Below, one piece after another: positions 1 through 64,000 of a DNA stretch of 64,000 nt. The notes beneath the pieces were generated by a model, which did not search any database, was not told the DNA's origin, and saw only the letters and a list, made by a program, of their open reading frames with translations. The translations under genes and the position numbers were made by a program. Numbering within the stretch: position 1 is the stretch's first letter; each line of letters begins with the position of its first letter. The stretch comes from Actinomycetes bacterium (GTDB lineage: Bacteria; Actinomycetota; Acidimicrobiia; Acidimicrobiales; Ilumatobacteraceae): the NCBI GenBank assembly GCA_025358125.1, contig JANYKS010000004.1, positions 1-64,000 of the forward strand. The letters are read 5' to 3'.

Positions 1-1
1 C

Positions 2-1477
2 GAGTTGCACGGCCGCGGCATCGCGCTGTGCCTCGACCTGGTGATGAACCACACAGCGCGCGAACACCCATGGGCGCAGGCGGCGCGGGACGGCTCTGCC
101 CGGCACCGGGCGTACTACCTGGTCCTTGCCGACCGGGCGGAGGTCGACGCCTACGAACGCTTCCTGCCCGAGGTGTTCCCGCAGATCGCTCCCGGCAACT
201 TCACCTACGACGACGCGCTCCACGCGTGGGTGTGGACGACGTTCAACTCGTACCAGTGGGATCTCGACTACCGCAATCCTGCGGTCTTCCTCGAGATTCT
301 GAAGGTGATGCTCGACCTCGCCAACCTGGGCGTCGACGTGCTGCGCCTCGACGCCGTCGCGTTCACGTGGAAGCGGCTCGGGACGAACTGCCAGAACCAA
401 CCAGAAGCCCACCTGTTGGCGCAGGCGTTCCGGGCGTTGGTCGGGATGGCGTCACCCGGTGTGCTGCTCCAGGCCGAGGCCATCGTCGGCCCGGCCGACC
501 TGCTCGGGTACCTCGGAGTTCACCACACCCAGCGCGCCGAGTGTCAGATCGCCTATCACAACCAGCTGATGGTCAACATCTGGGACGCGCTCGCCACCGG
601 CGATGCACGCCTCGCCTCGGCGTCGCTCGAATCGCTCACGGTAACGCCTGCCGACACCTCCTGGATCACCTACCTGCGCTGCCACGACGACATCGGCTGG
701 GCCATCGACGATCGGCTCGCGGCGGCGGCCAACGTCTCCGGACCGGCTCATCGCCGTCATCTCGCCGCGTTCTACCGCGGCGACGTGCTCGGGTCGTACG
801 CCGAGGGAGCTGCGTTCTCCTCCAATCCAGCGGCAGACGATGAACGCACGTGCGGCTCCGCCGCCGCGCTGTGCGGCATCACCCGGGCCCGCGCCGCGGG
901 TGATCAGGTGGCGCTGGAGCGGGCCGTGCGCCGCCTGCTTCTCGGCTACGCAATCATCTGCGGATTCGGGGGGATCCCGTTGATATACATGGGTGACGAG
1001 TTTGCGCTGGGCAACGATCACAGCTACCTGACCGACCCGGTGCTGGGCGACGACTCGCGGTGGATGCACCGACCCTTCATGGACTGGTCGGCGGTGGACC
1101 GCGCCGCAGAGAACGGCACGGTGGAACAACGGGTGTTCCAAGGGCTGCAGCGGATCATCGGTCTGCGCCGCGCCGTCCCGGCGATGTCCGCGGGTGGCGA
1201 AATCTGGATCCATCGCCTCCAGCCGGTGTCGGTGCTCGCTTGGGTGCGTCGACATCCGCGGCACGGCCGGTTCTACGGCCTCGCCAACTTCGCGGAGGAA
1301 CCCGTATCGGTGCCTGCGGACGTCCTCGACTGGGCCGGACTCGCCCGGCCCGTGGAGATTCTCGGGGGCGGCGCAGTTGTGCGCGCCGACCGGCTCGAGC
1401 TGCCGCCGGTCGCTGCCGCCTGGTTTGTCGACGAACTCGACAAAGGGGTCCAACCGCGTCAGGGAGGCGTCCAATGA
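2..1477 (+). CDS. GH13 alpha-glucan/sucrose-active enzyme, amylosucrase-like (5' partial)
   Basis: The reading frame is open to the left window edge, so the N-terminus is missing; the first visible codons are inside GH13 region I (DLVMNHT). Region II carries the nucleophile Asp in VLRLDAVAF, region III the acid Glu in LLQAEAIVG, and region IV the His-Asp pair in YLRCHDDIGW. This residue set and the long loop B resemble amylosucrases and related sucrose or alpha-glucoside hydrolases (GH13_4-like). It has no signal in the visible part and is probably cytosolic, acting on sugar brought in by the ABC transporter genes that follow on the same strand. GH13 membership is firm; amylosucrase versus alpha-glucosidase cannot be settled here. 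Confidence 0.85.
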   Translation, partial: ELHGRGIALCLDLVMNHTAREHPWAQAARDGSARHRAYYLVLADRAEVDAYERFLPEVFPQIAPGNFTYDDALHAWVWTTFNSYQWDLDYRNPAVFLEILKVMLDLANLGVDVLRLDAVAFTWKRLGTNCQNQPEAHLLAQAFRALVGMASPGVLLQAEAIVGPADLLGYLGVHHTQRAECQIAYHNQLMVNIWDALATGDARLASASLESLTVTPADTSWITYLRCHDDIGWAIDDRLAAAANVSGPAHRRHLAAFYRGDVLGSYAEGAAFSSNPAADDERTCGSAAALCGITRARAAGDQVALERAVRRLLLGYAIICGFGGIPLIYMGDEFALGNDHSYLTDPVLGDDSRWMHRPFMDWSAVDRAAENGTVEQRVFQGLQRIIGLRRAVPAMSAGGEIWIHRLQPVSVLAWVRRHPRHGRFYGLANFAEEPVSVPADVLDWAGLARPVEILGGGAVVRADRLELPPVAAAWFVDELDKGVQPRQGGVQ

Positions 1478-1481
1478 CACC

Positions 1482-1507
1482 AATGTCGGGCGGCAATGTC
1501 GGGCGGC
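1482..1507 (+). repeat. Tandem 13-bp repeat upstream of binding-protein gene
   Basis: Two perfect head-to-tail copies of aatgtcgggcggc lie in the 150-bp gap between the GH13 gene and the binding-protein gene, followed by a degenerate third partial copy (agtcgggcc). A further aatgtcggc occurs about 30 bases on. The place is right for an operator of a sugar-responsive repressor, but no regulator gene is adjacent, so function is inference. Confidence 0.4.
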
Positions 1508-1627
1508 AGTCGGGCCGTATTGTCCGCATGCAATGTCGGCGTCTTCCTTGACTGGGTGGTACCGGCTGGGTCAGCATGGCAGTCAGTGGTCGGAGCCCGT
1601 CCGGTCGCTGACAGTAGGGGGAAGCTG

Positions 1628-3016
1628 ATGAGAAGTCCTCTTGTGAAGTTTGCAGCCGTGTGCACGGTGCTGGCCCTCACGGCCGCCGCCTGTGGCAGCG
1701 ACAAGAAATCGAGCACCGCCGGCTCGACAGGAACAACGGTCAAGGCAACCGCAGGATCGACCGGGGGTTCCACTACGGCAACCGGCGGCGCCGCCAAGGA
1801 CTTCGGCGGAGCCAAGGTTCTCATCACCGGTCCGGAGCGAGACGACCCGTCGGCCGGGGCCATCAACGCCGTTCTGCAGACGTGGGGCAAAACCAGGGGC
1901 CTCGACATCACCTACGCCGGCGACGCGGACTGGGAAGCGAACATCAACACGCAGGTCCAGGGCGGCAATCCGCCCGACATCGGCATCTTCCCGCAACCGG
2001 GCAAGCTGGCCGAGTTCGCTCGCGCCAAATCGATCAAGCCGCTCGCCGACAATGTGACTGCCTCGATCAAGAAATTTTGGTCTCCCGACTACTCCAACTA
2101 CGCCAACGTCGATGGGGTCCAGTACGGCGTGCCCGTCAAGACCGACCTGAAGTCGTTGGTCTGGTACCAACCCGACAAGTTCAAGGCGAAGGGGTACAAA
2201 GTTCCAACGACGTTCGACGAGTTCACCGCGCTCGTCAAGAAGATGGCAGCCGACGGTGGCCCGAAGCCGCTGTGCGTCGGCATCGAGTCCGGTACGGCCA
2301 CGGGTTGGCCCTTCACGGACTGGACTGAAGAGATGGTCCTGCGCCAGGACGGCGGCGACGTCTACAACCAGTGGGTCGAACACAAGATCTCGTTCAACGA
2401 CCCGAAGATCGTGAAGGCGATGGACACGGTCCTGGGTCTGTGGTCCAAGGACAACGTCTTCGCCAGCGGCGGCAACATCGCGGCGACGAACTTCGGTGAC
2501 AACGCCCAGGCGCTCTTCGACGGCAAGTGCTACATGCATCGTCAGGCTTCGTTCTTCAGCGGGTTCTTCCCGAAGGGTACGAAATTCGCCGACGGGTCCG
2601 CCGGCGCCGTCGACGTCTTCTACTTCCCGGACATCAATGGCGACAAGCCGGTGCTGACCGCCGGCACGTATGCAGCCGGGTTCAACGACAAGGCAGCCAC
2701 GATGGCCGTGCTCGAGTACATGTCGACGGCGGACTACGCCCAGAAGCGTCAGGCCGAGCAGACCAAGCTCCTCAACGGTGGTTTGTCGGGCTTCTTGTCG
2801 GCAGCAATCGGCCAGGACCCGTCGGTGTACCAGCCACTCGAACAGGGCTTCTTAAAGATCCTCAGCGAATCCAAGCTGTCCCGGTTCGACGGATCCGACC
2901 AGATGCCGGCCGCCGTCGGAGCGGGGACCTTCTGGACCTTGGGTACGTCGGCTGTGAACGGCGACCTCACCGCACAGAAGGCAGCGGATCAGATCGAAGC
3001 TTCCTGGCCGAAATGA
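1628..3016 (+). CDS. Extracellular sugar-binding lipoprotein of ABC transporter (AglE-like)
   Basis: This is a family 1 solute-binding protein of 462 residues. The start chosen is the ATG preceded by a gggggaag ribosome site; the upstream in-frame extension has no signal. The N-terminus MRSPLVKFAA...LTAAACGS is a lipoprotein signal with the lipobox Cys near residue 20, followed by a Ser/Thr/Gly-rich linker. The mature part has the binding-protein pattern (GGNPPDIGIFPQPG, then a hinge region and aromatic-rich C-lobe). It should capture an alpha-glucoside outside the membrane and hand it to the two permeases encoded next. The neighbouring GH13 enzyme supports an alpha-glucoside substrate, but the exact sugar is unknown. 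Confidence 0.9.
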   Translation: MRSPLVKFAAVCTVLALTAAACGSDKKSSTAGSTGTTVKATAGSTGGSTTATGGAAKDFGGAKVLITGPERDDPSAGAINAVLQTWGKTRGLDITYAGDADWEANINTQVQGGNPPDIGIFPQPGKLAEFARAKSIKPLADNVTASIKKFWSPDYSNYANVDGVQYGVPVKTDLKSLVWYQPDKFKAKGYKVPTTFDEFTALVKKMAADGGPKPLCVGIESGTATGWPFTDWTEEMVLRQDGGDVYNQWVEHKISFNDPKIVKAMDTVLGLWSKDNVFASGGNIAATNFGDNAQALFDGKCYMHRQASFFSGFFPKGTKFADGSAGAVDVFYFPDINGDKPVLTAGTYAAGFNDKAATMAVLEYMSTADYAQKRQAEQTKLLNGGLSGFLSAAIGQDPSVYQPLEQGFLKILSESKLSRFDGSDQMPAAVGAGTFWTLGTSAVNGDLTAQKAADQIEASWPK

Positions 3017-3051
3017 TGACGTCGTCGGTCCAGACACTGTGAATCGACAGT

Positions 3052-3083
3052 CGGGGCACTGGCACTACGGTGTCGGTGCCCCG
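3052..3083 (+). terminator. Stem-loop between binding-protein and permease genes
   Basis: An 8-bp outer stem (cggggcac / gtgccccg) encloses a second inner stem (ggcac / gtgtc with one G-U), followed by gttgttt. Such hairpins after binding-protein genes often act as partial terminators or mRNA-stabilising ends so that the lipoprotein is made in excess over the permeases; here that role is inferred from position. Confidence 0.55.
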
Positions 3084-3148
3084 GTTGTTTGTGGAGGTGC
3101 GCACCGCGCCATGAGGAATACCAAGTTCGAGATCTATGGGGGTTACTC

Positions 3149-5059
3149 GTGCACAAGGTTCTCTCGACGCTGTTGACCGTGTTGGTCGCGGTCGGTGCCA
3201 GCGCGCTGATTTGGGTCGCGGCCAACATGGTGTTCAATCAGGTGCGCCATCAGTGGCGACGCTTCACCGCGATGGCGTTCGCGGCTGTCGGGTTCCTCGT
3301 CGGGGTGCTCCTCTCCGGCAACCGGATCACGAAGAACTCACAGGGAGGCTTCCTGTCATGGGTTTGGTTGCCACTTCTTCTCGCAGTCATCTTTGCCGCG
3401 ATCGGGGTGGTGCTCGAGAGCACGAGTGACACCCGCCGGCGCCAGGGCGTCGGCGTCTCATCAGGCGTGCTCCTCGGCGTCGGCGTCGGCCTCCTCGTCC
3501 GCAAGCAATACCATCCTGCGATCGACATCGTGGCCCTCCTCGGATGGACCGTTGGCGGCGCGGCCCTCGTCGGGGCCGTCAATCTCGTCCGCAAACGCTC
3601 GCTCGTCACCGGCGCACTCGTCGGCGCCGCGGTCGGGTCCATCCTCGGTGGCTGGGGATCCGCCGCCATCGGCGCAGGTTCGGCGGGCGGAGCCATGGTC
3701 GCGACGCTGATCCCTGCGGTGCTGGCCGGGACACGCCTGGGATTCACGAACAACCCGAATCTTCAGGCGAGAGCACGGATCGAGCAGCGCTCACGGGGTG
3801 TCATCTTTCTCACGCCTGCGATGCTTTTCATCTTCATCACGTTGATCGTCCCCACCATTCGTACGATCTACCTGTCGTTCCTCGACAAGAGCTCCGAGGC
3901 ATTCGTCGCGTTCGACAACTACGTCAACACCTTCAGCGATCGGGTGAGCTGGGACGCGTCTCACTGGACGAACATGTTCACGAGCCGTCTGTTCATCATC
4001 GGCGCGATCGTGCTCGCCATCGCCGTCGTGGTTGGTGTCGTATCGAAGCGCCGCACGGGCCGCGCCGTCGAGATCGGAAACCCGACGGTCGGCCCGCTGC
4101 TCGTCGGCTTCTTCCTTGTCGCCTTTGCAGTGTTCACGAGCTTCCGGGGCACCATTGTAAACAACCTGTGGTGGGTGGTCACCGTTGTGTTCGCCGCCAC
4201 CGCAATGGGTCTTGCGATCGCCGTTCTGGCCGACAATGCCAAGAACGAGAAGGTCGCCAAGTCGCTGATCTTCATGCCGCTCGCGATCTCGCTGGTCGGC
4301 GCTTCGGTCATTTGGCGTTTCATGTACGTGCCCCGTGACACCAGCACCGAGCAGACAGGAACACTCAATGCGCTGTGGGTAGGGCTCGGGCGTCTCAGCA
4401 CGGGCAGCGGGCTACCGACGATCTTCGTCGGCGTGCTCGTCGGGTGCATCCTGCTCGGGCTGATCGTGTACATGTCCAGAGCGCTCGCCCGCAGCCAGCC
4501 AACAAGAACTATCGTGCCGGGCATCGGGTTCGTTCTCCTTGCCTGGTTCTTCGTCCGCTACACCGGCCTCATCGGCGACGGTGTCGGCGGCTTCGACATC
4601 ACTGCGAGCGGCCAGGTCGTGCCGCGGGCGATCAGCTTCGTCCAAGAGTCGCCGTTCAACAACTTCTGGCTGATGGTGATCTTGATCTGGATCCAGACCG
4701 GCTTTGCGATGGTCATACTGTCTGCCGCGATCAAGGCCGTCCCCGGCGAGTTGCTGGAAGCTGCCCGCGTCGACGGCGGCACTCCATCGCAGATCTTCTG
4801 GCGGATAACGCTGCCGCAGATCGGCACGACGATCGGCGTCGTCGTGACGACGCTCATCGTCCTCGTGATGAAGGTGTTCGACATCGTCAAGGTGGTGACG
4901 AACGGCAACTTCGGCACCCAGGTGCTCGCGAACGACATGTTCGCCCAAGCGTTCCAGTTCGGCAACACCGGACGAGGCGCGGCGCTCGCCGTGATCTTGT
5001 TCGTCTCGGTCCTGCCGGTCATGTACTACAACATCCGCCGGATGCAGAAGGGCAACTGA
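3149..5059 (+). CDS. Sugar ABC transporter permease with large N-terminal membrane extension (AglF-like)
   Basis: A 636-residue membrane protein starting at a GTG 7 bases after a ggggg ribosome site. The C-terminal ~200 residues hold the binding-protein-dependent permease domain, with the EAA loop seen as ELLEAARVDGGTPSQIFWRITLP, which contacts the ATPase. Ordinary AglF/MalF-type permeases are about 300-450 residues; this one has an extra ~230-residue N-terminal block of Gly/Ala/Val-rich hydrophobic segments before the RIEQRSRGVIFLTPA sequence that begins the usual permease. It ends one base before the start of the partner permease, so the two are translationally linked. A role in alpha-glucoside uptake is inferred from the neighbours. 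Confidence 0.88.
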   Translation: MHKVLSTLLTVLVAVGASALIWVAANMVFNQVRHQWRRFTAMAFAAVGFLVGVLLSGNRITKNSQGGFLSWVWLPLLLAVIFAAIGVVLESTSDTRRRQGVGVSSGVLLGVGVGLLVRKQYHPAIDIVALLGWTVGGAALVGAVNLVRKRSLVTGALVGAAVGSILGGWGSAAIGAGSAGGAMVATLIPAVLAGTRLGFTNNPNLQARARIEQRSRGVIFLTPAMLFIFITLIVPTIRTIYLSFLDKSSEAFVAFDNYVNTFSDRVSWDASHWTNMFTSRLFIIGAIVLAIAVVVGVVSKRRTGRAVEIGNPTVGPLLVGFFLVAFAVFTSFRGTIVNNLWWVVTVVFAATAMGLAIAVLADNAKNEKVAKSLIFMPLAISLVGASVIWRFMYVPRDTSTEQTGTLNALWVGLGRLSTGSGLPTIFVGVLVGCILLGLIVYMSRALARSQPTRTIVPGIGFVLLAWFFVRYTGLIGDGVGGFDITASGQVVPRAISFVQESPFNNFWLMVILIWIQTGFAMVILSAAIKAVPGELLEAARVDGGTPSQIFWRITLPQIGTTIGVVVTTLIVLVMKVFDIVKVVTNGNFGTQVLANDMFAQAFQFGNTGRGAALAVILFVSVLPVMYYNIRRMQKGN

Positions 5060-5060
5060 G

Positions 5061-6044
5061 ATGAGCGAGTTCACTCCGGTTCCCACCGATCCAGGGCCCG
5101 TCCGCCTGGAAGGGGGTCGGCCGTCCAAGGGCATCGGCGCCCGGATCTACGGCCGGATCGCGCGCATCAAAGGTCCGATCCTGTGGTTGATCGTCATCCT
5201 CTGGAGTCTCCCGACGTTCGGGCTGCTGGCCAGTTCGTTCAGATCACGAGACGCGCAGCGGGCGTCGGGCTGGTGGAACATCTTCACCGGGCTCAACCAC
5301 ACGACGCTCGACAACTACAGGACGGTGCTCAACTCCAAAGGCACGGCAAGCCTCACGGATTCGTTGCTCAACTCGTTTGCGATCGCGATACCGGCGACCA
5401 TCATTCCGATTGCGATGGCCTCGTTCGCGGCGTACGCGTTCGCGTGGATCGACTTCAGGGGCCGTAAGTGGCTGTTCATCCTGACGGTCTCGCTCCTCGC
5501 GATTCCACTGCAGATCGCGCTGATCCCATTGCTGCAGTTGTTCGTGAGCGGGGCACACCTGTCCCTACCATTCATCCACAAGACCATCACTCTGATCCCC
5601 GACTTCAACCTGGCCGGCACCACGACGGCAGTCTGGTTGACGCATGCCGGGTTCGCGCTGCCGTTCGCGATCTTCCTGCTCCACAACTACATCTCCGGAT
5701 TGCCGAAGGATCTGTTCGAGGCGGCCCGGATCGACGGAGCGGATCATTTCACCATCTTCTGGCGACTCGTTCTGCCGCTGTCGGTCCCCGTGCTGGCCGC
5801 GTTCGCGATCTTTCAATTCATGTGGACATGGAACGACTACCTCGTCGCCAACACGATGGTCGGGTCCAACCCGGACGCTGTTCCGACGACGATCCGGATT
5901 GCGAACCTGGCCGGCGACTTCGGCCGAAACGAGTTTCTTCTTCCCTCTGCGGCGTTCGTCCAGGCGTTCGTCCCCATCCTCGTGTTCTTCATACTGCAGC
6001 GGTACTTTGTGCGCGGGCTGCTCGCCGGGTCGGTGAAGGGGTGA
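5061..6044 (+). CDS. Sugar ABC transporter permease (AglG/MalG-like)
   Basis: A 327-residue inner-membrane permease with six predicted membrane segments. The EAA motif (DLFEAARIDGADHFTIFWRLVLPL) is present at about residues 215-238, as expected for the MalG family, and the length is normal. It starts one base after the stop of the larger permease, giving coupled translation and an equal ratio. The pair forms the membrane channel for the upstream lipoprotein; energy would come from the ATPase encoded convergently just 4 bases downstream on the other strand. Confidence 0.92.
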   Translation: MSEFTPVPTDPGPVRLEGGRPSKGIGARIYGRIARIKGPILWLIVILWSLPTFGLLASSFRSRDAQRASGWWNIFTGLNHTTLDNYRTVLNSKGTASLTDSLLNSFAIAIPATIIPIAMASFAAYAFAWIDFRGRKWLFILTVSLLAIPLQIALIPLLQLFVSGAHLSLPFIHKTITLIPDFNLAGTTTAVWLTHAGFALPFAIFLLHNYISGLPKDLFEAARIDGADHFTIFWRLVLPLSVPVLAAFAIFQFMWTWNDYLVANTMVGSNPDAVPTTIRIANLAGDFGRNEFLLPSAAFVQAFVPILVFFILQRYFVRGLLAGSVKG

Positions 6045-6048
6045 CGAG

Positions 6049-7221
6049 TCAACTCCAGATTGCGTTGCGCGTGTCGGCGTCGAAGAAGTGCATGTTCTCG
6101 GTGGCGACGGTGACCTCGATCTCGTCGCGCATCTTGATCCGCGACTTCGGGTTGAAGCGGCCGACTGCGTTGGCCAACCGGTCGGTCCCCATTTGATCCG
6201 GCGCATCCGGATCACCGGAATCGACGGTCGGTGCGTCGAGCCCGAAGTGGACGATGATCTCCGAGCCAAGCGACTCGACGAGCGACACGGACGCGTGGAG
6301 GCGGCGGTCTTCGGGAGTGTCGGTGGCCATCGACGCGTCTTCGAAGTCCTCTGGACGGATCCCGACGATCACCCGCTTTGCGTCGTAGTTGCGAAGGGCC
6401 GGGCGAGCAGAAAACACATCCGGTCCGATCGAAACGGTTTGACTGCCGATCGACACCCGCGCGCCGTCGCCGGCGCGTTGCAGCGACGCGGCGTACAGAT
6501 TCATCGAGGGCGACCCGATGAAGGCCGCTACGAACAGGTTGTTCGGGTGGTCGTACAGGTTCTGGGGCGTGTCGACCTGCTGCAGATAACCGTCCTTGAG
6601 CACGGCGACACGGTCGCCCATCGTCATCGCCTCGACCTGATCGTGCGTCACGTACAGGGTGGTCACCGCGAGCTCTCGTTGGAGCGCCGCGATCTCCGCG
6701 CGCATCTGGACACGTAGCTTGGCATCGAGATTGGAGAGGGGCTCATCCATCAAGAAGGCTGCCGGTTGCCGGACGATGGCGCGGCCCATCGCGACGCGCT
6801 GGCGCTGGCCGCCGGAGAGATGCGCCGGCTTGCGATCCAGATGCTTGTCGAGCTCGAGCACGGCAGCGGCTTTGCGGACTCTGCTGTCGATCTCTTCTTT
6901 CGGAACCTTCGCAAGCTTCAGCGCGAAACCGATGTTGTCGTAGACAGTCATGTGCGGATAGAGCGCATAGTTCTGGAAGACCATTGCGATATCCCGATCC
7001 TTGGGCTCGATGTCGTTGACGACTCGGTCTCCGATTCGCATCTCACCCCCGCTGATGCTCTCGAGACCGGCAACCATTCGTAACGCCGTCGACTTGCCGC
7101 ACCCCGAGGGTCCCACCAGGACCAGGAACTCTTCGTCGGCGATGTCGAGCGACAGGTCATGAATTGCGTGGTAGCCGTCTTCGTAGATCTTGTTGATGCC
7201 ATCGAGCACGACGGTTGCCAT
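6049..7221 (-). CDS. Sugar ABC transporter ATPase (UgpC/MsmK/AglK type)
   Basis: A 390-residue ATPase of the carbohydrate uptake subfamily. It shows Walker [11 protein letters not shown]-loop, signature [17 protein letters not shown], Walker [14 protein letters not shown] and the H-loop ([15 protein letters not shown]). The C-terminal ~140 residues form the regulatory OB/TOBE domain that marks the MalK/UgpC group. The ATG chosen follows a ggaggcagg ribosome site; an in-frame start 17 codons upstream is weaker. Unusually it is convergent with the permeases, so it must be expressed from its own promoter or with the B12-protein operon upstream. ATPases of this group often serve several sugar transporters. 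Confidence 0.92.
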
Positions 7222-7305
7222 GTTTCCTGCCTCCACGTTCGCCTGAGCAGTGCCGTCGACAGGATACTTCATCTCGTCATCGGGCGGGTTCTGGGCCCAT
7301 CGCGG

Positions 7306-9021
7306 TTACTGCTGGTCGGGTCGAAGTAGGCGACCAAGTTCTTCGATGTCTCCAACGGTGCGGATGCCGAGAGCCTCGATCCGTTCGCGTGCATCCGTTG
7401 GAAGCTCGCCGCCCTCGTCCTCGTTGAGGAGGCCGCCCATGATGATCATTCCGTCCCACCCGTCGGCCGTCAGCGCCGCACGGAGCCGCCTGGCGGTTGT
7501 GAGCGCGGCACCGTTGTAGACGCCGACGATCACCGTGTCGGCGTCCTCGTCCGCGGCTGCTCGGGCCAGACCTGTCGGCGTCGAGTCGGCCGGCAGCAGG
7601 ATCACCTCGCATCCGGAACGTGGGAGGGCAACCGCGAGCGCGTCTCTGACGACGTCGTGGGCTTCGAGCACGGCCAGGACCACGCGACGCCCGTCGAGGC
7701 GCGGCAACGACCGGCTGACCCGTTCGACGAAGCCGGACATCAGTCGTGCTTTCCAGGGCTCGAGCTTGCCGACCGACGACGGCGGTACGAGGTCGATCCG
7801 GCGGTCAAGCTCGCCCGGCCCGACTCGGCGCAGCGCGAGCAGCACGGCCGCCGGGTCACCGAGGTCGATGCCGTCGTCGCCGAGCAGTCCCAGGGCGCGA
7901 TCCCGGTAGTCGATCGCATACGCAGCGCATTCGGCGGCGAGGCGGTCGATGCGCTGCCAATCGAACAGGTCTCCGGACCGTCTCGCTTCGCGCTCGATCT
8001 CACGTGCCAGCAACTGCACCTCGACGTTCTCGGCCGCGCTCGGGATTCGTTCGGCCTCGGTGAGGGGGGTGATGTGGATCGCGTGTCCGGTCGGCCGGTG
8101 GAGCTGCGTCGCGATGTCGACCAGTGCGCAAGCGGCACCGACGGCACGGTTGCGTTCGCTGTTGTCGACGACCATGTCGACGGTGTTGCCGTAGACCATC
8201 GACCCGATGGATCTGCGGTCGTGGATGTCGTCCAACGCCAGTGCGACGACGGCGCGGTGCATCGGCGTGTCGACGAGACCCCCGAACGAGTGGGCGAGGC
8301 GAACACCACACAGCGTTTCGATGACGTGGAGCTCCAGCGCAGCCCAACCTAGGTACGCGCCGTAATGGGGGAGTTGCATCGCTGCGCCGTCGTCGAGGTA
8401 CGAGTGCAGCAGCGCGCCGTGGTTGCGCATTCCGGCCATCGCTCCGAGCGCGCGCACTGTTGCCTCGGTGAGTTCGACGTCGGTGATACCCGGCCATTCG
8501 AAGCCGAAGTACTGGCCGAGGTTTCCGATCGTCGTGGCGCCAACGGCGAGGGCGCCGAGCGTGGTGGCGAACCCGTTCGGAGTGCCGATCATGTTGTCGC
8601 CCATGTGCGGCTGGATCGGTGCAGCCTCGACCACGCGGATCCAGTCATCCGACTCGAGCAACGGACCGGTTTCCTTCGGAAAGTCGCTGCGCGACGATTC
8701 GGGCATTCCCATCGCGCGGGAGATACAGAGGCCGTAACGCTCCAGAAGATGGCCGTGCTCGGCCAGTTCGCCGTGCATTTCGATGAGGGCCCGCTCGGTC
8801 GACTCCCAATCTGCGAGTCCGATATGGGCGTGGTAGCTGATGTCGCCGCGCTCTTTCGCGCGTTGCTTGAACGCCACCTCGTTGGCCACGCCCTGGGCGC
8901 GGCAGAACGCCGTCGGACGCGGCGACAGCCCGGCGACCGCGCTGGCGCCATCGCGGAGGAGTTGGGCGCCGTTGATCGTCAGCCCTGCTGATCTGCTCCG
9001 GCCGGGCGGCGCATCGACCAC
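7306..9021 (-). CDS. Cobalamin-dependent-mutase-like protein with degenerate B12-binding domain
   Basis: A 571-residue protein. The first ~430 residues look like the TIM-barrel catalytic part of B12 mutases of the glutamate mutase epsilon group (SYHAHIGLADW, IQPHMGDNMIGTPNGFATT). The last ~130 residues fold like a B12-binding Rossmann domain (VVLAVLEAHDVVRDALA ... DADTVIVGVYNGAAL ... IIMGGLLNEDEGGELP). The usual DxHxxG signature is changed to ExHxxV; the His is kept. The GTG start overlaps the preceding oxygenase gene by 43 bases, so it is translated as part of that operon. The substrate is unknown. The family call is moderate, the degenerate motif is visible directly. Confidence 0.6.
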   Translation of the reverse strand: MVDAPPGRSRSAGLTINGAQLLRDGASAVAGLSPRPTAFCRAQGVANEVAFKQRAKERGDISYHAHIGLADWESTERALIEMHGELAEHGHLLERYGLCISRAMGMPESSRSDFPKETGPLLESDDWIRVVEAAPIQPHMGDNMIGTPNGFATTLGALAVGATTIGNLGQYFGFEWPGITDVELTEATVRALGAMAGMRNHGALLHSYLDDGAAMQLPHYGAYLGWAALELHVIETLCGVRLAHSFGGLVDTPMHRAVVALALDDIHDRRSIGSMVYGNTVDMVVDNSERNRAVGAACALVDIATQLHRPTGHAIHITPLTEAERIPSAAENVEVQLLAREIEREARRSGDLFDWQRIDRLAAECAAYAIDYRDRALGLLGDDGIDLGDPAAVLLALRRVGPGELDRRIDLVPPSSVGKLEPWKARLMSGFVERVSRSLPRLDGRRVVLAVLEAHDVVRDALAVALPRSGCEVILLPADSTPTGLARAAADEDADTVIVGVYNGAALTTARRLRAALTADGWDGMIIMGGLLNEDEGGELPTDARERIEALGIRTVGDIEELGRLLRPDQQ

Positions 9022-9851
9022 CGGATGACCTCGGTGATCGCCTGACCGGCCGGTCCGATGACGAGTTTCTCACTCACGGGCAGGAACGGCAGCCGCAGCG
9101 GCCAGCGGGTCCAGGCCGGCAACAGCGCCACCGCCGACGCCGACAGGGCGAGATAGGCGGGTCGCGCAGCCAGGGGGAGCGGCGGGTCGATCAGCAGGAA
9201 CCTGGCAGCCTCGCGGGCTGCGTCGGTTCCGCGCATCTCAGGCCGAAAGGCGCGGAGCTGGTCATGGAGCATGCGCACCGTGAGCGGCGGTTCGGTCACG
9301 CCGAGTTTGCGGGCGATCACCGCCGCGTCCTCGACGTAGCTGTCTGCTTGCGCGTGGCTCAATGTGCGCTGGCCGTAGCGCTTGTACGCGACCAGAAAAC
9401 TATCGGTCTCGGCGAGATGAACCCAGTGCAGCAGATGCGGGTCGTTGGCCGCATAGGGCCGGCCGTCGTCAGCTACTCCGACGACTCGCCCGTGCACCCG
9501 CTTGACGACGGCGACTGCCTGCTCGGCCATGGCGGCCGGGCCGAAGGTGGTTGTGGCCAAGAAGTCGGCCGTGCGCTGGAGCCGGCCCCACGGATCGCTG
9601 CGGTAGTCGGAGTGCTCGGCGACACCGGCCATTGCGAGCGGATGGAGCGATTGCAGCAGGAGCGCTCGTAGTCCGCCGACGAACATCGAGGCATCAGAGT
9701 GCACCAGCCGGATCGGGCTGTTCTCGGGGAACCATCGGGGGCCCGGGGTGTCGAAGATCTGGGCGTTCTTCTGCTGCGGGTCGACACCGACGACGCGAGA
9801 CCGGATCTGTTGCGCGATCCAGGTTCGGGCGGGCTCGAGCGTGGCCATCAT
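8979..9851 (-). CDS. Oxygenase MpaB family protein (DUF2236)
   Basis: A 290-residue protein of the DUF2236/MpaB/latex-clearing-protein family, haem-binding alpha-helical proteins of which some are oxygenases. Diagnostic stretches are the early RLVHSDASMFVGGLRALLLQ, LHPLAMAGVAEHSDY, the YRSDPWGRLQRTADF block, and the HLLHWVHLAETDSFL segment with His residues that would ligate haem. Its start overlaps the stop of the DUF2237 gene by one to three bases and its end overlaps the B12-like gene by 43 bases, so the three are co-translated. The natural substrate of this bacterial group is mostly unknown. Confidence 0.85.
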   Translation of the reverse strand: MMATLEPARTWIAQQIRSRVVGVDPQQKNAQIFDTPGPRWFPENSPIRLVHSDASMFVGGLRALLLQSLHPLAMAGVAEHSDYRSDPWGRLQRTADFLATTTFGPAAMAEQAVAVVKRVHGRVVGVADDGRPYAANDPHLLHWVHLAETDSFLVAYKRYGQRTLSHAQADSYVEDAAVIARKLGVTEPPLTVRMLHDQLRAFRPEMRGTDAAREAARFLLIDPPLPLAARPAYLALSASAVALLPAWTRWPLRLPFLPVSEKLVIGPAGQAITEVIRWSMRRPAGADQQG

Positions 9852-10213
9852 CAGTCGATCGCGTGCGCCCTGAGATCGGCGAGCGAGCTGTACTCGAGTG
9901 CGGAAACATGGGTGGCCGCGAGTCGTACCTTCGGTGCTGCACCTGCCTCAAACGCCTCCTGCCATCGCGGGGCACAAAGACACCATTGATCGCCATCGCG
10001 AAGGCCTGCGAAGCCGTACTGCGGCATCGGTGTGCTGAGGTCGTTTCCGGCCAACTTGGTGAACTCGAGGAATTCGTCGGTCATGACGACGCAGACGACA
10101 TGCAGGCCGGGATCATCGCCGTGGTTCTCGCAGCAACCCGTGCGGTAGTACCCGGTGAGCGGATCGAGCGAGCAGGATTCGAGGTCGCCACCGAGCACGT
10201 TCGTCTGAGTCAT
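9851..10213 (-). CDS. DUF2237 family protein
   Basis: A 120-residue protein matching the DUF2237 family in length and sequence: NVLGGDLESCSLDPLTGYYRTGCC at the start, then DPGLHVVCVVMTDEFLEFTK, GNDLSTPMPQYGFAGL and GDQWCLCAPRWQEAF. The conserved Cys and His residues (CC near residue 27, CLCAPRW near 79) could bind a metal; the biochemical role of the family is not known. It is first in the minus-strand operon leading to the MpaB-like and B12-like genes and is divergent from the PPOX gene across only 29 bases, so their promoters overlap. Confidence 0.88.
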   Translation of the reverse strand: MTQTNVLGGDLESCSLDPLTGYYRTGCCENHGDDPGLHVVCVVMTDEFLEFTKLAGNDLSTPMPQYGFAGLRDGDQWCLCAPRWQEAFEAGAAPKVRLAATHVSALEYSSLADLRAHAID

Positions 10214-10242
10214 GTTCCTATTGAACCCCGTAGAATGGCGAC

Positions 10243-10632
10243 ATGCTTGATCTCAAGATCCGTGACTTCGCCCAAGGCAAGAATTTCGGAGCACTCAGTG
10301 TCCATCTGCCCGACGGATCCGTCGCCACTCACGTGATGTGGGTCCACGCCGACGACGAGCACATCCTCATCAACACCGAGGTCCACCGGGCCAAGTACAA
10401 GGGCGTGCAGGCCAACCCGAACGTGACGGTCGCGATCTGGGATGCAGCGAACCCGTACAACTATGCAGAGGTGCGCGGCACGGTCACGGGCGAGGTCCGT
10501 GGCGAGGCGGCGCTGGCATCGATCAACGAGTTGTCGCGCAAGTACACCGGAGAAGATTACGGCAACGAGATTCAGAGCGAGCGGGTCGTGCTCCAGATCA
10601 CCCCGGACCGTCAGCGCTCCCAGGGTTTCTGA
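10243..10632 (+). CDS. PPOX-class (pyridoxamine-oxidase-like) F420/flavin-binding protein
   Basis: A 129-residue split-barrel protein of the pyridoxamine 5'-phosphate oxidase superfamily, actinobacterial F420-dependent type. Typical features are the opening KIRDFAQGKNFGALSVHLPDGS, the strand HVMWVHADDEHILINTEVHRAKYKGVQ (cofactor phosphate contacts), and NYAEVRGTVTGEV. Such enzymes reduce or oxidise small molecules with F420 or flavin. A tagaat -10-like box sits about 10 bases before the ATG. It is monocistronic: it faces the VIT1-type gene and diverges from DUF2237. Confidence 0.85.
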   Translation: MLDLKIRDFAQGKNFGALSVHLPDGSVATHVMWVHADDEHILINTEVHRAKYKGVQANPNVTVAIWDAANPYNYAEVRGTVTGEVRGEAALASINELSRKYTGEDYGNEIQSERVVLQITPDRQRSQGF

Positions 10633-10734
10633 CCGGCGAAGCAAGCAGGGCGATTCCCGTTGCGTTGGGCGCCAAGTTGCCCGTCGAGTTGGCCGGCCAA
10701 GCTCGGGGCCAGGCGGAGCGGCCAGGTATTGCGG

Positions 10735-11460
10735 CTAGTTGGTGCTCACATTCAGTAGCTGCCCAACGCCATAGGTGATCGCGCACGCGCCGAGCAGGAT
10801 GAGCACCTGGCGTGACGTCGTCACGAGCGTACGGCGCGAGCCCAATTTTCCGATGGCCCAACCGATGGCTGCGGCCGCGATTACGCCGATCAGCACCGAG
10901 GCGACCTTGGCCGAATTATCCTTTGCCACGAACCACGGCACCACCGGCAACATCGCGCCGAGCAGGAAGCAGACGAATGACAGCGATGCGGCGTTGAGCG
11001 CCGATGGCAGCTCATCGGGGTCGATGCCGAACTCTTCGCGTGAGTGCACCGCCAGCGCGTTTTCGGTCGATTGCATGACGTCGGCGGCTGCCTGACGCGC
11101 GGTCGTCTCCCGCATCCCGTGGCCCTCGTACATCAGCGCCAACTCCGCCTGCTCGGCCACTCCGTTGACCTCGAGTTCGCGACGCTCGATCGCGACCTCG
11201 CGCAGCACGAGCTCGTTCTGGGCGGAGATACTGATCCATTCGCCGGCGGCCATGCTGACGGCGCCGGCGATCGCTCCGGCGAGGCCGGCGAGGCGCACCA
11301 GGCTCGCGTTCACCCCGCTGCCGGCGAACCCGATGACGAGCGAGACGTTGGACACGAGACCGTCGCTGATGCCGAAAACGCCCGCACGGGCGAGGCCCCC
11401 TTGGACCGAGCGATGTCCGGGATGGGCTTCTGTCGGGCGGCGATATCCGTGTCGACTCAC
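10735..11460 (-). CDS. VIT1/CCC1-type transporter (iron/manganese)
   Basis: A 241-residue membrane protein of the vacuolar iron transporter family. After a charged N-terminus it reads GVFGISDGLVSNVSLVIGFAG, the hallmark first membrane segment with Asp, then GAVSMAAGEWISISAQNEL, the second hallmark. A cytosolic metal-binding arm rich in Glu and His follows (residues ~90-145), then three more hydrophobic segments. Family members export Fe2+ or Mn2+ from the cytoplasm. The GTG at the SRHGYRRP sequence is the best start; a long open extension upstream runs antisense into the glutamate dehydrogenase gene and is not credible. Confidence 0.85.
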   Translation of the reverse strand: MSRHGYRRPTEAHPGHRSVQGGLARAGVFGISDGLVSNVSLVIGFAGSGVNASLVRLAGLAGAIAGAVSMAAGEWISISAQNELVLREVAIERRELEVNGVAEQAELALMYEGHGMRETTARQAAADVMQSTENALAVHSREEFGIDPDELPSALNAASLSFVCFLLGAMLPVVPWFVAKDNSAKVASVLIGVIAAAAIGWAIGKLGSRRTLVTTSRQVLILLGACAITYGVGQLLNVSTN

Positions 11461-11599
11461 GCCGACGACGCTACCCCGTCCTGCTCGCTTCGGTTCGGGC
11501 CGCGTCGGTTCAGATCCCGACGCTACTGTGTGGGACGGAACCAATTGTTTTCGGCTACACGAGTCCCGCCAGCGTTGTCGGAACAGAAAGCGAAGATCC

Positions 11600-14500
11600 A
11601 TGGCATACCGGGAGTCCTTCTCCTCCGGCCTCTCAGTCGTCGTCGATGACGCCGCCAAGTTGGCAGACGGCGGTGAGCGCAGCCTCGTCGCCTCATTCGT
11701 CCCCCGGTTCTTCGACGAGATCGATGACGGAGAACTCGCGTCGAAGGCGGAGGATCTCGCCGCCGCCGCGATGACCCATCTTCGGTTCGGTATGCGCCGC
11801 AAGTCGGGGGAAACCCTCGTCGACGTGTGCGACGGGGTCGATCCGGCGCACTCATTGCTGTTGGTGATCAGTGACGACGCACCCTTCATGGTCGACTCGA
11901 TCCGTCTCGCGCTCGAGCGGCTCGGTCTCTCCATCCACCTGATGGTCCACCCGTGGCTCGATGTCGACCGTGATGCCGATGGGGTCATCACGAGCATTGG
12001 CGCCGGCTCGATTCGTGAAGCGTGGACGCAGATCGAGATCACCCGCTGCTCACCGACGGTGGCAGCGCAGCTCGAACGCGAGGTGCGAACTGCGGTCGCC
12101 GGCGTTCAGCTCGTGGTCGGCGACGCCGCCGCGATGCGGGCTCGCGCCCATGCCGTCGCCGAGGTACTGGCCGACAAGGTGGCAGAGGGGCACACGGCCA
12201 CGGAGGCCGATCAGGTGTCCAAGCTGCTCGGCTGGTTGACCCGCCAGCACTTCGTTTTCCTCGGTGCAGCGTCGTACACCGTCACCAAGGACACGCTTAC
12301 CGTCGTCGCGGGATCGCAGCTCGGTCTGCAGCGAACCGCCGCTGGTGTCGATCCCGCGTATGCCGGTGGCGATCAGCTGGTGTCCATTGCGCGCGCAGAT
12401 GCCGAAGTGAACATCCATCGTCATGCCCGACCGGTCTGTATTGCTGTTCGGCGAGTCGGCGCCGACGGTCAGGTCGTCGGCGAGGAACGGTTCTTCGGGT
12501 TGTTCGCGGCGGCCGCCTACCGGGCGTCGGTGACGACGATCCCGCTGCTGCGCGAACGCGTCGCCTGGATCCTTCAGCGGAGCCGGTTCGATCCCTCCAG
12601 CCACACCGGCCGCGCCCTGCGCAACGTGCTCGAGACCTTTCCACGCGACGAGATCTTCGAGATCGGCCGCGATGAACTCGCCGACGTCGCGATGGTGATC
12701 GTCGGACTGCAGGAGCGCTCGATCGTCCGCGTGCTCGAGCTCCGCTCGCCCGCCAGCGGCTGGCAGACACTTGCCGTCTACATGCCGCGGGCGCGGCTGA
12801 CGGCCGAGACTCCCCGCAAGGTTGCCGAGCAGATCTCCGCGTCGATGAACGCGTCGCGGATGGAGCACGACACGTTCGTCAGCACGAGCCCGCTGGCTCG
12901 GGTCACCGTCGCCATTCGCCGCGCCGAGCCGGTGACCGAGGACGACCTGGCCCGGCTGACGATCGAGGTCGATCAGCTGACCCAGCGATGGGCTGACGGG
13001 CTGCGCGCTGCGCTCGCCGGCTCCCTCGGTGAGCACGAGGCCGAGAGGCTGAGTGATCGCTACGCCGCTGATCTGCCGAGCGACTACACCTCTCTCACGC
13101 CGCCAGCGCTGGCCGTGCTCGACCTGCAGACGATCGATCGATTGATAGCCGGCGACGAGGTCACGGCAACTTCGTTGCTCTCGCCGAACGGTCTCGCTGC
13201 GAACGAGCGCCGGTTCCGCATCTATCGCCGCAACAGGCCGTTGACCCTGGCAGATCTGCTGCCGCTGCTCGATCAGCTCGGCCTCCAAGCGGTGGACGAG
13301 CGTCCGTTCACACTGCCGATCGGCGACGACACGATCTCGTTGTACGACGTCGGCGTTCGCTTCGCCGACAGGGCCACGGTCTCCGAGGAGATCCTCGCCG
13401 AGGTGCAGTCCACGTTCCGCCAGCTGCTCGCCGGCATCGTCGAGGGCGATGGGTTCAATCGCCTCGTCCTGACCGCGGGCCTCGAAGCGCGCGACGTCGA
13501 GATCGTGCGTGCCTACGCCAAGTATCTGCGCCAAACGAATTTTCCGTTCAGCCAACAGTACGTCGAAACGACGCTCGCCAAACACCCGCACGTCGTCGAC
13601 CTGATCGTCAGGCTGTTCAAGGCTCGCTTCAGCTTCGCGATCGCGCCAGAGGGGCGCGAGACGGCATGCGACGCCATTCGCGCCCAACTCGATACCGCGC
13701 TCGAAGCGATTCCGAGCCTCGACGAGGACCGCATCTGTCGCACTCTTGGCGAACTCGTGATGGCAACGCTGCGCACGAACGCTTTTCGGCCCTCACCTGA
13801 CGGTGGCAAGCGTCGCGTCGTTGCCCTGAAGTTCGAGCCGTCGCTGGTGCCAGACCTGCCGTTGCCGAGGCCGATGTTCGAGATCTGGGTCTGCTCGCCG
13901 CGGGTCGAGGGTGTCCATCTCCGCGGCGGTCGGATCGCGCGCGGTGGCATCCGGTGGAGCGACCGCCGTGAAGACTTCCGCACCGAAGTCCTCGGTCTGA
14001 TGAAGGCCCAGATGGTCAAGAACGCGGTGATCGTCCCCGTCGGGTCCAAGGGCGGGTTCGTCGTCAAGAATCCGCCGACCGACGCCGAAGCGCTCCGCGG
14101 CGAGGTCGTCGGTTGCTACCGCGATTTCATCGCGGGCCTACTCGACCTCAGCGACAACATCGTCGACGGCACCGTCGTGGCGCCACCGCAGACGGTCCGC
14201 TACGACGGCGACGACCCATACCTTGTCGTGGCCGCTGACAAGGGCACGGCCACATTCAGCGACATCGCCAACGGCATATCCGACGCGTACGAGTTCTGGC
14301 TCGGCGATGCGTTCGCGTCCGGCGGCAGCGTCGGTTACGACCACAAGGTGATGGGCATCACGGCGCGTGGCGCGTGGGAGAGCGTCCGCCGCCACGCCCA
14401 GGCGCTCGGTCGCAATGCCGACACCGATCTGCTCACCGTCGTCGGCATCGGCGACATGTCGGGCGACGTGTTCGGCAACGGTCTGCTCCGCTCGCGACAC

Positions 14501-16318
14501 GTCAAGCTGATCGCGGCGTTCGATCACCGCCACATCTTCCTCGACCCTGACCCTGATCCGGCCGAGTCCTACAGCGAAAGGCTGCGTTTGTTCGATCTCC
14601 CCCGCAGCAGCTGGGCCGACTACGACTCGTCGCTCATCAGCTCAGGCGGCGGCGTCTTCGCCCGTTCCGATAAGTCGATGTCGCTGTCCGCCCAGATCCG
14701 CAAAAGGCTTGCGATCCAGGCAACCGAACTCGCGCCGAACGAGCTGATCTCGGCGATCCTGCGCGCTCCGGTCGATCTGCTCTGGAACGGTGGCGTCGGC
14801 ACGTACGTCAAGGCATCGGGGGAAAGCAACGCCGAGGTCGGCGACCGGGCAAACGACGGAGTGCGCGTCGACGGTGGCGAACTGCGTTGCCACATCGTCG
14901 GCGAGGGCGGCAACCTCGGGTTCACCCAGCGTGGCCGGGTGGAGTACGCCCTGTCGGGCGGCCTGATCAACAACGACGCGATCGACAACTCGGCCGGGGT
15001 CGACTGCAGCGACCACGAGGTCAACATCAAGATTCTGCTCAACGGTTGCGTCCAGCGTGGAGATCTCCCGGTGGCCGCCCGAAACTCCCTTCTCGCCGAG
15101 ATGACGAACGAGGTCGGTGAGCTTGTCCTCGACGACAACCGGGCGCAGACGCTCGCGTTGACGATGGCCCGCAAGCAGGCTGTGCCGATGATCAACGTGC
15201 ACGGTCGCTACCTGCATGCGCTGGAAAGCGAGGGCTGGCTCAACCGGGCGCTCGAGTTCTTGCCGACGGACCGGCAACTCGCAGAGCGCCAGGCGAACGG
15301 GCAGGGCTTGACGACACCGGAGTTCGCGGTGCTGCTGGCCTACACGAAGAATGCCGATGCCGTCGAAATCCTCAACAGTGACCTGCCCGATGATCCGTAC
15401 CTCGAGCCAGACCTGATCCGGTATTTCCCGACGCCGATGCAGCAGCGTTATGCGAACGAGATTCGCAGCCATCAACTGCGGCGGGAGATCTCGACCACTC
15501 AGTTGGTCAACCAGATGGTCAACCTGTCTGGTATTTCATTCGACCACCGGATGACGGAACAGACCGGCGCGGGGATCACCGATATTGCGAGGGCGTGGGT
15601 GGCCTCGCGCGACATCAATCGTCTCCCAAAGCTATGGGACGAGATCGAAACGCTCGAGGCCGATGTGAAGCTCGACGTGCGACTCGACCTGCTGCTCGAA
15701 GCACGACAGATGACCGAGCGCGGTGTGCTGTGGTTGTTGCGCCGCCGCCGACCACCGATCGATCTCGCGGCAACGGTGAAAGATTTCGTCGCCGCGATGG
15801 ACAAGTTGACGACCAACTACGATGCCGTCCTTCGGGGTCAGTTGCGCGACCTGACCCGCTCGACCTGGGCCAGCCGCCTTGCCGCAGGCGTTCCCGAGTC
15901 GCTCGCCGAGCGGTCGGCAGTTTGGCCATTGATGCACACCGCATTCGACGTGATCGACATCGCGTCGCGTCGCGGCGTGGATCCGGTCGAGGTCGCCTCG
16001 ATGTATTGGCACCTGTTCGACGTGCTCGACGTGTTATGGCTGTGGGACGGTGTTGGTGCTCTGCCCCGCTCGACTCGGTGGGAGACCCAGGCCCGTTCCT
16101 CGCTGCGCGACGACCTCCTGATCGATCTTGCCGACCTCACCGAGGATGTGCTGTCGTCGGGAACGGATGTGACGACGTGGCTCGCCAACAACGAACGTTC
16201 GGTCGCCCGCGTGACATCGATCTTCAACGAGGTACGCCGCGGCGACACGTTCGACATCACCACGCTGACGGTCGGGCTGCGTCAGCTCCGCAACGTCGCG
16301 CTCGCCACCCGCAAGTAG
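11600..16318 (+). CDS. gdh: NAD-specific glutamate dehydrogenase, large (L-GDH180) type
   Basis: A 1572-residue protein with the layout of the 180-kDa NAD-glutamate dehydrogenases first known from Streptomyces and Pseudomonas. A long N-terminal region with ACT-like folds (LLVISDDAPFMVDSIRLALERLG near residue 95) precedes the catalytic core at about residues 775-825 (GGIRWSDRREDFRTEVLG, MKAQMVKNAVIVPVGSKGGF) and the NAD domain (VVGIGDMSGDVFGNG). A helical C-terminal region follows. It oxidises L-glutamate to 2-oxoglutarate and ammonium, a catabolic role with allosteric control. The ATG at MAYRESFSSG is chosen because the upstream open frame is antisense to the transporter gene. It is convergent with the patatin gene 21 bases away. 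Confidence 0.95.
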   Translation: MAYRESFSSGLSVVVDDAAKLADGGERSLVASFVPRFFDEIDDGELASKAEDLAAAAMTHLRFGMRRKSGETLVDVCDGVDPAHSLLLVISDDAPFMVDSIRLALERLGLSIHLMVHPWLDVDRDADGVITSIGAGSIREAWTQIEITRCSPTVAAQLEREVRTAVAGVQLVVGDAAAMRARAHAVAEVLADKVAEGHTATEADQVSKLLGWLTRQHFVFLGAASYTVTKDTLTVVAGSQLGLQRTAAGVDPAYAGGDQLVSIARADAEVNIHRHARPVCIAVRRVGADGQVVGEERFFGLFAAAAYRASVTTIPLLRERVAWILQRSRFDPSSHTGRALRNVLETFPRDEIFEIGRDELADVAMVIVGLQERSIVRVLELRSPASGWQTLAVYMPRARLTAETPRKVAEQISASMNASRMEHDTFVSTSPLARVTVAIRRAEPVTEDDLARLTIEVDQLTQRWADGLRAALAGSLGEHEAERLSDRYAADLPSDYTSLTPPALAVLDLQTIDRLIAGDEVTATSLLSPNGLAANERRFRIYRRNRPLTLADLLPLLDQLGLQAVDERPFTLPIGDDTISLYDVGVRFADRATVSEEILAEVQSTFRQLLAGIVEGDGFNRLVLTAGLEARDVEIVRAYAKYLRQTNFPFSQQYVETTLAKHPHVVDLIVRLFKARFSFAIAPEGRETACDAIRAQLDTALEAIPSLDEDRICRTLGELVMATLRTNAFRPSPDGGKRRVVALKFEPSLVPDLPLPRPMFEIWVCSPRVEGVHLRGGRIARGGIRWSDRREDFRTEVLGLMKAQMVKNAVIVPVGSKGGFVVKNPPTDAEALRGEVVGCYRDFIAGLLDLSDNIVDGTVVAPPQTVRYDGDDPYLVVAADKGTATFSDIANGISDAYEFWLGDAFASGGSVGYDHKVMGITARGAWESVRRHAQALGRNADTDLLTVVGIGDMSGDVFGNGLLRSRHVKLIAAFDHRHIFLDPDPDPAESYSERLRLFDLPRSSWADYDSSLISSGGGVFARSDKSMSLSAQIRKRLAIQATELAPNELISAILRAPVDLLWNGGVGTYVKASGESNAEVGDRANDGVRVDGGELRCHIVGEGGNLGFTQRGRVEYALSGGLINNDAIDNSAGVDCSDHEVNIKILLNGCVQRGDLPVAARNSLLAEMTNEVGELVLDDNRAQTLALTMARKQAVPMINVHGRYLHALESEGWLNRALEFLPTDRQLAERQANGQGLTTPEFAVLLAYTKNADAVEILNSDLPDDPYLEPDLIRYFPTPMQQRYANEIRSHQLRREISTTQLVNQMVNLSGISFDHRMTEQTGAGITDIARAWVASRDINRLPKLWDEIETLEADVKLDVRLDLLLEARQMTERGVLWLLRRRRPPIDLAATVKDFVAAMDKLTTNYDAVLRGQLRDLTRSTWASRLAAGVPESLAERSAVWPLMHTAFDVIDIASRRGVDPVEVASMYWHLFDVLDVLWLWDGVGALPRSTRWETQARSSLRDDLLIDLADLTEDVLSSGTDVTTWLANNERSVARVTSIFNEVRRGDTFDITTLTVGLRQLRNVALATRK

Positions 16319-16339
16319 ACGACCGTGCCAGGCCCGTTG

Positions 16340-17185
16340 CTACGTCGCGGCCATCTTGAGGTTCAGATACGCGGCGGTGTCGAGGTAACTGGTCTCGAGG
16401 AGTTCCTCGGTACGGTCGAGGTCGAGCGGGGACATCGTGCCCGGCGCCGGGCTCGGGGGATAGAGGATCGGGATGTGCGCCAACTCGGCGAGGTCGCGCA
16501 GCACCATCTGGCGGGCGTAGACCTCGGTGACGTAGGAGAACAGGTCGATCAGGCTCGTCGGCGCGTCGAGCCCGGCCGTCGGACTCGTCGTGTCCAGCAC
16601 CACCAACGTTTGGGCTCCCATCGCGATGGCGTCACGCATCGGCACGTTGTTGCCGAGCCCGCCGTCGTAGTAGATCCGACCGTTTCGGGGCACCGGAGGG
16701 AACAGACCGGGAATCGCCGCGCTGGCGAGCAGCGCTGTCTCCAACGAGCCGGTACGGAACAACACGGGCGTGCCCAGTTGCACGTCCAGGGCCACCGCTC
16801 CGAACGGAAGGAGCAAATTTTCGATGTTGACGTATTCGCCGAGCACCGCCCGGATCGAGCGGACCATGCCGTCGTTCGGAAAGAAGCTCTGCCGGGTCCG
16901 CCGCCAGTGGAGGAACGGCTTGATGCCGCGCAACGGGAACGCATCTTGGCGCTTGGAGCTCCTCCAGAATCGATTCAGCCGTTCGAACGCACGTGCCGGA
17001 TCTGCGGCGATGACTGCCCCGTTGAACGCCCCGATCGAGGTGCCGACGACGAGATCGGGGGTGATGTCACGCTCGAACAACGCCTGCATCATGCCGACTT
17101 GGACGGCTCCGAGACTGCCACCGCCGCCGAGCACGAATGCCACCGGGCGCGCCAAGCCGTGCTCGTGTGCGCCGGCGGTTGTCAC
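16340..17185 (-). CDS. Patatin-like phospholipase
   Basis: A 281-residue single-domain patatin. The oxyanion loop is FVLGGGGSLGAVQVG (residues 17-31), the nucleophile Ser is in VGTSIGAFNG (Ser50), and the partner Asp is in YYDGGLGNNVP near residue 175, forming the Ser-Asp dyad. No signal peptide or membrane segment is visible, so it is probably a cytosolic lipid acyl hydrolase. The GTG start before TTAGAHEHG is chosen because the long upstream frame lies antisense to gltX. The gene is divergent from gltX across 90 bases. It is one of two patatins in the window; the other is at 33.0-34.0 kb and is not closely similar. Confidence 0.9.
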   Translation of the reverse strand: MTTAGAHEHGLARPVAFVLGGGGSLGAVQVGMMQALFERDITPDLVVGTSIGAFNGAVIAADPARAFERLNRFWRSSKRQDAFPLRGIKPFLHWRRTRQSFFPNDGMVRSIRAVLGEYVNIENLLLPFGAVALDVQLGTPVLFRTGSLETALLASAAIPGLFPPVPRNGRIYYDGGLGNNVPMRDAIAMGAQTLVVLDTTSPTAGLDAPTSLIDLFSYVTEVYARQMVLRDLAELAHIPILYPPSPAPGTMSPLDLDRTEELLETSYLDTAAYLNLKMAAT

Positions 17186-17275
17186 ACTGCATATCTCTAT
17201 CGCGGAGCGAAGGGTCACGCAAGGTCGCCGTCTGTCGGATTCCTCGTGACGCCCCGCGGGTAGCCTGATGGGGCC

Positions 17276-18700
17276 ATGTCCGACCGCCCGCTCCGCCTTC
17301 GTTTCGCACCGTCGCCAACCGGTTTCTTCCATGTCGGCGGGGCGCGCACCGCGCTCTACAACTGGGCACTCGCCCAGCGCGAGGGCGGAACCTTCGTGTT
17401 GCGGATCGAGGACACCGACGAGGCCCGCAATCGGCCCGAGTGGACGCACGGCATCATCGACGCGCTGGCGTGGATCGGCATCGCCGCCGACGACCCCCAT
17501 TTCGAGGGCCCGTACTTCCAGAGCCACTTCGCCGACGCGCACGTCGCCGCGGCCAACCAGCTGTTCGAAGCCGGTCTCGCCTACTACTGCGACCTCACGG
17601 CCGAACAAGTGCAGGAACGGGCCAAGGCCAGCGGCAAGCCGGGCTACGACGGGTACTCGCGCGATCGCAATCTCGAGCCGGGACCCGGCCGCGTGCTGCG
17701 CTTCCGCGTGCCAGCCGGCACGACCGTCGTCACCGACCTCGTGCGCGGCGAGGTCTCCTTCGACAACGCCAACACCGAGGATTTCGTCCTCCTGCGCGGC
17801 AACGCCACACCGATGTTCCTCCTTGCCAACGTCGTCGACGACGTGGCGATGAGGATCAGCCATGTCGTTCGCGCCGAGGAACATCTGCCGAACACGCCAA
17901 AGCAGCAGATGTTGTGGGAGGCGCTCGGTGAGGAGCCTCCGGCGTGGGCGCATGTTCCGGTGCTCGTCAACGAGCAGCGCAAGAAATTGTCGAAGCGACG
18001 CGACAAGGTTGCCGTCGAGCAGTACCGGGCCGAGGGCTACCTCGCCGACGCGATGGTGAACTACCTGATGACCCTTGGCTGGGCGCCGAGCGGCGAGACC
18101 GAGATCGTCCCGTGGAGCCAGATCGTCGACGAGTTCCGGCTCGAAGACGTCACCCATTCGCCGGCATTCTTCGACATCAAAAAGCTCAGCGCTTTCAACG
18201 GCGAGTACATCCGCAAACTTGGCGTCGAGCGGTTCATCGAACTGTGTGCGCCGTATCTGACAGCAGATGACGTGCCGTGGCCACGCGAACAATTCAACCC
18301 GAGCGTGTTCTCGGCGATGGCGGAACTCGTGCAGACGCGGGTTACCCGCCTCGATCAGGTCGTGGCGATGGTGGACTTCTTGTTCCTGACGGATCCACCG
18401 ATCGACGACGACGCGTTCGCCAAGGCCATGTCGGCACCGAACGCGATTGCGCTCCTCGGAGAGGTGATCGGCGCCTACGAGACGGCCGAATGGGACCACG
18501 ACGTGTTGAAGGAGACGCTCGAAGCGGTCGGAGCCGGGCACGGGCTCAAGCCGGGCAAGGCGCAGGCACCCGTGCGCATCGCGATCACCGGGCGTTCGGT
18601 CGGTCCACCGCTGTACGAACCGTTGGTCCTGCTCGGCCGCGAGGAGACTCTGCGCCGATTGCGCGCCGCGCTCGAACGTGGCGGGGGCCCGGCAGCGTGA
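17276..18700 (+). CDS. gltX: Glutamyl-tRNA synthetase
   Basis: A 474-residue class I synthetase charging tRNA-Glu. The HIGH-type motif is [17 protein letters not shown] at residues 13-29, [10 protein letters not shown]-type recognition is [11 protein letters not shown], and the KMSKS-type loop is KLSKRRDKV near residue 238. The C-terminal helical anticodon domain is full length. Actinobacteria usually lack glutaminyl-tRNA synthetase and use a non-discriminating GluRS plus GatCAB, so this enzyme probably also charges tRNA-Gln; both cognate tRNAs lie within 2 kb downstream. Its stop overlaps the GTG start of the following membrane protein. Confidence 0.97.
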
Positions 18701-19431
18701 GCGCCGACGCGCCGACACCGCCGCCGCCGCCCCCCGACCTCGAACCCGTCGCCGAGGCCAGCGTTGGCGCCGGCCTCGTCATCGACCCACAGGCGGTCGA
18801 GCTGGAGGCGTTCGCGATCCCTCGCCGGCGGTGGGTGGTGCGTGTTGTCGCAGCGGTCGTCGCTCTCGGTTTCGCGTATTTCGCGATCAACCTGATTCAA
18901 GTCTGGACGGTGGGCAACAGTGACCAGAAGCGATCGGTCGATGCGATCGTGGTGATGGGGGCCGCGCAGTACAACGGCCGCCCATCGCCGCAGCTCCAGG
19001 CCAGGCTCGATCATGTCGTCGAGCTCTGGAATCAGGGTGTTGCGCCGCTCGTGGTCGTCACGGGAGGCAACCAGCCGGGCGATCAGTTCACCGAAGCCGG
19101 CACATCGGCCGAGTACCTCGCCAAGCACGGAGTGACCGCCGACGCGATCCTGCAGGAGAACCGCGGCCGCGACAGTTGGGATTCTCTGCATGCGGTCGCG
19201 GCGATATTGCGCGAGCGTGGGGCCACGCGGGTCCTGTTGGTCAGCGACCCTTTCCACTCGCTTCGAATTCGTCTCATTGCTCAGCAGTTGGGCCTCACCG
19301 CGTACGTGTCGCCGACGCGAACCAGCCCGGTGAAAGGGGCGATCGCGTTCGGCAAGGAGATCAAGGAGGCGGCCGGTGTCGCGGTCGGGCGGATCATCGG
19401 ATTCGACCGGCTGCTGTCGATCACCGGATGA
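18697..19431 (+). CDS. YdcF/SanA-family (DUF218) membrane protein
   Basis: A 244-residue protein with an acidic, proline-rich cytoplasmic start (six consecutive Pro near residue 10), one membrane anchor at about residues 50-70 ([19 protein letters not shown]) and an outside DUF218 domain. The domain signature is seen in [51 protein letters not shown] and [13 protein letters not shown]. Family members act in cell-envelope maintenance in E. coli (SanA) or are uncharacterised. The GTG start overlaps the gltX stop by four bases, so it is co-translated with gltX. Confidence 0.85.
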
Positions 19432-19504
19432 CGATCGCGACGCCGAATTCGGGTGTTGCCGACTCAGCTGCCCCGATACACTGAGGCGCCCTCACGGGAC
19501 GTGA

Positions 19505-19576
19505 TGGGGAGTGGTGTAACTGGCAACACAGCAGTTTCTGGTACTGTTATTCAGGGTTCGATTCCTTGCTCCCCAG
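19505..19576 (+). tRNA. tRNA-Gln(CUG)
   Basis: A complete cloverleaf: acceptor tggggag pairs with ctcccca, D-arm gtgt/acac, anticodon stem gcagt/actgt with loop ttCTGgt, T-arm caggg-ttcgatt-ccttg, discriminator G. The CTG anticodon and the U1-A72 acceptor pair identify glutamine. The 3' CCA is not encoded. Confidence 0.95.
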
Positions 19577-19697
19577 CTCAACACAGTCGGCTCAGACCGC
19601 GATGATCTGCGAGGCTCCCGCGTCCCATTGAGACATACTTTGAGTCGCACGATCGGTTTCATCATCCGCAGGCGTGGCCCAAGCGCACGTGGCGCGT

Positions 19698-20429
19698 TCA
19701 GGGGAGCGAGGCCCAGAACGATTCGAGCAACGATGCAGCCTTGGCGGGTGCTTGGTAGGGCCAGAAGTGTCCTGCCCCTTCGAGCCGCTCGAACCTGGCC
19801 CCGAGGGACACGGCGACCTCCGCAGCCAGCGTCTCGTCGCCGAACGGATCGTCTGTCGGGTGAAGGACCAATCCCGGCGCGCTCGTCGACGCCCATGGGC
19901 CCCAGTGGTGATGCGGGTTCGGCATCGCCGAACGGTAGAGGGCGAGGATGCAACCACCCATCGTTGCGTCGGACGCCGCTGCCATCTGTAGCGCATCGTC
20001 GTGGGGCACACCCATCGCTTCGAACAGCGGGGCGCGTTGCTCGGGTGCCTGCGAGTTTTGGCTCTCCACGAACGCTTCGCCCTCGCCGGGCGTCTGCCAG
20101 AGCTTGGCGAAATCGTGCCATTCGTAGTTGGGATGGGCGATGTTGGCGATGTCGGCCGCCCACGAGTGGAGCCGGTCTCCATAGGCAGTGGCCACTCGAT
20201 AGGTGAGGCCCGCGCCCCACTCATGGCCGACGAGGTCGACCGGACCTTCGATCTGATCGAGCTCGTCGAGGAGCCATCGCACGTAGTCGTCCTTGGTGGC
20301 CCCGAAGCCGTCTGGACGTGAACACCCGAAGCCTGGCAGCGAGAGCGCGACCGACTCGTGGCTGATGGCGCTGCGGACCTTGCCCCAGATCGCAGCAGTT
20401 TCAGGCACCCCGTGCACGAATACGATCAC
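19698..20429 (-). CDS. Alpha/beta hydrolase, epoxide-hydrolase-like with Glu at the nucleophile position
   Basis: A ~243-residue alpha/beta hydrolase. The oxyanion segment is FVHGVPETAAIW and the acid and His are in HPTDDPFGD and EGAGHFWPYQAP. The nucleophile elbow reads VGHEWGAG, where epoxide hydrolases and dehalogenases have Asp (GHDWG) and esterases Ser; Glu here is unusual. The start is uncertain: a GTG immediately before IVFVHG gives the normal family N-terminus, while a GTG 23 codons upstream (20498) adds a low-complexity Pro/Gly tail. The gene lies between the two tRNA genes on the opposite strand. Confidence 0.8.
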   Translation of the reverse strand: MIVFVHGVPETAAIWGKVRSAISHESVALSLPGFGCSRPDGFGATKDDYVRWLLDELDQIEGPVDLVGHEWGAGLTYRVATAYGDRLHSWAADIANIAHPNYEWHDFAKLWQTPGEGEAFVESQNSQAPEQRAPLFEAMGVPHDDALQMAAASDATMGGCILALYRSAMPNPHHHWGPWASTSAPGLVLHPTDDPFGDETLAAEVAVSLGARFERLEGAGHFWPYQAPAKAASLLESFWASLP

Positions 20430-20551
20430 GCCGTCCAACCTAGCGGGCTCCGTGACGGCGGTGCCGGCGCCGGGTTCGGGGCGGTGCCTGCCGGGCACCC
20501 TCTCGGTTGGCCCATTGCTATGAGCTGCTAGATTGGTACAGCTACTTGCAC

Positions 20552-20627
20552 GGCCCCATCGTCTAGTGGCCTAGGACACCACCCTCTCAAGGTGGCGGCA
20601 CGGGTTCGAATCCCGTTGGGGCTGCCA
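20552..20627 (+). tRNA. tRNA-Glu(CUC) with encoded CCA
   Basis: Cloverleaf with acceptor ggcccca/tggggct (G-U first pair), D-arm starting gtctagtgg, anticodon stem ccacc/ggtgg with loop ctCTCaa, T-arm acggg-ttcgaat-cccgt, discriminator G, and CCA at the last three positions. The CTC anticodon gives glutamate. A tyrosine integrase starts 97 bases downstream, so the 3' half is the likely attachment site. Confidence 0.96.
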
Positions 20628-20643
20628 ATAAAACCCTAGGGTC

Positions 20644-20667
20644 AGAGGCACTCTCCAGAGTGCCTCT
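20644..20667 (+). terminator. Perfect 11-bp hairpin after tRNA-Glu
   Basis: The inverted repeat agaggcactct / agagtgcctct is separated by only cc and followed by tctgg. It lies 16 bases after the tRNA. It probably ends the tRNA transcript; because it sits between the tRNA and the integrase it may also belong to the phage/element attachment region. Confidence 0.6.
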
Positions 20668-20723
20668 TCTGGATTTCTGGCCTCATTGCCAATCTCGTGC
20701 CAATCTAGGAATTGGAGATTGAC

Positions 20724-21992
20724 ATGAAAGGTTTCATCCGACGCCGAGGCGACGCCTGGGAGTTGCGTGTCTTCCTGGGCACCGATCCCGTGACCAACAA
20801 GAAGCGCTACGCGAGCCGAACCGTGCGCAGCGGAAAGCGCGATGCCCAACGCGTTCTCAACGAGATGGTGACCGAGGCGGAGCAGGGTCTCTCCGTGCGC
20901 ACCAGTGCAACCGTCGGAGAGTTGCTCGAGCGGTGGTTCGAGTTTGCGGCTCGTGACTTCTCGCCGAAGACGGTCAAGGAGACTCGCGGCTTCATTGACC
21001 GAAACCTCTTGCCGACGCTCGGCTCGGTTCGCCTCTCCAAGTTGAGGGCCAGCGACCTTGATCGCTCCTACCGCCAGCTTCAGAGCAGCGGCGGAGTCGG
21101 TGATCGTCCCCTCGCGCCGGGGACGGTGAGGCGGATCCACGGCATTTTGCGCCGCGCACTCGGTCAGGGATTGAGGTGGGGATGGATCGCCATCAACCCG
21201 GCCGTCGCCACCACCCCGCCGCGAGTGCCGCAGCCGGACATCAGATCACCGTCGAGCGCCGAAGTCGGACGTGTTCTGCGACGAGCCGCTGAGACGTCGC
21301 CAGAGTTGGCGTGCTTCCTCATGCTGTCCGCCGCGACTGGGGCACGGCGGTCCGAGGTCATCGCGCTGCGATGGAGCGACATCGATCTGCCCAACCGCAC
21401 CGTGGCCATCAGCCGTGGTGTGGTCACCGGTCCAAACGGTCTCGTCGAGAAGGACACCAAGACCCACGCTGCCCGTCGGGTAGCGCTCGACGATCGAGCC
21501 CTCGTCGTTCTCGCGGACCACGCCAAGCACATGCACGCCAATGCAGCAGCCTGCCGCATCACGCTCGCCGAGAACGCGTTGGTGTTCAGCAGCGCAGTTG
21601 ACGGCTCGGAGCCGTGGTACCCGGATTCGGTCTCGCGCAGCTTCCAGCGACTGTGCAGGCAGGAGGGTCTGCAGGGGGTTCGGTTGCATGACCTGCGCCA
21701 CTTCGTTGCCACCCAACTGCTCAGTGCCGGAGTCGACGTCCGCACCGTTGCTGGTCGGCTCGGTCATCGCGACGCGGCGACCACGCTCAATGTCTACGCA
21801 CACTTCCTCGAACAGTCCGACCGAGCCGCCGCAGATGTGATGGGCCGACTCATCGCTGACGAACCCAAGCGGTCGGGCTTGCCCGACGATCCAGACGAGC
21901 TCTCCGACGAAGAAGCGATGTCAATCGCTGTCGAGGAGGTACGCGCCGCACGCCGGTTGCGCCGAGCACAGCAAACTACGGGAGAAGGGTGA
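20724..21992 (+). CDS. int: Tyrosine-type site-specific integrase
   Basis: A 422-residue integrase, full length. The N-terminal arm-binding part (MKGFIRRRGDAWELRVFLG) is followed by a core-binding SAM-like domain (VGELLERWFEFAARDFSPKTVKETRGF) and the catalytic domain with Arg near residue 207 (TGARRSEVIALRW), His-x-x-Arg near 322 (LHDLRHFVATQLL), GHRDAATTLNVY near 347 and the Tyr nucleophile about residue 358. The ATG follows a ggag site; it is the second in-frame start. Adjacent to tRNA-Glu in the orientation typical of integrative elements, it presumably recombines at the tRNA 3' end. All catalytic residues are present, so it may still be active although its element is decayed. Confidence 0.93.
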   Translation: MKGFIRRRGDAWELRVFLGTDPVTNKKRYASRTVRSGKRDAQRVLNEMVTEAEQGLSVRTSATVGELLERWFEFAARDFSPKTVKETRGFIDRNLLPTLGSVRLSKLRASDLDRSYRQLQSSGGVGDRPLAPGTVRRIHGILRRALGQGLRWGWIAINPAVATTPPRVPQPDIRSPSSAEVGRVLRRAAETSPELACFLMLSAATGARRSEVIALRWSDIDLPNRTVAISRGVVTGPNGLVEKDTKTHAARRVALDDRALVVLADHAKHMHANAAACRITLAENALVFSSAVDGSEPWYPDSVSRSFQRLCRQEGLQGVRLHDLRHFVATQLLSAGVDVRTVAGRLGHRDAATTLNVYAHFLEQSDRAAADVMGRLIADEPKRSGLPDDPDELSDEEAMSIAVEEVRAARRLRRAQQTTGEG

Positions 21993-22383
21993 GACTGCCG
22001 ACGGTGGACGACTGGACAATCGCGAAGTGGCCCGATCCAGCGTGAACACCGTGCTGTCGCCGAGACGTTCGGCAAGAGCGATGACTGACGCATCGGTACC
22101 GCCGAGGCGTAGGTCTGAGTATTGCTCAACCAACTCCGCTGCTCGTCGCAGGTCGTCGCCGGTTGGCGCCTCGATGACATAGCGAGGAGATCGAAGCGAA
22201 CGAAGGAAGGAACGCCTCCGCCGCCGATCCGCCCGAGCGCTCGATCATGAACGTCGCCTCCGCAACCACCATCGCCGGGACGTGAAGCAGCCCGATCGCT
22301 GCAGCGAAGACTCGCCGACACGCGTCGTGGTCATGATCGTTGCGGTTCGCGGCGGCAACGAACGGTCCCGTGTCAACAATCAA
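21976..22383 (-). pseudogene. vapC: VapC PIN-domain toxin, broken by two frameshifts
   Basis: The N-terminal frame (TTG start, IVDTGPFVAAANRNDHDHD with the first PIN Asp, then PAMVVAEATFMIER) runs to about 22190. There a 4-base tandem duplication (ttccttccttcg on the minus strand, ttccttcg expected) shifts the frame; the next frame reads SPRYVIEAPTGDDLRRAAELV and GGTDASVIALAERLG with the later PIN acidic residues. A 2-base insertion after TLDR near 22030 shifts it again; the third frame reads HFAIVQSSTVGSLTLLP and stops at 21976. Removing 4 and 2 bases restores one ~130-residue VapC. It would have been an RNase toxin. The 3' end overlaps the integrase stop, convergent. Confidence 0.75.
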
Positions 22384-22589
22384 TGCGAGCCGAATCCCTC
22401 GCTGTCGAGAAAGGCGTCGGTGTCCCGGCCGGCGACCGAGTCGGAAGCGAACGACCCGACAAACTCGAACGGGTCGACCTCGCTGGCTTCGCTGAGGAGC
22501 CGTTGAGCGAGAGCCGACGGCTCGATGCCCTCGCGCGCCGCGCGCTCGGTCAGTCGCTGCGCAGCGGCATCATCAAGTTCAACGACCAA
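22380..22589 (-). CDS. vapB: VapB-like antitoxin
   Basis: A small acidic protein of about 69 residues reading LVVELDDAAAQRLTERAAREG then EPSALAQRLL, the typical start and helix pattern of VapB antitoxins whose tail (DPFEFVGSFASD, DTDAFLDSEGFG) wraps the PIN toxin. Its stop overlaps the TTG start of vapC by four bases, the usual antitoxin-toxin coupling. The start is uncertain: a good ctggagg ribosome site lies just before an ATC in the place where related proteins have ATG; the nearest standard start is the TTG used here. Because the toxin is broken, this antitoxin has no active partner at this site. Confidence 0.7.
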   Translation of the reverse strand: MVVELDDAAAQRLTERAAREGIEPSALAQRLLSEASEVDPFEFVGSFASDSVAGRDTDAFLDSEGFGSH

Positions 22590-22818
22590 CCGAGTGATAT
22601 CCTCCAGCCTACGACACGAACCGATGCAGCAGTCGCCGGAGTCTTCCCGCGAGCAGCCGAATGCCGCAGCGGTAAAGTGCTGCGCCTTGCCCGCCGGAGC
22701 CTCTGTAAGACGATGTGGCCAAGCGCGTCCGGCTGCGTGTGTGCTCCTCGCTCCCGCGGAATTCCCACGCGAGACGGCGTCACGAAATCGCGATTTCGCA
22801 GGCATGTGTCAGCGAGAG

Positions 22819-23172
22819 ATGAAACGCGCACTTGTGAGCCCACAGCACTCGGCACCGCCGGATTGCTTGACCGTCGAGGAAGCTGCCGCGGTTCTTCGCA
22901 TCAGCCGGACGACGGCGTACGCCCAAGTGAACGAGTACCTCGACAGCGGTGGCGCATCAGGCGTTCCAGCCATTCGCGTTGCCCGTCAGATTCGAGTGCC
23001 TCGCGCAGCGCTCGAGGACCAACTCGGCGCTCCAATCACATGGCCCATTCCAAAGTCCGTCGCAGGCCAACGCGGAGCAGCGCCCACCTTGGTTCATCCG
23101 AGCCCACGCGACTCACAGATCTCACGCGTCCCACGCGAGTTCACGCAGCTCGCGCTCTCGTTCGACGGCTGA
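22819..23172 (+). CDS. Excisionase-like helix-turn-helix protein
   Basis: A ~117-residue protein. Residues ~16-75 form a winged helix-turn-helix of the excisionase/MerR-like (HTH_17) type: PPDCLTVEEAAAVLRISRTTAYAQVNEYLDSG followed by PAIRVARQIRVPRAALEDQLG. In integrative actinobacterial elements this gene sits beside the integrase and relaxase and acts as the directionality factor or regulator. The start at MKRALVSPQ follows a gcgagag site; an ATG five codons upstream is possible. The C-terminal ~35 residues are Pro/Arg-rich and may be tail read-through. It precedes the relaxase remnant by 13 bases. Confidence 0.75.
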   Translation: MKRALVSPQHSAPPDCLTVEEAAAVLRISRTTAYAQVNEYLDSGGASGVPAIRVARQIRVPRAALEDQLGAPITWPIPKSVAGQRGAAPTLVHPSPRDSQISRVPREFTQLALSFDG

Positions 23173-23185
23173 AGGACGACTCGCC

Positions 23186-23743
23186 ATGACCCCCCCGAAG
23201 GACAAATCCCCGAAAGAACAGACAGGTGCCCGCGGATTGGACTCCCGCGTGATCCGGGTGACCACCTTGTACACATCGACCGCGGCGTCGACAGCGAAGT
23301 ACTACACCCGCTATTTGACGGACGCGCCGGGGGAGCTACCCGGGCAGTGGGCCGGGCAGCAAGCCGACCTCCTTGGCCTCCATGGAACTGTGTCCACGGA
23401 AGCACTGCAACGTTTGTTGTCTGGGCACGATCCGATCAGCGATCTTGAGCTCGGTTTCCCGTTGAAGGACCGCACTCTCGCCAACGGCAAGGTGATCCGC
23501 GCCGTCGCCGGATTCGACGCGACCGTTTCTGCACCAAAGTCGCTCAGTGTGTTGTGGGCGCTCACCGCTGACGCTGGGTTCGCCGAAGCGCACGACGTGG
23601 CCGTCCAAGCTGTGTTGTCTCATCTGGAACGGTTCGGATCGACAACCAGGCTCCGTTCTAACGGCGGACGCCTCGACCCTGACATCTCCAGCAAAGTCCA
23701 AACCGAGGACGGCCGCTGGTTGGCGTTGGACGCGCGCTGTTGA
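23186..23743 (+). pseudogene. MobF (TrwC-like) relaxase N-terminal remnant
   Basis: A 185-residue open frame matching the start of TrwC/TraI-type conjugative relaxases: VIRVTTLYTSTAASTAKYYTRY with the nicking Tyr region, ELGFPLKDRTLANGKVIRAVAGFDATVSAPKS-type block (normally GYDLTFSAPKSVS), VLSHLERFG and KVQTEDGRWLALDAR. Compared with the family, the stretch between RSNGG and KVQT is missing about 25 residues, which is exactly the part that carries the HUH metal-binding histidines. The frame then ends at a stop after ALDAR where the protein should continue for more than 600 residues. It cannot nick DNA and marks a former conjugative or mobilisable element. Confidence 0.8.
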
Positions 23744-23746
23744 AGC

Positions 23747-23863
23747 GCTCTCGATCGCGATCCGAAAGACATCCGCCGCAAGGTCCAACGCCAGCTCACG
23801 CCCGACCCGTCGAGACAGGTACCCGTGAATCTCATCGACGTGGAGCGCGTACACCCTCTCCAC
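23747..23863 (-). pseudogene. ECF sigma factor N-terminal remnant (region 2)
   Basis: From a GTG the minus strand reads VERVYALHVDEIHGYLSRRVG then RELALDLAADVFRIAIES, the usual opening of an ECF sigma-70 region 2 (compare the common pattern of an acidic helix, YGYLxRRxG, DLxxDVFxxAxxx). After that the frame enters sequence antisense to the relaxase remnant and similarity is lost. So about 40 residues of a ~180-residue sigma factor remain. The break coincides to within a few bases with the end of the relaxase remnant, meaning two unrelated gene starts were joined head-on by a rearrangement. Confidence 0.5.
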
Positions 23864-24274
23864 GACGGAACCCGCCGACACGCCACCGTTGAACCCGACT
23901 CGTTGCCGCACACACAATTCTTGCCCGCACGAACAACGCCGTTCAGGCAAAGCCTCCCGAGTCGCGTTGGAATGATCGCGATGCGCAGGGACTTCACCAT
24001 GCCGAGCGATGTTGAGTCGTTCTCCAGGGTATGGCTGTCCACCCAGCTGCCGGAGAGGAAGTGGAGGGCGTACAAGCAACGCCGAACGGGGACACTCACC
24101 ATTGGCCCGGCGGGGCACGATCTACCTCAACGACGATTGTTGGGGTGGATGGCGGCCGATCATGACGGGAAGCAATCGACGGATCATTGAGGCGATTCAG
24201 ACGGCACAGGCGAAGTGTGCGTGATCATGCCGGATCGCAGAGCACCCAGATCTACAGTTATCTGGGCTTGCCGT
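23864..24274. other. Gene-poor stretch after the relaxase/sigma junction
   Basis: About 410 bases with only short overlapping open frames on both strands and no motif I recognise. It may hold the upstream region of the former sigma gene and unrelated joined fragments. Confidence 0.4.
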
Positions 24275-25420
24275 TCAGACCGCTGCGACCCATGTGCGCA
24301 GCGTTGTAGCGACGGAGACCGCGTCGGGCATGGCGACGATTTCGGCTGCACATTTGCGGCTCGCCGCCGCGTGGTCCGCGTCGAAGACGACGCGCCGCAC
24401 GGCAGCGGCAAGGTTGGCTGGGGTGACCACTTCGGGTCGGAGGGCGATGGCCGTACCGGCCCTTTCGCACATGGCGGCGTGCTCGTAGTTGTCGGCGCCC
24501 TGAGGAAGGATCACCTGCGGTATACCGTGTGCCAGTGCGCCGAAGGTCGTGCCCGCTCCACCGTGGTGCACGATCGCGCTGCACGACGGGAGCAGATCCG
24601 CCTGCGGGATGAACTGTTCGACTCGTACGTTCGCGGGAAAGGGTGCCAGCTCGCCCGGATTTTGATCATGTCCGACTGTCATCACCACGTCGACCGGCTC
24701 GTCGGCGAGCGCGTCGAGCGCAACTTGGAAGAGACCGAGATTGGCGTTGAACAGTGTCCCGAAGGTCACGTACACGACCGGTCGTGGCGTGACCTCGCGT
24801 GGCCTGGCGGGCAGTGCCACGGGGCGCAGGCGCCATGTCTCGCCCGTCGGGACGTGTGCGGTCTCCAGCATCGGTGGGCAGATCTGGATGGTGAGGTCGC
24901 GGTACATCCCGGCCCAGCCGGGCACGTCGCGCCCGTACGACCTCCAGATCGGCGAGACCGCGTCGTTCGCGAGTTCGACAGCGTCGTTCGGTGGAAGCGG
25001 CCCGAACATGTGAGCGACGCCGGGGACGCCGAGGAGTTCGGCCACCAGAGGGCCCGCGAGGGCAAACGCCTCGAACACAACGACGTCGGGAGCGAACTTG
25101 TGGCCCTCACGTAGGACGTCATCGATCATCTCGTCGACACCGATCTCGCCGAACGCCCGAGGGAGGAAGTAGTGCAAGATGCGCTCGGCCGCGATGCCAT
25201 CGCCAGGATTGCCGCGAGTCCTCGTCGCGAGTCGGGCCATCCATTCCGCCTGGCTTCGACCGGCCAAGGCGAATCGCGCGCCGGTCTTCGCGATGATCGG
25301 CGCTGCCTCGGGTCCGGAAACGACGAGCACCTCGTCGCCGCCCGCTAGCAACGCGCCGATGAGCGGGACGAGCGGGGTCACGTGGCCCGCACCTGGCGTG
25401 GACACGACGAAGATCTTCAT
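24275..25420 (-). CDS. Glycosyltransferase family 1 (UDP-glycosyltransferase/macrolide type)
   Basis: A 381-residue GT-B enzyme. It opens with MKIFVVSTPGAGHVTPLVPL, the acceptor-side motif of the MGT/UGT group. The C-terminal donor domain has VVYVTFGTLFNANLG, VRVEQFIPQADLLPSCSAIVHHGGAGTTFGAL and HGIPQVILPQGADNYEHAAMCERAG, the nucleotide-sugar signature (HHGGAGTT, then the D/N-Q-like contact region). It would transfer a sugar from a nucleotide donor to a lipid or small-molecule acceptor. It is intact, isolated in the mobile island and without pathway neighbours, so the acceptor cannot be guessed. The ATG lies next to a short AT-poor gap. Confidence 0.9.
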   Translation of the reverse strand: MKIFVVSTPGAGHVTPLVPLIGALLAGGDEVLVVSGPEAAPIIAKTGARFALAGRSQAEWMARLATRTRGNPGDGIAAERILHYFLPRAFGEIGVDEMIDDVLREGHKFAPDVVVFEAFALAGPLVAELLGVPGVAHMFGPLPPNDAVELANDAVSPIWRSYGRDVPGWAGMYRDLTIQICPPMLETAHVPTGETWRLRPVALPARPREVTPRPVVYVTFGTLFNANLGLFQVALDALADEPVDVVMTVGHDQNPGELAPFPANVRVEQFIPQADLLPSCSAIVHHGGAGTTFGALAHGIPQVILPQGADNYEHAAMCERAGTAIALRPEVVTPANLAAAVRRVVFDADHAAASRKCAAEIVAMPDAVSVATTLRTWVAAV

Positions 25421-25603
25421 GATCGCCGCAACCTACTCTGCCGAATCGCAAAACATTCCCACCGCGCCGCCACCCGAATCCGAGGCCGACAGCAAGACCC
25501 GATCACCAACCTCAGCGCCCCTATCACTGGCAGCTATGGAGTGGGCGTTCGGCGTGCCACGCCGACGGGTTTCGGCAGTTGTGGGGCGGGCACGTTCACC
25601 GAT

Positions 25604-25933
25604 TCAGACAGCTTGAAAGATGACTGTCGAGGAGCCAGCGCCGGTGTCGATCTGGTAGCCGTAGCATCCGGGCCGCTCGACCCGGGTGTAGCCGGGAAAG
25701 TCGAACCATCCACCGGCGAGCGGCGCCCTGCCGGTTGGGTCCAGAACCTTCTCGATGGACGGCGTGCTGCCTTCGTCGAACCGCACCTCGCCATTCCCGT
25801 CGAGCTGCTGTCCGCGCACGAGGGCTGGACCAGCGTCTGCGTGGAGTGCCCACAGCACCTTGTTTCCACCCCAGGTCGCGGACCCGAAGTTCGCCGGCGG
25901 GGCGATGCCAAGCTGGGCGCCTTCGCCGAGGCC
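25604..25933 (-). pseudogene. C-terminal remnant of conserved secreted-type protein
   Basis: The last 109 codons of this frame read like real protein (LGEGAQLGIAPPANFGSATWGG then NKVLWALHADAGPALVRGQQLDG and GWFDFPGYTRVERPGCYGYQ) ending in IFQAV. The pattern resembles the C-terminal beta domain of conserved hypothetical exported proteins. Upstream of about 25933 the frame has no start codon or credible sequence, and a 20-bp repeat begins 16 bases away, so the gene is 5'-truncated. Function unknown. Confidence 0.45.
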
Positions 25934-25948
25934 GACCGGTCTCGAACA

Positions 25949-25968
25949 ATATGGAGCGTGATGTCGAG
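25949..25968 (+). repeat. 20-bp direct repeat, left copy
   Basis: atatggagcgtgatgtcgag, identical to a copy 1723 bases downstream at 27672-27691. It lies at the point where the truncated secreted-protein gene loses similarity. Confidence 0.85.
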
Positions 25969-26336
25969 TGCCGGTTATGCCGATGTTGTCGTGTTTGGGC
26001 TGGCCAGGGTCGTTGGATGTGCTCGTGAGGGCCGAGTCGCCCGCTCCATCCAGCGCATAACGGTGGCTGCTTTGCGGTCGATGTCGGCACTGACTCTGAC
26101 AACAGGCAGCGTCCCTGAAATTTGGGAGAGCGAATGACAGACGTGGGTGGTTCCGCGGCGCGTGTTCGAATGGCACGCGTCTGCGGCTGTGCGACCGTCG
26201 AGACGAGGGTATCGGCACACTACCAACCAGCCAAATGTGCTGTGTGGCGCCAGCCCTCTCTGTCACTTGACGGCGACGCATTCGGGCGCGATGATCCAAC
26301 AGCGTCGACCGACGCTCGGAGATGGGGGTTTCTGAC
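25969..26336. other. Gene-poor stretch
   Basis: No credible gene in about 370 bases; only shadow frames on both strands. The last 20 bases contain the ribosome site of the following gene (gggggtttctgac). Confidence 0.5.
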
Positions 26337-26963
26337 ATGTATCTGTTCACCCGTACGCGGACCGCGCATCCCGGTCACTTCATGACCGCGATGACGTTCG
26401 CCACCGAGATCACTGCCACGGCGAGAGCGGTCAGCGGCGTCGAGATCCATGCCTGGATCTCGGTGATGTCCCCGAGTGCTGGTGACATCGTGTGGACTGC
26501 CTGGTTCGACACCCTCGCCGACTGGGAAGTCGCCACCGACAAGCTCGGAGCCGACGCCGCGTATAACAGCGCGGTCGAGAAGTCGGATGGACTGTTCACA
26601 GGACCGGTTATCGACCAGATGGCGAGCTTGCTCAGCCCGCTTCCCGAGGGAGAGCCGGATGCCACCTACGTCTCGGTCGTCACCGCTGTCGCTGCCAACG
26701 GGCAGATCGGCGCCGCAGTACAGTTTGGACTTGCTATGGCCGAAACCGCGACCAAGTTGGGTGGTCTCAACACCTCGTTCGCGATGGCCACGACCGGCCC
26801 CTACGGCGGTGTGATGTGGTTCACCGGTGCGCCGACGATCGCCGCCATGGATGCCGCAGCCAACGCATTCAATTCCGATCCGGCCTTCCTGCAGTTGGTC
26901 GACTCGGGCGGCAATCTGTTCCAGAACGGCGCCACCCAGACCACTTATCGCCGGATCGTCTGA
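26337..26963 (+). CDS. Two-domain hypothetical protein (dimeric alpha/beta-barrel-like duplication)
   Basis: A 208-residue protein starting at an ATG after a ggggg ribosome site. It has two halves of about 100 residues with the same pattern of strand, long helix, strand, strand, helix: first YLFTRTRTAHPGHFMTAMTF ... VWTAWFDTLADWEVATDKLG, second YVSVVTAVAANGQIGAAVQF ... VMWFTGAPTIAAMDAAANAF. Each half resembles a NIPSNAP/ABM-like ferredoxin-fold domain. No signal peptide or catalytic motif is visible. I do not know its function. It lies between the two copies of a 20-bp direct repeat. Confidence 0.7.
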   Translation: MYLFTRTRTAHPGHFMTAMTFATEITATARAVSGVEIHAWISVMSPSAGDIVWTAWFDTLADWEVATDKLGADAAYNSAVEKSDGLFTGPVIDQMASLLSPLPEGEPDATYVSVVTAVAANGQIGAAVQFGLAMAETATKLGGLNTSFAMATTGPYGGVMWFTGAPTIAAMDAAANAFNSDPAFLQLVDSGGNLFQNGATQTTYRRIV

Positions 26964-27201
26964 GCGAGCAGTGAGCGACGCGCATAGCCGGCCGTCAAGG
27001 CCGGCTGATGCCCGCTTTGCTCGGTGAACGTGTCGGTCCGGCGGGACGTTTCGGGCGCAAGAAATCAAACTGCTCGCAGAGCGGATTACCGGTAAGTCTT
27101 TGATCTGCGCCAGCCATGCGCGCCCCGGCGTCCCATCGAGCAGCCTGGCTCACGCACGGAGATGGTCCGGCGCGGTCCGCGTTCGGACCCGCCCCGATTG
27201 C

Positions 27202-27417
27202 TCAATCCTCGCTCGCGGCGCAACCCCCTTTGAGCACCGCCGCCTTGTCGATGAAGTCCGGATAGAACTCAGTGTCGCCAAAGCCGGCGGCCGGCGCATG
27301 CAGCGCCGAGTCGGCAAGACCGAGGCTCGTGACCTTCATCAACATCGCGATTTCGAGCCCGGTGACGGCAGCAGCGACCGCGACGTAGTCAGCGAGATCG
27401 AGGTACTCGATCGTCAT
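27202..27417 (-). pseudogene. doc: Doc/Fic-type toxin, truncated before the catalytic motif
   Basis: A 71-residue frame reading MTIEYLDLADYVAVAAAVTG, LGLADSALHAPAAGFGDTEFYPDF and IDKAAVL, the characteristic first half of Doc (death-on-curing) toxins, which phosphorylate EF-Tu. The family continues with the Fic motif HPFxDGNKR; here the frame turns to KGGCAASED and stops, so the active site is absent. Sequence downstream to 26964 does not contain the missing half. The start overlaps the antitoxin stop by four bases. Confidence 0.75.
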
Positions 27418-27623
27418 CTGGCGAGGCGCTCCAGGAGCTCACGATCCTCGTCGATGATCTGCCGGACCCGACGCCGAAACGCCGGGTCCTTCTGGCGTCG
27501 TTCCACGGCTTCGCGCAGTGCGAGCTTGACGGTCTCGTTGAGGCTCTGCCCTTCGGCTCGCGCGAGTGCTTCGGTGTCAGCGGCGAGCTCGTCATCCAGT
27601 CGAACAGTCAAGTTCTTGGGCAT
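27414..27623 (-). CDS. Ribbon-helix-helix antitoxin of a Doc-type module
   Basis: A 69-residue protein beginning MPKNLTVRLDDELAADTEAL ARAEGQSLNETVKLALREAV-type sequence: one beta strand followed by two helices, the ribbon-helix-helix DNA-binding fold of CopG/Arc-type antitoxins, then a charged C-terminal helix (RRRVRQIIDEDRELLERLAR) that would neutralise the toxin. It overlaps the truncated doc gene by four bases. The protein itself is intact and could still bind its own promoter, but it has no functional toxin partner here. Confidence 0.8.
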   Translation of the reverse strand: MPKNLTVRLDDELAADTEALARAEGQSLNETVKLALREAVERRQKDPAFRRRVRQIIDEDRELLERLAR

Positions 27624-27671
27624 GACACCATGATACCAAGCCGCCAGACCGCGGGAAGCGCCGATTGCCCT

Positions 27672-27691
27672 GATATGGAGCGTGATGTCGA
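27672..27691 (+). repeat. 20-bp direct repeat, right copy
   Basis: Identical to 25949-25968. The 1.7-kb interval holds the two-domain hypothetical gene and the truncated doc module. Confidence 0.85.
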
Positions 27692-27698
27692 GGCGCTT

Positions 27699-28049
27699 TC
27701 AGCGTCCAGTGTCTCGGAGAGCGTTGTCGAGGTCGAGGTATCCGGCAGTGGCCCACCACAGGTGGTCGTGTGGATGAATGCCATCGGGGGTGTGTTCTCG
27801 TCGCCATTGTTGGTCGTAGAAGCGCTCCACGACGTCCGCGAGGTGAAGGCGGCCGACATCGCGCTCGATCTTCAACTCGTCGTGGAGTGCCTTTCGGTCG
27901 ACAGGCTCATCCAGTCGCAGCTGATCGACGCGGCCTGATGCAAGCGCGTCGAACACCGCCTGATCTCGCCCTCCAGCCGCGGTCCAAAAGCGGCAGCGCA
28001 AGCGATCTCGTGGTTCCACACGGGCACGCATCGACAACGCCTCAGTCAT
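27699..28049 (-). CDS. Hypothetical protein, TA-associated context
   Basis: A 116-residue soluble protein starting at an ATG (MTEALSMRARVEPRD) whose first bases overlap the end of the upstream small frame. It is rich in charged residues, with a conserved-looking C-terminal stretch VERFYDQQWRREHTPDG and HPHDHLWWATAGYLDLD that has several His, Asp and Trp residues. I do not recognise the family. The four-base overlap with the preceding frame suggests a two-gene unit. The right end of the 20-bp repeat abuts its stop, so the C-terminus may be altered. Confidence 0.5.
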   Translation of the reverse strand: MTEALSMRARVEPRDRLRCRFWTAAGGRDQAVFDALASGRVDQLRLDEPVDRKALHDELKIERDVGRLHLADVVERFYDQQWRREHTPDGIHPHDHLWWATAGYLDLDNALRDTGR

Positions 28050-28244
28050 CGTCCTCGTGGAGCGACAAGTCGATGGTGATCCAGAACGCCTCGACGCCTC
28101 CGTCATCCCCGCTGGTCACGAATACTGCGATGTGCCTCACGAGGATTCCGCCGCCGATGTAGACCCGCACGTGCGGATCGTCTGTTGGGAGGCGACAATC
28201 TTGTCCATTTCGGCCGCGGTGATGAGCTTTCGAGGTGTCGCCAT
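28042..28244 (-). pseudogene. Small-protein gene disrupted between MATPRK start and C-terminal half
   Basis: From the ATG at 28244 the frame reads MATPRKLITAAEMDKIVAS, a start seen in many short antitoxin-like proteins, then reaches a stop after about 36 codons. In another frame the same stretch reads DDPHVRVYIGGGILVRHIAV and GGVEAFWITIDLSLHEDDD, ending at 28042 and overlapping the next gene start. Both pieces look like real protein but are not in one frame, so a deletion or frameshift near 28180 is likely. Confidence 0.4.
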
Positions 28245-28348
28245 GTGTTGATGTTACTTCGCCAGCGCTACGGCGTGGAGGCTTGCAAAGTTCGAAGGCG
28301 ATCCCACGTGGGCTGCCCTGTTGTTGTCGGGGCCAACGAATTTGTTGC

Positions 28349-28696
28349 TCAAACGACCAGTTCGTAGTTGATATCGAGCAGTTTGTATGTTGCCGCAGCG
28401 CGAAGGTCTCGGGTCATCAGCGTTCCCCTCGCCGCCAGGACTGTCTTGGCGATGAGGGCGTCGTAGACGGCGCCGCCAGCGATCTGCAGTCGAGCGAGTT
28501 CGTCGACGAGTTTGCGGGTGTACTCGCCACCGAGCGTCACTATCGGGCCAAAGTGGTCGCTGAGTGGAAGCGCAGCGTCAGCTGGCAACAGTCTGGCATC
28601 GCCCGGGAGGCGCGTGAGCACCGAGTAGGTCTCGAGCGCGTCCGCTGAATGCAGCGGCATCAGCGCCAGCCGTTCGGTCCAGAGCGTGGTGGTCAC
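28349..28696 (-). pseudogene. PIN-domain (VapC-like) toxin lacking its N-terminus
   Basis: A 115-residue frame from a GTG. From residue 17 on it matches PIN toxins: DALETYSVLTRLPGDARLLP, VDELARLQIAGGAVYDALIA and TLMTRDLRAAATYKLLDIN, including two of the acidic residues. The first ~35 residues of a normal VapC, with the first catalytic Asp (IVDTS-type), are not present, nor are they found upstream in any frame. No antitoxin gene precedes it. It is a remnant rather than an active toxin. Confidence 0.65.
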
Positions 28697-28838
28697 ATGC
28701 CGACTTATCGTCCTAATTGTTCCATACGATCCTCACCGACTGCCTTCTTGTGGCAGCACGAGCGGACTGCCTCGGCACATCCGGGGATGATGTTTGAGGT
28801 CGTGGGCGCGCGGGCATCGTCATCCGGTGGTTGCGCCC

Positions 28839-29543
28839 GTGATCGATCTTTCCCACCCAGGAACTGGACCCGCCCGCTGGCACCACGCGATGCGGAACAT
28901 GGGGCCGTGGATCTTCGACGCCAACCGGCATCGCCGGCTCGTCGTCGCTGCGCCGCACCCGGATGACGAGACGCTGGGCGCCGGAGGCATCATCGCCGAG
29001 GCGTCCCGTCGCAGTCTCCCCGTGGTGGTGGTGTCCTTGACCGACGGAGAGGCGGCCACGGACGAGGTCGGACTCGGCGATCGCCGGCACGGCGAACTGC
29101 TCGCTTCGCTGCGGTGTCTCGCTCCCCCCGGCGTCCAGCGGGTCGTACGGTGTCGGCTGCCCGACGGTGGTCTGAGCGAACGTCGTGAGGAGTTGATCGC
29201 AATCCTGCGGTCTGAGACAGATGCCGGCGATCTGCTGCTGGCCCCGCTCTACTGCGACGGTCACCCTGATCATGACGCGGTCGGCACCGCTGCGCTGTCC
29301 CTGGCCGCGCAGCCCGGCATCGATGTCGGCTTCTTCCCGATCTGGGCCTGGCACTGGCACGACCCGTCAGTTTCCGTCGTTGCCGCCGGCGGTCGCCGAA
29401 TTGAGCTGTCACCAGCGTCGTCGGCCGCCAAGGCACGGGCACTTGCGTGCTTCGTCTCGCAGACCTGCGGTGCGGACCCGGTGCTGCCCCATCACTTCCT
29501 CGATCGGTTCGGTGATTCGTACGAGGTCGTCGTTCAACCGTGA
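28839..29543 (+). CDS. PIG-L family (LmbE-like) deacetylase
   Basis: A ~234-residue zinc deacetylase. The metal motif is VVAAPHPDDETLGAGG near residue 37-50 and the third ligand is in CDGHPDHDAVG near residue 148. Family members remove an N-acetyl group from GlcNAc-linked molecules (mycothiol, GlcNAc-PI) or related amides. It heads a cassette in which deacetylase, methyltransferase, GT2 and acyl-CoA-dehydrogenase-like genes each overlap by four bases. Start uncertain: the GTG before IDLSHPGTGPARW is preferred; GTG at 28794 and an internal ATG (MRNMGPW) are alternatives. Confidence 0.88.
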   Translation: MIDLSHPGTGPARWHHAMRNMGPWIFDANRHRRLVVAAPHPDDETLGAGGIIAEASRRSLPVVVVSLTDGEAATDEVGLGDRRHGELLASLRCLAPPGVQRVVRCRLPDGGLSERREELIAILRSETDAGDLLLAPLYCDGHPDHDAVGTAALSLAAQPGIDVGFFPIWAWHWHDPSVSVVAAGGRRIELSPASSAAKARALACFVSQTCGADPVLPHHFLDRFGDSYEVVVQP

Positions 29544-30103
29544 GGGTCGATCTGGAAGCATTCGAACGGTTCTATCGCGCCGAAAGCGACCCGTGGTGCT
29601 TCGCTTCCTCGCCGTACGAGCAGCGCAAGTACGAACTGACCGTTGCGTCGTTGCCCCGCCGCCACTACCGGCGGTGTTTCGAGCCGGGCTGCTCCATCGG
29701 TGCGCTCACGGAACGGTTGGCAGCGGTTGCGGCAGAGGTCGTGGCCATAGAAGCCTCGGCCGCGGCCGCGGCGGCTGCCGTCCAGCGCCTTGGGGCGTAT
29801 CCGAACGTGTCGGTGCGCAACGGCTCCGTCCCGGAAGATTGGCCGCACGGGGAGTTCGACCTGATCGTGTTGTCCGAACTCGGCTACTACTGAGACGCAC
29901 CCGAGTTGACAACCATAGTCGAGCGTGGACGCGACTGCCTGCGCCGTGAGGGCCATCTCATCGGTGTGCACTGGCTCGGACATTCCGACGACCATTTGCT
30001 GAACGGGTCGGACGTGCACGAGATCATCGCCGGCACGTTCGGTCCGTCGATCGTGCGTCACGCCGAGTCGGAGTTCGTGCTCGACGTGTGGGAGCTGCCG
30101 TGA
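29540..30103 (+). pseudogene. SAM-dependent methyltransferase (NodS-like) with in-frame TGA
   Basis: From the GTG overlapping the deacetylase stop, the frame reads VDLEAFERFYRAESDPW, CFEPGCSIGALTERLA (SAM motif I) and DLIVLSELGYY, then a TGA at 29891. The same frame continues without any shift: DAPELTTIVERGRDCL, LIGVHWLGHSDDHLLNGSDV and FVLDVWELP, ending at 30103 with a four-base overlap into the GT2 gene. The joined product is a normal ~188-residue class I methyltransferase. The TGA replaces what is commonly Trp (tgg) in YYWDxxEL. Either a true nonsense mutation or a sequencing error. Confidence 0.8.
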
Positions 30104-30855
30104 GCGATGCCGATCTGATCCGCGCACTCGTGGTGGGTGTACCGGCGCGCAACGAAGAGAGTCGGATCGTCGCCTGTGTCGCATCGGTGGTTGCCGCCAT
30201 CAGCGCGCTGGATCGCAACCTGACGGTCGCGATCGTGGTCGCCAGCGATGACTCGACCGACTCCACCGACGTGCTGCTCGCCACCATTTCCAGGTGCGAG
30301 CCATCGGTGCACATGGTGCGCGGCAACTGGCGGTCAGCCGGTGGAACCCGACGGGCAGCCGTAGATCATGGTCTGGCCCTGCTGGCAGCCGCGGGATTCA
30401 CTGCGATGAACTCGACCTGGATCGCCACCACCGACGCCGACACCGTCGTGTCACCCGACTGGCTGCTGCGCCACTTGCATCACGCCGAGTCCGGCTACGA
30501 CGCAGTCGCCGGAATCGTCGGTATCACCGACGATGAGGACTGCACCGCCGAACTGTTGGCCACCTTCACCGAGCTGTACACGTTGGAACGCGAGACCCAC
30601 CCGCACGTTCACGGCGCAAACTTCGGCGTCCGGGCCAGCGCATATCTGGCCGCCGACGGATTCCCCGACATCAGGGTGTCCGAGGATCATGCCCTGTGGA
30701 ACGAACTTCGTCGTCAAAAGTTCCGATTGGTGTCGCGGGTGGACGTCCGCGTGTCGACCAGCGCCAGGTTGCGGGGCCGCGCGGTCGGCGGCTTCGCCGA
30801 CACGATGGCGGCGGCGCTGTCTTCAACGGCGGGCCCGACGGAGGTGGCCTCGTGA
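30100..30855 (+). CDS. Glycosyltransferase family 2
   Basis: A 251-residue GT-A enzyme. It begins RALVVGVPARNEESRIVACV (nucleotide-binding start of GT2), has VVASDDSTDST, the DxD-type metal motif in WIATTDADTVVSPDWL, and HGANFGVRASAYLAADGFP followed by SEDHALWNELRR (the ED catalytic-base region). No membrane segment is evident, so it is cytosolic or peripheral. Start and stop overlap the neighbours by four bases. In this cassette it likely glycosylates or builds the molecule also touched by the deacetylase and methyltransferase; the product is unknown. Confidence 0.88.
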   Translation: MSDADLIRALVVGVPARNEESRIVACVASVVAAISALDRNLTVAIVVASDDSTDSTDVLLATISRCEPSVHMVRGNWRSAGGTRRAAVDHGLALLAAAGFTAMNSTWIATTDADTVVSPDWLLRHLHHAESGYDAVAGIVGITDDEDCTAELLATFTELYTLERETHPHVHGANFGVRASAYLAADGFPDIRVSEDHALWNELRRQKFRLVSRVDVRVSTSARLRGRAVGGFADTMAAALSSTAGPTEVAS

Positions 30856-31805
30856 GCGGGCTGCGCGACGCCCTGGCCGAGGTGGCTGCCGTCCTCCTGC
30901 CGCTTCCGGGAAGCGGGGATACTTCGGGCCGTCTGTTCGGCCTGTCGGAGGTTGCGCGTCGCGATCTTGAGCTGGCCCGCTTGGCCGAAGCCCACTACGA
31001 CGCGCAGGCCATCGCTGCCGAGATGGGTGCAGACCTCGTCGAGAATTCGCTCTACGGTGTGTGGGCCGCCAGCGGACCGGATCCGCTCGTTGCTCGGCGG
31101 ACGCCAGATGGCTTTGCGATATCGGGCACCGTGGCGTGGTGCACCGGTGTCGGGATCGTGGATCGGGCGTTGGTGACGGCGTCCAGTTCGGATGCTCATG
31201 GCAATCCGCAAGGACTGCTGCTCGACGTGGCCGTCGCCGATGCAACGGTCGTCGACGATGGTCTGGCGTGGGTCTCTCCGGCATTCGCCGCCACCGGGAC
31301 TGCGTCGATGCGTTTCGCCGCTTCGTTGCCGGCGTCGGCCCTGATCGGGGGGCCGGACAGTTACCTCGACCGACCGGGTTTCTGGCATGGCGCGATCTGT
31401 GTCAGCGCCTGTTGGGTGGGTGGGGTCCGAGGCCTCCTGGACCGGTACCAGCAACGTTGGAGACGCGATGATCCACACGCGCTGGCCCACCTCGGCAGCG
31501 CCGCGGCATGGGTCGATGCACTGGACGCGGTGCTCGGTCGAGCGGGCACCGAGATCGACACGAACCCGTCCGACATCGCAGCGGCCCAAGCCCGGGCCCG
31601 TTCCGTGCGACACGTGATCGAGCGGGCCTGCGTCACGGTGATGGACGACCTCGCGGTCGGGGCCGGGCCCGAGCCATTGGCCTACGACGCGGACATTCTC
31701 CGACGCACGCAACAACTGCAGTTGTACATCCGTCAGTGCCACGGCGAACGCGATCTCGCCCCGCTCGGCAAATTTGTGATGGACAAAACCGACCGAAGCC
31801 GATGA
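30852..31805 (+). CDS. Acyl-CoA-dehydrogenase-like flavoprotein
   Basis: A 317-residue protein with the three-part acyl-CoA dehydrogenase layout in a shortened form (usual length ~380): helical start (EVARRDLELARLAEAHYDAQ), beta domain (NSLYGVWAASGPDP, GFAISGTVAWCTGVGIVDRALV, which is the WITN-like region), and helical C-terminus (RHVIERACVTVMDDLAVGAG, QLQLYIRQCHGERDLAPLG). The catalytic Glu typical of beta-oxidation enzymes is not obvious, so it may act on a carrier-bound or sugar-linked substrate. It ends the four-gene overlapping cassette. Confidence 0.8.
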   Translation: MSGLRDALAEVAAVLLPLPGSGDTSGRLFGLSEVARRDLELARLAEAHYDAQAIAAEMGADLVENSLYGVWAASGPDPLVARRTPDGFAISGTVAWCTGVGIVDRALVTASSSDAHGNPQGLLLDVAVADATVVDDGLAWVSPAFAATGTASMRFAASLPASALIGGPDSYLDRPGFWHGAICVSACWVGGVRGLLDRYQQRWRRDDPHALAHLGSAAAWVDALDAVLGRAGTEIDTNPSDIAAAQARARSVRHVIERACVTVMDDLAVGAGPEPLAYDADILRRTQQLQLYIRQCHGERDLAPLGKFVMDKTDRSR

Positions 31806-31905
31806 ACCGGTCGCGTTGGTGCTGGCGCCGTCGTCAGGGCAGTGACCGATGTTTCTCTCAGGTTTCGAACCGGCTGCACCGATAACTCTCGGTGGGGGCT
31901 GACCC

Positions 31906-33237
31906 GTGAGACGGATCGCAGCAACTTTGCTCGCCGGCACGGTGAAGATCAACCAGTCGCAGTTCGTGTACATCGAAGGATCCGACATCCACGGTGCAGA
32001 CGACAACGCGATCGACTTCGTCGCCGTCCAGTACGGCCACGTCAGCGGTAACCGGATCCACGACGCTCGGGACTGGTGCATGTACGCGAAAGGAGGCAGC
32101 GCGTACCTGACGTTTTCGGGCAACGAAGTCTTCGATTGCGGCACCGGCGGTAGCACTGCCGGTCAGGGAACCGGTTTCGAGTTCATGGCCGCACCGTGGC
32201 TGAATTACGAGGCGTACGGCATCCAGATCGTGAACAACATCGTCCACGACACCGAAGGCGCCGAACTCGGCGTGGCCGGCGGGTTCAATGTCGTGCCCGC
32301 CTACAACACGCTCTACAAGGTCGGGACGCGCAGCCATGTGGTCGAGTTCGTGCACGGCAGACGTGGTTGCGACGGCACACCGGACGTTTGCTCCGCTCAC
32401 CATGACGCGGGTGGCTGGGGATCGACCGAGGGTGAGGAGGCGCTGATACCGAACCGGCACGTCTACTTCTATGACAACCTCATCCTCAACCCGTCCGGGG
32501 TGCAGTCCAAATGGCAACAGTTCCAGATCGACGGACCCATCGACCCGGCGCCATCGAGCGGCGTCCCTTCACCATCGTTGGCCGACGACGACCTTCGCAT
32601 CGCGGGCAACGTGATCTGGAACGGGCCCACCGACCACAAGCTCGGCGCGGGAGACGGATGCGCGGAACCCAACACATCGTGCAACGAAACCCAACTGCGC
32701 GCGACCAACACAATCAACGCCGTCGAGCCACGGCTGCGCGATCCCGAACACGGCGACTACTCCCTCACCGACGCGTCATGGGCCGTACTCCCACCGACCG
32801 TCACCGTTCCAGGGTTCATCTGGGACGCCACGCCCGTGCCCGTTCCCGCAGGCGCTGACGCCGTCAACGTGACGAGGGATCTGGCCGGCGACACCCGGGT
32901 AACGGGGGACCTCCCGGCGCCCGATGATTCAGCCGGATTCCGCTCGAGCTCACCCGACGCCGGCCACACGACTCTGATGATGCGCGGCCGTCGGTGCGGT
33001 GGTCGACTCGCCGGACCGAGTTCAGTCGAAGAGCAACGCAAGGCGGTCACGGGTGTCGGACCGGGCTATCCGGCGAAGCGTCGACTCCCGAGCCTGGCGG
33101 GCGACCGCCGCCCGAGGGCCCGGATCCATAGCGTTTGCGCCCATCACCGCCGCGTCGTCGGGGGTCGGCTGGAATGCGACCACGGGCACCCCTCGCCGGC
33201 GGAGGCGGAGCACCTCGGCGTCCAGCAGGGCGCGTGA
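31906..33237 (+). CDS. Right-handed parallel beta-helix protein, 5' truncated and read through at 3' end
   Basis: Residues ~12-330 have the repeated pattern of pectate-lyase-like beta-helices (VYIEGSDIHGADDNAIDFVA, VSGNRIHDARDWCMYAKGG, IQIVNNIVHDTEGAELGVAG, RIAGNVIWNGPTDHKLG). Such proteins are normally exported and ~450 residues long with a signal peptide; here the GTG start is immediately followed by the repeat and no signal exists, so the 5' end is missing. Real similarity probably ends near 32940 (DLAGDTRVTGDLPAPDD). The frame then runs on to 33237 across the 3' end of the opposite-strand patatin gene, suggesting a lost stop codon. Probably non-functional. Confidence 0.6.
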   Translation: MRRIAATLLAGTVKINQSQFVYIEGSDIHGADDNAIDFVAVQYGHVSGNRIHDARDWCMYAKGGSAYLTFSGNEVFDCGTGGSTAGQGTGFEFMAAPWLNYEAYGIQIVNNIVHDTEGAELGVAGGFNVVPAYNTLYKVGTRSHVVEFVHGRRGCDGTPDVCSAHHDAGGWGSTEGEEALIPNRHVYFYDNLILNPSGVQSKWQQFQIDGPIDPAPSSGVPSPSLADDDLRIAGNVIWNGPTDHKLGAGDGCAEPNTSCNETQLRATNTINAVEPRLRDPEHGDYSLTDASWAVLPPTVTVPGFIWDATPVPVPAGADAVNVTRDLAGDTRVTGDLPAPDDSAGFRSSSPDAGHTTLMMRGRRCGGRLAGPSSVEEQRKAVTGVGPGYPAKRRLPSLAGDRRPRARIHSVCAHHRRVVGGRLECDHGHPSPAEAEHLGVQQGA

Positions 33238-33990
33238 CCACAGGCGTACCGCCTGGCTGACCCCACGCTGGAGGTGGCGGCCGCTGAGCGACATCGGAGA
33301 GCTGACCAGGACGAGATCGAGCCCCTCGCCCGTCAGTAGGTCGGCGTTCGTCGGCGAATGTACGCCGCCGTCGACGTATGCCTTGCCGTCGATCGTCACC
33401 GGGCGGAAGAAGCCGGGGATCGCGCACGAGGCTGCCACGGCAGCAGCAACAGGTGGGCGCAGCGGATCCCTCCCGAACACGACCCGCCTGCCGTCGGCCT
33501 GGCCGACGGCGCAGATCCACAGCGGCGCGAGCGGCCAGTTGTCGGGGAACAGCCCACCGATGCCCTCGGAGATGGCATCGGTGCTGACCGATCCGTCCGG
33601 GATGAGACCGGCGAGGAGTGTCCACGGCGCGGCCGAGAACGGGCGGGCTGCCGCCCGCGCGAGGAGCGCGGCGATCCCGGCGGGTCGGCGCACCCGCACG
33701 GCGGGCCGCAGCGGGGGCGCGGCGACCGGACCGACACCGCCCATCAATTGTTGGCCTTGCGCCGACATGGCACGGCTCTCGGCGCGGGCGAGCATGTCGG
33801 CGGCGCAGAGCCCGGCGCGTAGCGCTGTGGCGGTGATCGACCCGGCTGATGTGCCGACGGCGATCGCAGCCTTGCGCGGATCCCAGCCCGTTGCCTGCAC
33901 GAGCGCGGCCAGCACGCCGGCATGGAACGCGCCGCCCGTGACCCCGCCCGCGCCGAGGACCAGCCCGACTCGGGGTTCAGCGCCGCTCAT
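33022..33990 (-). CDS. Patatin-like phospholipase
   Basis: A 322-residue patatin: oxyanion loop VGLVLGAGGVTGGAFHAGVL at residues 8-27, nucleophile in AVGTSAGS (Ser48), Asp in AYVDGGVHSPTNADLL near residue 205. It is a cytosolic Ser-Asp acyl hydrolase of the RssA-like group. The ATG (MSGAEPRV) is the first sensible start; the longer open frame upstream is antisense to the FAD monooxygenase. Its last 215 bases are overlapped by read-through of the beta-helix frame on the other strand. It is not a close copy of the patatin at 16-17 kb. Confidence 0.9.
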   Translation of the reverse strand: MSGAEPRVGLVLGAGGVTGGAFHAGVLAALVQATGWDPRKAAIAVGTSAGSITATALRAGLCAADMLARAESRAMSAQGQQLMGGVGPVAAPPLRPAVRVRRPAGIAALLARAAARPFSAAPWTLLAGLIPDGSVSTDAISEGIGGLFPDNWPLAPLWICAVGQADGRRVVFGRDPLRPPVAAAVAASCAIPGFFRPVTIDGKAYVDGGVHSPTNADLLTGEGLDLVLVSSPMSLSGRHLQRGVSQAVRLWSRALLDAEVLRLRRRGVPVVAFQPTPDDAAVMGANAMDPGPRAAVARQARESTLRRIARSDTRDRLALLFD

Positions 33991-34113
33991 CGCCCCAACT
34001 GTATGCCGGCGAACGTTGCCGCCTGTTGACCGCCGTCGCAGTGACGCCTGCGACGGGCCCGTCTCGTTCGGCGGGCCGAGGTTTGAATCACATCGAGGGG
34101 GGTAGTCATAGGC

Positions 34114-34389
34114 ATGGTCGTGATCAAATCGCTGTGGGCGTCGGTGCAAGGCGACCCGGTTTTCATGCGCAGAGTGAACGGCTGGCTCACGATATTCTGG
34201 GTTCTGATGATCCCGGTCTCGATCGTCACCGGCTGGGTGAGCAGCGTCGAGTACGTCTCGGCATTGTCGCTGTGGGCACTCGTATCCGGTCATTGGTCGG
34301 CTTGGCAGGCGGCGCGGGTCGAGGTCCACCAAACCGAGGACGCGGACGTCCAAGACGTCCTCGACGAGGTCCGAAAACTGGCAACCTGA
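34114..34389 (+). CDS. Small two-helix membrane protein, unknown
   Basis: A 91-residue protein with two membrane segments (LTIFWVLMIPVSIVTGWV and YVSALSLWALVSGHWSAW) and a charged C-terminal tail (VEVHQTEDADVQDVLDEVRKL) that likely forms a helix in the cytoplasm. A purine-rich gaggggggt site lies 12 bases before the ATG. Family not recognised. Confidence 0.6.
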   Translation: MVVIKSLWASVQGDPVFMRRVNGWLTIFWVLMIPVSIVTGWVSSVEYVSALSLWALVSGHWSAWQAARVEVHQTEDADVQDVLDEVRKLAT

Positions 34390-34506
34390 TCCCTTGGTTG
34401 CGGCCCAAGATGATCGGGCCTGCGGAGCATGAATCACCGGACCACGCTGAATGTGACACTCTGATGGCGCCCTCGGGATCGAGCGCGCGGGAACGGAGGC
34501 TGGACC

Positions 34507-35901
34507 ATGGCTCGTGTCGTCATTGCTGGTGGCGGTTTCGCGGGGCTGGCAGCTGCGCTGTTGCTCGCCCGTCGGGGCCACACGGTCACCGTGGTCGAGC
34601 GCGATGGCCCGCCTCCGGGATCCACCCCCGACGATGACGCACACGGCTGGCATCGCCCCGGCGCGCCGCAGTCGCATCAATCGCATGTCCTGCTGGCAAG
34701 GGCCCGACGCGTGCTCGCCGACGAGGCTCCTGACGTGATCGACGCGCTGCTCGCGCGAGGTGTCCGCGAGCACCCTGCCGCTGCCGGCGCCGGTCGGTTG
34801 GAGGGCGAGTACGCACTGATGAGCAGGCGCCTCGTCGCCGAAGCGACGTTGCGCAGAATCGTCGACCGCGAGCCAGGTGTGACGATGCGCTGTGGCGATG
34901 CCGTCGTGAAAGTACAGGTCTCCAGGGCCGGCGACGTGCCGGTCGTGAACGGGGCCCACCTCTTGTCGGGCGACCTCCTGTACGCCGACCTCGTTGTGGA
35001 CGCGGGTGGCCGCCGCTCGGCGTTGCCGGTGTGGCTCGCCGATGCCGGTCTGCGGCCTGCCGTCGATGACAGCCAGGATTGCGGCTTCTTCTACCTCACC
35101 CGCTACTACCGGCTGCGGCCCGGCTGCGACGCGCCGCCGACCAAAATTCCGGGTTCGGTGGCACTCGACTATGCGACCGTGCTTGCCTTCGGTGCGGACA
35201 ACGGCACGTTCTCGCTGTCGATGACGCTGTCCGTCGATGACCCTTATCGCAGGGCGTTCCGAGAACCGGACCGCCATTCGGCCTTCCTCAGAGCTGTGCC
35301 GCTGACAGCACCATGGATGAAGGTCGGCGAGCCCATCAGCGACATCTCGCTGATGGCCCGAATCGCGAACCGCCGCAGGCGCCTCGTGGATCAGAACGGC
35401 CCGGTCGCTGGCGGCGTCGTGGCGCTCGGCGACGCTGCGCTGCACACCAATCCAACTCTCGGCCGCGGCATCTCATTGGCCTTCTGGCACGCCCAGCATC
35501 TGGCCCAAGCGGCTGACGAGGCCGCGGTCGACCCCGTCGGTTTCGTCGAGCGGTTCGACTCGTGGACGAACGACAACCTCGGCGTGTGGTACGACACACA
35601 GGTGGCTGCGGATGCGGCCGGCATCGGGCGGCTCGAGGCAGGGCTGCGCGGCGAGCGCCTGGCGCCGGTCGACGATCCGATGGCCCGCTTCGTGGCTGCC
35701 GCATTCGTTTGCGCACAGGATGACAATGTCGTCGGCGACGCCGTCGCGAAAGTGGTCCATCTCCTCGCCCCGCCGACTGAAGCGTTCGGTGATCCGGCCG
35801 TTGCCCGCCGGGTCGGAGCCTTTCTCAGCACCAACCCCGATCTCGAGCGGCCGGCCGATACGCCGAGCCGCGCCGAATTCGAGGCGTTCGCCACCTCCTG
35901 A
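34507..35901 (+). CDS. FAD-dependent monooxygenase/oxidoreductase
   Basis: A 464-residue flavoprotein of the PHBH/geranylgeranyl-reductase superfamily. The dinucleotide fold is VVIAGGGFAGLAAALLLARRG at residues 4-24 with the acidic strand end VVERDG; the DG-type motif appears as DLVVDAGGRRSALPVW near residue 162 and the FAD ribityl motif as GGVVALGDAALHTNPTLGRGISLAFWHA near residue 300. It probably hydroxylates or reduces a hydrophobic small molecule. The ATG is preceded by ggaggctggacc. It is convergent with the hypothetical coding sequence that follows; no pathway partner is visible. Confidence 0.88.
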   Translation: MARVVIAGGGFAGLAAALLLARRGHTVTVVERDGPPPGSTPDDDAHGWHRPGAPQSHQSHVLLARARRVLADEAPDVIDALLARGVREHPAAAGAGRLEGEYALMSRRLVAEATLRRIVDREPGVTMRCGDAVVKVQVSRAGDVPVVNGAHLLSGDLLYADLVVDAGGRRSALPVWLADAGLRPAVDDSQDCGFFYLTRYYRLRPGCDAPPTKIPGSVALDYATVLAFGADNGTFSLSMTLSVDDPYRRAFREPDRHSAFLRAVPLTAPWMKVGEPISDISLMARIANRRRRLVDQNGPVAGGVVALGDAALHTNPTLGRGISLAFWHAQHLAQAADEAAVDPVGFVERFDSWTNDNLGVWYDTQVAADAAGIGRLEAGLRGERLAPVDDPMARFVAAAFVCAQDDNVVGDAVAKVVHLLAPPTEAFGDPAVARRVGAFLSTNPDLERPADTPSRAEFEAFATS

Positions 35902-35911
35902 TTCGCGCCGC

Positions 35912-36763
35912 TCAGTCGCGTTCGCGACGCGACTCGACGGCGAAGTCGACAGGGAGCGACGGAACAGGGGTCTGGCCGTCGCCGCACACCAGCTGGCAGG
36001 CAGCCTCGACCTCGACGATCGCGGCGTGCATCGCCCGAGTCGCGTCGATCGCCGCGAGCGCTTCTTTGCGGCGGGCTGTCTGACGTGCAATCCACGGAGT
36101 CGCCGTTCCATTCGGGGCGCGCAACGCCTCGAATCGGAGTCGCTCCGTTGCCTGGAGATCGATCGCGGCGAGGCGGTCGATCTCGGCGATGAAGGCCTTG
36201 ACCCGGGCCGATGTTTCGTCGCTGGTGTCGGCGCAGCGCACGACCGCTCCGAGATCGTGATCAGCATTCGGGTCGTTCAGCTCGAGCAGATCGCTGTCCA
36301 CGATGTCGTCGACGATCCGTACGACCGCCCGCCGGAGATGGTCGTGCAGCGCGCGTACCTGGCGGGTGACGGTTGGCGCCACATCGGCAATGGACCAGTC
36401 CGGCCCGCTGCCGGGGGCGACGCGGAACCGGGCGTCGATCGCCCGGCATCTTTCGTCGAGACGCCCGGCCAACACATTGCGCTCTGTCTCGGTGCTGCGG
36501 AGGTCTTGGCGGGCCCGGTCTGTGTCGAGTCGGCAATGCCGCACCACCGCGATCCGGTCGTCCAAGACGCGTAGCTGTTGGCGTAGCTCGGTCTCGACGG
36601 CTTGATCCAGCAGGTGCACAACGCAATGGACGCGCAGTGCGCCACTCACGTCGGTCTGCAGCAACAGGCAACGAAGCGCGCGGCGGGCGGTGAGGCGCGA
36701 ACGGGCGTCCAGAATCGTGTCCAACTCGGCGTGCTCGTCGGCGCTCAGCGGTCCGAAGCTCAT
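35912..36763 (-). CDS. Hypothetical helical protein
   Basis: A 283-residue soluble protein with no membrane segment or signal. It is almost all helical and rich in Arg, Glu, Asp and Leu with heptad-like spacing (ETELRQQLRVLDDRIAVVRH, DLRSTETERNVLAGRLDERC), suggesting coiled coil. There is no catalytic motif I can name. The start used is the ATG at MSFGPLSAD. It lies 45 bases downstream of the PASTA kinase stop on the same strand and might be co-transcribed. Function not known. Confidence 0.7.
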   Translation of the reverse strand: MSFGPLSADEHAELDTILDARSRLTARRALRCLLLQTDVSGALRVHCVVHLLDQAVETELRQQLRVLDDRIAVVRHCRLDTDRARQDLRSTETERNVLAGRLDERCRAIDARFRVAPGSGPDWSIADVAPTVTRQVRALHDHLRRAVVRIVDDIVDSDLLELNDPNADHDLGAVVRCADTSDETSARVKAFIAEIDRLAAIDLQATERLRFEALRAPNGTATPWIARQTARRKEALAAIDATRAMHAAIVEVEAACQLVCGDGQTPVPSLPVDFAVESRRERD

Positions 36764-36808
36764 CACTCGGACGTTACCGAGCACTCGGCGTTTTACCTCT
36801 CGCCCTGG

Positions 36809-38239
36809 TCAATCACCGTCGCTGATCAACAACGTGACGAGCGAACCGCGCGCCAGGGTTCCGCTCGGTTCGACACCGACGATCGTGTTCTTGTCGGCGC
36901 CAGAATTGGAGACGCTGCGTTGATCGACCTGGAATCCCAGGGTCTGCAGGATTTTGACGGCCTTGTCCCGCTTCTGACCGATCAGCGCGTTCGGATCGAC
37001 GACGATTCCTGGCGCGGTGACGGCGACATCGGCCGGTGGTGTTGGTGGTGGTGGGGTGGCTTTCGGGGCGACGGTTGTCGGAGCGGGCGTGGTCTCGACC
37101 ATCGTTGTCGTCGACGCTGCTGCGAGGAAGGCACGAGCGGGAACACCACCGTCGCCGGCCCGCAGGGCGAGCGCGACGCCGACGATGGCGAGCAAAATGA
37201 GCAACAAAGCGCCGGGCAACTTGCGTCGTTGCCGGCGTAGCGGATCGCGGACGATGATCAACGGGGCGCCGACGGCAACGCCACCCGCCGGCATGACGGA
37301 AGTAGCTGAACCGATGCCGTTGGCGGGCATGACGGATGTCGACGCAGCCAGCGCAGCCGACGTTGCCGGGCTTTGGCCAGCGCCCAGAACCGCGGCAGCG
37401 ACGGCGGGGGGTGCGAGCGTGTCGATCTGGATCCGGCGGACCTCGTTGGCAAAGGCCATCGCGTCGACCGGCCGGTCGGCCGGACTCTTGGCGAGGGCTC
37501 GTTCGATCACCGAACGCAGCGTCGCCGGAACCGAAGCGGGAAGTGGGGGAGGGCTCTGATGGAGATGGGCCATCGCGATCGCCACCGGACTGTCGCCGAG
37601 GAACGGTCGGACACCGGCGAGCATTTCGTAACCGATCACGCCGAGTGAGTACACATCGCTCGCCGCCGTCGCAGCGCCTCCGGACGCCTGTTCAGGCGCC
37701 ATGTACTGGGCAGTGCCGATGATTTGGCCGGTGGCGGTCAGCGGGACCGAATCGACCGCACGTGCGATGCCGAAGTCGGTGACCTTGACCGTGCCGTCGG
37801 GGAGGATCAACAGGTTGCCCGGCTTGACGTCGCGGTGGATCACCCCGGCGGTGTGGGCTGCGTGGAGCGCCTCGCCGGTCTGAGCGAGCAGCGACAGCGC
37901 GGTGTTGACGGGGAGCGCGCCCTCCCGGGCGAGCATTCGTGACAGCGGTTCGCCGGGTACGAGCTCCATCACGAGGAACGCGATCGACTGATCCTCGCCG
38001 TAGTCGAACACGCTGGCGATGCCGGGGTGGGTCAGCGAGGCCGCGTGGCGGGCCTCAGCCCGGAACCGTTCGATGAACTCCGACGAGTCGGTCAGCGCGT
38101 CGCGCAGGATCTTGACGGCGACCGCGCGACGCAGCACGGTATCGGTCGCGGCCCACACCTCGCCCATTCCGCCGGTGGCAATGTGGTCAGTCAGCTCATA
38201 CCGGTTGCCCAGGACGGTGCCGCGTTGGGGTGTCAGCAC
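36809..38239 (-). CDS. PknB-like Ser/Thr protein kinase with one PASTA domain
   Basis: A 476-residue membrane kinase. The kinase domain has the Gly loop HIATGGMGEVWAATD, catalytic VIHRDVKPGNLL near residue 136, VTDFGIARAV and GTAQYMAPEQ. A low-complexity juxtamembrane region leads to one membrane segment at about residues 345-365 (LPGALLLILLAIVGVALAL), a Thr/Pro-rich stalk, and one C-terminal PASTA domain (NALIGQKRDKAVKILQTLGF, GVEPSGTLARGSLVTLLIS) that senses muropeptides or wall state. Typical PknB has four PASTA repeats. It follows the KimA-like permease gene by 40 bases on the same strand. GTG start chosen at LTPQRGTVLG. Confidence 0.92.
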   Translation of the reverse strand: MLTPQRGTVLGNRYELTDHIATGGMGEVWAATDTVLRRAVAVKILRDALTDSSEFIERFRAEARHAASLTHPGIASVFDYGEDQSIAFLVMELVPGEPLSRMLAREGALPVNTALSLLAQTGEALHAAHTAGVIHRDVKPGNLLILPDGTVKVTDFGIARAVDSVPLTATGQIIGTAQYMAPEQASGGAATAASDVYSLGVIGYEMLAGVRPFLGDSPVAIAMAHLHQSPPPLPASVPATLRSVIERALAKSPADRPVDAMAFANEVRRIQIDTLAPPAVAAAVLGAGQSPATSAALAASTSVMPANGIGSATSVMPAGGVAVGAPLIIVRDPLRRQRRKLPGALLLILLAIVGVALALRAGDGGVPARAFLAAASTTTMVETTPAPTTVAPKATPPPPTPPADVAVTAPGIVVDPNALIGQKRDKAVKILQTLGFQVDQRSVSNSGADKNTIVGVEPSGTLARGSLVTLLISDGD

Positions 38240-38279
38240 GGATTGACAGTACCCCGATCGGTGACCTTTCAGACGATGG

Positions 38280-40604
38280 TCAATGATGCTCGGACGGGGA
38301 TTCGGGCATGGTCGGCACGGAGATGAACTCGTAGACGGGGTTGACGATCGTTCGGATGCCGTGCTGCTGGGTCGGCACACCGGACACCGTCATCAGCGTT
38401 CCCGGCCGGATGCCACCGATCGAGCGTCGCCCGAGGAACGCGACCGTGATGCTGCCGGTTTCGTCGGCGAGGGTGCATTCGAGCGTCGGCGCGTTGCCCC
38501 ACGGTTGCACCCGAATCCCGGTGACCCGGCCGGCCACCATCGTTGGTTGGCGGAGTACGACGTTCGCGATCCCGACGCGGTTTGCGGGCAGCTCAGCGGT
38601 GTCGATGTGTGCGGCAGAGCGTCCGTTCATACGCCGCGTCGAGTCCGCTGCGACGGAGGTCGTCGCGAGGATCTGCGCAAGCTGCAGATCGGCATCGGTT
38701 TCCACGCTGATGTCGCTGCCGAGGTGATAGGGAACGACCGTGACGTTGCAGTGTGGCAGCGCGGACAACGCTTGTGAGATGGCGCTCGACGAGTGGTCGT
38801 GGAGCAGTCGGTGCCACATCTTCGTGTATTCACGTCGGGGGATGAGCACGCTGACTTCGGTCTCGTTGCCACTCGTCAGGGTGGCCGCGAGTTCGAGTGC
38901 CGCTCGTGCGACACGACGGTCGGGGCACTCGATGATGTCGAGCGGGAAGCGGTTGAAGCCAAGCTTTTGCCATGCGTCCGTCAGGATCTCGGTCTTCCAC
39001 GGATCCAGGTCGAAGTGCACGGCGCGGAGATCGTCAGGGAAGAGGGTCTTGGCGTACTGCATCGCTCGCGCGGTCGCCACGTCGAGCTTGTCGACGAGCA
39101 CGACGACCGCGTGACGGCGCAGCGCTGGAGATTCGGCAGCAGCCTTGGCATCCTCTTGGAGTTCGCGGTCGTCGTTCTCGTAGGCCTTGTTGAGTCGCGC
39201 CAGGCCGAACACCATGATCGGCACGAGCACGATGATGACCCACGCGCCTTCCTTGAACTTGACGGTCGTCACGATTGCCAACACGATCAGTGACAGCACG
39301 GCACCGGTGGCGTTGATGAAAAGACCCGATTTCCAACCCTTTTCCTTGAGCCGGATATGGTGCTTGGCCATGCCGGACTGCGAGAGCGTGAAGCTGGTGA
39401 AGACACCGATCGCGTAGAGCGGGATCAGCCGGCTGACTTGACCACCCGTCGCCAGCAGCGTCGTGATGGCTGCTGCGGCGAGGAAGATGATCCCGTTCGA
39501 GAAGACCAACCGATGGCCGCGGATCATGAACTGGCGAGGCATGAAGTTGTCGCCGGCGTGAAACGATGCCAACCGTGGGAAGTCGGCAAAGCTGGTGTTC
39601 GCGGCCAGCACGAGGATCAACATCGTGCCTGCCTGCAACATGTAGAACAGGGCTCGACCAAGACCGCTGCCACCGTAGACGTAGCTACCGACCTGTGAAA
39701 TGACGGTCGGCGTGCCGTTCACGTAGGGCATCGCATGCGTGTGCGCGGCCAGGATCGACAGTCCGAGGAACATCACGCCGAGCAGTGATCCCATGATGAC
39801 GAGCGTGGATCGTGCGTTCTTCCACGCAGGTTCCCTGAACGCAGGCACTCCGTTGGAGATGGCCTCGACTCCTGTCACCGCGGCGCCGCCCGAGCCGAAT
39901 GCCTTCAACACGATGAACAACGTCGCGCCGAGTAGCAGACCATTGCCGCGATGACTGCCAAGGGCGTTCATTCCTGCGAGGCCGGTCGGTCCCTTCGGGA
40001 GCGACGTGAAGATCAGCTTGTATGCGCCGATGCCGAGGAGCGCCAACATGTTCAGGATGAAGAAATACGTCGGCGCCGCGAACAGCTTGCCGGATTCCTT
40101 GGTGCCGCGCAGGTTTCCGTACGCGATCAGCACGACGAAGCCGATCGCGATCCAATGCTTGAACGGAGCCAGAGGGGTGATCGCCGATGCCAACGCGTCA
40201 CTGCCGGCGGCAACCGACACCGCGACTGTGAGTACGTAGTCGGTGAGCAGCGCAACCCCGGCAACCTGAGCGGGCATCAGGCCGAAGTTGTCGCGGGTCA
40301 CGATGTACGCGCCGCCGGCGGAAGGGTAGGCCTTGATCGTCTGGCGGTACGACAGGATCAGGAACCCGAGGACTACCAGGAGCGCAACGGTCACGGGGGT
40401 CACCAGGGTGAAGGCGGCGAGCCCGACATACGGAATCAGGACTCGCAGGATCTCCTCGGTCGCGTATGCGCACGACGACAGGTTGTCGGATGCGAACACG
40501 GCGAGGGCCGTTGGCTTGCCGAGGCGCTCGTGCTCCAATTGCTCGGAATGCAGAGGCGGTCCGAGCAGGCGGTTCTTGAGCCGATACCCGAGCGGCTCTG
40601 CCAT
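38280..40604 (-). CDS. KimA-like APC-superfamily permease fused to a C-terminal OB-fold domain
   Basis: A ~774-residue protein. Residues 1-~480 are an APC permease with about 12 membrane segments; ERLGKPTALAVFASDNLSSCAYATEEILRVLI and YRQTIKAYPSAGGAYIVTRDNFG match the KimA (YdaO) potassium importer group. A cytosolic region (HAVVVLVDKLDVATARAMQYAKTL) resembles the KimA C-terminal c-di-AMP-responsive domain. The last ~90 residues form an OB-fold (VVLRQPTMVAGRVTGIRV ... LECTLADETGSITVAFLG ... PGTLMTVSGV), which I know elsewhere only as a separate gene. Start uncertain: ATG at 40604 gives the family N-terminus; 40739 or 40763 would add a Pro-rich tail. The 272 bases to kdpD show no riboswitch I can recognise. 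Confidence 0.85.
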   Translation of the reverse strand: MAEPLGYRLKNRLLGPPLHSEQLEHERLGKPTALAVFASDNLSSCAYATEEILRVLIPYVGLAAFTLVTPVTVALLVVLGFLILSYRQTIKAYPSAGGAYIVTRDNFGLMPAQVAGVALLTDYVLTVAVSVAAGSDALASAITPLAPFKHWIAIGFVVLIAYGNLRGTKESGKLFAAPTYFFILNMLALLGIGAYKLIFTSLPKGPTGLAGMNALGSHRGNGLLLGATLFIVLKAFGSGGAAVTGVEAISNGVPAFREPAWKNARSTLVIMGSLLGVMFLGLSILAAHTHAMPYVNGTPTVISQVGSYVYGGSGLGRALFYMLQAGTMLILVLAANTSFADFPRLASFHAGDNFMPRQFMIRGHRLVFSNGIIFLAAAAITTLLATGGQVSRLIPLYAIGVFTSFTLSQSGMAKHHIRLKEKGWKSGLFINATGAVLSLIVLAIVTTVKFKEGAWVIIVLVPIMVFGLARLNKAYENDDRELQEDAKAAAESPALRRHAVVVLVDKLDVATARAMQYAKTLFPDDLRAVHFDLDPWKTEILTDAWQKLGFNRFPLDIIECPDRRVARAALELAATLTSGNETEVSVLIPRREYTKMWHRLLHDHSSSAISQALSALPHCNVTVVPYHLGSDISVETDADLQLAQILATTSVAADSTRRMNGRSAAHIDTAELPANRVGIANVVLRQPTMVAGRVTGIRVQPWGNAPTLECTLADETGSITVAFLGRRSIGGIRPGTLMTVSGVPTQQHGIRTIVNPVYEFISVPTMPESPSEHH

Positions 40605-40876
40605 CGAGACGTGACGACCACGTGCAGGCCGCACCCGCGACGACGGCGCGGGTGTTGGTCTCGGCGCTGTTGTCGGTGCGGGTTTGGGTGTGGGTGATGT
40701 GGAGATTTCCTCTTCGACGAGCACACATCCAGTGAACATCAGCGCAGAGCCGTCAGCCGTCAAGACCGCGCATAGAGACGAGCCCTTGGCGTCAAGAAGT
40801 CGCTAAGACGCGCGCTTTGCTGTGGTGTGCAGCGCGCTTGCGCACAGACGCGTGATCGGCGGGGCACACTACGTCC

Positions 40877-43399
40877 ATGCGACCGGGCGTCTTGCGTATC
40901 TATCTCGGGTCGGCCCCGGGGGTCGGCAAGACCTGCGCGATGCTCGACGAGGGTTGGCGACGGGCACAGCGCGGCGCAGACGTCGTGGTCGGCTTCGTCG
41001 AGACGCACGGTCGGGCCAACACCGAGGCGCGAGTACGTGATCTCGAGATCGTGCCACGACGCATACGGAAGATCGATGGCACAACCGTCGAGGAGATGGA
41101 CCTCGATGCAATCGTCGAGCGCAAGCCGGATGTCGTGCTGATCGACGAGCTGTCCCACTCGAATGCCTCCGGATCGCGCAATGCGAAGCGGTGGCAGGAC
41201 ATCGAGTCCTTGCTCGACGACGGCGTCGATGTCATCTCCACGCTCAACGTGCATCATCTCGAGTCGCTCAACGACGTGATCGAGCAGATCACCGGGCAGA
41301 CGCAACCCGAGACGGTGCCAGATGCCGTAGTGCGCGCTGCCGATCAGATCGAACTCGTGGACATGAGCCCGGAGGCGCTGAGGCGGCGTCTTGCACACGG
41401 CAACATCTACCCGGCTGACGCGATCGATGCCAATCTCGCCAACTACTTCCGGCCGGGCAACCTCGGCGCGCTCCGTGAGCTCGCGCTGCTGTGGGTTGCC
41501 GACCGCGTCGAGGAGCGGCTCAAGACCTATCTCGCCGATCAGGGAATCACCGAGCCGTGGGAAACCCGCGAGCGCGTCGTCGTTGCGCTCACCGGCGTCA
41601 CCGGCGGCGATCACCTCATCCGGCGGGCGGCACGGCTCGCGGGCAGGCTGCAGGCCGACCTGATCGGTGTGCACGTCGGCTCAGCGAATCCGTCCGTCGA
41701 TCACGGTGGAACGGCGCTCGGCGCTCAGCGGGCCCTGCTCGGCCAGCTCGGTGGCCGCTATCGAGAAATCGTCGGCGATGATGTAGCCGAGGCGCTCGCC
41801 AGCTTTGCCAAGGCCGAGATGGCGACTCAGCTGGTGATCGGTGCAAGCGTTCAGTCGCGGGTGAGCGAAGCATTCCGGGGATCCGTGACGGCGTCGTTGC
41901 TGCGCCACGTCGAGCGGATCGATGTGCACGTCATCGCATCGCAAGGCGGCAGGGTCCCGGTTGTCACGCCGTTGCCTCGGATCCGTCGCAGTGTCGCGCT
42001 GCCGCGTCGACAGCGGATTGCAGCGTGGATGCTGTGCATCCTCGGTCTGCCGGCGGTCACGCTGCTGTTCACCCAGCTCCGCTCTCACATCAGCCTCGGA
42101 TCACAACTGATCGTCAGTCTCGGGCTCGTCGTCGTCATCGCCGCGCTCGGCGGGTTGTGGACGGGCTTGGTGGCATCGATTCTGGCGTTCCTGCTCACGA
42201 ACTGGTTCTTCGTGCCGCCATATCACACACTGACGGTCAACGAGTCGGCGAACATCGTCATGCTGATCGTCTTCGTCGCCGTTGCGGGTTTCGTCAGTGT
42301 GCTCGTCAATCGCTCCGCTGCTCGCAACCACGAGGCGCTGCGGGCGCGAGCGGAGGCCCACGCGTTGGCGCGAACCGCCGGCACGCTGGTCGGTGCGAGC
42401 GATCCGCTCAGCGAACTCGTCGATCAGTTGCGGGTCACGTTCGCGCTCGACGCTGCTGCTGTGATGGAGCGCACCGATGTCGGCTGGACCGTCAGCGCGT
42501 CGGCCGGCGAGCCGGTGCCGGCGGATCCGACCGAGGGCACGGCACTCGCGCTCGATCCGAGCGGCGCGGTGCAGTTGGTGCTGATCGGTGGCGCGCTCGC
42601 GACCGATGACCAGGAGATGTTGCGCGCCTTCGCCGATCAACTCTCGCTCGCGCTCAAGGGCCGCCGGCTGCGCGCGGAGGCTGAGACCGTCGCCAGTCTG
42701 GCCCATGCCAACGCTCTGCGCACTGCGTTGCTGCAGGCTGTCTCGCACGACCTCAGAACGCCGTTGGCGTCGATCAAGGCGTCGGTCAGCGGTCTGCTCC
42801 AGACCGACGTTGCGTTCTCCGACGACGACCGGTTCAGTCTCCTGCGCAATATCGACGGGGCCACCGATCGCCTCGATCGGCTGGTCGTCAACCTGCTCGA
42901 CATGAGTCGGCTCCAGGCGGGGGCTGTCGAGAGCGCGAACCGCGCGGTCGCACTCGAAGACGTGATCGCCTCGGCCCTCGCGAACACGCCGCAGGCAGGT
43001 GGGCGGGTGCGTGTCGACGTGTCCGATACGCTCCCGCTGGTGATGGCCGATCCAGCGCTGCTCGAGCGGGCGGTTGCCAACATCGTTTCGAACGCGTTGG
43101 CTTGGTCGCCCTCGGATGCGCTCGTGCGGATCGAGGCCGGCAAAGTCAAGTCGCGTGTCGACCTGCGCATCATCGACCGAGGCCCCGGGATCCCGATCGA
43201 GCATCGGGAACGGATCTTCGAACCGTTCCAGCGACTCGGCGACCGGTCAAACGATGCAGGAGTCGGGCTCGGACTCGCGATCGCACGTGGCTTCATCGCA
43301 TCCATCGGCGCAACGCTCGAGATCGATGACACTCCCGGCAGCGGGGTGACGTTCTGCATCGGCCTCGCGATCGCGTCGGACGAGGGTGAGCCAGGGTGA
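40877..43399 (+). CDS. kdpD: KdpD-like sensor histidine kinase
   Basis: An 840-residue sensor. Residues 1-210 are the KdpD domain with Walker A GSAPGVGKT (11-19) and DVVLIDELSHSN; then a Usp domain (VVVALTGVTGGDHLIRRAARL); four membrane segments at about 380-480 (DUF4118); a GAF-like region; HisKA with the phospho-His in AVSHDLRTPLASIKASVSG near 620; and the ATPase domain (NIVSNALAW, DRGPGIPIEHRERIFEPFQR, VGLGLAIARGF). It senses potassium limitation or ionic/turgor stress and phosphorylates KdpE. kdpFABC is not in the window; instead it is divergent from the KimA-like permease gene. Confidence 0.95.
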   Translation: MRPGVLRIYLGSAPGVGKTCAMLDEGWRRAQRGADVVVGFVETHGRANTEARVRDLEIVPRRIRKIDGTTVEEMDLDAIVERKPDVVLIDELSHSNASGSRNAKRWQDIESLLDDGVDVISTLNVHHLESLNDVIEQITGQTQPETVPDAVVRAADQIELVDMSPEALRRRLAHGNIYPADAIDANLANYFRPGNLGALRELALLWVADRVEERLKTYLADQGITEPWETRERVVVALTGVTGGDHLIRRAARLAGRLQADLIGVHVGSANPSVDHGGTALGAQRALLGQLGGRYREIVGDDVAEALASFAKAEMATQLVIGASVQSRVSEAFRGSVTASLLRHVERIDVHVIASQGGRVPVVTPLPRIRRSVALPRRQRIAAWMLCILGLPAVTLLFTQLRSHISLGSQLIVSLGLVVVIAALGGLWTGLVASILAFLLTNWFFVPPYHTLTVNESANIVMLIVFVAVAGFVSVLVNRSAARNHEALRARAEAHALARTAGTLVGASDPLSELVDQLRVTFALDAAAVMERTDVGWTVSASAGEPVPADPTEGTALALDPSGAVQLVLIGGALATDDQEMLRAFADQLSLALKGRRLRAEAETVASLAHANALRTALLQAVSHDLRTPLASIKASVSGLLQTDVAFSDDDRFSLLRNIDGATDRLDRLVVNLLDMSRLQAGAVESANRAVALEDVIASALANTPQAGGRVRVDVSDTLPLVMADPALLERAVANIVSNALAWSPSDALVRIEAGKVKSRVDLRIIDRGPGIPIEHRERIFEPFQRLGDRSNDAGVGLGLAIARGFIASIGATLEIDDTPGSGVTFCIGLAIASDEGEPG

Positions 43400-44085
43400 C
43401 GACGGCGCCCGCGACCAGGATTCTCGTCGTCGATGACGAGCCGCAGATCAGGAGCGCGCTCGACGTCAATTTGCGAGCGCGGGGATATGCCGTCGATCTC
43501 GCGGTGAGCGGCGAGGATGCACTCCACCGCGCGGCGGCTCACCATCCCGACCTGGTCCTGTTGGATCTCGGGCTCCCCGGGATCGACGGGTTGGAAGTGG
43601 TGCGCGGCCTGCGCGGATGGACAGCCGTGCCGATCATCGTGTTGTCGGTGCGCGAGGCCGAGGCGGACAAGGTCGCCGCGCTCGATGCGGGTGCCGACGA
43701 CTACGTCACCAAGCCGTTCGGCATGAACGAACTGCTCGCCCGGCTGCGGGCGACGCTGCGTCGCCACCAACCAGGCCCGGGTCAGCCGGTCGTGCGCACC
43801 GACGACTTCGTCATCGACCTCGAGGCCAAGCGTGTGGTGCGCGGCGATGTCGATGTCCATCTCACGCCGACGGAGTGGGCTGTCGTCGAATACCTGGTCC
43901 GCCACCCGGGCAGGCTCGTGACGCAGCGCCAACTCCTCCAACACGTGTGGGGACCGCAGTACGAGAGCGAGACGAACTACCTGCGCGTCCATCTCGCGGC
44001 GATCCGCAAGAAGCTGGAGCCCAATCCGAGCCAGCCGCGCTACCTCATCACCGAAGCCGGCATGGGATACCGCTTCGAGCTGTGA
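43396..44085 (+). CDS. kdpE: KdpE-like response regulator
   Basis: A 229-residue OmpR/PhoB-type regulator. The receiver has the acidic pair VVDDEPQI, the phospho-Asp in LVLLDLGLPGIDGLE near residue 56, and the Lys in YVTKPFGMNELLARL. The winged-helix output domain follows (LTPTEWAVVEYLVRHPGRLV, LRVHLAAIRKKLE, GMGYRFEL). The GTG start overlaps the kdpD stop by four bases. It probably controls potassium uptake genes; the nearest candidate target is the divergent KimA-like gene. Confidence 0.95.
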   Translation: MTTAPATRILVVDDEPQIRSALDVNLRARGYAVDLAVSGEDALHRAAAHHPDLVLLDLGLPGIDGLEVVRGLRGWTAVPIIVLSVREAEADKVAALDAGADDYVTKPFGMNELLARLRATLRRHQPGPGQPVVRTDDFVIDLEAKRVVRGDVDVHLTPTEWAVVEYLVRHPGRLVTQRQLLQHVWGPQYESETNYLRVHLAAIRKKLEPNPSQPRYLITEAGMGYRFEL

Positions 44086-44127
44086 GCAGCACCCGCCGAC
44101 AATCGCTGCCCAAGCTCGCTTCGTGAG

Positions 44128-44664
44128 ATGACTACGTTTGTCGCGTTGCTGCGGGCGGTCAATGTCGGGTCCGCAAATCGTGTTCGCATGGCTGATCTCA
44201 GGGCGGCATTCCTCACCGCCGGCTACGACGACGCGGTGACACACATCCAGACGGGCAACGTGATCTTCACGACCGGCGAGAGCCAGGAAACGACGAGGCG
44301 CCGCATCGAGCAGTTGATCCACGACGGGCTCGGCCTCACGATCACGGCGATCGTCCGCTCCGCTGCGGAACTTTGCGCTGTCACGACGTCGAATCCGTTG
44401 ATCGCCGCCGCTTCGGATCCCAAGCAACTGTACGTCGGCTTCCTCTCGGCCGCGCCGTCAGCCGATGCGGTGAAGGCGCTCGACGCGATGTCGTTCGGCG
44501 ACGACGCGTTCGAGGTGGTCGGCCGGGAGATCTTCCTTCGTTATGCGAACGGGGCCGGCTCGACCAAGCTCACGAACACCGTTATCGAAAAGAAGCTGGG
44601 CGTCCACTCGACTTCGCGCAACTGGAACGTGACGACCAAACTCGCCGAACTCGCCGCCGGCTGA
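44128..44664 (+). CDS. DUF1697 family protein
   Basis: A 178-residue protein of DUF1697: it begins TTFVALLRAVNVGSANRVRM with the typical RGINVGG-like start, then HIQTGNVIFTTGESQE, NPLIAAASDPKQLYVGFL, and the C-terminal NTVIEKKLGVHSTSRNWNV. Length and motif order are normal for the family. Its biochemical role is unknown; such genes are widespread in soil bacteria. It follows kdpE by 42 bases and may be transcribed with it. Confidence 0.88.
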   Translation: MTTFVALLRAVNVGSANRVRMADLRAAFLTAGYDDAVTHIQTGNVIFTTGESQETTRRRIEQLIHDGLGLTITAIVRSAAELCAVTTSNPLIAAASDPKQLYVGFLSAAPSADAVKALDAMSFGDDAFEVVGREIFLRYANGAGSTKLTNTVIEKKLGVHSTSRNWNVTTKLAELAAG

Positions 44665-45051
44665 GCTCGACACCCATGACGTGGCGAAACCGGTCTCGTA
44701 CCCTTGGACACTTGCGGAAGTCGACGTCAACGCGGATCAGTCAACCATCCATGTCATCGGGTCCCACTCCTACGAGATTCCAATGACAGGGTGATGGGGC
44801 ACGCCCAGCGACCTTCCAGGTGTCAAAGTCCGCCGGCCGACCTGAACGCACCGAGGTAGCGCATATCTGTAGCCATTCCGGCTCGGTGTCGCGACCAGTT
44901 GCGAACCTGAGCGAGCGATTATCGATACGTCTGGATAATCGCTCACACAAACCACGACTCGGGGCCGCTCACTGTTCTCGTGGCGCCGTGAGGTTCGAGT
45001 CCCGCACCAGTTCATGTCGGGGCGCCCGTCCGGGTGGTCCAGCCCAAGTGG
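44665..45051. other. Intergenic region between DUF1697 gene and purN
   Basis: About 390 bases between two convergent genes. I see no gene. It contains one strong inverted repeat (44913-44944, listed separately) and near 44990 a tRNA-like T-loop string (ggttcgagtcccgcacca) that does not fold into a tRNA with the bases before it. Confidence 0.5.
44913..44944. terminator. Perfect 11-bp inverted repeat between convergent genes
   Basis: gagcgattatc and gataatcgctc are separated by a 10-base loop (gatacgtctg). The AT-rich stem differs from the local GC-rich sequence. No T-run follows on either side, so a bidirectional terminator or a protein-binding palindrome are both possible. Confidence 0.5.
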
Positions 45052-45648
45052 TCAGAGCAGGAGCAGTCGCAACGCTTCGACGAGCAGTTCGTGCTCGGCC
45101 TCGTGAACCCGGGCCGACAGCGATTCGAGCGTGTCGTCGGCGGCGATCGGAACCTCGGCCGACGCGATCAACGGGCCGTCGTCGACACCTTCATCGGGCA
45201 CGAAGTGGACCATCACGCCAGTGCGGCGCAGGCTGAGCCGCTGTGCCGCCTGCAGGGCACGCTCGATCGCGTGCGTCCCCGGGAACTCGCCCGGTAGTGC
45301 CGGGTGGAGGTTGATGACTCGCTGCGCGAAGCGCGACAGGAAAGCCATCGACAGCAGCCGCATCCACCCGGCGAGCACGATGAAGTCGGGTTCGAACGAG
45401 GCGACGGTGTCCGCGAGCCGGGCGTCGTAGCTCTCTCGTTCCTCGCCGCTTCGTGGCGCGAGCGCGACGGTCGCCACACCGCCCGCATCGGCGCGGGTCA
45501 GCGCGTACGCGCCGGGGTTGTTCGAGACGACCGCAACCACATCGGCGCGAAGGACTCCCGAGGTCGTGGCATCCAAGACAACCTGGAGGTTCGTGCCGCT
45601 GCCCGATGCCAAGACCACGATGCGCCGCCGTGGCGGGGATGCGGTCAC
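45052..45648 (-). CDS. purN: Phosphoribosylglycinamide formyltransferase
   Basis: A 198-residue GAR transformylase using 10-formyl-THF (third step of purine synthesis). It shows VVLASGSGTNLQVVLD (phosphate loop), VVSNNPGAYAL, FIVLAGWMRLL, the catalytic VINLHPALPGEFPGTHAIERAL with Asn-His, and HFVPDEGVDDGPLI with the essential Asp. The GTG start overlaps the stop of the purDM fusion by four bases. It is the last gene of the operon, so the gene order D-M-N repeats the domain order of the eukaryotic GARS-AIRS-GART polypeptide. Confidence 0.95.
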   Translation of the reverse strand: MTASPPRRRIVVLASGSGTNLQVVLDATTSGVLRADVVAVVSNNPGAYALTRADAGGVATVALAPRSGEERESYDARLADTVASFEPDFIVLAGWMRLLSMAFLSRFAQRVINLHPALPGEFPGTHAIERALQAAQRLSLRRTGVMVHFVPDEGVDDGPLIASAEVPIAADDTLESLSARVHEAEHELLVEALRLLLL

Positions 45649-47900
45649 GTCAGCAGGACCCGCTTGTCGCCGGCAACGATCGCGCCGATCACCCACGTCG
45701 GTTCGCCGATGCAGTCGCGCAGTTCCTGGACCCGGCCGGCATCGACGACCACCACCATGCCGATGCCCATGTTCAACGTGCGATAGAGCTCGTCGCGCGG
45801 CAAGCCGGTGGCGACATCCTGAACGAGTTGGAACAGCGGCGGCATCGGCCACGAACCGAGTGAGATCGCGGCGTCACAATCGGCCGGAAGGATGCGCGGC
45901 ACGTTGTCGATCAGGCCGCCGCCGGTGATGTGGGCGAGGCCCTTGACGAGATCGTCCTCGACGAGCGCGCGCTGAAGCGGCTCGAGATAGCTGCGGTGCG
46001 GCACCAGTAGGGCGTCGCCGATCGGGCGGTCGAGCGGCTCTGGCTGGGCATCGAGCGGCAGCCAATCGAACAGCCTGCGCAACAGCGAGTAGCCGTTCGT
46101 GTGCGGGCCCGACGAAGCGAGTCCGACCAGCACATCGCCCGGCGCGATCGTGGCCAGCGGGAGCAGCCGTGCTCGCTCGACGACGCCGACGAGTGTGCCG
46201 GCGACGTCGAATGCACCGGGCACGTAGACACCTGGCATCTCGGCGGTCTCGCCGCCGAGCAGTACGCAGCCGGCGGCAGCGCAGGCAAGCGACATCCCGC
46301 TCACGACCGCAGCGACCTGCTCGGCGCGGATGACGGACGAGGCGTAGTAGTCGAGGAAGAACAGCGGGCGGGCGCCCTGGACGAGTACGTCGTTGATGCA
46401 GTGGTTGACGATGTCTTGGCCCGCCACGTCGTAACGGCCGGCCCGTGCCGCGAGCTCGACCTTGGTGCCGACGCCGTCGGTGGAGGCAACGAGCACCGGA
46501 TGGTCCATCAAGACGACGGCTGACAGATCGAACGTTCCACCGAACGCGCCGATCCCGCCGAGCACCGACGACGTGTGAGTGCGCTCGACGCTGGCCTTCA
46601 AGTGCTCGACCGCTCGGGCGCCTTCGTCGATGTCGACCCCGGCCGCCGCGTACGACGAGAGCGAAGCGCCGTGTGCCCGCCAGCCGATGTCGCGCCGGTA
46701 GCGAGCCTGCGACGGAGCCAGTTTCGCCGTCAGGTCGTATGCGTTGCGCCGCGCCTGCGCGAGCGTCGGCGCGAGGCCGACGACGGTGAATTCGCGCCAG
46801 CCGGGGACACCTCGGAACACCAGTGTGTCGTCGCTCGTGGCAACGTTCGACACAGGCGTTGCGAGCGCGGGGCCTGGCGAGGGGTAGTTCGGGGCGGCGA
46901 CCACCACCCCGAGCGCAGCCACATCGCGGATCGCGATCGGAGTGCGGGCGAGGTCGCCGGTGCAGCACGCGAGGAGAAGCGTGATGATGTCGCTGTCGAT
47001 GAGCGGCAGCAGTACCTGCGCCTCGGGGTCACCGAAACGGCAGTTGAACTCGAGCAGCTTCGGGCCGTCGATGGTCAGCATCAGGCCGGCGTACAGCACA
47101 CCGACGAACGGGGTGCCGCGTAGCCGCATGTAGTCGACGACGGGTTGGATGAACTCGCTCGTCAACACGTCTGCGTCGTAGGGGACCGGCGCTGGAGCGT
47201 ATGCACCCATCCCGCCGGTGTTCGGTCCGGTGTCTCCCTCGCCGAGCCGCTTGTGATCCTGGGCGAACGGCAGCGGCCGGGCAACCACGCCGTCGCAGAA
47301 CGCAAGCAGCGAGCATTCCGGACCGTGGAGTCGTTCCTCCAGCACCACGCCGCCGCTGTTGAAGAACGACCGTATCGCGGCCTCGCACGAGCGATCGTCG
47401 AGTGGCACGGCGACACCCTTGCCGCTGGCGAGGCCGACCTGTTTGACCACGATCTGGCGGCCGAGTGCCTTCCACCAGTCGAGCGCGAGGCCTATTTCGT
47501 CGGCCGATTCGAAGCTGGCGTACGCGGGCGAACTGAGTCCGAGTTCGCCAGCCACCCGGCGGGTGAAGGCCTTGTCCCACTCCAACTGTGCTGCGGCTTT
47601 GGTCGGGCCGAACACTGTGACGCCGGCAGTTTGGAGGGCGTCGACGAGACCGGCAGCGAGGGCCACCTCCGGACCGACGACGACCAGACCGATCGCGTGC
47701 TCCGTCGCGAACGCAGTCAGCGCGCCGACGTCGTCTGGTGCAATCGCCACCCGCTCGCCGGGCGTTGCGTCGTTGCCGGGCGCGACGAAGAGTCGTCCGC
47801 ACCGCTTCGACCGTTCAACTGTCCACGCGAGGGCGTGTTCACGGGCTCCGCCTCCGACGATCAGGATGTCGACGGCCGCAGCCGTGCTGACGGGACTCAT
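45645..47900 (-). CDS. purD/purM: Bifunctional PurD-PurM fusion: GAR synthetase / AIR synthetase
   Basis: A single 751-residue frame. Residues 1-~412 are PurD: ILIVGGGAREHALAW, GPEVALAAGLVDAL, ATP-grasp block GRQIVVKQVGLASGKGV, GPNTGGMGAYAP and LLEFNCRFGDPEAQVLLP. Residues ~415-751 are PurM: SSYAAAGVDIDEGARAVE, GGFGGTFD-type GAFGGTFDLS, LVASTDGVGTKVELA, GLIDNVPRILP and LNMGIGMVVVVD. There is no stop or restart between them. It makes GAR from phosphoribosylamine and later closes FGAM to AIR. Separate genes are the rule in bacteria; the fusion resembles the first two domains of animal GART. It overlaps purF and purN by four bases each. Confidence 0.95.
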   Translation of the reverse strand: MSPVSTAAAVDILIVGGGAREHALAWTVERSKRCGRLFVAPGNDATPGERVAIAPDDVGALTAFATEHAIGLVVVGPEVALAAGLVDALQTAGVTVFGPTKAAAQLEWDKAFTRRVAGELGLSSPAYASFESADEIGLALDWWKALGRQIVVKQVGLASGKGVAVPLDDRSCEAAIRSFFNSGGVVLEERLHGPECSLLAFCDGVVARPLPFAQDHKRLGEGDTGPNTGGMGAYAPAPVPYDADVLTSEFIQPVVDYMRLRGTPFVGVLYAGLMLTIDGPKLLEFNCRFGDPEAQVLLPLIDSDIITLLLACCTGDLARTPIAIRDVAALGVVVAAPNYPSPGPALATPVSNVATSDDTLVFRGVPGWREFTVVGLAPTLAQARRNAYDLTAKLAPSQARYRRDIGWRAHGASLSSYAAAGVDIDEGARAVEHLKASVERTHTSSVLGGIGAFGGTFDLSAVVLMDHPVLVASTDGVGTKVELAARAGRYDVAGQDIVNHCINDVLVQGARPLFFLDYYASSVIRAEQVAAVVSGMSLACAAAGCVLLGGETAEMPGVYVPGAFDVAGTLVGVVERARLLPLATIAPGDVLVGLASSGPHTNGYSLLRRLFDWLPLDAQPEPLDRPIGDALLVPHRSYLEPLQRALVEDDLVKGLAHITGGGLIDNVPRILPADCDAAISLGSWPMPPLFQLVQDVATGLPRDELYRTLNMGIGMVVVVDAGRVQELRDCIGEPTWVIGAIVAGDKRVLLT

Positions 47901-49366
47901 GCAAGCACGCCTTCGAAGTTGAGCTTGCTCTGGGCCTCGCCGACCTCGATCGGATACCGACCGGTGAAGCATGCGTTGCAGTACCCCGATTCGCTGTCGA
48001 TGGCACGCATCATCCGGTCGAGGGACAAAAAGGCCAGCGAATCGGCGCCGATCCGCTGACGGATCTCGTCGATGGTGAGATGAGCCGCGATCAGTTCGTT
48101 GTCGTGGCCCATGTCGACGCCGAAGTGGCAGGCGTGGGTGATCGGCGGGCAGGTGATGCGCACATGCACCTCGCGCGCTCCGGCATTGCGCAACAGCGCG
48201 ACGAGCGGGCCGGCTGTTGTGCCGCGCACAAGGGAATCGTCGATGAGCACGACGCGCCTGCCTGCCAGGTTCGCGCCGAGTGCGTTGAACTTCAGCGCCA
48301 CTCCGCGCTCGCGCATCGCCTGCGTCGGTTCGATGAACGTGCGGCCGATGTAGCGGTTCTTGATCAGACCGTCGTTGTACGGGAGCCCGCTGCGCCGTGA
48401 GAAACCGATCGCAGCCGGAATCGACGAGTCGGGGACCGGTACGACGACATCGGCGTCGACCGGCCATTCCTCGGCCAGTTCCTCGCCGAGGCGCTGACGC
48501 ACGTGGTGCACGTTGCGGCCGTCCCATTCGCTGTCGGGGCGGCTGAAGTACACGAACTCGAACGAGCAGTGGGCGCTCTTGCCCTGTGGCGCCATCGCTT
48601 GGTGGCGGTGCAGTTCGGCGCCGAGCAACGTGACGACTTCGCCGGGGCGAACCTCGCTGATCTCGATGCAGCCGAGTGTCTCGAGCGCGCAGGTCTCCGA
48701 TGCAACGGCGTAGCCGCCCTGTGGCAGGCGGCCGACCGACAGGGGCCGGAAACCCCACGGGTCGCGAACGGCGAGGACCCGGTCGTTGGCGAGGATGACC
48801 ATCGAGTACGCGCCCTTCCACGCCGGCATCGTGCGCTCGATCCGCTCCTCCCACGTTCGACCGCCGGCGGCCGCGAGCATCAGTGTGAGAACCTCGGTGT
48901 CGCTGGTTGCGCTGAGGCCGAAGCCCCTTCCGAGCAGTTCGTCGCGGAGTGCAGCGGCGTTGACGAGATTGCCGTTGTGGGCAACGGCAAGCGTGCCGTG
49001 CATCGTCTCGACGAGGAACGGCTGGATGTTCTTGTTGGTCGATCCACCGGTGGTGCTGTAGCGGGTGTGGCCGATCGCGTGATACCCGGTGAGGGGGGCC
49101 AACACCTCGGGAGTGAAGACCGTGCTGACGAGGCCGGCGTCTTTGTGGGTCCTGGCCCGGCTGCCGTCGCTGACAGCGATGCCGGCGGCCTCCTGACCGC
49201 GGTGCTGCAGCGCGAACAAGCCGAAGAAGGCCATCTGAGCCACGCCTTCACCGTGGGGCGTGGAGATGCCGAGCACGCCGCATTCTTCGTGCGGCGCGTC
49301 ATCGCCGTCGAGACCCGAATCGGACTGCCGCCGGGTCAGGAACACGGGTGTTTCACTGGGAACCAC
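47897..49366 (-). CDS. purF: Amidophosphoribosyltransferase
   Basis: A 489-residue enzyme for the first committed purine step. A short propeptide precedes the glutaminase Cys in EECGVLGISTPHGEG; then YSTTGGSTNKNIQPF, AHNGNLVN, and the PRPP loop VVLIDDSLVRGTTAGP. C-terminal HACHFGVDMG and GYCNACFTGRYP are Cys motifs of the Fe-S (Bacillus-type) enzymes. The GTG chosen is six bases after a perfect aggaga site; an ATG five codons earlier would bury that site. The start region overlaps the purE stop by 14 bases. Confidence 0.96.
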   Translation of the reverse strand: MVPSETPVFLTRRQSDSGLDGDDAPHEECGVLGISTPHGEGVAQMAFFGLFALQHRGQEAAGIAVSDGSRARTHKDAGLVSTVFTPEVLAPLTGYHAIGHTRYSTTGGSTNKNIQPFLVETMHGTLAVAHNGNLVNAAALRDELLGRGFGLSATSDTEVLTLMLAAAGGRTWEERIERTMPAWKGAYSMVILANDRVLAVRDPWGFRPLSVGRLPQGGYAVASETCALETLGCIEISEVRPGEVVTLLGAELHRHQAMAPQGKSAHCSFEFVYFSRPDSEWDGRNVHHVRQRLGEELAEEWPVDADVVVPVPDSSIPAAIGFSRRSGLPYNDGLIKNRYIGRTFIEPTQAMRERGVALKFNALGANLAGRRVVLIDDSLVRGTTAGPLVALLRNAGAREVHVRITCPPITHACHFGVDMGHDNELIAAHLTIDEIRQRIGADSLAFLSLDRMMRAIDSESGYCNACFTGRYPIEVGEAQSKLNFEGVLA

Positions 49367-49832
49367 GTTGTATCTCCTCATCCGCTGCGGTGACCTTGCG
49401 GGCCTCGGCCGCTTTGTGGGCGGCGATCCGCTCGCGCAGTCGTGGATCGTGCAGCGCTGCAATTTTAGCCGCTGCGAGCCCGGCATTGGCGGGGTCGAGC
49501 ACGACGAGGGGCGCCACGTCGCTCGGCATCCGTAAGCTCGACCACACGTCTTCTGGCATGCCGAGTGGCGGACACGACACGACAGGCGACGTCACCTTCG
49601 CGTCGACGAACGCCGAGAGCGCGTTGCTGCGCCCGGCGACGGTGACCCAGATGATCGGCCGGTCACCGGATTCGTACTGCTCGATCAGCTCGAGCACGTG
49701 CTCTGGCGTCTTGTGCGCCGACCCGATCCGTTGCACATGATCGACCTCGAGCCCGGCCAACACACCCGCGATTTTCTGGCAGTGCTCGCGGTCGGCGCCC
49801 GAGCCCATCAGGATCACGACGAGCGGCGTCAC
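49353..49832 (-). CDS. purE: AIR carboxylase, class II (PAICS-type) PurE
   Basis: A 159-residue PurE. The nucleotide loop is VVILMGSGADREHCQ and the next is RIGSAHKTPEHVLEL. The middle reads VTVAGRSNALSAFVDAK then SPVVSCPPL and EDVWSSLRMPSDVAP. Ordinary bacterial class I PurE has GSDSD and AGGAAHLPG-type sequence; AGRSN...SCPP...DVWSSLR is what is found in the PurE half of animal PAICS and in class II PurE such as that of Treponema. Class II enzymes carboxylate AIR directly with CO2 and do not need PurK, and no purK is in the operon. It overlaps purC by four bases. Confidence 0.9.
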   Translation of the reverse strand: MTPLVVILMGSGADREHCQKIAGVLAGLEVDHVQRIGSAHKTPEHVLELIEQYESGDRPIIWVTVAGRSNALSAFVDAKVTSPVVSCPPLGMPEDVWSSLRMPSDVAPLVVLDPANAGLAAAKIAALHDPRLRERIAAHKAAEARKVTAADEEIQRGSQ

Positions 49833-50800
49833 AAGACGCCGGCTCTGTGGAGGGCCTCGGTGAGGCGCGGTTCCACCGGGTACGCGCCCGGGACGAACGT
49901 TCGGCAGGTGAGCCGCTCGAAGGCGTTGATGTAGCGGGCGGTCGTCTGGGCCACGACCTCCTGACCGAGATCGGGAGACTCGCCCTCGCCCCGGAATCCG
50001 GCATCGCTGAGCGCCCGCCGGATCGGCTCCTTGTCGAGGCTCTCCGGATCCTCACCATTCGCGACCCGCTCCTCGTAGGTGCCGGCCACCCAGAACCGCG
50101 ATGAGTCCGGAGTGTGCATCTCGTCGATGATGATCAGCTGACCGTCGGGGTCGAGACCGAACTCGTACTTCGTGTCGGCCAAGATCAGCCCGGCGCTCGC
50201 CGCGATCTCCTGACCCCTCGCGAACAGCGCGAGTGCGACGGCCTGGACCCGGCTCCACAGGTTCGGCTCGACGAGCCCCTTCTCGACGACTTCAGCGCAG
50301 GTCAGCGCTTCGTCATGTGCGCCGTGCTCGGCCTTGGTGGTCGGCGTGATCAGCGGGGTGTCCAGCTTCTGGTGCTGTTGCAGGCCTTCCGGCAGGCGGT
50401 GGCCGTAGATGACACGCTCGCCCTCGCTGTAGCGGCGCCACAGCGACGTGGATGTCACGCCGGTGATGTGCGCGCGAACGACGACCTCCACCGGCAGCGG
50501 GGTTGCGGACACACCGATCGTCACGTTCGGATCGGGTACGCCGCGGACGTGGTTGGCCACGATGTCGGCCGTGTTCGCGAACCACCAGGCGGCCAGCTCG
50601 TTGAGCACCTGACCCTTGTACGGCACGGCGGCGACGATCCGGTCGAATGCCGACAGCCGGTCCGTCGTGACGAACAGCCGCTCGTCATCGGGCAGTTCGT
50701 ACGAGACGCGCACCTTGCCGACGCGGCGGTCGGGCAGTGCCAACTGCACGTCGGTGAACGGAGTCGGTGCGAGGACAGGCAGTGAGGGTGACGAACTCAT
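49829..50800 (-). CDS. purC: SAICAR synthetase
   Basis: A 323-residue PurC, the longer type (~300 residues, as in fungi and many actinobacteria). Motifs: KVRVSYELPDDERLFVTTDRLSAFD (ATP site), GKGQVLN-type YKGQVLNELAAWWF, VEVVVRAHITG, SGLILADTKYEFGLD and IIIDEMHTPDSSRFW. It joins aspartate to CAIR. It sits directly before purE with a four-base overlap; in animals PurC and class II PurE are fused as PAICS, so the adjacency is consistent with that pairing. The ATG follows an aaagga ribosome site. Confidence 0.95.
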   Translation of the reverse strand: MSSSPSLPVLAPTPFTDVQLALPDRRVGKVRVSYELPDDERLFVTTDRLSAFDRIVAAVPYKGQVLNELAAWWFANTADIVANHVRGVPDPNVTIGVSATPLPVEVVVRAHITGVTSTSLWRRYSEGERVIYGHRLPEGLQQHQKLDTPLITPTTKAEHGAHDEALTCAEVVEKGLVEPNLWSRVQAVALALFARGQEIAASAGLILADTKYEFGLDPDGQLIIIDEMHTPDSSRFWVAGTYEERVANGEDPESLDKEPIRRALSDAGFRGEGESPDLGQEVVAQTTARYINAFERLTCRTFVPGAYPVEPRLTEALHRAGVL

Positions 50801-51549
50801 CGGGTTTCCTTTGCGTGGTCGACGCCTGCTTCGAACAGGCGTCGGGCGAGCCCGCCGCGGTGGCCGCGGAGGGACTGGGGGTGTTGGCGGGGGAGCACAT
50901 GGTCCTCCGGGTGGGGCATCAGCCCCAGGACGAGACCGGTGTCGTCGCAGATGCCGGCGATGTCGTCGAGCGAGCCGTTCGGGTTGTCGGCGGCGTAACG
51001 GAACGCGATCTGATCGTTGGCCTGCAGCGCTGCGAGCGTTTCGGGATCGCAGACGAAGCGTCCCTCGCCGTGGGCGATGGGGCACTCGATCTCCTCGGTC
51101 AGTCTCGCGGTCCAAATGCTGCGCTTCGACGCGGGCTGCAGCAGCACCCAATCGCAGATGAACTTGCCATTCGAGGTAGAGCCGACCGCGTTCTGGCCGA
51201 GCGCAACGGTGAGTCCCGCTCCCGGCAGCAGCCCGGTGCGAACGAGGACCTGGAACCCGTTGCAGATGCCGATCACCGGCTTGCCGGCTTCGACGAATTC
51301 GGCAAGTTCTTCGCTGAGGCGAGTGACGAGTTCGAGCGCGAACAGCCGACCCGCGCCGAGCGCGTCGGCGAACGAGAATCCGCCCGGGATCACCAGCAAC
51401 TGTGATTCGTGGAGCAGCTTGGGATTGTCGAAGACCTCGCTGACGAGCACCCGACGTGGGTCGGCGCCGACGAGGTCGAGCGCGAATGCTGCATCACCGT
51501 CGCGGTTCGTGCCGGGAGCGCGCAGCACGAGTGCTCGTGGCCGGTTCAT
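50797..51549 (-). CDS. purQ: FGAM synthase glutaminase subunit
   Basis: A 250-residue class I glutamine amidotransferase. It starts RALVLRAPGTNRDGDAAFAL, has VIPGGFSFADALGAGRLFA, the nucleophile Cys in KPVIGICNGFQVLVR, and the His-Glu pair in GLMPHPEDHV. It releases ammonia for the PurL synthase domain. Start ATG overlaps the purL stop, and its stop overlaps the purC start, by four bases each, so synthase, glutaminase and SAICAR synthetase are made in order from one message. Confidence 0.95.
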   Translation of the reverse strand: MNRPRALVLRAPGTNRDGDAAFALDLVGADPRRVLVSEVFDNPKLLHESQLLVIPGGFSFADALGAGRLFALELVTRLSEELAEFVEAGKPVIGICNGFQVLVRTGLLPGAGLTVALGQNAVGSTSNGKFICDWVLLQPASKRSIWTARLTEEIECPIAHGEGRFVCDPETLAALQANDQIAFRYAADNPNGSLDDIAGICDDTGLVLGLMPHPEDHVLPRQHPQSLRGHRGGLARRLFEAGVDHAKETR

Positions 51550-54293
51550 ACCGTGGCGCCGTTGAACGCGGCAACCAGTCGGTCGAGCGGGAGTTCGAAC
51601 TGACCGGAGACGGTCATCGTCGGGGCAGCGCTCACGTGGCCGATGATTCGTGTCTCGCCACCGACGACGTCTTTGAACTCGCCAAGATGCTCTGGCCGAA
51701 CCTCGCACACGACACGCCCGACGGACTCGCTGAACAACGCGGTCGTTGCGTCGTCGTCGACGACGCCGACGGCGACCTCGAGCCCCAACCGGCCGGCGAT
51801 GGCCATCTCCGCCAGAGCGACGGCGAGACCGCCCTCGCTGCAGTCGTGGGCGGCCGCGACGAGGCCGCGCTGCATGGCTGCGTGCAGCGCCCGGTAGCGC
51901 CCGGGCGCAGCAAGGTCGGGCGCCGGCACGGCGCTTGTCGTGTCGTCGCCGAGGACCATCGCGAGGTGGCTTCCGCCGAACTCGGCCAGGGTGCGCCCGA
52001 GCAGCACGACGACATTGCCGGCCTGCTTCAGATCGGGGGTCACCGCCTTGGCGACGTCGGGCACGTGGCCGACGGCGGTGATCACGAGCGTCGGCGGGAT
52101 CGCGTGGCGGGTCCCATCGGCGGCGAGGTACTCGTTGTTGAGCGAGTCCTTGCCGGAGACGAACGGCGCCCGATAGAGGTGCGCCGCATCACAGCAGCCG
52201 CGGACTGCGGCGACGAGCCCGCCGAAGGTCGTCGCCCGGGTCGGGTTGCCCCACGAGAAGTTGTCCATCAAGGCCATTGCCGACGGGTCGCCGCCGGAGG
52301 CGACCGCGTTTCGGATCGCTTCGTCGATGACCGCCCAGGCCATTCGCTCCGGGTCCTGCAGGCCGTACCACGGGTTGACGCCGATGCCGATGGCGATGCC
52401 GTCGTCGTCGGATGGGTCGGCGAGGACGACGCCGTCGGCCGGGCCGTCGTTGTGGAGGCCCGTCAGCGGCCGGATCACGGTTGCGCCGAGGATCTCATGG
52501 TCGTAGCGGCGGATGATCGACGCCTTGCTGGCGATGTTCGGATGGGCGAGCAGCGCTAACAGGGCGCCGGCCGGATCGTGGCACGACAGCGCGACCCGTG
52601 TCCTGATCGGCTCCGGCTGTGTGGCGACGAGGCGCCGCCGTGGACGGCCGTCGTGCAGGAATGCCGTGTCGAGTTGGATCACCGGCTCGCCTTCGAAGCG
52701 AACGGTCAGCCGGCGATCGCCGGTGAAGGAACCAACGTCGCTGAGTTCCACGCCGTGGCGTTCGGCGAGGTCGGCGAGGGCCTCCATCTCGTGCGGCGCG
52801 ACAGCGACGACCATCCGCTCCTGCGCCTCGCTGAGCCAGATCTCCCATGGTGCGAGGCCCGCGTACTTGAGCGGGACGAGGTTGAGCTCCACATCAGCGC
52901 CGACGCCGTCGGCGAGTTCTCCGATCGCGGAGGACAGCCCGCCGGCACCGCAGTCGGTGATCGCCGTGTACAAATCCCAGGCGTCGATCAACAAGTCGCT
53001 GACCATCTTCTCGACGATCGGGTCGCCGATCTGCACGCTAGCGCCGGCCACGTCACCGGTCGTCGCGTCCATCTCCATCGAGGAAAAGGTTGCGCCCCGG
53101 ATTCCGTCGCGGCCGGTGCGACCACCGAGCACGACGACACGATCACCGGGGTGCGGGCCGGTGAGGGCTGGGCGGTCGGCGGGCGCGACGCCGATGCAGC
53201 CGGCGAACACCAGCGGATTGGAGACGTACGCCGGGTCGTAGAGCACGCCACCGGCAACCATCGGCAGGCCGATCTTGTTGCCGTAGTCGGCAACGCCGGC
53301 GACGACACCGTCGATGATCCGCTGCGGGCTGAGCACGCCGCGTGGCAGCTGATCGTCGGGCGTGTCGGCGGGCCCGAAGCACAAGATGTTGGTGCATGCG
53401 ATCGGGCGGTGGGCGGCGCCGATGATGTCGCGGATCACGCCGCCGACGCCGGTGTTGGCGCCCCCGAAGGGTTCGATCGCGCAGGGGTGGTTGTGGGTCT
53501 CGCACTTCAGTGCATACGTGCGCTGCGATCCGAACCGGACGATGCCGGCGTTGCCGTCGAACGCGGACACGACGAACGGGGCATCGATCTCGGTGGTCGA
53601 ACGGCGGAGTTGGGCGAGCAGCGGTTCGACGGCGGCGCCATCGTCGGCCGCGATCTCGGCCCGGAAGCTCTTGTGCGCGCAGTGCTCGCTCCAGGTCTGG
53701 GCGAGCGTCTCCAACTCGGCGTCGGTCGGAGCCCGGCCGAGTCCGGCAAAGTGGTCGCGGATGACGTGCAGTTCGACCAGATCGAGCGCCAGCCCTCGCT
53801 TTCGGCCGAGTTCGGCGAGGCTCTCGTCGTCGCCGGGTAGTTCGACGGACTCGGTCACCGCCGGATCTGCTTCGCGAGCTGCGAAGCCGGGCTCGACCGG
53901 GCCAGCGATACGCCAGCGCTCGATCACGGGATTCGCCCACCGGCGGCGAATCTCCGTGTCGTCGGCCTTGCCGATCGCATCATCGAGGTCAATCTGGCGC
54001 CCTACAGCAGCGTCGGTGATGTCGATCCCGAGCAGCCCGGCGGCGTGAACGACCTGGGCCGCGGCAGTGTCGGTCACGCCAGGGATCAGGCCGATATCGA
54101 GCTGATGAACACCAACGGCGCCGTTCCACGCGCCAGTTTCGAGCAGCGGATCGACAAGCACGTGCTCGAGCCGAGCCCGGTCGGCGGCACTCAGGTCGGC
54201 GTCGATCGTGATGGTCGTCGCCGTACCGTTCGGATGGTGCGGCGAAACGGTGAGGCGGTGCCGTCCGCTCGTGGAAGCGCCCGATTCGGCCAT
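51546..54293 (-). CDS. purL: FGAM synthase, PurL with fused N-terminal PurS-like domain
   Basis: A 915-residue protein. Small PurL proteins are ~740 residues; here residues ~10-110 form an extra PurS-like unit (GRHRLTVSPHHPNG, LETGAWNGAVGVHQLDIG, AAGLLGIDITDAAVG). The synthase follows with TLAQTWSEHCAHKSFRAEIA (ATP site), ALKCETHNHPCAIEPFGGANTGVGG, DCGAGGLSSAIGELADG and HDCSEGGLAVALAEMAI. It lacks the C-terminal glutaminase, which is PurQ. So the bacterial three-part PurS/PurL/PurQ enzyme is reduced to two chains. It is the first gene of the operon; the promoter should lie in the 87 bases before it, where no purine riboswitch is seen. Confidence 0.93.
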   Translation of the reverse strand: MAESGASTSGRHRLTVSPHHPNGTATTITIDADLSAADRARLEHVLVDPLLETGAWNGAVGVHQLDIGLIPGVTDTAAAQVVHAAGLLGIDITDAAVGRQIDLDDAIGKADDTEIRRRWANPVIERWRIAGPVEPGFAAREADPAVTESVELPGDDESLAELGRKRGLALDLVELHVIRDHFAGLGRAPTDAELETLAQTWSEHCAHKSFRAEIAADDGAAVEPLLAQLRRSTTEIDAPFVVSAFDGNAGIVRFGSQRTYALKCETHNHPCAIEPFGGANTGVGGVIRDIIGAAHRPIACTNILCFGPADTPDDQLPRGVLSPQRIIDGVVAGVADYGNKIGLPMVAGGVLYDPAYVSNPLVFAGCIGVAPADRPALTGPHPGDRVVVLGGRTGRDGIRGATFSSMEMDATTGDVAGASVQIGDPIVEKMVSDLLIDAWDLYTAITDCGAGGLSSAIGELADGVGADVELNLVPLKYAGLAPWEIWLSEAQERMVVAVAPHEMEALADLAERHGVELSDVGSFTGDRRLTVRFEGEPVIQLDTAFLHDGRPRRRLVATQPEPIRTRVALSCHDPAGALLALLAHPNIASKASIIRRYDHEILGATVIRPLTGLHNDGPADGVVLADPSDDDGIAIGIGVNPWYGLQDPERMAWAVIDEAIRNAVASGGDPSAMALMDNFSWGNPTRATTFGGLVAAVRGCCDAAHLYRAPFVSGKDSLNNEYLAADGTRHAIPPTLVITAVGHVPDVAKAVTPDLKQAGNVVVLLGRTLAEFGGSHLAMVLGDDTTSAVPAPDLAAPGRYRALHAAMQRGLVAAAHDCSEGGLAVALAEMAIAGRLGLEVAVGVVDDDATTALFSESVGRVVCEVRPEHLGEFKDVVGGETRIIGHVSAAPTMTVSGQFELPLDRLVAAFNGATV

Positions 54294-54380
54294 ACCAAGA
54301 CCCTAGGCAGCCCGTTCGGACGCCGTCGCCCGGATGAACGAAAAGTCAACAGCGCGGGCGTCGGCCGGCAGTCCCGGTCC

Positions 54381-55490
54381 TCAGGCCGGACGCAGTTCGC
54401 GGCGTTCGAACGTGATCTCCTCGACGAACGCGGTGTCGACCGTGACACCGAATCCGGGGCCTGTCGGCACACCGATCCGGCCATCGACGAGCTCGAACGG
54501 TTCGGTGATGTCGCGGCTCCAGTAGCGCTTCGTCGCCGAGATGTCGCCGGGTAGGGTGAACCCGGACAAAGACGCCAGCGCCAGGTTGGCGGCCCGCCCG
54601 ATGCCGGACTCGAGCATCCCGCCGCACCACACCGGCACGCCCAGACCGGCGCAGAAGTCGTGGACCTTGACGGCCGCGAGGTAGCCACCGACACGAGCCG
54701 GCTTGATGTTGATGATGTGTGCCGCGTTGAGTGCGAGCGCGGTCTTGGTGTGATCGAGCGAACGAATCGCCTCGTCGAGGCACACCGGCGTACTGATCCG
54801 TTTGACGAGTTCGGCATGGCCGAGGAAGTCGTCCTCGCCGAACAGCTGCTCGATCAGGAGCAGATCGAATGGATCGAGTTGGGCGAGATGATCGATGTCG
54901 GCGACCGAGTACGCGGTGTTCGCGTCGACCTGGAGCATGACATCCGGATTGGCTTCGCGCACCCGGCGCACCGGTTCGATGTCGAAGCCCGGCTCGATCT
55001 TGAGCTTGATCCGTTGGTAGCCGTCGGCGACGTAGCCGGCCACGACATCGACTAATTCGTCGATCGTGTCGGTGATGCCGACGGACACACCGACGAGAAC
55101 CGCTGTCCGTGTCCCACCGATGTACTGCTGGAACGAACGCCGCTCGGCGCGGAGTTGCACGTCTAGCAGGGCCATCTCGAGCGCACTCTTTGCCATCCGG
55201 TGGCCCTTGACCGGCTCGAGGATCCCGGCGACATCTTCAGCGCGCAGCGGACCGGATGCGAAAAGCCGCGGGATCAGGTGATCGCTGAAGACGTGATCGG
55301 CCGCGTCGTGGAATTCACTCAGGTAGAGGGGATCGGACTCGATCGCGGATTCGCCCCATCCCTCGCCGTGATCCGTGACGACTCGCACGACCATCACGTC
55401 GCGCACGGTCTCGGTGCCGAAGCTGGTGCGGAATGGCCGCACGAGCGGCATCTTCAACTTGCGCAGCTCGAACAACTGAGGTGTCAGCAT
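54381..55490 (-). CDS. o-Succinylbenzoate synthase / N-succinylamino acid racemase family enzyme
   Basis: A 369-residue enolase-superfamily protein. N-terminal capping part: KMPLVRPFRTSFGTETVRD; barrel: YQRIKLKIEPGFD with the catalytic KxK pair, VMLQVDANTAYS, LIEQLFGEDD and PVCLDEAIRS (metal ligands D, E, D), then INIKPARVGGY with the second Lys. OSBS (MenC) and NSAR activities occur in the same family. A GNAT protein of the type that partners NSAR enzymes is encoded divergently and no other men gene is present, so an NSAR role is more likely. Start MLTPQLF is chosen; an ATG five codons earlier is possible. Confidence 0.88.
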   Translation of the reverse strand: MLTPQLFELRKLKMPLVRPFRTSFGTETVRDVMVVRVVTDHGEGWGESAIESDPLYLSEFHDAADHVFSDHLIPRLFASGPLRAEDVAGILEPVKGHRMAKSALEMALLDVQLRAERRSFQQYIGGTRTAVLVGVSVGITDTIDELVDVVAGYVADGYQRIKLKIEPGFDIEPVRRVREANPDVMLQVDANTAYSVADIDHLAQLDPFDLLLIEQLFGEDDFLGHAELVKRISTPVCLDEAIRSLDHTKTALALNAAHIINIKPARVGGYLAAVKVHDFCAGLGVPVWCGGMLESGIGRAANLALASLSGFTLPGDISATKRYWSRDITEPFELVDGRIGVPTGPGFGVTVDTAFVEEITFERRELRPA

Positions 55491-55542
55491 GATGTCGGAT
55501 TCCATTGCAGTAACTGTGCCATGTCGTCCAGACTGGGGGCGT

Positions 55543-56355
55543 ATGGACCCAGCAGATGTGGACGCAGGCGATGTGGACCCAGGCGATGTGGACGCCACGA
55601 ACGTCGAGGTGTTCGAGGTCTCGTCGCCGGGCGAGTGCGCTCAACTGGCGCAGGTGCTCGCAGACGTCTGGGGCTTCAGCGAGTCCAGCGCCGTTGCGTC
55701 GCCGGACACTCTGCGGGCGATGGCGTATTCGGGTTCTTATCTCGTCGGAGCCCGACTCGGCGGGCGCTTGATCGGCGGTGGCTTCGGTTGGCCGACCTAC
55801 GTCGACGGCGAGTGGCGGCTGCACTCCCACGTCGTCGGCTTCCTCGACGGTTATCGGGCACTCGGCCTCGGCGCGCGGGTCAAGCACCACCAGCGCGACT
55901 GGGTCCGCACGAACGGGCTCGACGCGATCGAGTGGACCTTCGATCCGCTGCACGCCGCGAACGCGCGGTTCAATCTCGCCAAGCTCGGCGCCTCGGTCGT
56001 CGCCTTCCACAACGACTTCTACGGCACGCTCGAGGACGAGTTCAGCGCCGGACTCGGCTCGGATCGATTCGTCGTTCGCTGGGGCCTCGATGACGAACCG
56101 CGGTCGTTGGTGGAGGGATCGCCAAGAGAGTCGATCCTGCGCGTCGGCCACGGTGGCGCGCCCGTCGCCACCTCCGCTGACTCGGCCCGGCTGATCGCCG
56201 AGATTCCGCGCAACATCGTCGAGATCCGCAAGACCGACACCATCCGCGCGATCGAGTGGCGCGACGCGTTCGCAGCGACCGTTGGCCAAGTTCTGATCGA
56301 CGGCGCGACTGTCGTCGGGATCACGCCGGATTGCGCTTACCTGATCAACCGCTGA
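55543..56355 (+). CDS. GNAT-superfamily acyltransferase, COG3375-like
   Basis: A 270-residue protein starting at ATG after a gggggc site. A short acidic repeat at the start (DVDAGDVDPGDVDA, encoded by near-identical 15-base units) precedes the GNAT fold: ECAQLAQVLADVWGF, GSYLVGARLGGRLIGGGFGW, LHSHVVGFLDGYRALGLGARVKHHQRDW (CoA loop) and WTFDPLHAANARFNLAKLGA. This family is typically next to OSBS/NSAR genes and is thought to succinylate D-amino acids for the racemase. The C-terminal ~70 residues include a Ser-rich linker and DTIRAIEWRDAFAATV. It is divergent from the racemase gene across 52 bases. Confidence 0.85.
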   Translation: MDPADVDAGDVDPGDVDATNVEVFEVSSPGECAQLAQVLADVWGFSESSAVASPDTLRAMAYSGSYLVGARLGGRLIGGGFGWPTYVDGEWRLHSHVVGFLDGYRALGLGARVKHHQRDWVRTNGLDAIEWTFDPLHAANARFNLAKLGASVVAFHNDFYGTLEDEFSAGLGSDRFVVRWGLDDEPRSLVEGSPRESILRVGHGGAPVATSADSARLIAEIPRNIVEIRKTDTIRAIEWRDAFAATVGQVLIDGATVVGITPDCAYLINR

Positions 56356-56373
56356 ACGGCGGACCGGCCCCGC

Positions 56374-57279
56374 TCAGGTTTGCCGCGGTAGCAGCATCTC
56401 GGCGGCCGCCTCGAGTTCGTCCGTCCAGCCCTGCACTCCGTTCGGTTCGACGATCGGCAGCACCACGAACTTCGTCGAACCGACATCGACGAACTGATCG
56501 ATCAACGCGAGGAGCTGCTCCCATCCCCGCGGCACCAGCGAAGCGGGGTCGTCCAGCTCGGGGCGGCGTGCGGCGAGACCCGCGACGAGTGCATCGGGCA
56601 GGGGACCGTGCGAGTACGGGATCAGCGCTCCGAAGTGGTCCTCGGGGACCACCCTGGCGTGCTCGGCCGCGACCTGCTCGATCACCGGGCGCGCCGCCGC
56701 GACGTCGGCAGGGGTGACGAAGGACGGCAGCCATCCGTCGGCCATTCGTCCGACGCGCTTCAACTCCGACGCGGCGATGCCTCCGAGCCAGACCTCGAGC
56801 GGTTGCTGTACGGGTTTTGGTCGCACCCGCAGATCGTCGTAGTGGAACCACTCGCCGTGGAATGTCGTCGACTCGTCGCTCCAGCACGAGCGCATCACGG
56901 TCAGTGCTTCGTCGAAGATCCTGGCGCGGTCCTTGCGCTCGACACCGAATGCCTGCTGTTCGTGTGGGTTGGCGACGCCGAGCCCGAATGCCGGGAGGAG
57001 CCGGCCGTTGGACAGCCGGTCGAGCGTCGCCAGTTCCTTGGCGAGCACCACCGGATTGCGCCCTGGGAGCACCATCACGCTCGTTCCGAACTTGAGCCGC
57101 TCTGTGCGGCCGGCCGCGAACGACATCGCGACGAGCGGATCAGGCGCGTCACCACCGAGGCGTTCGCTCAGCCACAGGCTGTCGAAGCGCAATCGTTCGA
57201 GCGCGTCGACGACCTCTCCGAAGCCGCCGTCGTTGAGCTTCGTGCTGACACCGAATCCGTAGCCGATGCGAACTTTCAT
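56374..57279 (-). CDS. LLM-class flavin/F420-dependent oxidoreductase
   Basis: A 301-residue TIM-barrel oxidoreductase of the luciferase-like family, probably F420-dependent. Features: RIGYGFGVSTKLNDGGFGEV, DSLWLSERLGGDAPDP, LKFGTSVMVLPGRNPVVLAKELATLDRLSNGRL (cofactor-binding strand and loop), FGLGVANPHEQQAFGV and LEVWLGGIAASELKRVGRMADGWLP. Substrate unknown. The ATG follows a ggagg site. It is convergent with the GNAT gene and 25 bases downstream of the alpha/beta hydrolase gene on the same strand, so the two may be one operon. Confidence 0.9.
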   Translation of the reverse strand: MKVRIGYGFGVSTKLNDGGFGEVVDALERLRFDSLWLSERLGGDAPDPLVAMSFAAGRTERLKFGTSVMVLPGRNPVVLAKELATLDRLSNGRLLPAFGLGVANPHEQQAFGVERKDRARIFDEALTVMRSCWSDESTTFHGEWFHYDDLRVRPKPVQQPLEVWLGGIAASELKRVGRMADGWLPSFVTPADVAAARPVIEQVAAEHARVVPEDHFGALIPYSHGPLPDALVAGLAARRPELDDPASLVPRGWEQLLALIDQFVDVGSTKFVVLPIVEPNGVQGWTDELEAAAEMLLPRQT

Positions 57280-57304
57280 CGTGTCCTCCGATGTGCTGCG
57301 TTGT

Positions 57305-58021
57305 TCAGCCGCGAGCGATCCGGGCGAGAATTTCGGCTGTCTCGACCGGCATCGAACTGAACGGCGAATGGTCGGTGTCGAGCGTGATCACGTTCGTGCA
57401 GCGGGCTGCCATCAGATCCTGGTGGGTGATGTGGATGGCCTCGTCAGCGGTGCAACGGACGTATGTCGACGGAATCGTCTTCCACGCGGCCGCTGTCACC
57501 GGCTGGGAGAACGTGGCGAAGGGTTGCGGACACAGCCGGGCGATGTTTGCGGGAGTCGCCATCGGATCGCAGCGCCCGTAGAACGCATCGTGGGCAAGTT
57601 CTGGATCGATGGTGCTGACGCCATCGCCGATGATCATTGCCTTGCTCAGCAGGGTGTCGGCGGGGGGCATCGATTGGAGCAGCGAGACGACGGTCTCACC
57701 CTCGTCGAGCACGAAGGCTGTCAGGTAGACGAGGTGGGCCACGTTGCCCGCTCCGGCGGCGGCCTGGGTGATGACGGCTCCGCCGTAGGAATGCCCGACG
57801 AGTACCACCGGCCGGTCCAACCGGCGCAGCAACCCGTTGATCAGCGCGGCGTCGCCGTGGAGATCGCCGAGCGGTTGCACCGACGCGCCGTGGCCCGGCA
57901 GATCAACCGCGAGCGACGGAATACCGCGGGAGTCGAGTTCGCTCTGCAGCTTGGCCCAACACCACGCTCCGTGCCACGCGCCGTGGACCACAACGATGAG
58001 GGGGGATTCCGATGCACTCAC
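57305..58021 (-). CDS. Alpha/beta hydrolase (esterase-like)
   Basis: A 238-residue hydrolase: oxyanion VVVHGAWHGAWCW, nucleophile Ser78 in VVLVGHSYGGAVI, and His in TLDTDHSPFSSMP. The HGAWHGAWCW start and short cap are typical of the small methylesterase/salicylate-binding-protein-like group. Intracellular. GTG start without a strong ribosome site. Substrate not predictable. Confidence 0.88.
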   Translation of the reverse strand: MSASESPLIVVVHGAWHGAWCWAKLQSELDSRGIPSLAVDLPGHGASVQPLGDLHGDAALINGLLRRLDRPVVLVGHSYGGAVITQAAAGAGNVAHLVYLTAFVLDEGETVVSLLQSMPPADTLLSKAMIIGDGVSTIDPELAHDAFYGRCDPMATPANIARLCPQPFATFSQPVTAAAWKTIPSTYVRCTADEAIHITHQDLMAARCTNVITLDTDHSPFSSMPVETAEILARIARG

Positions 58022-58051
58022 CGACGCATCGTGTCATATCGCGACCAGTGG

Positions 58052-58297
58052 TCAACGAGTACGGGTGCGAACCCGCACATTTGTCACGCGATGATGGGCG
58101 ACAGGACGGTGATTGGTGATCAGCCAGCTGGCGACGAACGAGATGACCATCACCGAGATCACGACGGCCTGCTCGGAGAAGCGGCCGACGGATGCCAGGA
58201 ACCACGCCGCAGCTGCAGCAGCGATCGTCACGAGCACGGCCAAACGGCTGACGCGGGTCCAACGGCTGGGGAGATGAGCGATGAGATATCCGTTCAT
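58052..58297 (-). CDS. Small two-helix membrane protein, unknown
   Basis: An 81-residue protein with two hydrophobic helices (LAVLVTIAAAAAAWFLASV, AVVISVMVISFVASWLI) flanked by Arg-rich ends (THRPV..., VRVRTRTR). The charge pattern suggests both ends in the cytoplasm. No family recognised. Upstream of its ATG the sequence is clearly richer in A and T, probably the shared promoter region with the divergent SDR gene. Confidence 0.55.
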   Translation of the reverse strand: MNGYLIAHLPSRWTRVSRLAVLVTIAAAAAAWFLASVGRFSEQAVVISVMVISFVASWLITNHRPVAHHRVTNVRVRTRTR

Positions 58298-58391
58298 AGT
58301 TGTATAGACGTCTCAGTTGACCGTTTCTTTCGCATTTCAGACATGAATTCTTCAAATCGAAATGTTTGTCGTCATGTCGTAACGTGACGTC

Positions 58392-59183
58392 ATGTCAGAA
58401 CCCGCCGTCAGCATGCAGATCTTCGATCCGCTCGCACTGTTTCGCCTCGACGGGCAGGTGATCATCGTGACGGGCGCGTCGTCCGGCCTCGGCGACCGTT
58501 TCGCGAGGGTGCTGCATGCGGCCGGAGCGACGGTTGTCGTGGCGGCTCGCCGGGCACAGCGTCTGGACAGGCTGGTCGCGGAGCTGCCAGGAGCGGTTGC
58601 CATCGCAGCCGATCTCTCCGTGAGCCAAGACCGTGAGCGACTCGTTGCCGAGACGATCGATCGTCTCGGCACCGTCCACGGTCTGATCAACAACGCCGGC
58701 GTCGGTCGGATGGTGGCCATCGAGGACGAGGATCTCGATACGTTCCGGCAGGCGATGGAGGTCAATGTCACCGCGCTCTGGCACCTCTCCAAGTTGGTCG
58801 CCGTGCCGATGGTGGCCCAGCGCTACGGCGCGATCGTCAACATCGCATCGATGCTCGGACACGTCGGCTCGACGCCGGTGAAGCAGGCCCACTACTGCGC
58901 GTCTAAAGGCGCCGTCGTCAACCTCACACGCGAGTTGGCGCTGCAATGGGCGCGCAAGGGGATTCACGTCAACGCGCTCTGCCCCGGCTGGTTCGACAGC
59001 GAAATGACCGTTGGGATGGATACCGACGAGGGCAGTCAGCGCTTCATTTCGACCAATTCACCGATTCCGCGCATGGGCGAGACCCATGAACTCGACGGGG
59101 CCTTGCTGCTGCTGGCGAGCCGGGCGAGCACGTTCATGACCGGTCAGTCGGTGATCGTCGACGGTGGTTGGACCGCCCGCTGA
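58392..59183 (+). CDS. Short-chain dehydrogenase/reductase
   Basis: A 263-residue classical SDR: cofactor motif VTGASSGLGDRFA near residues 26-38, DLSVSQDR (Asp contact), LINNAGVG, catalytic Ser in VNIASMLGH, and Tyr-Lys in HYCASKGAVV near residue 167, then PGWFDSEM and TGQSVIVDGGW at the end. It reduces or oxidises a hydroxyl with NAD(P)H. The Arg after GAxxxV (AARRAQRL) suggests NADP preference. Upstream, cgtcatgtc occurs twice within 30 bases, possibly an operator. Confidence 0.93.
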   Translation: MSEPAVSMQIFDPLALFRLDGQVIIVTGASSGLGDRFARVLHAAGATVVVAARRAQRLDRLVAELPGAVAIAADLSVSQDRERLVAETIDRLGTVHGLINNAGVGRMVAIEDEDLDTFRQAMEVNVTALWHLSKLVAVPMVAQRYGAIVNIASMLGHVGSTPVKQAHYCASKGAVVNLTRELALQWARKGIHVNALCPGWFDSEMTVGMDTDEGSQRFISTNSPIPRMGETHELDGALLLLASRASTFMTGQSVIVDGGWTAR

Positions 59184-59190
59184 GAACCAG

Positions 59191-59250
59191 ACGCCCGAAC
59201 GTCAGAGACGTCGTAGGCGCCTGATTCCCGCAAACGCCCGAACGTCAGAG
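59191..59250 (+). repeat. 17-bp direct repeat after the SDR gene
   Basis: acgcccgaacgtcagag occurs at 59191-59207 and 59234-59250; the second copy covers the amidase stop codon on the other strand. It looks like a small local duplication. Confidence 0.6.
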
Positions 59251-60684
59251 CGGCGGCCTGCGATGGGCCCACGGTTGGGCCTGCTCGAGCTGGCTCGCCA
59301 CTCGCAACAGCACATCCTCGCGCCCGTACGCTGCCACCAACTGCACCCCAACCGGGAGGCCGGCATCCGTCCAGTGCAGCGGCAGGCTGATCGCGGGTTG
59401 GCCACTCGTGTTGAACGGCGGGGTGAACGGCACGAACTCCCCTGAACGGTTCACCGGCGCCATCGGCTGCTCGGGATCGTTGACGATCGTTCCGAGAGGA
59501 ATCGGAACCTGAGCCAACGTCGGCGTCAGGAGGAGATCCCAGCCCTGTGCCCACCACCCCTGCACGGCCCGTCGTAACTGCGCAACTGCGGCGAGGCCGA
59601 TTGCGTAGTCGACCGAGCTGACGCGCCTCGCGAAGTCGGCCTGGGCACGGTTCATCGGCTCGAATTCGTCCTCATCCAGCGGGCGACCGAGCATCTCTTC
59701 GAAGCGGCGCTGCGCCACACCCATGTTCGTGCTCCACACGGCACCGAACTTGGAGCCGAAAGTCGTGTCCTCGAGTGCCTCCGGCCAGGCTGGCTCGACG
59801 TAATGGCCGAGCGACTCGAGCAGCGCCGCTGCGTTCTGCGCCGCGTGAGTGCATTCGGCGTCGATCGCTCGACCTTGCGGATGGTGATCGAGCAGACCGA
59901 TCCGCAGCCGGCCCGGATCGGCGCCGACTTCTTCCGTAAACGCCCGCACCGGCGGCGGCGCGATCACGGTGTCACCGATGCCCGGCCCGCATGTCGAATC
60001 GAGCAGCGCGGCGGTGTCGCGAACGGTGCGGCTGACGCAGTGTTCCACACCGAGGCCGCTCTCGTCGCGTTGTGGGCCGAACGTGATCCTGCCCTGGCTC
60101 GGCTTCAGCCCGACGAGGCCACAGCACGACGCTGGGATTCTGATCGAACCGCCACCGTCGCTGGCATGCGCGAACGGCACCATCCCCGAGGCAACGGCAG
60201 CGGCCGCGCCACCACTCGATCCTCCGGGGGTACGGCCTGTGTCCCACGGGTTGTGCGTCGCGCCCCATGCGAGCGGCTCGGTGGTCGGGACACTGCCGAG
60301 TTCAGGGCTGTTCGTGCGCCCGGCGATCACCAGCCCGGCTGCGCGATAGCGACGCACGAGTTCGGTGTCCACCGTCGCCGAATACCCGGCGTTCTTGAGG
60401 GCCACGTTGCCGTTGCTGATCCGCTGCCCTGCGTACGTGGCGAACAGATCCTTGATGAGGAACGGCACTCCCCGGAACGGACCGTCGGGAAGATCCGCGC
60501 TTGCTGCCGTCTCGCGGGCGTGATCGAACCAGCGGATCACGACAGCGTTGAGCACTGGATCGATCCGTTCGATCCGTTCGATCGCTGCTTCGAGCATTTC
60601 AAGGGGTGTCGCGTCTCCACGGGCAACGAGTGCGGCCTGATCGGTGGCGTCCATCCATTGGGTTTCATCGGCGAGTGTTGTCAC
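59245..60684 (-). CDS. Amidase (amidase-signature family)
   Basis: A 479-residue amidase-signature enzyme with the full Ser-cisSer-Lys triad: Lys78 in [10 protein letters not shown], cis-Ser in [18 protein letters not shown] (about 156), nucleophile Ser180 in [19 protein letters not shown]. It hydrolyses an amide or nitrile-derived amide in the cytosol; it is not GatA, since the C-terminal part is of the general amidase type and no gatC or gatB is adjacent. GTG start; divergent from the MFS transporter gene by about 60 bases. Confidence 0.92.
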
Positions 60685-60747
60685 GAATGTCTGTGTAGCA
60701 CGAAATCATCTCGGGCTCGCATGGCGACCGTCGCTAGGGTGCTCGCA

Positions 60748-62010
60748 GTGAGCATCAGCACGACCGGGCCGCCGCTGGTCCCGACCGGTCGAGAGGTGCT
60801 GGCCGATCGCGACGTCCGTAACTTTCTGATCTCGCAGGTCGTGCTCTACACCGGCATCGCATTGCAGTTGGCAGTGCTCGGCAAAGAAGTGTTCGACATC
60901 ACCGGTCACGAGAGTGACCTCGCCTGGCTCGGCCTGGCCGAGTTCGCCCCGGCGCCTTTCCTCGTCTTCGTCACGGGTTCGGTCGCCGACCACTTCGACC
61001 GCAAGAAGGTCGCCGGACTCGCTCTGTTGGGCGAGTTGATGTGCGTCATCGCGCTCGCGCTGTACTCGGCTTCGAAACCAACCGCGGTGTGGCCGTTCTT
61101 CGTCGTCGCCGGCGTGTTCGGCGCGTTCCGGGCGTTCACGGCTCCTGCCATCCGAGCGATGCCCCCGATGGTCGCCCCGGACCTCGCGCTGCCGCGGGTC
61201 ATCGCGTTGTTCAGTGCCACCTCCACCGGCGCGTTCATCGTCGGCGCCGCGATCTCCGGCGTGCTGTACCTCATCGGCCCGTGGGTCGCTTACACCGTTG
61301 CCGCATCGTTGATCGCCGTCGGTCTGGGCTGGCTGATGTCGGTCCACTTCCGCCGCCAGCCGCGACCGCCGGATCCGGGCGAACGCCCGACATGGCGCTC
61401 CGCAGTCGAGGGGCTTCGTTTCATCCGGCGAACCCCGATCTTGCTGAGCATCATCTCGCTCGACCTGTTTGCCGTGTTGTTCGGCGGAGCAGTCGCACTG
61501 CTGCCTGCGATCGCCACGAAACGGCTCCACGTCGGTGACGTTGCCTATGGCTGGCTTCGTGCCGCGCCGGGCATCGGCGCGGCGCTGATGGCGATCTTTC
61601 TCGCGACGCGGCCGCTCCGCCGCCACGTCGGCAAGACTCTGCTGTTCGTCGTCGGAGTCTTCGGGGCCGGAACGGTCGTACTCGGCTACACCACGAATTT
61701 CGTCGTCGCGTTCGTCGCGCTGCTCGTGCTCACCGGTGCCGACATGGTCAGCGTGTTCGTGCGCAGTTCGCTCGTACCGCTCGTGACACCCGATGAGAAG
61801 CGAGGTCGGGTGCTGGCGGTCGAGAACGTCTTCATCGGCGCGTCGAACGAACTCGGCGCATTCGAGAGCGGCATGGTGGCCCAACAATTCGGACTCGTCA
61901 CTGCAGTCGCCGGAGGCGGCTTCGCGACGATTGGTGTCGTCGCCCTGTTCTGGATCTTGTTCCCGGCGCTGCGCCAGATCGATCGGTTCGAGGACCTCGA
62001 GCCGACGTAG
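60748..62010 (+). CDS. MFS transporter (EntS-like exporter)
   Basis: A ~420-residue transporter with 11-12 membrane segments. The start region REVLADRDVRNFLISQVVLYTGIALQL and the loop SVADHFDRKKVAGLALLG (MFS GxxxDRxxRR-type loop 2-3), FGAFRAFTAPAIRAMPPMV, and VTPDEKRGRVLAVENVFIGASNELG match the enterobactin-exporter-like subgroup. It likely exports a siderophore or drug; no biosynthetic genes are near. GTG at 60748 (after taggg) is preferred over the ATG at 60721. Confidence 0.9.
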   Translation: MSISTTGPPLVPTGREVLADRDVRNFLISQVVLYTGIALQLAVLGKEVFDITGHESDLAWLGLAEFAPAPFLVFVTGSVADHFDRKKVAGLALLGELMCVIALALYSASKPTAVWPFFVVAGVFGAFRAFTAPAIRAMPPMVAPDLALPRVIALFSATSTGAFIVGAAISGVLYLIGPWVAYTVAASLIAVGLGWLMSVHFRRQPRPPDPGERPTWRSAVEGLRFIRRTPILLSIISLDLFAVLFGGAVALLPAIATKRLHVGDVAYGWLRAAPGIGAALMAIFLATRPLRRHVGKTLLFVVGVFGAGTVVLGYTTNFVVAFVALLVLTGADMVSVFVRSSLVPLVTPDEKRGRVLAVENVFIGASNELGAFESGMVAQQFGLVTAVAGGGFATIGVVALFWILFPALRQIDRFEDLEPT

Positions 62011-62075
62011 AACGAGACCTCCCCTGTGCGATCACCGCCCGGCGCTCGCTGTTACCCGCCGGGCGGTCGCTGTTG

Positions 62076-62492
62076 TTACCCGCCGGCCACCGTGGTCGAA
62101 GTCGTAGCCGGGATCGCCGCGTCCTTCGCGGCTTCCTGGGCCGCGCGCTCGGGGCTCTCGGCTGCTTCGTGCGCCGGATCGGTATTCGACCGATGGTCCT
62201 TGCCACCGTGATGCTTGCCACCGGGACCGTGATCCTTGCCACCGGGACCCCTGCCTGCTGCCTCGGCCGCGGCCACGTCGGCGGACTCGCCGGCTTCGTG
62301 GGCAGCATCGTGGTTGCTGGTATCGACGCCGGGCGCCGCACCGGTGACGGTTGTAGATGTTGCGTCTGTCGTCGGCGTCACCGCTGTCGTCGACGAGCCG
62401 GAGAGGGCGCTTGCCACTCCGGCCGAACCGATTGCGACTCCGACGGCGATTGCTGCGGTTGCGACATGCCTACGGGAGGAGAGGAACTTCAT
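62076..62492 (-). CDS. Small secreted Ala/Thr/His-rich protein
   Basis: A 138-residue protein with a clear signal peptide (MKFLSSRRHVATAAIAVGVA then GVASALSG cleavage region). The mature part is low complexity: a Thr/Val run, Ala-Glu-rich segments (HEAGESADVAAAEAAG, HEAAESPERAAQEAA) and a Gly/His/Lys segment (GKDHGPGGKHHGGKDH) that could bind metal. Two similar HEAxES units suggest internal duplication. Function unknown. Confidence 0.75.
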   Translation of the reverse strand: MKFLSSRRHVATAAIAVGVAIGSAGVASALSGSSTTAVTPTTDATSTTVTGAAPGVDTSNHDAAHEAGESADVAAAEAAGRGPGGKDHGPGGKHHGGKDHRSNTDPAHEAAESPERAAQEAAKDAAIPATTSTTVAGG

Positions 62493-62959
62493 CGAAAGGT
62501 GTCCTTGTCGTTCGTGCGGCCGAAGTTGGCGGCACGTACATTCAGCCCTGCGAAGGTAAGGCGGAGGCAAGAGCAGCGTGAAAATTCGGGCGCGTCGAGG
62601 TTCAGCCCGAAACGCGGGGGCGTTCAGCTCCCTCTTCAGGATTTTGCGATATCGCACCTGACCAGGGGTTTCGAGGCCGGCCAGTTCGTCAGCCGGCTCC
62701 GGCCGTAGGGTTGTCTGCAAGCGGGTGGCACCGCATGTATCTCGACCTGATCGCGTTCCGCGGCGCCGACGAGCCCATGGACGCGGCCGACCTCTCGGAG
62801 AAGTTCGACTACCACGGCGAGGTGCTCGCAGCCGCCGATCTCCTCGCCGGCCGGAGCTTCCTGGAGCGGTGGTCACTGCCGGTCGCGGACCTGGACCGTG
62901 ACCGCGTCCGGCGCCTCATCGCCGAGCTCGGCCAGGGCCGCGCTGCCGCTGGTGGACCG
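62493..62959 (+). other. Mostly non-coding stretch with one unassigned frame
   Basis: The first ~220 bases carry no gene. From an ATG at 62735 a plus-strand frame reads MYLDLIAFRGADEPMDAADL, FDYHGEVLAAADLLAGRSFL and RDRVRRLIAELGQG, which looks like real, acidic protein, but it leads without a stop into the integrase remnant in a different frame. It may be a truncated gene; family not recognised. Confidence 0.4.
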
Positions 62960-63413
62960 ACTCCGCACCGGCATCGAGCGACGAGGCACCAGGGGCCAAC
63001 GGACCCGATGGCGACCTCCGGGGCCGACGCACCTACCTGCAGGCCGCGAAGTCGGCGGTGCTGCGCACCCACCTCGATCAGTTCTGCGACCGCCCGGCTG
63101 ACGCTCGCGTGTTCACCAGCAACACCGGCCGTCACTTCGACGTCGCTCACCTCAGCCGCGGGCATGGAAGCGAGCCCGGGAGCTGGGCTTCCCCGAGGGC
63201 CATCGCTTGCGTGACGTTGGCCGTCACGCCTTCCGACACCTCGCCGTCACCCGCTGGTTACGAGCCGGCGTTCCCTTGCGGACGGCAGCGCGATGGGGTG
63301 GCTGGAGCGACGTCGCCACCATGCTCCGCTGGTACGAGTCTCGGCTTCCAGGTCACGATGAATTGGCGGCAGGGAGACTCGCAGCGAGTGTTGGTGAGCA
63401 CAATTTCCGCTGA
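62960..63413 (+). pseudogene. Tyrosine recombinase C-terminal remnant
   Basis: In one frame RTYLQAAKSAVLRTHLDQF and ARVFTSNTGRHFDVAHLSR are followed, after a 2-base insertion near 63160, by WKRARELGFPEGHRLRDVG, HAFRHLAVTRWLRAGVPLRT (His-x-x-Arg) and MLRWYESRLPGHDEL with the Tyr. This is the second half of an integrase catalytic domain; the N-terminal arm and core-binding parts and the first catalytic Arg region are absent. A dead remnant, unrelated in detail to the integrase at 20.7 kb. Confidence 0.7.
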
Positions 63414-63486
63414 TAGCTACCGCACGGCCGAGTCGAGGTCGATCCTCGACGAAGCGTTGACCACGCGACTCGGAAGATCGGGCGCG

Positions 63487-63786
63487 TCAGCCGGCCAATC
63501 GGCGTCGCACCTCGGCCACGTCGGCAGCAAGGCGCTCCGCCAGCGCTCGACCATCGAGCTTGGCGACTGCGGCTCGCTGGCCGACAGCCTCAGCGAGGAG
63601 CTCGCGGACAAGATGCGACATGGTGAGGCCACGTTCGGCCGCCATGGCATCGAGACCGGTCGCCAGTTCGCCGGTGAGGCGCACAGAGAGGTGTCGGTCC
63701 TGGCCGGCGTTCACCTCAGGCAGATAGTCGATGGTCTGGCCCGTTTCTTCCTCGAGCCACTGGATCGCCTTCGGCTTCGCCATCAT
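63487..63786 (-). CDS. Ribbon-helix-helix protein (antitoxin-like)
   Basis: A 99-residue protein. After an N-terminal arm (KPKAIQWLEEETGQTIDYLP) the segment DRHLSVRLTGELATGLDAMAAERGLTMSHLVRELLAEAV is a ribbon-helix-helix fold, followed by a charged helix (RALAERLAADVAEVRRRLAG). Likely an antitoxin or small transcription regulator. It overlaps the upstream 62-residue gene by four bases, so they form an operon. Confidence 0.7.
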   Translation of the reverse strand: MMAKPKAIQWLEEETGQTIDYLPEVNAGQDRHLSVRLTGELATGLDAMAAERGLTMSHLVRELLAEAVGQRAAVAKLDGRALAERLAADVAEVRRRLAG

Positions 63787-63971
63787 TCGTTTCCCCTCTC
63801 GCGTTCGATTGCGTGCGTGATGGCGATCGCGATGTCCACCGCGAACGATCGGTTGGGATCCACTTGGCCCGTCCCAGCGATGAGCGCACGAAGGTTCATG
63901 AAGATCCGTTCGAGATCGGCCCGCGTGAGAGCCACACCGTCCTCGGGCAGCCAGTCGAGCCCCTCAGCCAT
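63783..63971 (-). CDS. Small hypothetical protein upstream of RHH gene
   Basis: A 62-residue protein (MAEGLDWLPEDGVALTRADL ... DIAIAITHAIERERGNE), mostly helical and acidic, without a motif I recognise. It starts close to a palindrome and overlaps the RHH gene by four bases. Could be the partner of the RHH protein, but it is shorter than most toxins. Confidence 0.6.
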   Translation of the reverse strand: MAEGLDWLPEDGVALTRADLERIFMNLRALIAGTGQVDPNRSFAVDIAIAITHAIERERGNE

Positions 63972-63990
63972 CGTGTGACACTGTAACACG
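63972..63990. promoter_or_regulatory. Palindrome just upstream of the RHH operon start
   Basis: cgtgtgacactgtaacacg contains gtgtgacac (perfect 4-1-4 palindrome) and an outer cgtgt/acacg pair. It ends one base before the start codon, a usual place for autoregulation by an RHH protein. Inference from position. Confidence 0.4.
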
Positions 63991-64000
63991 CCATTCGGGA

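Follow-up and report, generated by a model that had tools for sequence, protein, structure and literature searches.

A cross-phylum cassette of PIG-L deacetylase, NodS-like methyltransferase, family 2 glycosyltransferase and flavoenzyme genes, found beside stress genes in some lineages

The window, by which the whole 64,000-nucleotide stretch of DNA analysed here is meant, was found to carry a cassette of four genes for a PIG-L (LmbE-like) deacetylase, a NodS-like methyltransferase (MT), a family 2 glycosyltransferase (GT2) and a flavoenzyme of acyl-CoA dehydrogenase (ACAD) fold, and this cassette is one conserved unit in at least four bacterial phyla. We give a probability of about 0.5 to the reading that it is a self-contained module, induced by desiccation, osmotic or oxidative stress, in which an amino sugar is transferred to an acceptor, freed of its N-acetyl group, methylated and oxidised. 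The product is probably a modified amino-sugar compound that aids survival of drying or oxidative stress.

The layout of the cassette is given in Table 1, and GC by codon position was of the coding type in all four frames of the window sequence. The sequence-only reading had every one of the four start codons overlapping the preceding stop by four bases; three such GTGA junctions were found, but the PIG-L gene has no upstream partner with which to overlap.

Table 1. Features of the cassette in the window
Feature	Position	Strand	Remarks
PIG-L (LmbE-like) zinc deacetylase	28839..29543	+	~234 aa, GTG start; alternative starts 28794 TTG, 28890 ATG
NodS-like SAM methyltransferase frame	29540..30103	+	187 codons, interrupted; 117-aa product as sequence stands
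In-frame TGA within methyltransferase	29891..29893	+	from translation and alignment to relatives
GT-A family 2 glycosyltransferase (GT2)	30100..30855	+	251 aa; PF00535 E=2e-16
ACAD-superfamily flavoenzyme	30852..31805	+	317 aa; without canonical catalytic glutamate
GTGA stop/start overlap, PIG-L/methyltransferase	29540..29543	+	from sequence
GTGA stop/start overlap, methyltransferase/GT2	30100..30103	+	from sequence
GTGA stop/start overlap, GT2/ACAD-like	30852..30855	+	from sequence

Conservation of the set was counted over 64 well-flanked, non-redundant loci, a set being complete when all four genes lay within 5 kb. By this count the four genes were kept together at 54 of the 64 loci, in Actinomycetota, Acidobacteriota, Pseudomonadota and Myxococcota, and such conservation across phyla places the grouping beyond chance. 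The claim that the four genes form one cassette, which was to fall if they were not conserved together, was therefore borne out. Eight gene orders were seen, the commonest being ACAD-PIGL-MT-GT2 (41) and PIGL-MT-GT2-ACAD (19); that the order was shuffled yet the membership kept argues for a functional linkage. The pairwise identities of the four proteins were also correlated with one another (r 0.81-0.91; 0/1000 permutations), and at three loci (L092, L098 and L154) the PIG-L and MT matches fell within a single ORF.

Among 60 related genomes the ACAD-like gene was present in 10; in all 10 it had one or more of its three partner genes beside it, and in 9 it had two or more. In a phylum-wide draw, the flavoenzyme was found in 36 of 296 genomes. 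In one scan over GTDB contigs, 349 relatives of the flavoenzyme were confirmed, the best 80 of which came from Actinomycetota, Acidobacteriota, Marinobacter and Myxococcota, with many Streptomyces loci, and plasmid records of Cupriavidus, Pandoraea, Comamonas, Acinetobacter and Legionella carry the cassette as well. The module is thus carried by hundreds of genomes, including those of Streptomyces, soil Acidobacteriota, Acinetobacter and Marinobacter. A search for further constant neighbours over 84 loci, with neighbour ORFs picked by a coding-bias filter, returned no cluster besides the four genes above 13/84; the most frequent were SDR, histidine kinase and catalase clusters (each at most 13). 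No NodA-like, ligase (BshC/MshC-like), flippase, polymerase, acyltransferase or natural-product gene was conserved near the cassette at these 84 loci.

The first three proteins could be placed in their families from profile and structure comparisons. The deacetylase belongs to Pfam family PF02585 (E=1.4e-18, 68 bits against a cut-off of 28.2), and its metal motifs AHPDDE and HPDH, kept across 76 homologues, are present in the window protein; its relatives in the PDB are TT1542, diacetylchitobiose deacetylase, BshB and the pseudoaglycone deacetylase Dbv21. With the stop read through, the methyltransferase gave a match to the NodS domain PF05401 (E=9.5e-13, 48.9 bits, Pfam gathering score 24), and its structure matches were 4isc (E=1.8e-32) and NodS 3ofj (E=1.1e-9). 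The glycosyltransferase scored 60.8 bits with Glycos_transf_2 (PF00535), and its T-D-A-D (DxD) and E-D motifs are invariant among homologues. Its predicted structure (pLDDT 89.9) shows a compact GT-A domain, ~250 aa in length, to which no membrane helices are added; its fold neighbours include heparosan synthase 2, WrtF and TarS/TarP. Those that handle GlcNAc (heparosan synthase 2, TarS and TarP) would fit with GlcNAc as the donor, a fit of folds which stops short of proof.

Further evidence on the chemistry came from a sister cassette, mostly from one other actinobacterial family (L118, L119, L122, L123 and L143-L152). At 14/14 loci its order was CE4 deacetylase (PF01522, NodB fold), ACAD, NodS-like MT, FAD reductase and GT2, the GT2 end running beyond the fetched stretch at L148, and at L119 every junction was a four-base overlap. 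PIG-L was absent from all 14 sister loci, and no CE4 gene was present at any PIG-L-type locus; as a background control, the CE4 genes in 20 PIG-L-type genomes were found to sit apart from the cassette. Since two unrelated folds fill the same slot, a common reaction is indicated, namely removal of the N-acetyl group from an N-acetylhexosamine. The swap points to a GlcNAc-type sugar as the putative cassette intermediate, deacetylated by PIG-L or by CE4, and it is this claim on the chemistry that is concrete and testable. The suggestion that the enzymes carry out glycoconjugate chemistry was supported, and the NodB-type deacetylase of the sister cassette strengthens the logic of deacetylase, methyltransferase and GT2 together.

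The fourth protein gave zero matches in a Pfam scan, and a profile of its family reached ACAD and DszC structures. Its model (pLDDT 86.4) matched TdsC, ACADs, DszC and KijD3 near-equally (Z 26-28), the ACADs over ~300 residues, and hhalign aligned the family with canonical ACADs of the same genome at 96% probability, so that the ACAD fold is clear. In that hhalign comparison, an invariant Gln replaces the canonical catalytic Glu of the EGT loop, and no Glu was found in the family at the alternative, IVD-type helix position. "Acyl-CoA dehydrogenase" is therefore a label of fold and not of function, and the dehydrogenation step that had been proposed from the sequence becomes doubtful, the canonical base being missing. 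The nitrososynthases KijD3, ORF36 and DnmZ are among its fold neighbours; like the group D flavin monooxygenases TdsC and DszC, they have no glutamate at the canonical ACAD positions, and neither has the cassette family. The cassette protein differs from them in being shorter (317 vs ~400 aa), in its identity of 15-19% and in having conserved motifs of its own (RPGFWHG and YxRQxHxERDL). An FAD reductase gene (Pyr_redox_2), present in the sister cassette, was also found beside one PIG-L cassette (L021), which suggests a reductive partner for the flavoenzyme. A group-D-like oxygenase or amine oxidant is more likely than an acyl-CoA dehydrogenase, even though true ACADs stand among the fold neighbours at equal Z. 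PF00441, the ACAD C-terminal domain, was matched at 41 places in this genome, and the cassette flavoenzyme was not one of them.

The neighbourhood of the cassette is rich in stress genes in some lineages and devoid of them in others, including that of the host organism. In Comamonas the order otsA-ACAD-PIGL-MT-GT2-otsB was observed, with genes overlapping or at most 3 bp apart, and in Legionella otsB-GH65-PIGL-MT-GT2-ACAD. Cupriavidus has maltokinase, GlgE and the katE catalase beside the cassette, and an Acinetobacter plasmid has a katE catalase, DUF421, an iron-containing redox enzyme, the cassette and otsAB. A diiron-oxidase-like protein, DtpC, acts along with KatE in the protection of A. 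baumannii against drying (PMC13232832) and might be a counterpart of this redox enzyme. At three Marinobacter loci (L057, L059 and L061), PIG-L and MT are separated by a sucrose-phosphate synthase/phosphatase fusion together with a GT28-like glycosyltransferase. A katE-type catalase lay near 18 loci against ~0.4 expected, a rough estimate that ignores shared ancestry. The trehalose link is limited to a few loci, those of Comamonas, Legionella, Acinetobacter and Cupriavidus; no katE, otsA or otsB homologue was found in the window, and the OtsA of this genome is on another contig.

Independent evidence was available from published expression data of A. baumannii. Its locus has four cassette homologues in the order ACAD-PIGL-MT-GT2, 27-38% identical to the window proteins and arranged as ACICU_02432-02435, genes which have been described as GT, MT, LmbE and ACAD-related with no function assigned (PMC5660220). 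It adjoins the DUF2171 gene A1S_2230/ACICU_02436 (L117:6370-6600, divergent from the cassette), the sequence of which is printed in PMC6330354. From the like arrangement and this adjoining gene, the A. baumannii cassette was identified with ACICU_02432-02435. In two colistin-dependent mutants these four genes were down 31-62-fold, along with otsA (27-50-fold), otsB (12-35-fold) and a catalase (22-31-fold), and ACICU_02436 ranked near the top both for expression level and for extent of down-regulation (PMC5660220). Furthermore, otsAB and likewise the katE-dtp locus depend on (p)ppGpp in A. baumannii (PMC12742793). The joint fall with otsAB and catalase is evidence that the cassette belongs to the A. 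baumannii stress regulon; it ranks there with the genes whose expression most strongly follows that of trehalose synthesis and catalase. Papers on BfmR, silver and DksA in A. baumannii make no mention of the cassette in their main texts, and no account of what it does turned up in the open literature.

In the order of steps that we infer, the soluble GT2 would transfer an N-acetylhexosamine, probably GlcNAc, onto a small acceptor, and PIG-L would then take off the acetyl group, as the NodB-type CE4 enzyme would do in the sister cassette. The NodS-like enzyme would methylate the deacetylated product, the newly exposed amine being the probable site (oxygen could also be its target), and the ACAD-fold flavoenzyme would oxidise that product. 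All four enzymes could act on one amino sugar, possibly on its nitrogen. The best guess for the acceptor, made from the gene context, is trehalose, sucrose or a related compatible solute. We put forward only tentatively, as a rather doubtful extension, that the module from Acidobacteriota to Pseudomonadota (GT2, PIG-L or CE4, NodS-like MT and flavoenzyme) makes a widespread, undescribed stress protectant, an N-methylated and possibly N-oxidised glucosaminyl derivative of a trehalose- or sucrose-like solute that aids survival of desiccation or oxidative stress. If the module does make such a protectant, a new small molecule would have been found and a gap filled in the account of how bacteria withstand drying.

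The sequence-only reading had missed the stress and compatible-solute context of the cassette, as well as a premature stop in the methyltransferase of this genome. Codon 118 of 187 is an in-frame TGA, preceded by 117 residues; in the alignment the four nearest relatives have Trp at this position (GYYW) and the other five have Phe or Leu. An invariant His of an H-W motif falls after the TGA and is hence lost from the product. The pathway is probably incomplete at the methylation step here. Recoding of TGA was ruled out because all four cassette frames terminate with TGA. It is a serious alternative, at a little under even odds, that the cassette of this genome is a decaying relic, whatever the family does elsewhere; besides the TGA, this is favoured by the ACAD-like gene being found in just 2/8 genomes of the same genus, so that most are without the cassette. 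Against decay, the remaining three frames are intact and GC3 of the methyltransferase stays at 0.81 downstream of the stop; since the coding bias carries on unchanged, the TGA is either a young nonsense mutation or an error in the assembly, the latter being equally possible.

A role of the cassette in modifying a cell-surface glycan or glycolipid (of lipid, capsule or wall), so as to strengthen the envelope under stress by NodC-NodB-NodS-like action on a short glycan, is considered unlikely. The combination of GT2, NodB-type or PIG-L deacetylase and NodS-like methyltransferase speaks for it, as do TarS/TarP and heparosan synthase among the fold neighbours, but no flippase, polymerase or acyltransferase is conserved and the GT2 model lacks extra membrane helices. 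The Nod-factor pathway in its strict form was rejected: the methyltransferase scored 53 bits against the NodS equivalog NF041650 (cut-off 300; 57.8 and 76.6 bits for the methyltransferases of relatives), a NodA-type gene is not conserved, and the GT2 is not a membrane-integral, processive enzyme of the NodC type. The resemblance to lipochitooligosaccharide chemistry that had been pointed out thus stood for the enzyme logic, which the cassette shares with the NodC-NodB-NodS core even to a NodB fold in the sister, and failed for the pathway, from which the cassette is further set apart by its extra flavoenzyme and its stress context.

It is improbable that the four genes serve to tailor a natural product for secretion, such as a nitro-sugar or aminosugar antibiotic, with the flavoenzyme as a nitrososynthase-like N-oxygenase. 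The nitrososynthase fold neighbours, Dbv21 among the PIG-L relatives and the numerous Streptomyces loci would suit this explanation; it is opposed by the lack of conserved natural-product genes around the cassette, by the occurrence of the same unit, standing by itself, in Acidobacteriota, Acinetobacter, Legionella and Marinobacter, and by the co-regulation with stress genes (PMC5660220).

A low-molecular-weight glycosyl thiol or thiol-like cofactor, for which GT and PIG-L would make a GlcN-conjugate that is then methylated and oxidised, is the most improbable explanation: the opening steps, glycosyl transfer and then PIG-L deacetylation, are those of bacillithiol and mycothiol (BshB/MshB), BshB is the best NCBIfam model for the deacetylase (47.9 bits) as well as a PDB relative, and oxidative-stress neighbours are present, but no ligase is conserved, a methyltransferase and a flavoenzyme are added, and the cassette enzyme is a GT-A family 2 protein, BshA and MshA being GT4. 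Membership of the bacillithiol and mycothiol pathways was rejected on the equivalog scores, which lie below the cut-offs for BshB1 (182.5 bits) and for MshB (23.2 against 224.35 bits).

Two other genes were observed in the window around the cassette. A UGT-like (GT1) glycosyltransferase lies ~3.4 kb upstream on the opposite strand (24275-25420, minus strand). Just downstream, on the plus strand, a gene of ~443 aa (31906-33237) resembles a right-handed beta-helix protein, and in the nearest relative (L020) a homologue is found on the upstream side of the cassette.
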